From an uncultured Bacilli bacterium (lineage in GTDB: Bacteria; Bacillota_I; Bacilli_A; RF39; UBA660), in contig CALVSV010000101.1 in NCBI GenBank assembly GCA_944359595.1, positions 1 through 12,725 on the forward strand: DNA of 12,725 nucleotides, written 5' to 3'. Positions 1 through 12,725 of this stretch are shown here, in pieces (the stretch's first letter is position 1; every line of letters starts with the position of its first letter). The notes under the pieces were generated by a model. That model saw nothing but the letters and a program-made list of their open reading frames with translations. It ran no database searches and had not been told where the DNA came from. A program made the translations under genes and the position numbers.

Positions 1-1
1 A

Positions 2-619
2 CAAATAATAAAAATAGGAAGAAAACAAATTTTTAATTTAGAAAGAAGTGCATCATTATTTTTAGTTAAAACATTGTATTCATTATTTTTAACTATTATA
101 TTCTTGTTTTTAGATAAACAATATCCATTTATTCCTATACAATTAACACTTATTAGTGTGTTAACTATAGGTATACCATCATTTATTTTAGCTTTAGAAA
201 ATACTAAAACTAAAGCGGTTGGTGCATTTTTACCTAATGTATTAAAAAGATCTTTAGCGACTTCGCTTACTATAGTATCAGATATATTATTAGTTATAGT
301 GTTATCTAATATATTTGGATTAAATTATAAGTTGATGTCTACAATTTGTGTTGTATTAACAGCCTTTACAGCGTTTACATTTTTATATACTTTATGTAGA
401 CCTTTTAATAAATTAAAAACTATATTATTTATACTATTATCATCTACATTTTTAATATGTATATTATTTTTTAAAGATTTATTCTCATTAGCATTTATAC
501 CATTCAATATATTAATATTTATTTTAATTTTATTTATATTATCATTATTCATATTTAATTTATTTAGTATTATATCTAATAAAATAGTTAATAAAAATAA
601 TCATAGACTTGAGATATAA
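2..619 (+). CDS. Cation-translocating P-type ATPase, C-terminal membrane domain (5' end outside window)
   Basis: The reading frame is open from base 2, so this is the last 205 residues of a longer protein; the TTG at 74 is not its start. The first visible part has the block after the P-domain of CtpE-like P-type ATPases: an 'NLERSASLFLVK' stretch, then a membrane helix, then 'PIQLTLIS' and 'TIGIPSFILALE', the conserved M5-M6 loop of this HAD-IC family. About six hydrophobic helices follow and the protein ends in a short basic tail. The family pumps a cation (Ca2+, Mg2+ or similar) across the plasma membrane using ATP through a phospho-aspartate intermediate. The DKTG phosphorylation site, A domain and N domain lie upstream of the window, so the ion cannot be named. 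The next gene starts 46 nt downstream and I see no hairpin terminator between them, so co-transcription is possible. Family assignment is firm; substrate is unknown. Confidence 0.85.
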   Translation, partial: QIIKIGRKQIFNLERSASLFLVKTLYSLFLTIIFLFLDKQYPFIPIQLTLISVLTIGIPSFILALENTKTKAVGAFLPNVLKRSLATSLTIVSDILLVIVLSNIFGLNYKLMSTICVVLTAFTAFTFLYTLCRPFNKLKTILFILLSSTFLICILFFKDLFSLAFIPFNILIFILILFILSLFIFNLFSIISNKIVNKNNHRLEI

Positions 620-649
620 ATTAAATTATGATATAGTATTTTTAAATTT

Positions 650-655
650 AAGGAG
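650..655 (+). promoter_or_regulatory. Shine-Dalgarno AAGGAG deciding the start of the dNMP kinase-like gene
   Basis: AAGGAG lies 10 nt before the ATG at 666 and 4 nt before a TTG at 660. The frame is also open back to a TTG at 609 inside the ATPase end, but that codon has no ribosome binding site. The ATG at 666 gives a protein starting nine residues before the first beta strand leading to the P-loop, as expected for this fold. Confidence 0.7.
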
Positions 656-665
656 TGATTTGTAT

Positions 666-1229
666 ATGTATGAATATATAGAAGATAGAGAGCCAATCAT
701 ATTATTATTATGTGGTAAAGCAAGAAGTGGTAAATCGACATTTGCATCCTTTTTAAAAGAAAAAGTAAAAAACAAAAAAATAGTACAAATACAACTTGTA
801 TCAACCTTAAAAAATTATGTTAAAACATATTTTGGATGGGATGGTAGTGATGAAAATAAACCACGAGAATTATTACAAGAGCTAGGTACAGAAATAATTA
901 GAAAAAAATTAGGGAAAGAAAAACTATTTATAAATAGAACAATAGAAGACATTGATATAATGAAACATTATTTTGATATATTTATAATAGATGATATAAG
1001 ATTAGAACTTGAAATAAATGAAATTAAAAAGCATTTTAAAAATGTAATAACACTAAAAATAGAAAGACCCAATTTTGTAAGTGAATTAAGTGATAAACAA
1101 AAGATGCATTTGACAGAAGTTGGTTTAGATAAATTTGATAAGTATGATTATGTTATTAAAAACGATGGGGATTTAACCAATTTAAGTAATAAAGTAGATG
1201 ATTTTTTAGAGTGGAGTGATATTAAATGA
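666..1229 (+). CDS. P-loop kinase, deoxynucleotide monophosphate kinase-like
   Basis: This is a 187-residue cytosolic protein. A Walker A motif GKARSGKST sits at residues 17-25 after a hydrophobic strand. Residues 67-80 carry a block of the type RELLQ-LGTE-R, and residues 107-117 a strand plus 'DDIRLELE'; both resemble the dNMP kinase family of phage T4 gp1 type, where the second element fills the place of Walker B and the Arg contacts substrate. That family phosphorylates dNMPs to dNDPs using ATP. The Walker A and LGTE blocks are seen directly; the substrate is inferred. An adenylate-kinase-like or other NMP kinase role is possible. The stop codon TGA overlaps the ATG of alaS (ATGA), which indicates translational coupling with it, although no functional link is obvious. 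Length fits the family. The start was chosen by its Shine-Dalgarno sequence; a longer TTG start at 609 is unlikely. Confidence 0.75.
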   Translation: MYEYIEDREPIILLLCGKARSGKSTFASFLKEKVKNKKIVQIQLVSTLKNYVKTYFGWDGSDENKPRELLQELGTEIIRKKLGKEKLFINRTIEDIDIMKHYFDIFIIDDIRLELEINEIKKHFKNVITLKIERPNFVSELSDKQKMHLTEVGLDKFDKYDYVIKNDGDLTNLSNKVDDFLEWSDIK

Positions 1230-2983
1230 CAGTAAATGTTAAAGATATATATTTAAATTATTTTAAAGAAAATGGACATGTTATAATACCATCCGCACCG
1301 TTAATTCCAGAAAATGATCCCACTTGTTTATTTAATAGTACAGGTATTCAACCATTAGTTCCATATTTACTAGGAGAGAAACATCCACAAGGGAAAAGAT
1401 TATGCGATGTTCAAAAATGTTTTAGATTAACTGATATAGATGAAGTTGGAGATTCTACACATCATACATTTTTTGAAATGTTAGGGAATTGGAGTTTAGG
1501 TGATTATTTTAAAAAAGAATCAATTAAATATAGTTTTGATTTATTAACTAAGCATTTTAATATACCTCTTGAGCGATTAGCTGTTACAGTATTTAAAGGA
1601 AATGATTTTGTAGATAAAGATTGTGATAGTGCGAATTATTGGATGGAAATGGGAATAGATAAAGATAGGATAGCATATTTAGATTCAGATAGTAATTGGT
1701 GGCCAAATATGACTAATATAGGACCTGCTGGACCTGATACAGAAATATTTTATTTTAGAAGTGATGATGAAATTCCACAAAAGTTTAATCCAGAAGATGA
1801 TAGATGGGTTGAAATTTGGAATAATGTATTTATGGAATATTATCATGATGAGGATGGATATACTAAATTAGAACAAAAAAATATAGATACTGGAATGGGT
1901 GTAGAAAGAATTACTGCGATATTAGAAGGTGTAAATGATAATTATTTATCATCCATTTGGATAGATTTGATAAAATTGATTGAGGATTATACTAATTTAT
2001 CATATGAAGATAATAAGAAAAATATTAGAATAGTTGCTGATCACATGAAAGCTGCAATAATGCTTGCTAGTGAGGGTTTATATCCATCTAATACAGATCA
2101 AGGTTATATTTTAAGAAGAATTATAAGAAGATTAGTAAGAATATCTAAACATATAAATTTAGATATTAATAAACAATTTATAACTGATTTTACTAATATC
2201 ATACAAAATAAATATGTAAAATATTATAATGAATTAGAAAATAGTGAAAAAATAATAAATATAATTTTTGATGAGGTTATAAAATTTTCTAAAACTTTAG
2301 AAAAAGGTTTAAAAGAATTTAATAAGATATGTAATATATTAGAAAGTCAAGGTATTGATAAAATAAACGGTAAAACTGTTTTTAGATTATATGATACTTA
2401 TGGGTTTCCACCAGAAATGACAGAAGAAGAAGCAAGAAACATTGGTTTTGATATAGATATGGAAGGTTTTAGCAAGTTTTTCAAAGAACATCAAGAAAAA
2501 TCAAAAGCAGGATCAAAAGAAAAATTTAAGGGTGGACTTGCTGATAATTCGATTGAAAATGTAAAATATCATACTGCAACACATTTATTACATCAAGCTT
2601 TAAAAGATGTATTAGGAGATGATGTTAACCAAAAGGGAAGTAATATTAATTCGCAAAGACTAAGGTTTGACTTTTCATTTGGTAGAAAATTAACTGATGA
2701 TGAGAAGAAAAAAGTAGAAAATATAGTAAATGAGAAAATAAAAGAAGGTTTAGATGTTAATGTTTGTGAAATGAGTTTAGATGAAGCTAAAAAAAGTGGT
2801 GCGATAGGATTATTCACAAATAAATACGGAGATATAGTAAAAGTATATTCTATAGGAAATTACTCAAAAGAAATATGTGGGGGACCTCATGTTAAAAACA
2901 CTAGCGAACTTGGTACATTCAAAATCATCAAAGAAGAAGCAGTGTCATCCGGTGTTAGAAGAATAAAAGCAACATTATCATAA
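1226..2983 (+). CDS. alaS: Alanine--tRNA ligase, compact form without linker barrel and C-Ala domain
   Basis: This class II synthetase charges tRNA-Ala and deacylates mischarged Ser/Gly-tRNA-Ala. The catalytic domain spans about 1-240: 'CFRLTDIDEVGD' at 65-76 and 'HHTFFEMLGNWSLGDYF' at 79-95 form the motif 2 region, and 'DTGMGVERI' at 221-229 is motif 3. The helical tRNA-recognition domain covers about 240-430, with 'DTYGFPPEMT' at 390-399. The editing domain follows, with both metal-site motifs intact: HTATH at 449-453 and CGGPH at 551-555. The protein has 585 residues, against about 875 for E. coli AlaRS. The roughly 110-residue beta-barrel with its GGQ-GD motif, normally between recognition and editing domains, is absent, and so is the whole C-terminal C-Ala domain. 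I associate this compact layout with Patescibacteria/CPR-type AlaRS. GGAG lies 9 nt before the ATG, and a strong hairpin terminator starts in the stop codon. No T-box leader is seen. Confidence 0.95.
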   Translation: MTVNVKDIYLNYFKENGHVIIPSAPLIPENDPTCLFNSTGIQPLVPYLLGEKHPQGKRLCDVQKCFRLTDIDEVGDSTHHTFFEMLGNWSLGDYFKKESIKYSFDLLTKHFNIPLERLAVTVFKGNDFVDKDCDSANYWMEMGIDKDRIAYLDSDSNWWPNMTNIGPAGPDTEIFYFRSDDEIPQKFNPEDDRWVEIWNNVFMEYYHDEDGYTKLEQKNIDTGMGVERITAILEGVNDNYLSSIWIDLIKLIEDYTNLSYEDNKKNIRIVADHMKAAIMLASEGLYPSNTDQGYILRRIIRRLVRISKHINLDINKQFITDFTNIIQNKYVKYYNELENSEKIINIIFDEVIKFSKTLEKGLKEFNKICNILESQGIDKINGKTVFRLYDTYGFPPEMTEEEARNIGFDIDMEGFSKFFKEHQEKSKAGSKEKFKGGLADNSIENVKYHTATHLLHQALKDVLGDDVNQKGSNINSQRLRFDFSFGRKLTDDEKKKVENIVNEKIKEGLDVNVCEMSLDEAKKSGAIGLFTNKYGDIVKVYSIGNYSKEICGGPHVKNTSELGTFKIIKEEAVSSGVRRIKATLS

Positions 2984-3021
2984 AAAAGTAAAGTCAATTT
3001 ATAAAAAAACTTTACTTTTTT
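2982..3021 (+). terminator. Rho-independent terminator after alaS
   Basis: A perfect 12-bp stem pairs AAAAAAGTAAAG (2982-2993) with CTTTACTTTTTT (3010-3021) around a 16-nt loop. The T-run is the distal arm. It begins inside the alaS stop codon, separating alaS from the AbiEi gene. The A-run on the other arm could make it work in both directions. Confidence 0.85.
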
Positions 3022-3023
3022 AT

Positions 3024-3052
3024 TTGCAAAATCCATATGTCTGTGATATAAT
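3024..3052 (+). promoter_or_regulatory. Sigma-A-type promoter with extended -10 for the AbiEi gene
   Basis: TTGCAA at 3024-3029 (4 of 6 to TTGACA), a 17-nt spacer, and a perfect TATAAT at 3047-3052 preceded by TGA form an extended -10. The start of transcription would fall near 3059, giving a leader of about 20 nt that still holds the Shine-Dalgarno GAGAGGTG at 3065-3072. It sits directly after the alaS terminator, so the AbiEi gene is an independent unit. This is the clearest promoter in the window. Confidence 0.8.
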
Positions 3053-3079
3053 ATGGGCGTTAACGAGAGGTGAAGCAAT

Positions 3080-3691
3080 ATGGGAAGGAAAACAATTAAA
3101 GATAAGTTGCTTGATATTATGAAACGAAACAATGGATTTATTACAACAAAAGAAGCTGCAAAAAATGGTATCTCAAGAGAGCATTTATCAAAACTTACAC
3201 AAAAAGGAATAATTGAAAGAGCAAGAATAGGGGTTTATAAGCTTTCTGATATTGATAATGATGCTTGTTATATATACCAAATAAAACATCCACCAACAAT
3301 AGTTTCACATTTGACAGCAATGTATTATCATGGTTTTTTAGATGAAGAACCTAAAAATATTGACTTTACAGTATACTCTAAATATACAGATGATAGAAGA
3401 GATGAAAAAATTAAATTACATTATGTAAGTTATGATATACATGATTTTGGACTTACTAAAATTAAAACTAATTTAGGTAATGAAGTTGTTGCATATAATG
3501 TTGAAAGAAGTGTATGCGATATAATAAAATCAAATACTAAAATTGATGAAAGGCTATTTTATGTAGCGCTTAAAAATTATTTTGATAGCGAAATATGCGA
3601 TTTAAAAAAATTAAGGGAATATGCAAAAAAGTTGGGGTATACTAAAAAGGTTGAAAAATATATAAAAATTTATTGTGGAGAAAAAGTCTAA
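3080..3691 (+). CDS. AbiEi-family antitoxin / transcriptional regulator (solitary)
   Basis: This 203-residue soluble protein has the AbiEi layout. An N-terminal winged helix-turn-helix occupies about 6-55, with 'FITTKEAAKNGIS' leading into 'REHLSKLTQKGIIERA' and a 'GVYKL' wing. The C-terminal AbiEi domain contains 'SHLTAMYYHGF' at 76-86 and 'VERSVCDIIK' at 141-150. In type IV toxin-antitoxin/abortive infection systems AbiEi represses its own promoter and counteracts AbiEii, a nucleotidyltransferase toxin encoded just downstream. Here the downstream gene is an RNA methyltransferase and no nucleotidyltransferase is present, so the protein is an orphan in this window. It may act as a stand-alone regulator, partner a remote toxin, or be a remnant of a defence locus. 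The Shine-Dalgarno GAGAGGTG lies 7 nt before the ATG. Terminators on both sides make it a self-contained unit. Family call is good; the biological role is open. Confidence 0.85.
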   Translation: MGRKTIKDKLLDIMKRNNGFITTKEAAKNGISREHLSKLTQKGIIERARIGVYKLSDIDNDACYIYQIKHPPTIVSHLTAMYYHGFLDEEPKNIDFTVYSKYTDDRRDEKIKLHYVSYDIHDFGLTKIKTNLGNEVVAYNVERSVCDIIKSNTKIDERLFYVALKNYFDSEICDLKKLREYAKKLGYTKKVEKYIKIYCGEKV

Positions 3692-3707
3692 ATATATAGA
3701 CTTTTTT
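3681..3707 (+). terminator. Rho-independent terminator overlapping the AbiEi stop codon
   Basis: AAAAAGTCTA (3681-3690) pairs perfectly with TAGACTTTTT (3697-3706) around a 6-nt AT loop and runs into a T-tract. The left arm contains the last codons and part of the TAA stop of the AbiEi gene, so the terminator is partly coding. Confidence 0.85.
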
Positions 3708-3725
3708 AAATTATTTATTTATAAT
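3697..3725 (+). promoter_or_regulatory. Candidate promoter for the methyltransferase-signal peptidase operon
   Basis: A perfect TATAAT at 3720-3725 lies 17 nt after TAGACT at 3697-3702 (4 of 6 to TTGACA). The -35 would be the right arm of the preceding terminator, so the two signals overlap. Transcription would start near 3732, just before AAGGA at 3735-3739 and 17 nt before the ATG. The hexamer and spacing are seen; use as a promoter is inferred. Confidence 0.5.
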
Positions 3726-3748
3726 TAGTATGGTAAGGACGTGTATAA

Positions 3749-4615
3749 ATGAAATATGTTACTGATTTTTTAGATTACAAATTATTAGATACAAATGATG
3801 GTGAAAAATTAGAATTATGGGGTAAATATAAATTATTGAGACCTGATCCTTTAGTTATATGGCAAAAAGATATAGATTATAAATTGTGGAATAATATAGA
3901 TGCACATTACCATAGAAATAATAAAGGTGGAGGATACTGGGAATATAACAACAATATTCCAGATAGTTTTATTATAAAATATAAAGATTTGAGATTTAAA
4001 ATTGGACTTATGGGATTTAAACATACTGGATTATTTCCAGAGCAAGCATATAATTGGAATTATTATATTGAAAAAATAAAAAATAGTAATAGAATGATAA
4101 AAGTGTTGAACTTATTTGCGTATACTGGTGGCGCGAGTGTTGCTTGTTTATATGCAGGCGCGAGTGTTGTACATGTTGATTCATCTAAAGGAATGAATGA
4201 GTGGGCAAAAGAAAATGTACGTCTTTCATCACTTGAAGATAGAAATATTAGATTTATTGCAGATGATGTTATAAAATTTGTAAAAAGAGAAATTAGAAGA
4301 GGTAATAAATATGATGTTATAATAATGGATCCACCATCATATGGAAGAGGTAGTAATGGTGAGATTTGGAATATAGAAAAAAATTTATATTATCTTTTAG
4401 AATTATGCGAAAATTTATTAAGTGATAATCCTTTATTTTTGCAAATTAATTCTTATACGACTGGACTTCCTATGGAAGTTTTGAAAAATGCTTTATATTA
4501 TTCTATAGGAAATAAACATGATGGTAATATATCGGTGGATGAAGTTGGAATAATACAAGGTGATGGTAAAGTTTTATCGTGTGGATCATATGCAAGATGG
4601 GAAAGTAAATGTTAG
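3749..4615 (+). CDS. Class I SAM-dependent methyltransferase, RlmI/RlmK-like rRNA methyltransferase type
   Basis: This is a 288-residue cytosolic enzyme. A Rossmann fold is marked by motif I 'VLNLFAYTGGAS' at 119-130, the acidic SAM-ribose residue D144 in 'VHVDSSKG' and the catalytic-loop motif 'DPPSYGRG' at 194-201. Before motif I is 'KHTGLFPEQ' at 91-99, which I associate with the PF10672-type methyltransferases related to RlmI and RlmK. These enzymes methylate rRNA bases (m5C or m2G) using SAM; the target here is not shown by the sequence. There is no PUA domain at the N-terminus, unlike E. coli RlmI, so substrate binding must differ. AAGGA lies 9 nt before the ATG. The last 7 nt overlap the start of the pseudouridine synthase gene, so two RNA-modification enzymes are translationally coupled. 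RNA as substrate is an inference supported by that neighbour. Confidence 0.85.
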   Translation: MKYVTDFLDYKLLDTNDGEKLELWGKYKLLRPDPLVIWQKDIDYKLWNNIDAHYHRNNKGGGYWEYNNNIPDSFIIKYKDLRFKIGLMGFKHTGLFPEQAYNWNYYIEKIKNSNRMIKVLNLFAYTGGASVACLYAGASVVHVDSSKGMNEWAKENVRLSSLEDRNIRFIADDVIKFVKREIRRGNKYDVIIMDPPSYGRGSNGEIWNIEKNLYYLLELCENLLSDNPLFLQINSYTTGLPMEVLKNALYYSIGNKHDGNISVDEVGIIQGDGKVLSCGSYARWESKC

Positions 4616-5283
4616 ATATAAATGATATACTATATGAAGATAATCATATAATAGTTGTTAATAAAAGAAGTGGCGTTTTATCACAAAGTGATGGAAGTAA
4701 AGATATAGATATGATTACACTTATTAAAAAATATTTGAAAGAAAAATATAATAAAAAAGGAAATGTATATTTAGGGCTTGTACATAGATTAGATAGAATG
4801 GTTTCCGGAGTTATGGTGTTTGCGAAAACAAGTAAGGCGGCATCACGATTATCCGAGCAAATTAGAAATAGGACATTTAAGAAAGAATATCTTTGTATAG
4901 CTAAAGGGAAATTTAATAATGATAAAGGGATATTAGAAAATTATATAAAAAAAGATGAGAAAAGAAAGATATCCTTTATTGCAAATAAAGACAATGGAAA
5001 AATAGCTATATTAGAATACGATATTATAAAGTATAGTTCTAAAACTAATACATCATTAGTACATATTTTATTACATACTGGTAGATTTCATCAAATTAGA
5101 TTACAATTATCTAATATTTCTCATCCGATAATTGGTGATATTAAATATGGTAATATAAAATATAAAAATAGAGTTTTGTTACATGCATATAAAATACAAT
5201 TTATGCATCCAACAAAAAAAATAGAGTTGACATTTTCTTTAGTATTTGATAAAAAAATATTAGAAGAATTTGATCTTGATTAG
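4609..5283 (+). CDS. RluA-family RNA pseudouridine synthase
   Basis: This 224-residue enzyme isomerises specific uridines of rRNA or tRNA to pseudouridine. Visible family features are the opening strand 'ILYEDNHIIVVNKRSGVLS' at 7-25, the active-site motif 'GLVHRLDRMVSGVMVF' at 56-71 with catalytic D62, and the later 'TGRFHQIRLQLS' RNA-binding/active-site strand near 178-189. There is no N-terminal S4 domain, so it is a short RluA/RluC-core type and not RluD-like; the length is close to E. coli RluA (219). Which uridine it modifies cannot be told. The ATG lies inside the end of the methyltransferase gene with a 7-nt overlap, and a GGGAAAG upstream can act as ribosome binding site. Its stop is followed 10 nt later by the start of the small membrane protein gene, so the four genes to 6267 are probably one transcript. 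Confidence 0.92.
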   Translation: MLDINDILYEDNHIIVVNKRSGVLSQSDGSKDIDMITLIKKYLKEKYNKKGNVYLGLVHRLDRMVSGVMVFAKTSKAASRLSEQIRNRTFKKEYLCIAKGKFNNDKGILENYIKKDEKRKISFIANKDNGKIAILEYDIIKYSSKTNTSLVHILLHTGRFHQIRLQLSNISHPIIGDIKYGNIKYKNRVLLHAYKIQFMHPTKKIELTFSLVFDKKILEEFDLD

Positions 5284-5288
5284 AGGTG
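5283..5288 (+). promoter_or_regulatory. Shine-Dalgarno GAGGTG deciding the start of the pilin-like gene
   Basis: GAGGTG lies 5 nt before the ATG at 5294 and overlaps the last base of the upstream stop codon. An in-frame ATG at 5270 lies inside the RluA-type gene and would add eight residues without a ribosome binding site, so 5294 is preferred. Confidence 0.75.
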
Positions 5289-5293
5289 TTATT

Positions 5294-5716
5294 ATGAATC
5301 TTATAAATTTTTTAGTAGAAACGGAAGGATTAGGAGAAACAATAAAATTTTGTGAACATTATAGTGTTTTAACTGTATTTTATTTTATAAAACAAATAAT
5401 TACTTTAGTAAGTATATTTGTTCCAATTGTGCTTATTATAATGATGGGTGTAGATGTTTTAAAAATAGTTATATCTGGAGATGTATCTAATGAATTTAAA
5501 AAATCTGGATCTATTATGATAAAAAGAACAGTGATGGCTATAGCTTTTTTCTTAGTACCAATTGTTATAAGTTTAGTCGCGCAATTAATAGGGTTTGTTA
5601 ATTATGATGCATCAAAATGCTGGACTGATGCAAATAAAGAGACGATTACAAGATTAAAAGATGAGCAAAAAGCACAAGCAAACGAACAAACACAAAGTAG
5701 TGAAGAAAATAATTAA
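5294..5716 (+). CDS. Small two-helix membrane protein, TrbC/VirB2 (Mbov_0395-like) pilin-like
   Basis: This is a 140-residue protein with two hydrophobic helices, about 34-60 and 79-102, separated by a polar basic loop holding 'SGD' (61-63) and several Lys/Arg. Long hydrophobic helix, Gly-Asp turn, basic loop, second helix is the pattern of VirB2/TrbC-type conjugative pilins and of the Mbov_0395-type pilin-like proteins of low-GC Gram-positives. By the positive-inside rule the loop is cytosolic and both ends face outside. Each outside segment carries one cysteine (C20 and C109), the only two in the protein, which could form a disulfide. The C-terminal 30 residues are Gln/Glu/Asn-rich and probably disordered. 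There is no separate cleavable signal peptide. The gene sits 20 nt before a signal peptidase gene, notable because TrbC-type pilins are matured by S26-family peptidases. No other secretion-system genes are in the window. The membrane call is strong; the pilin relation is inference. Confidence 0.6.
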   Translation: MNLINFLVETEGLGETIKFCEHYSVLTVFYFIKQIITLVSIFVPIVLIIMMGVDVLKIVISGDVSNEFKKSGSIMIKRTVMAIAFFLVPIVISLVAQLIGFVNYDASKCWTDANKETITRLKDEQKAQANEQTQSSEENN

Positions 5717-5736
5717 TTTAACTAAAGGAGGCACTT

Positions 5737-6267
5737 ATGCTTTGGATAGATATTAAAGAGTTTGTTTTAGATATATTAAAATATGTTATTACAGCAGTTA
5801 TTGTAATTATTATATTTTTGTATGTTGTTTCATTACAGCAAGTTGTAGGATCATCTATGAATCCAACACTTGATGATGGGGATGTCGCACTATTAAATAA
5901 AATAGGTCATAGGTTTTTTGATATCGAGCGAAATGAAATAGTCGCACTAAAATATGATGATACTAAATATTTAATTAAAAGAGTAATAGGTTTGCCTGGT
6001 GAAAAAATTGAATATAAAAATAATAGATTGTATGTTGATGGACAAGGTTATAAAGAGACTTTTTTAAGTGATGATGTTGCCACAGATGATTTTTCTATTA
6101 AAGATTTAGGGTATGACGTTATTCCAGATAATATGTATTTAGTCTTGGGGGATAATAGAGGAGATTCACTTGATAGTAGAGAGATTGGTCTTATAAAAAA
6201 AGATGATATTAAGGGGAAAGTATTTTTAAGAATATGGCCGCTTAATAAGATTAAATTTATTAAATAA
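5737..6267 (+). CDS. lepB: Signal peptidase I (S26 family)
   Basis: This 176-residue membrane protease removes signal peptides on the outer face of the plasma membrane. A single N-terminal transmembrane helix (about 14-33) is followed by box B 'GSSMNPTL' with the catalytic Ser40, box D 'KRVIGLPGE' with the general-base Lys81, and box E 'GDNRGDSLDSR' at 138-148. The Ser-Lys spacing and length match the short Gram-positive SipS type. All catalytic elements are intact. A very strong Shine-Dalgarno AAAGGAGG lies 5 nt before the ATG. It is the last gene of the operon and is followed by a 12-bp terminator. Neighbours suggest two possible clients: the pilin-like protein encoded just upstream and the 1546-residue exported protein encoded just downstream. 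It may also be the general housekeeping enzyme; the window does not show whether others exist. Confidence 0.95.
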   Translation: MLWIDIKEFVLDILKYVITAVIVIIIFLYVVSLQQVVGSSMNPTLDDGDVALLNKIGHRFFDIERNEIVALKYDDTKYLIKRVIGLPGEKIEYKNNRLYVDGQGYKETFLSDDVATDDFSIKDLGYDVIPDNMYLVLGDNRGDSLDSREIGLIKKDDIKGKVFLRIWPLNKIKFIK

Positions 6268-6309
6268 AGATAATTATTTATATCGAAAATATATAATTAT
6301 CTTTTTTTT
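6266..6309 (+). terminator. Rho-independent terminator after lepB
   Basis: A perfect 12-bp stem pairs AAAGATAATTAT (6266-6277) with ATAATTATCTTT (6293-6304) around a 15-nt AT-rich loop, with eight consecutive T from 6302. It starts in the lepB stop codon and ends the four-gene operon. Confidence 0.85.
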
Positions 6310-6348
6310 ATTAAATTTATAATATATAGTGTATTTTTATGAAAAATT

Positions 6349-6357
6349 TGATACAAT
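6349..6357 (+). promoter_or_regulatory. Candidate extended -10 promoter for the giant surface protein gene
   Basis: TGATACAAT has the form TG-n-TACAAT (extended -10), close to the TGATATAAT at the AbiEi promoter. No good -35 is seen 16-19 nt upstream. It would give a leader of nearly 90 nt, in which I see only two weak 7-bp hairpins (6371-6393 and 6398-6429). An alternative is TATAAT at 6428-6433 with TTCATA at 6406-6411 (16-nt spacer), which would give a leader of only about 12 nt. The strong AAGGGAGG at 6438-6445 is 6 nt before the ATG. Confidence 0.45.
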
Positions 6358-6451
6358 ATTTATATAGATTTTGGATTAATAGGGCAAATCTAATATCTAT
6401 GATAGTTCATAATTTATATGTTTATCATATAATGGTTAAGGGAGGAATATT

Positions 6452-9400
6452 ATGAAGAATAAAAAAGTTATATTTGGTATCATATTATTCTTGCTAATAG
6501 GTTTAACAATATTTACTTTTGCAAATCCTAGTGAAAATGAAAAAACGTTTGAGGATGATGAAAGACAAGAAGAAAAAGTAGATGATAGAACTGATGACAA
6601 GGATAAGAAAGATGATGAAGATAGTATCACTGATGAAAATAATGAATCAAATCAAAATAATAACATAAATGATGATACAAATAATAGAAATGTTACTAAT
6701 AATACTTCTACAATTAATAGAGGATCAACAAGCAGTGTTGTTAGTAGTAGTTCAAATAAATATGATGAAGCCCTAAAAGCGGTAGAAAAGGCAGAATCTA
6801 CATTAGCTCAAGGTGATGTTGATAGCGCACAAGATCTAGTTGATGATTTAGAAGATAATGAAGAAACTAGTGATTTAAATGATAGATTAGAAGCTGTTCA
6901 AAAGATAATCGACGCAACAAGATTAGTCGCAACGCTTGAAGACAAAAAGAATAATGCAAAAACTATAGATGATATTAATGACGCCAGAAAATATAATAGT
7001 GATGAAAAAATATCTGATGTTGTTGCTGCACTAACAAATGGCGATATAAAAACAGATTTACTAAATCGTTTAAATGCAGTTTTAAAGATTTTAAATGACA
7101 CTACACCTGCTATAGTTAGTGGAATTGATAAAGAGTTTACTAATAAGGATGAAGTAGTATTAACTATTAGTGATGAAAATTCATTTAATGCTACACTAAA
7201 TGGTAAAGAATATAATAGTGGGGATAAAATAGTGGATGAAGGTAGTTATGAATTAGTAGTAATTGATAGTGCATTTAATACTGTTGCAAAAAACTTTACT
7301 ATTGATAGAACAAAACCTGAAATAACTATAGAAGCTAATAGTAATGTGGTAGATGATACAGTATATTATAATTCTAAAGTTATACCAACTATTATAGAAA
7401 ATAATATCGATACTATTACACTAATTAAAGATGGAGAAGAAATATCATATAATATGGGTGAAGAAATAGGCGAAGATGGTAGTTATGTATTAACTGTTGT
7501 TGATAAAGCAACTAACACAAGTAGTGTTGAGTTTGTTATTGATACAACAATTCCAGGTCTTTCAAATATTTATAATGGAAAAATAGTTGAAGGTGGAACT
7601 ATTGAAGCTAGTGATACTAACTTCTATTATATGACTATTAAAAACTTAATGACTAAAGAAGAGAAAACAGTGTATGAAGATACATATACATTGCCAGATA
7701 TTGATGCTGACAATACAATATATGATATATATGTATATGATAAAGCAATGAATAAAAGCGAAAGAGTGCGTATATATCATGATAATCAAGATCCTGTAAT
7801 AACTGGAACTGGATTAATTGGTGAAGATAACAAAACTATAAAAAATAATGGTACATATAAATCAGTAAGTTTAAAAATAAGTGATGGAAGTCTTAAGAGT
7901 GTTGTAAGTGTATCTGGTAGTGATGAAACAATTTTAGAAGAATACAGTGATAATTATACTGATCAAAAAATTGTGTATGAAAATACATTTACAGAAGATG
8001 GTACATATACTATTAAAGCAATTGATAGAGTAGGACGTGAAAGTGTTATAACATTTACAATAGATAAAACTCCTGCAAGCATTAAAGCGTCTAACATATT
8101 AGTATCAGGAGATCCTAATGAGCAAGAAGGCGGAATTTATTATGCAAAAATAGGTGATGTTATTGAAGCTTATGTTAGATTTAGTGAAGAGTTGAATTCT
8201 ATTCCAACATTTACATTACATAATAATGGTAATGAATACGTTATAGATAGTGAAGATGTAATTGTTAATGAAAATGATGCTGGTGAATTTACTTATAAAA
8301 TTTTATATGAAATAAAAGAAGATACTAAGATGACTGATGGTCAAATAACATTTACTGTATCAGACATATATGATTGTGTTTTAAATAAAACTGATGATGT
8401 TACTGATGTAACAAATGGACATAAAGTATTTTTAGATATTAGTAAACCAACTGCAAAATATGTTGCTATACTAAACAATACACCATATAAAGATGGGGAT
8501 TACAATTACATAACTAATGGTGATGTTGTTCGTGTTTTAATAGAATTAGATGAACAAATATATATACCAGAAAATCTTGATGAATCTAGTTTTGTGCTTA
8601 AAATAAACGGTGATGAAACTAAATTTATGAGATCTGGTGACACAAAACATGGTGATGGTAGTGAAAAATATGAATATATTGCTCAATATACTATTCCTGA
8701 AGATGAGGCTGAATTAGCAGAAGGAGAAATTACGTTTGAAATTAGTGGATTTACTGATTTAGCAGGTAATATTGGAGATAGTATTACTAAACCTAATCAT
8801 ACACAATTTAATTCATTAATTTATGATAAAAATGCACCAGTATTTGAAGGTGCAAATAAAACAATGGAATCAGATGTTACAATTAATGTAAATGATGTTA
8901 GCTTAGATAAAATTGTTGTTACAGATAAAACTAATAATACTACTACTGAAGTAGAAAATGGTTATGTTTTAAGTAATGAAGGATTTTATAAGATTGTTGC
9001 ATATGATAAATTTGATAGAAGTACTACTTGGAATTTAACAATAGATAATAATGCACCTATTATTACTATTGAAAATGCTAAAGAAAACAATTATTATAAT
9101 GGTGGTGTAATAATAAATATAGATGATTTAGAAGTAAATCAAGTATATTTAAATGATGAAAGAATGGGACGCATTAATACTCTTACTGTAAGTGAAGAAG
9201 CAACTTATACTGTATGGGCAAAAGATAATTTTGGTCATGAATCAGAAAAAGTTACATTTACAATAGATAAAACTCCTATAGAAGTAAAAGAAGGTTCTGT
9301 AACAATATTTAACAGAACAAACTATGAAAATGGTAATTATAAATATGCAAAAAACGGTGATAAACTATCTATATTAGTAACATTTACAGAAGAAGCTTAT

Positions 9401-11092
9401 ATACCAGAAAATCTTGATGAATCTAGTTTTGTACTTAAAATAAATGGTGATGAAGTTAAATTCGTTAGATCACAAGATACAAAATATAGTGATGGTAGTG
9501 AAAAATATGAATATATTGCTCAATATACTATTCCTGAAGATGAAACTGAATTAACAGAAGGAGAAATTACGTTTGAAATTAGTGGATTTACTGATTTAGC
9601 AGGTAATACTAATGCTGTTATTAATAAAGCTGATAATGAAAAATATAATAGTGTAATATACGATAGAACTCCTGCATTAACAAATGATGATTCGAATCCA
9701 TTATATATATTAAATGTAAGTGATTCTAGTAGACGTAAATATATTAAAGATGGTCAAACATTAAGAGTTGAGGCTAATTTTAATGAAATGCTAGTAGAAA
9801 ATCCAATTCTTACGATAGGAGATAAACAAAGCTCTACATTCAAATATAGAGGTAGTAAAGATGGAAAATATACTTATGTTGCTGATATAACAATTGATAA
9901 TGAAAAAGCTAATTTAAAAAATGAAGAAATTATTCCATTTACTATTACTAATATAATAGATGTTGCGGGAAATGAATCAACATTAAATAACGATAATGTT
10001 ACTGTAGCTGGTAATTATGGTCAAGTAATATATGACAATTCTGTTGGGGAAGTTACATTCTCAAGTAATGGTGGTTCAACTGTAGCAAAAGAATTTGTTG
10101 TAACTGTAGATGTAAAAGAAAAATATATAGATAAAATATATTATATGTTTACTACAAAAAACAAAAAAGATGATGTCATTAAAAAATTTAACAATAACGA
10201 AGGTATAGAAATTACAAATCATGACAGTGGTAAATTTACTGTTTCTAAAACTAATGCAACTAACAACTACTTTTTATGGGTAAAAGTTGTTGATATGGCT
10301 GGAAATGTAAGTTATACTAGAACTCGAAATAAATTTAAATTAGATAATACTTATCCTGATGTTAAAATAACTACATCAAATAATGGTCAACCTACTGATG
10401 AAGTTGTAACTGTAACTTTAAAAGCAAACGAAGAAATTAAAGAACTAAATGGATGGACTAAAGTTGATGATAAAACATATACAAAAGTATATAGTGAAAA
10501 CTATAGTGGTAGTATATATGTAGAAGATAAAATTGGAAATGGTGTAAATGTTGATTATGCTGTTACTGGAATAGATAAAGTTAGTCCTACAATGACTGTT
10601 GTTGATAAAAATAGATATTATATTGAAGCAGGAAGTGAATATGTGGATAAAGGTTATAGTGCAATTGATGATGTAGAAGGTGATATAACATCACGTGTAG
10701 AAAAAACTTACCAATTTCAAAAAAGAGGAAGTAATAATTGGGAAGTTGTTCCAACAATAGATACTAAAAATGTTGGTACATATAAAATAACTTATACAAT
10801 TTCTGATTTAGCTGGAAATAGCGCTAAAGATGATAGAGTTGTAGCTATAAAAGATGAAACAGCTCCTGTAATTTCAATAAATACTTTAGTTAAACTTAAA
10901 GTTGGAGATAAGTTCATAGAAGATATATATGATAATATAAGTGATAATTCATCTGATACGTTAAAAGTTGAAATTTATCCTGGTACTCCTATATTAGATA
11001 TAACTACTAAAGGTGTGTATAGTATAAATTATAAAGTTTCAGATGGTGCTGGAAATTATGATGTAGAAACAAGAAAAATCATTGTTGAATAA
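6452..11092 (+). CDS. Giant exported protein with about 13 Ig-like modules, no wall-anchor motif
   Basis: This 1546-residue protein begins with a typical export signal: NKK, a hydrophobic core at 6-23, and a possible signal peptidase site after A24 ('TFA|NP'). An acidic, Asn/Asp/Glu-rich low-complexity stretch runs from 25 to 102. Two helical repeats of about 55 residues follow (104-155 and 156-216), each ending in a motif like 'RLEAVQKI' or 'RLNAVLKI'. From about 217 to the end there is a chain of beta-sandwich Ig-like modules, with boundaries marked by 'IDKTP'-type linkers near 284, 363, 444, 537, 662, 792, 864, 938, 1071, 1195, 1298, 1375 and 1468. Most are about 75-95 residues; those at 537, 662, 938 and 1071 are longer (125-135) and related. 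The module at 1375-1467 looks like DUF5011 (G-YVDKGYSAIDDVEGDIT, GTYKITYTISD-AGNSA). The protein stops at the last module, without LPXTG, C-terminal helix or repeat anchor. A surface stalk or adhesin role is inference. Confidence 0.85.
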   Translation: MKNKKVIFGIILFLLIGLTIFTFANPSENEKTFEDDERQEEKVDDRTDDKDKKDDEDSITDENNESNQNNNINDDTNNRNVTNNTSTINRGSTSSVVSSSSNKYDEALKAVEKAESTLAQGDVDSAQDLVDDLEDNEETSDLNDRLEAVQKIIDATRLVATLEDKKNNAKTIDDINDARKYNSDEKISDVVAALTNGDIKTDLLNRLNAVLKILNDTTPAIVSGIDKEFTNKDEVVLTISDENSFNATLNGKEYNSGDKIVDEGSYELVVIDSAFNTVAKNFTIDRTKPEITIEANSNVVDDTVYYNSKVIPTIIENNIDTITLIKDGEEISYNMGEEIGEDGSYVLTVVDKATNTSSVEFVIDTTIPGLSNIYNGKIVEGGTIEASDTNFYYMTIKNLMTKEEKTVYEDTYTLPDIDADNTIYDIYVYDKAMNKSERVRIYHDNQDPVITGTGLIGEDNKTIKNNGTYKSVSLKISDGSLKSVVSVSGSDETILEEYSDNYTDQKIVYENTFTEDGTYTIKAIDRVGRESVITFTIDKTPASIKASNILVSGDPNEQEGGIYYAKIGDVIEAYVRFSEELNSIPTFTLHNNGNEYVIDSEDVIVNENDAGEFTYKILYEIKEDTKMTDGQITFTVSDIYDCVLNKTDDVTDVTNGHKVFLDISKPTAKYVAILNNTPYKDGDYNYITNGDVVRVLIELDEQIYIPENLDESSFVLKINGDETKFMRSGDTKHGDGSEKYEYIAQYTIPEDEAELAEGEITFEISGFTDLAGNIGDSITKPNHTQFNSLIYDKNAPVFEGANKTMESDVTINVNDVSLDKIVVTDKTNNTTTEVENGYVLSNEGFYKIVAYDKFDRSTTWNLTIDNNAPIITIENAKENNYYNGGVIINIDDLEVNQVYLNDERMGRINTLTVSEEATYTVWAKDNFGHESEKVTFTIDKTPIEVKEGSVTIFNRTNYENGNYKYAKNGDKLSILVTFTEEAYIPENLDESSFVLKINGDEVKFVRSQDTKYSDGSEKYEYIAQYTIPEDETELTEGEITFEISGFTDLAGNTNAVINKADNEKYNSVIYDRTPALTNDDSNPLYILNVSDSSRRKYIKDGQTLRVEANFNEMLVENPILTIGDKQSSTFKYRGSKDGKYTYVADITIDNEKANLKNEEIIPFTITNIIDVAGNESTLNNDNVTVAGNYGQVIYDNSVGEVTFSSNGGSTVAKEFVVTVDVKEKYIDKIYYMFTTKNKKDDVIKKFNNNEGIEITNHDSGKFTVSKTNATNNYFLWVKVVDMAGNVSYTRTRNKFKLDNTYPDVKITTSNNGQPTDEVVTVTLKANEEIKELNGWTKVDDKTYTKVYSENYSGSIYVEDKIGNGVNVDYAVTGIDKVSPTMTVVDKNRYYIEAGSEYVDKGYSAIDDVEGDITSRVEKTYQFQKRGSNNWEVVPTIDTKNVGTYKITYTISDLAGNSAKDDRVVAIKDETAPVISINTLVKLKVGDKFIEDIYDNISDNSSDTLKVEIYPGTPILDITTKGVYSINYKVSDGAGNYDVETRKIIVE
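8562..8770 (+). repeat. Ig-like module duplication, copy 1
   Basis: These 209 nt recur 837 nt (279 codons) downstream with about 17 mismatches by hand count. The copies encode the same core beginning 'YIPENLDESSFVLKINGDE' and ending 'SGFTDLAGN'. The middle and the end, including stretches of more than 40 nt, are identical also at silent positions. Confidence 0.9.
9399..9607 (+). repeat. Ig-like module duplication, copy 2
   Basis: This is the second copy of the 209-nt block at 8562. Differences cluster in a short middle stretch (residues after 'KINGDE'), while flanks are nearly identical. This suggests recent duplication or gene conversion within the surface protein gene. Confidence 0.9.
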
Positions 11093-11097
11093 AAAAT

Positions 11098-11128
11098 ATA
11101 AAAAACTATCAAAACGATAGTTTTTTAT
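11098..11128 (+). terminator. Rho-independent terminator after the giant surface protein gene
   Basis: AAAAACTATC (11101-11110) pairs perfectly with GATAGTTTTT (11116-11125) around a 5-nt loop, and pairing continues three more bases at the base (11098-11100 with 11126-11128). A T-tract follows the GC-containing core. Confidence 0.85.
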
Positions 11129-11135
11129 TTTTAAA

Positions 11136-11146
11136 TGATATATAAT
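11136..11146 (+). promoter_or_regulatory. Candidate -10 region for the 31-residue repeat protein gene
   Basis: TGATATATAAT contains TATAAT at 11141-11146, or TG-A-TATATA as an extended -10 at 11136-11144. No -35 resembling TTGACA lies at the proper distance; that position falls in the preceding terminator. The leader would be only about 13-15 nt, with a modest ribosome binding site GGGTGAT at 11153-11159. Confidence 0.4.
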
Positions 11147-11165
11147 GATGACGGGTGATGTATGT

Positions 11166-12725
11166 ATGATTAGTGAAGAACAACTTAGGATGGTATTAAA
11201 AAATAATAGTAATATATCAGCCGAATTTATAAACAGATTTTTAAAAAAGAAAATAAAATCAGTATATAACTTAGGAAGAATAGAAAATATAGAAGAAATA
11301 ATAGAACTACTAAGTAAATATAATATGGTATGTTTGCTTGAACAATGTCCATATATATTAGCTCGAGGTAATGTTAATAATATAGAAAAAACAATAAAGC
11401 TATTAAGTAAATATAATATGCTAAGTTTGCTTGAACAATGTCCAACTATATTAGCTCGAGGTAGAATTAGTGATATAGAAAAAATAATAAAACTATTAAG
11501 TAAATATAATGTGGTATATTTACTTAGTCAATGTCCAACTATATTAGCTCAGGGTAATGTTAATAATATAGAAAAAACAATAGAGTTACTAAATAAATAT
11601 AATATGCTAAGTTTGCTTGAACAATGTCCATATATATTAGCTCAAAGTAATTTTAATAATATAGAAGAAATAATAGAATTATTAAGTAAATATGATATGG
11701 TATATTTATTTAACCAATGTCCATATATATTAGCTAAAGGTAAAATTGATAATATAGAAAAAATTATAGAGTTATTAAATAAATATAATATGGTAAGTTT
11801 GCTTGAACAATGTCCATATATATTAGCTCGAAATAATTTTAATAATATAGAAAAAATAATAGAGTTACTAAATAAATATAATATGCTGTCTTTGACTTAC
11901 CAATGCCCAACTATATTAGCTAAAGGTAATTTTAATAATATAAAAAAAATAATAGAGATATTTCAAAAAAATGATATTTCATTGAATAAATTGAAAGCAG
12001 AATATATTTTTAATTATAATTATATATATAATATATTTAATTTAGAAAGAAGTAATATGAATGATAAAGAATATTACAAATATTGTAAAGTATATTTAAA
12101 ATTAATAGATGAATATAATAAATTATTAAATGTAGATGATATAAATAGATTGTCTAAAAAATTAAATATAACAAGTGATGAGTTTATTAAATATATTCTT
12201 GTTTATAATAAAGATGGAATTATAAATAACATAAATAACAATAAATATATTTGGTTTGGAGATATGATACCAATTGATAAATATAATATGAATAAATATA
12301 GTAAAGAAATATTAGAAGTATTAAAAATTGTAGTAGAATATATTTCAAAAACTTATAATTTTTATTTGGGTAATTCATGTATTTATGATTATGCATACGA
12401 CATACTAATAAATAAGTGTGGAGGAATATTTATTAATTGTGATGATAGTATATTATTAAAGAATACATTAATTAAATATTTGTCAAAAAGTTGTAAAAGT
12501 TTAATTAATAATAAATCGATTGAATTGGCAAAAATAAGTAACTATTCAAAATATTCTCATAATGATACATATACAGAAGATTATGCATTTATAGAAAAAT
12601 ATGCATATCTTAGTTGGGAGGAACAACAATTTATGTTGATAATGTCTAAATGTATAGAAAATAAAAAAAATTATATACATATTTTAATGAATAGATTTTT
12701 ATATACAGAAGATGAAGTGAAAAAT
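11166..12725 (+). CDS. 31-residue tandem repeat protein, mTERF-like solenoid (3' end outside window)
   Basis: The frame is open from the ATG at 11166 to the last base: 520 residues seen, no stop. Residues 1-40 form a helical N-terminal cap. Seven full 31-residue repeats cover 41-257 and a degenerate eighth covers 258-288. The unit contains 'NIEKIIELL', then 'KYNM', then 'QCP-ILA', then a short variable turn. Two helices per unit, an invariant Pro, a Leu three residues later and another Leu 17 residues after the Pro resemble mTERF motifs (PF02536), which build nucleic-acid-binding superhelices in organelles. The C-terminal half (from about 289) is Lys/Asn/Tyr/Ile-rich, has a helix-turn-helix-like stretch near 325-343 ('INRLSKKLNITSDEFIKYI') and is otherwise unrecognised. 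There is no signal peptide or membrane helix, so it should be cytosolic. The ATGs at 11158 and 11162 are out of frame. The gene is certain; the mTERF relation and any nucleic-acid binding are inference. Confidence 0.75.
   Translation, partial: MISEEQLRMVLKNNSNISAEFINRFLKKKIKSVYNLGRIENIEEIIELLSKYNMVCLLEQCPYILARGNVNNIEKTIKLLSKYNMLSLLEQCPTILARGRISDIEKIIKLLSKYNVVYLLSQCPTILAQGNVNNIEKTIELLNKYNMLSLLEQCPYILAQSNFNNIEEIIELLSKYDMVYLFNQCPYILAKGKIDNIEKIIELLNKYNMVSLLEQCPYILARNNFNNIEKIIELLNKYNMLSLTYQCPTILAKGNFNNIKKIIEIFQKNDISLNKLKAEYIFNYNYIYNIFNLERSNMNDKEYYKYCKVYLKLIDEYNKLLNVDDINRLSKKLNITSDEFIKYILVYNKDGIINNINNNKYIWFGDMIPIDKYNMNKYSKEILEVLKIVVEYISKTYNFYLGNSCIYDYAYDILINKCGGIFINCDDSILLKNTLIKYLSKSCKSLINNKSIELAKISNYSKYSHNDTYTEDYAFIEKYAYLSWEEQQFMLIMSKCIENKKNYIHILMNRFLYTEDEVKN
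11286..11936 (+). repeat. Seven tandem 93-nt coding repeats
   Basis: Each unit is exactly 93 nt (31 codons) from AAT-ATA-GAA to the next, with no indel among the seven. Parts are almost identical in DNA, such as a stretch of about 37 nt shared by units 2 and 4 (ending TTGAACAATGTCCA). Because the unit is a multiple of three, gain or loss of units keeps the frame. Confidence 0.93.

Follow-up and report, generated by a model that had tools for sequence, protein, structure and literature searches.

A gut bacterial protein that appears to join an mTERF-like repeat array to a sigma-factor-like domain

We analyzed a 12,725-nucleotide stretch of DNA (the window; contig CALVSV010000101.1 of assembly GCA_944359595.1) from an uncultured Bacilli bacterium, whose last open reading frame (11145/11166–12725, + strand) encodes a tandem-repeat protein and stays open up to the end of the contig (Table 1). 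The start, ATG 11166, was chosen by homology, as the equivalent position is the start in relatives with a complete start. The gene is truncated by the contig end: bases 5373–5498 of another contig of the same genome, C39, encode the identical last 42 residues (126 bases), and the C39 frame continues for 19 further residues to a stop. This overlap suggests that the two contigs are neighbors. A search of its own genome recovered the gene and its C39 tail and no other copy, and no second genome of the genus was present among the genomes compared. Its upstream neighbor encodes a 1546-aa protein with Ig-like domains (6452–11092, +; Bact_surface_Ig-like, 9e-16) that looks secreted by eye, and the next genes on C39 are a 249-aa frame without assigned function and a class II tRNA synthetase. 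Elsewhere in the window, the gene for a short alanyl-tRNA synthetase-like protein (1226–2983, +; 585 aa) adjoins a dNMP-kinase-like gene (609–1229) and an AbiEi-like regulator (3080–3691). A promoter/terminator scan upstream of the repeat gene gave a count not above expectation, and no partner gene recurring between genera was seen by eye in the flanks fetched.

Table 1. Features of the repeat protein gene in the window
Feature	Position	Strand	Basis or remark
Repeat protein gene	11166..12725	+	520 codons; 19 more codons and stop on C39 (outside the window, presumed adjacent)
N-terminal cap, residues 1–38	11166..11279	+	Alignment with relatives having a complete start; P0018 equivalent aligns with MTERF1
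Seven 31-residue mTERF-like CP-ILA units, residues 39–255	11280..11930	+	Repeat finding, spacing, variability; unit positions 25 and 29 vary most
Solenoid closing part and beginning of C-terminal half, residues 256–299	11931..12062	+	Boundaries by eye
Winged-helix-like segment, residues ~300–364, ends ..YIWF	12063..12257	+	Secondary structure of P0018 model, mapped by alignment
Sigma region-2-like helical segment, residues ~371–452	12276..12521	+	Evidence from relatives, mapped by alignment
Sigma region-4-like HTH segment, residues 482–520	12609..12725	+	Evidence from window/C39 frame and relatives; completed on C39

The initial annotation described seven exact 31-residue units, which holds for their spacing, as the seven CP-ILA anchors lie exactly 31 residues apart, but not for their sequences, which are regular rather than identical (pairwise identity 61–84%, mean 70%). 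TRF reported 7.3 copies of a 93-bp period at 11286–11962 with a score of 862, which was exceeded by that of the 186-bp double period (960). Across the window protein and its relatives the Pro is kept in 164 of 171 units, the Leu at Pro+3 in all 171, and Leu, Ile or Val at Pro+17 in 167, a count limited to units with 31-residue spacing (45 of 216 extracted units had been dropped; they come from nine proteins whose repeats are irregular or differently spaced) and including some near copies. The mTERF motif as defined in PMC11417379 has Pro8, Leu11 and hydrophobic residues at 18 and 25. In the 171 units, Pro+10, where a hydrophobic residue would be expected, is mostly Glu, Asn or Lys, with an Ile at Pro+11 instead. 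The arrays are approximately neutral in overall charge, and models of the window protein and of the relative P0018 have mostly three helices per unit. Most relatives share the 31-residue spacing, a few having 29, 32 or 33, and the number of CP-type units per protein ranges from 1 (P0017) and 2 (P0018, from genome G214) up to 26 (G329).

Variation among units was concentrated at particular positions. In six arrays read from genome DNA only (95 units, 820 within-protein pairs; the array of G405, a near copy of that of G329, was left out), unit positions 25 and 29, which flank I-L-A in P-x-I-L-A-x-G, varied most, with non-synonymous differences in 584 and 657 of the 820 pairs, respectively. Variation at the positions around them was mostly or only synonymous (non-synonymous versus synonymous: C23, 0 vs 185; P24, 66 vs 298; L27, 0 vs 0; G30, 31 vs 302), such that variability within loop 23–30 is confined mainly to two positions; outside this loop, positions 15, 20, 21 and 22 vary in 49–61% of pairs. 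Position 25 is mostly Thr, Ser or Tyr, and position 29 mostly Gln, Arg or Lys (44% Lys/Arg/His, 6% acidic). This pattern is similar to the scheme of two residues per unit in TALE and PPR repeats.

The resemblance to mTERF proteins was recovered in relatives by fold and partly by profile, but not by profile in the window protein itself. In the predicted model of P0018, the N-terminal cap and repeats have MTERF1 as their best PDB match, the repeats forming a three-helix solenoid that matches it. The array of G391 matched Pfam mTERF (PF02536) with 49.9 bits against a cut-off of 23.1, a match that was absent when its units were shuffled. The profile search proposed as a check in the initial annotation returned no mTERF match for the full window protein at E ≤ 10 (below the PF02536 cut-off), and mTERF was absent among the 25 families listed for its array; by profile, therefore, the window protein itself fails. 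The P0001 array and G083 likewise gave no mTERF match. At E ≤ 1, PF02536 matched 2 of the 17 members of profile A1, and unrelated families match these repeats too. Matches of arrays to BTB, ALS_ss_C, DUF3791 and BACK were rejected as spurious, as they seem to arise from short matches inside single repeats that add up over the array. The model of the window protein, which preceded that of P0018, had a pLDDT of 69 and matched assorted solenoids weakly, with entries titled mTERF or sigma absent among the matches listed. Profile A1 also matches designed PPR chains (9e-8); PPR families were absent among the family-scan matches listed, and the 35-residue, two-helix PPR motif does not describe units of 31 residues (29–33 in relatives) with mostly three helices.

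The C-terminal half, previously noted as unrecognized, is indeed not recognized by Pfam, as no Sigma70 region 2 or region 4 match was listed for the domain and one weak Sigma70_r4_2 row (P0021, 0.056) falls in HTH repeats of that protein, but its counterpart in P0018 is predicted to have a sigma-factor-like fold. Before the P0018 model existed, the alignment had been read as sigma region 2 (..DLYDYVLDxLxNxCG..) and region 4 (LTxEEQxFL..LTxxEVxxxIxxIRxKI), and in the model both folds occur in the right order. Foldseek's own list for P0018 comprises 3 mTERF, 32 sigma or polymerase and 15 other rows among the 50 shown, none with an E-value below 0.001, and the same few proteins account for many of the rows. 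In the VIA comparison of the model, 46 of 50 listed entries are by title mTERF, sigma or polymerase/transcription complexes and 2 more are mitoribosome chains; 32 of the 50 are sigma or polymerase-initiation entries that align on residues 212–397, where no other listed entry aligns. Five single-domain fits gave 2.4–3.8 Å over 76–82 residues; most two-domain fits had an rmsd above 20 Å, which we read as a different hinge between the domains. Between the array and region 2, the model has a strand-helix-helix-helix-strand segment that we read as a winged helix.

A region-by-region profile comparison used 14 sigma-type sequences (13 for region 4), of which 10 came from the source genome and 4 were found with Pfam Sigma70_r4_2; not all 14 are proven sigmas. 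Against sigma region 2, the region-2-like columns outscored all 100 column shuffles in both local and global modes, and the region-4-like columns outscored 95 (local) and 99 (global) of 100 against sigma region 4. Taken alone, the region 4 result is weak, because wrong pairings score high too: region 4 against sigma region 2 exceeded 98 local and 80 global shuffles, and the converse pairing, region 2 with sigma region 4, exceeded 59 and 84 of 100. With hhalign, the whole C-terminal domain had no match to the sigmas of its own genome, a 1.19 Mb MAG in which nine frames exceed the Sigma70_r2 cut-off, several looking like sporulation sigmas by eye. PHROGs was uninformative for the C-terminal halves of both the window protein and P0018, as was NCBIfam for that of P0018; PADLOC had no match for either protein and gave a weak GajB row for P0021 (0.069).

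A protein search identified 17 relatives among 7999 candidates scored, 16 of which carry the C-terminal domain, the exception (P0015) being an irregular mTERF-like protein without it. Whole-genome searches with the alignment of these relatives found the protein in 6 of 193 genomes of the bacterial family and 14 of 385 genomes of the order, the source genome included in both. Twelve of the 14 carrying genomes had a match to the C-terminal domain; of the others, G405 breaks at a contig end and only the array part was matched in G393. A scan of genome contigs with the single window protein as query had no match; the one scan of viral contigs, made with profile A3, likewise had none and so gave no sign of a viral link. 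When the class was searched with the C-terminal profile A2, 5 of 395 genomes matched: the source genome, G035 and three rejected as false, as they lie in frames that by eye are methionyl-tRNA synthetase-like.

In three genomes the gene is located between those for RNase J and an SRP54-type GTPase (Pfam). As the proteins at this one syntenic place have 2 units (locus L074), 11 units (L073) and, in two tandem genes, 21 and 16 units (L072), repeat number differs widely there. Several other loci have unusual arrangements. The array and C-terminal domain are in separate consecutive frames in G028 (L050:543–2197, −), where the frames overlap by 4 bases, and in G083 (L039:7164–9613, +), where the C-terminal match contains a stop. 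In G304 (L041:1–4780, +) two family members, the second of which is split over two overlapping frames, flank a gene that is ATPase-like by eye, perhaps a mobile arrangement. The G393 protein (L049:8091–10562, +) has an mTERF-like start followed by ~20 Pro-less 30-residue units (EIEEIIEVCRENNIEITGSVF..), has no match to the sigma-like domain and is possibly closer to pTERF1.

A related C-terminal domain was also found behind another type of tandem array, with units of 73–74 residues, in G054 (L048:7877–10021, −) and in P0019–P0021. There are six such units in G054, P0019 and P0020 and three in P0021, and they weakly match HTH families (HTH_26, Xre-like) and PHROG regulators. The domain link to G054 is an A1 profile match (E 8e-7), and identity to the window protein in the C-terminal domain is 16–18% in alignment A2. 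That one effector domain is coupled to two kinds of DNA-binding-type array would fit a locator and effector design.

The repeats of TALE and STAR proteins are near-identical helical units of 33–35 residues with two adjacent most-variable residues per unit. The arrays described here likewise consist of helical units that are near-identical and have two positions that vary most, but their units have 31 residues, the variable residues are four apart, and the TALE family was absent among the family-scan matches listed. Relative to the eukaryotic mTERF proteins (MTERF1, MTERF3, MTERF4; PF02536), the N-terminal cap and repeat fold of P0018 and the Pro, Leu (+3) and hydrophobic (+17) residues are shared, whereas the bacterial origin, the exact 31-residue tandem units, the hydrophobic residue at Pro+11 rather than Pro+10, the attached sigma-like domain and the lack of recognition of the window protein by PF02536 are not. 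As in sigma-70 factors (ECF, primary, WhiG), region-2-like and region-4-like folds follow in order in P0018, with region-2 profile similarity above shuffles, but Pfam Sigma70 models fail and a repeat array and winged-helix-like segment precede them. Chain C of PDB 9n9q was among the P0018 matches (residues 220–394, row 29); this transcription complex also has an added DNA locator, which is RNA-guided according to the entry title, whereas here a protein array belonging to the same polypeptide would serve as the locator.

The initial annotation envisaged a possible new nucleic-acid-binding or host-directed family. The analyses made, which covered repeats, profiles, predicted folds and gene neighborhoods, lent no support to a host-directed role. 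Bacterial mTERF-like DNA binders have already been published as pTERF (Hu et al. 2024, Nucleic Acids Res; PMC11417379). By description, pTERF proteins also have tandem three-helix mTERF-like repeats and occur in bacterial MAGs, mostly Bacillota (PMC11417379). pTERF1, which binds ACTNNNAGTC with a Kd of 1.87 nM, is described as being without the conserved Pro8/Leu11/Leu18/Leu25 pattern (PMC11417379) and is set apart by that description from the units here, with their Pro and Leu at Pro+3. The architecture fits the pTERF definition (tandem mTERF-like repeats in a bacterial protein, with specific DNA binding), DNA binding being putative here. The word "sigma" has no occurrence in the main text of PMC11417379, and literature searches for bacterial mTERF proteins or a sigma/repeat fusion gave no such fusion among the matches listed, which covered titles and abstract openings with subscription papers and preprints mostly outside. 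Each half is of a known kind, and we rate the fusion as the new part.

On balance, we favor with moderate confidence the possibility that the protein is a stand-alone, sequence-specific transcription initiation factor whose array picks a DNA site and whose sigma-like module brings in RNA polymerase. Judging by pTERF and mTERF proteins, the N-terminal mTERF-type solenoid would bind along DNA, with the two variable residues per repeat (25 and 29), putatively DNA-facing, helping to select the site. The winged-helix-like segment and the region-2-like and region-4-like domains would contact RNA polymerase, and transcription would start beside the site of the array, to which promoter choice would fall. 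The basis for this mechanism is the repeats, architecture and variability pattern described above and folds predicted on a relative. More tentatively, the protein may be a natural protein-programmed sigma factor, in which a DNA code of two residues per repeat aims the built-in sigma module and lineages rewire targets by gain and loss of repeats. Potentially, the sigma-derived domain no longer initiates and the protein is an mTERF/pTERF-like DNA-binding regulator acting as a roadblock, terminator or repressor, with that domain used for DNA binding or dimerization. The divergence of the domain beyond Pfam and the precedent of plant mTERF5, described as binding double-stranded DNA and acting in pausing (PMC7909791), are consistent with such a role, but the region-2-like plus region-4-like stretch was matched in 12 of 14 genomes and lies in a frame apart from the array in G083 and G028, and we consider it rather unlikely.

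An RNA-binding factor for ribosome assembly or RNA processing, akin to MTERF4 or plant mTERF proteins, would suit the presence of MTERF4 among the P0018 fold matches and the position between the RNase J and SRP54-type GTPase genes in three genomes. This seems improbable, as that neighborhood is absent by eye from the other flanks fetched, a factor of this kind would not be expected to carry a sigma-like domain, and both pTERFs tested in PMC11417379 bind DNA. We regard as more improbable still a protein-binding solenoid (a PPR-, TPR- or HEAT-like scaffold, possibly host-directed) whose likeness to mTERF and sigma proteins is generic helical similarity. The match of profile A1 to designed PPR chains, the weak, assorted solenoid matches of the first model and the near-neutral arrays are in keeping with a scaffold, but the titles of the P0018 matches, the loss of the mTERF match in the shuffled-array control and the restriction of loop variability mainly to two positions argue against one.

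If a repeat-guided initiation factor is the correct reading, the fusion could be a naturally occurring factor that initiates transcription at any site bound by its repeats, and bacteria would have acquired a modular DNA-reading protein that guides RNA polymerase directly. Such a protein would be nature's equivalent of engineered TALE activators and would parallel RNA-guided transcription systems with a protein in place of the RNA, and could provide a new programmable promoter tool.

Our findings also bear on the question of bacterial relatives of organellar mTERF proteins. Among sampled genomes, PF02536 matched at E ≤ 1e-6, counted irrespective of repeat length, in 13 of 186 from this bacterial family and in 1 of 392 drawn from across the phylum, that one being of the same family. 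Comparison by hhalign of the CP-ILA units with 35-residue bacterial mTERF units scored within the null, and therefore there is no direct profile link; the positive control, in which the 35-residue units were divided into two groups, gave 99.6%. Proteins with 35-residue units were observed in relatives at L100:5676–6764 (−), at L098:641–1480 (+) and at the ends of L101 and L102, and three scanned from this bacterial family matched Pfam mTERF at 4e-25, 2e-35 and 6e-39. With neighbors named by eye, genes of this type adjoin hisS/aspS-like genes (G208, contig C37; G220, contig C74), and that of G393 lies just upstream of a nusB-like gene.
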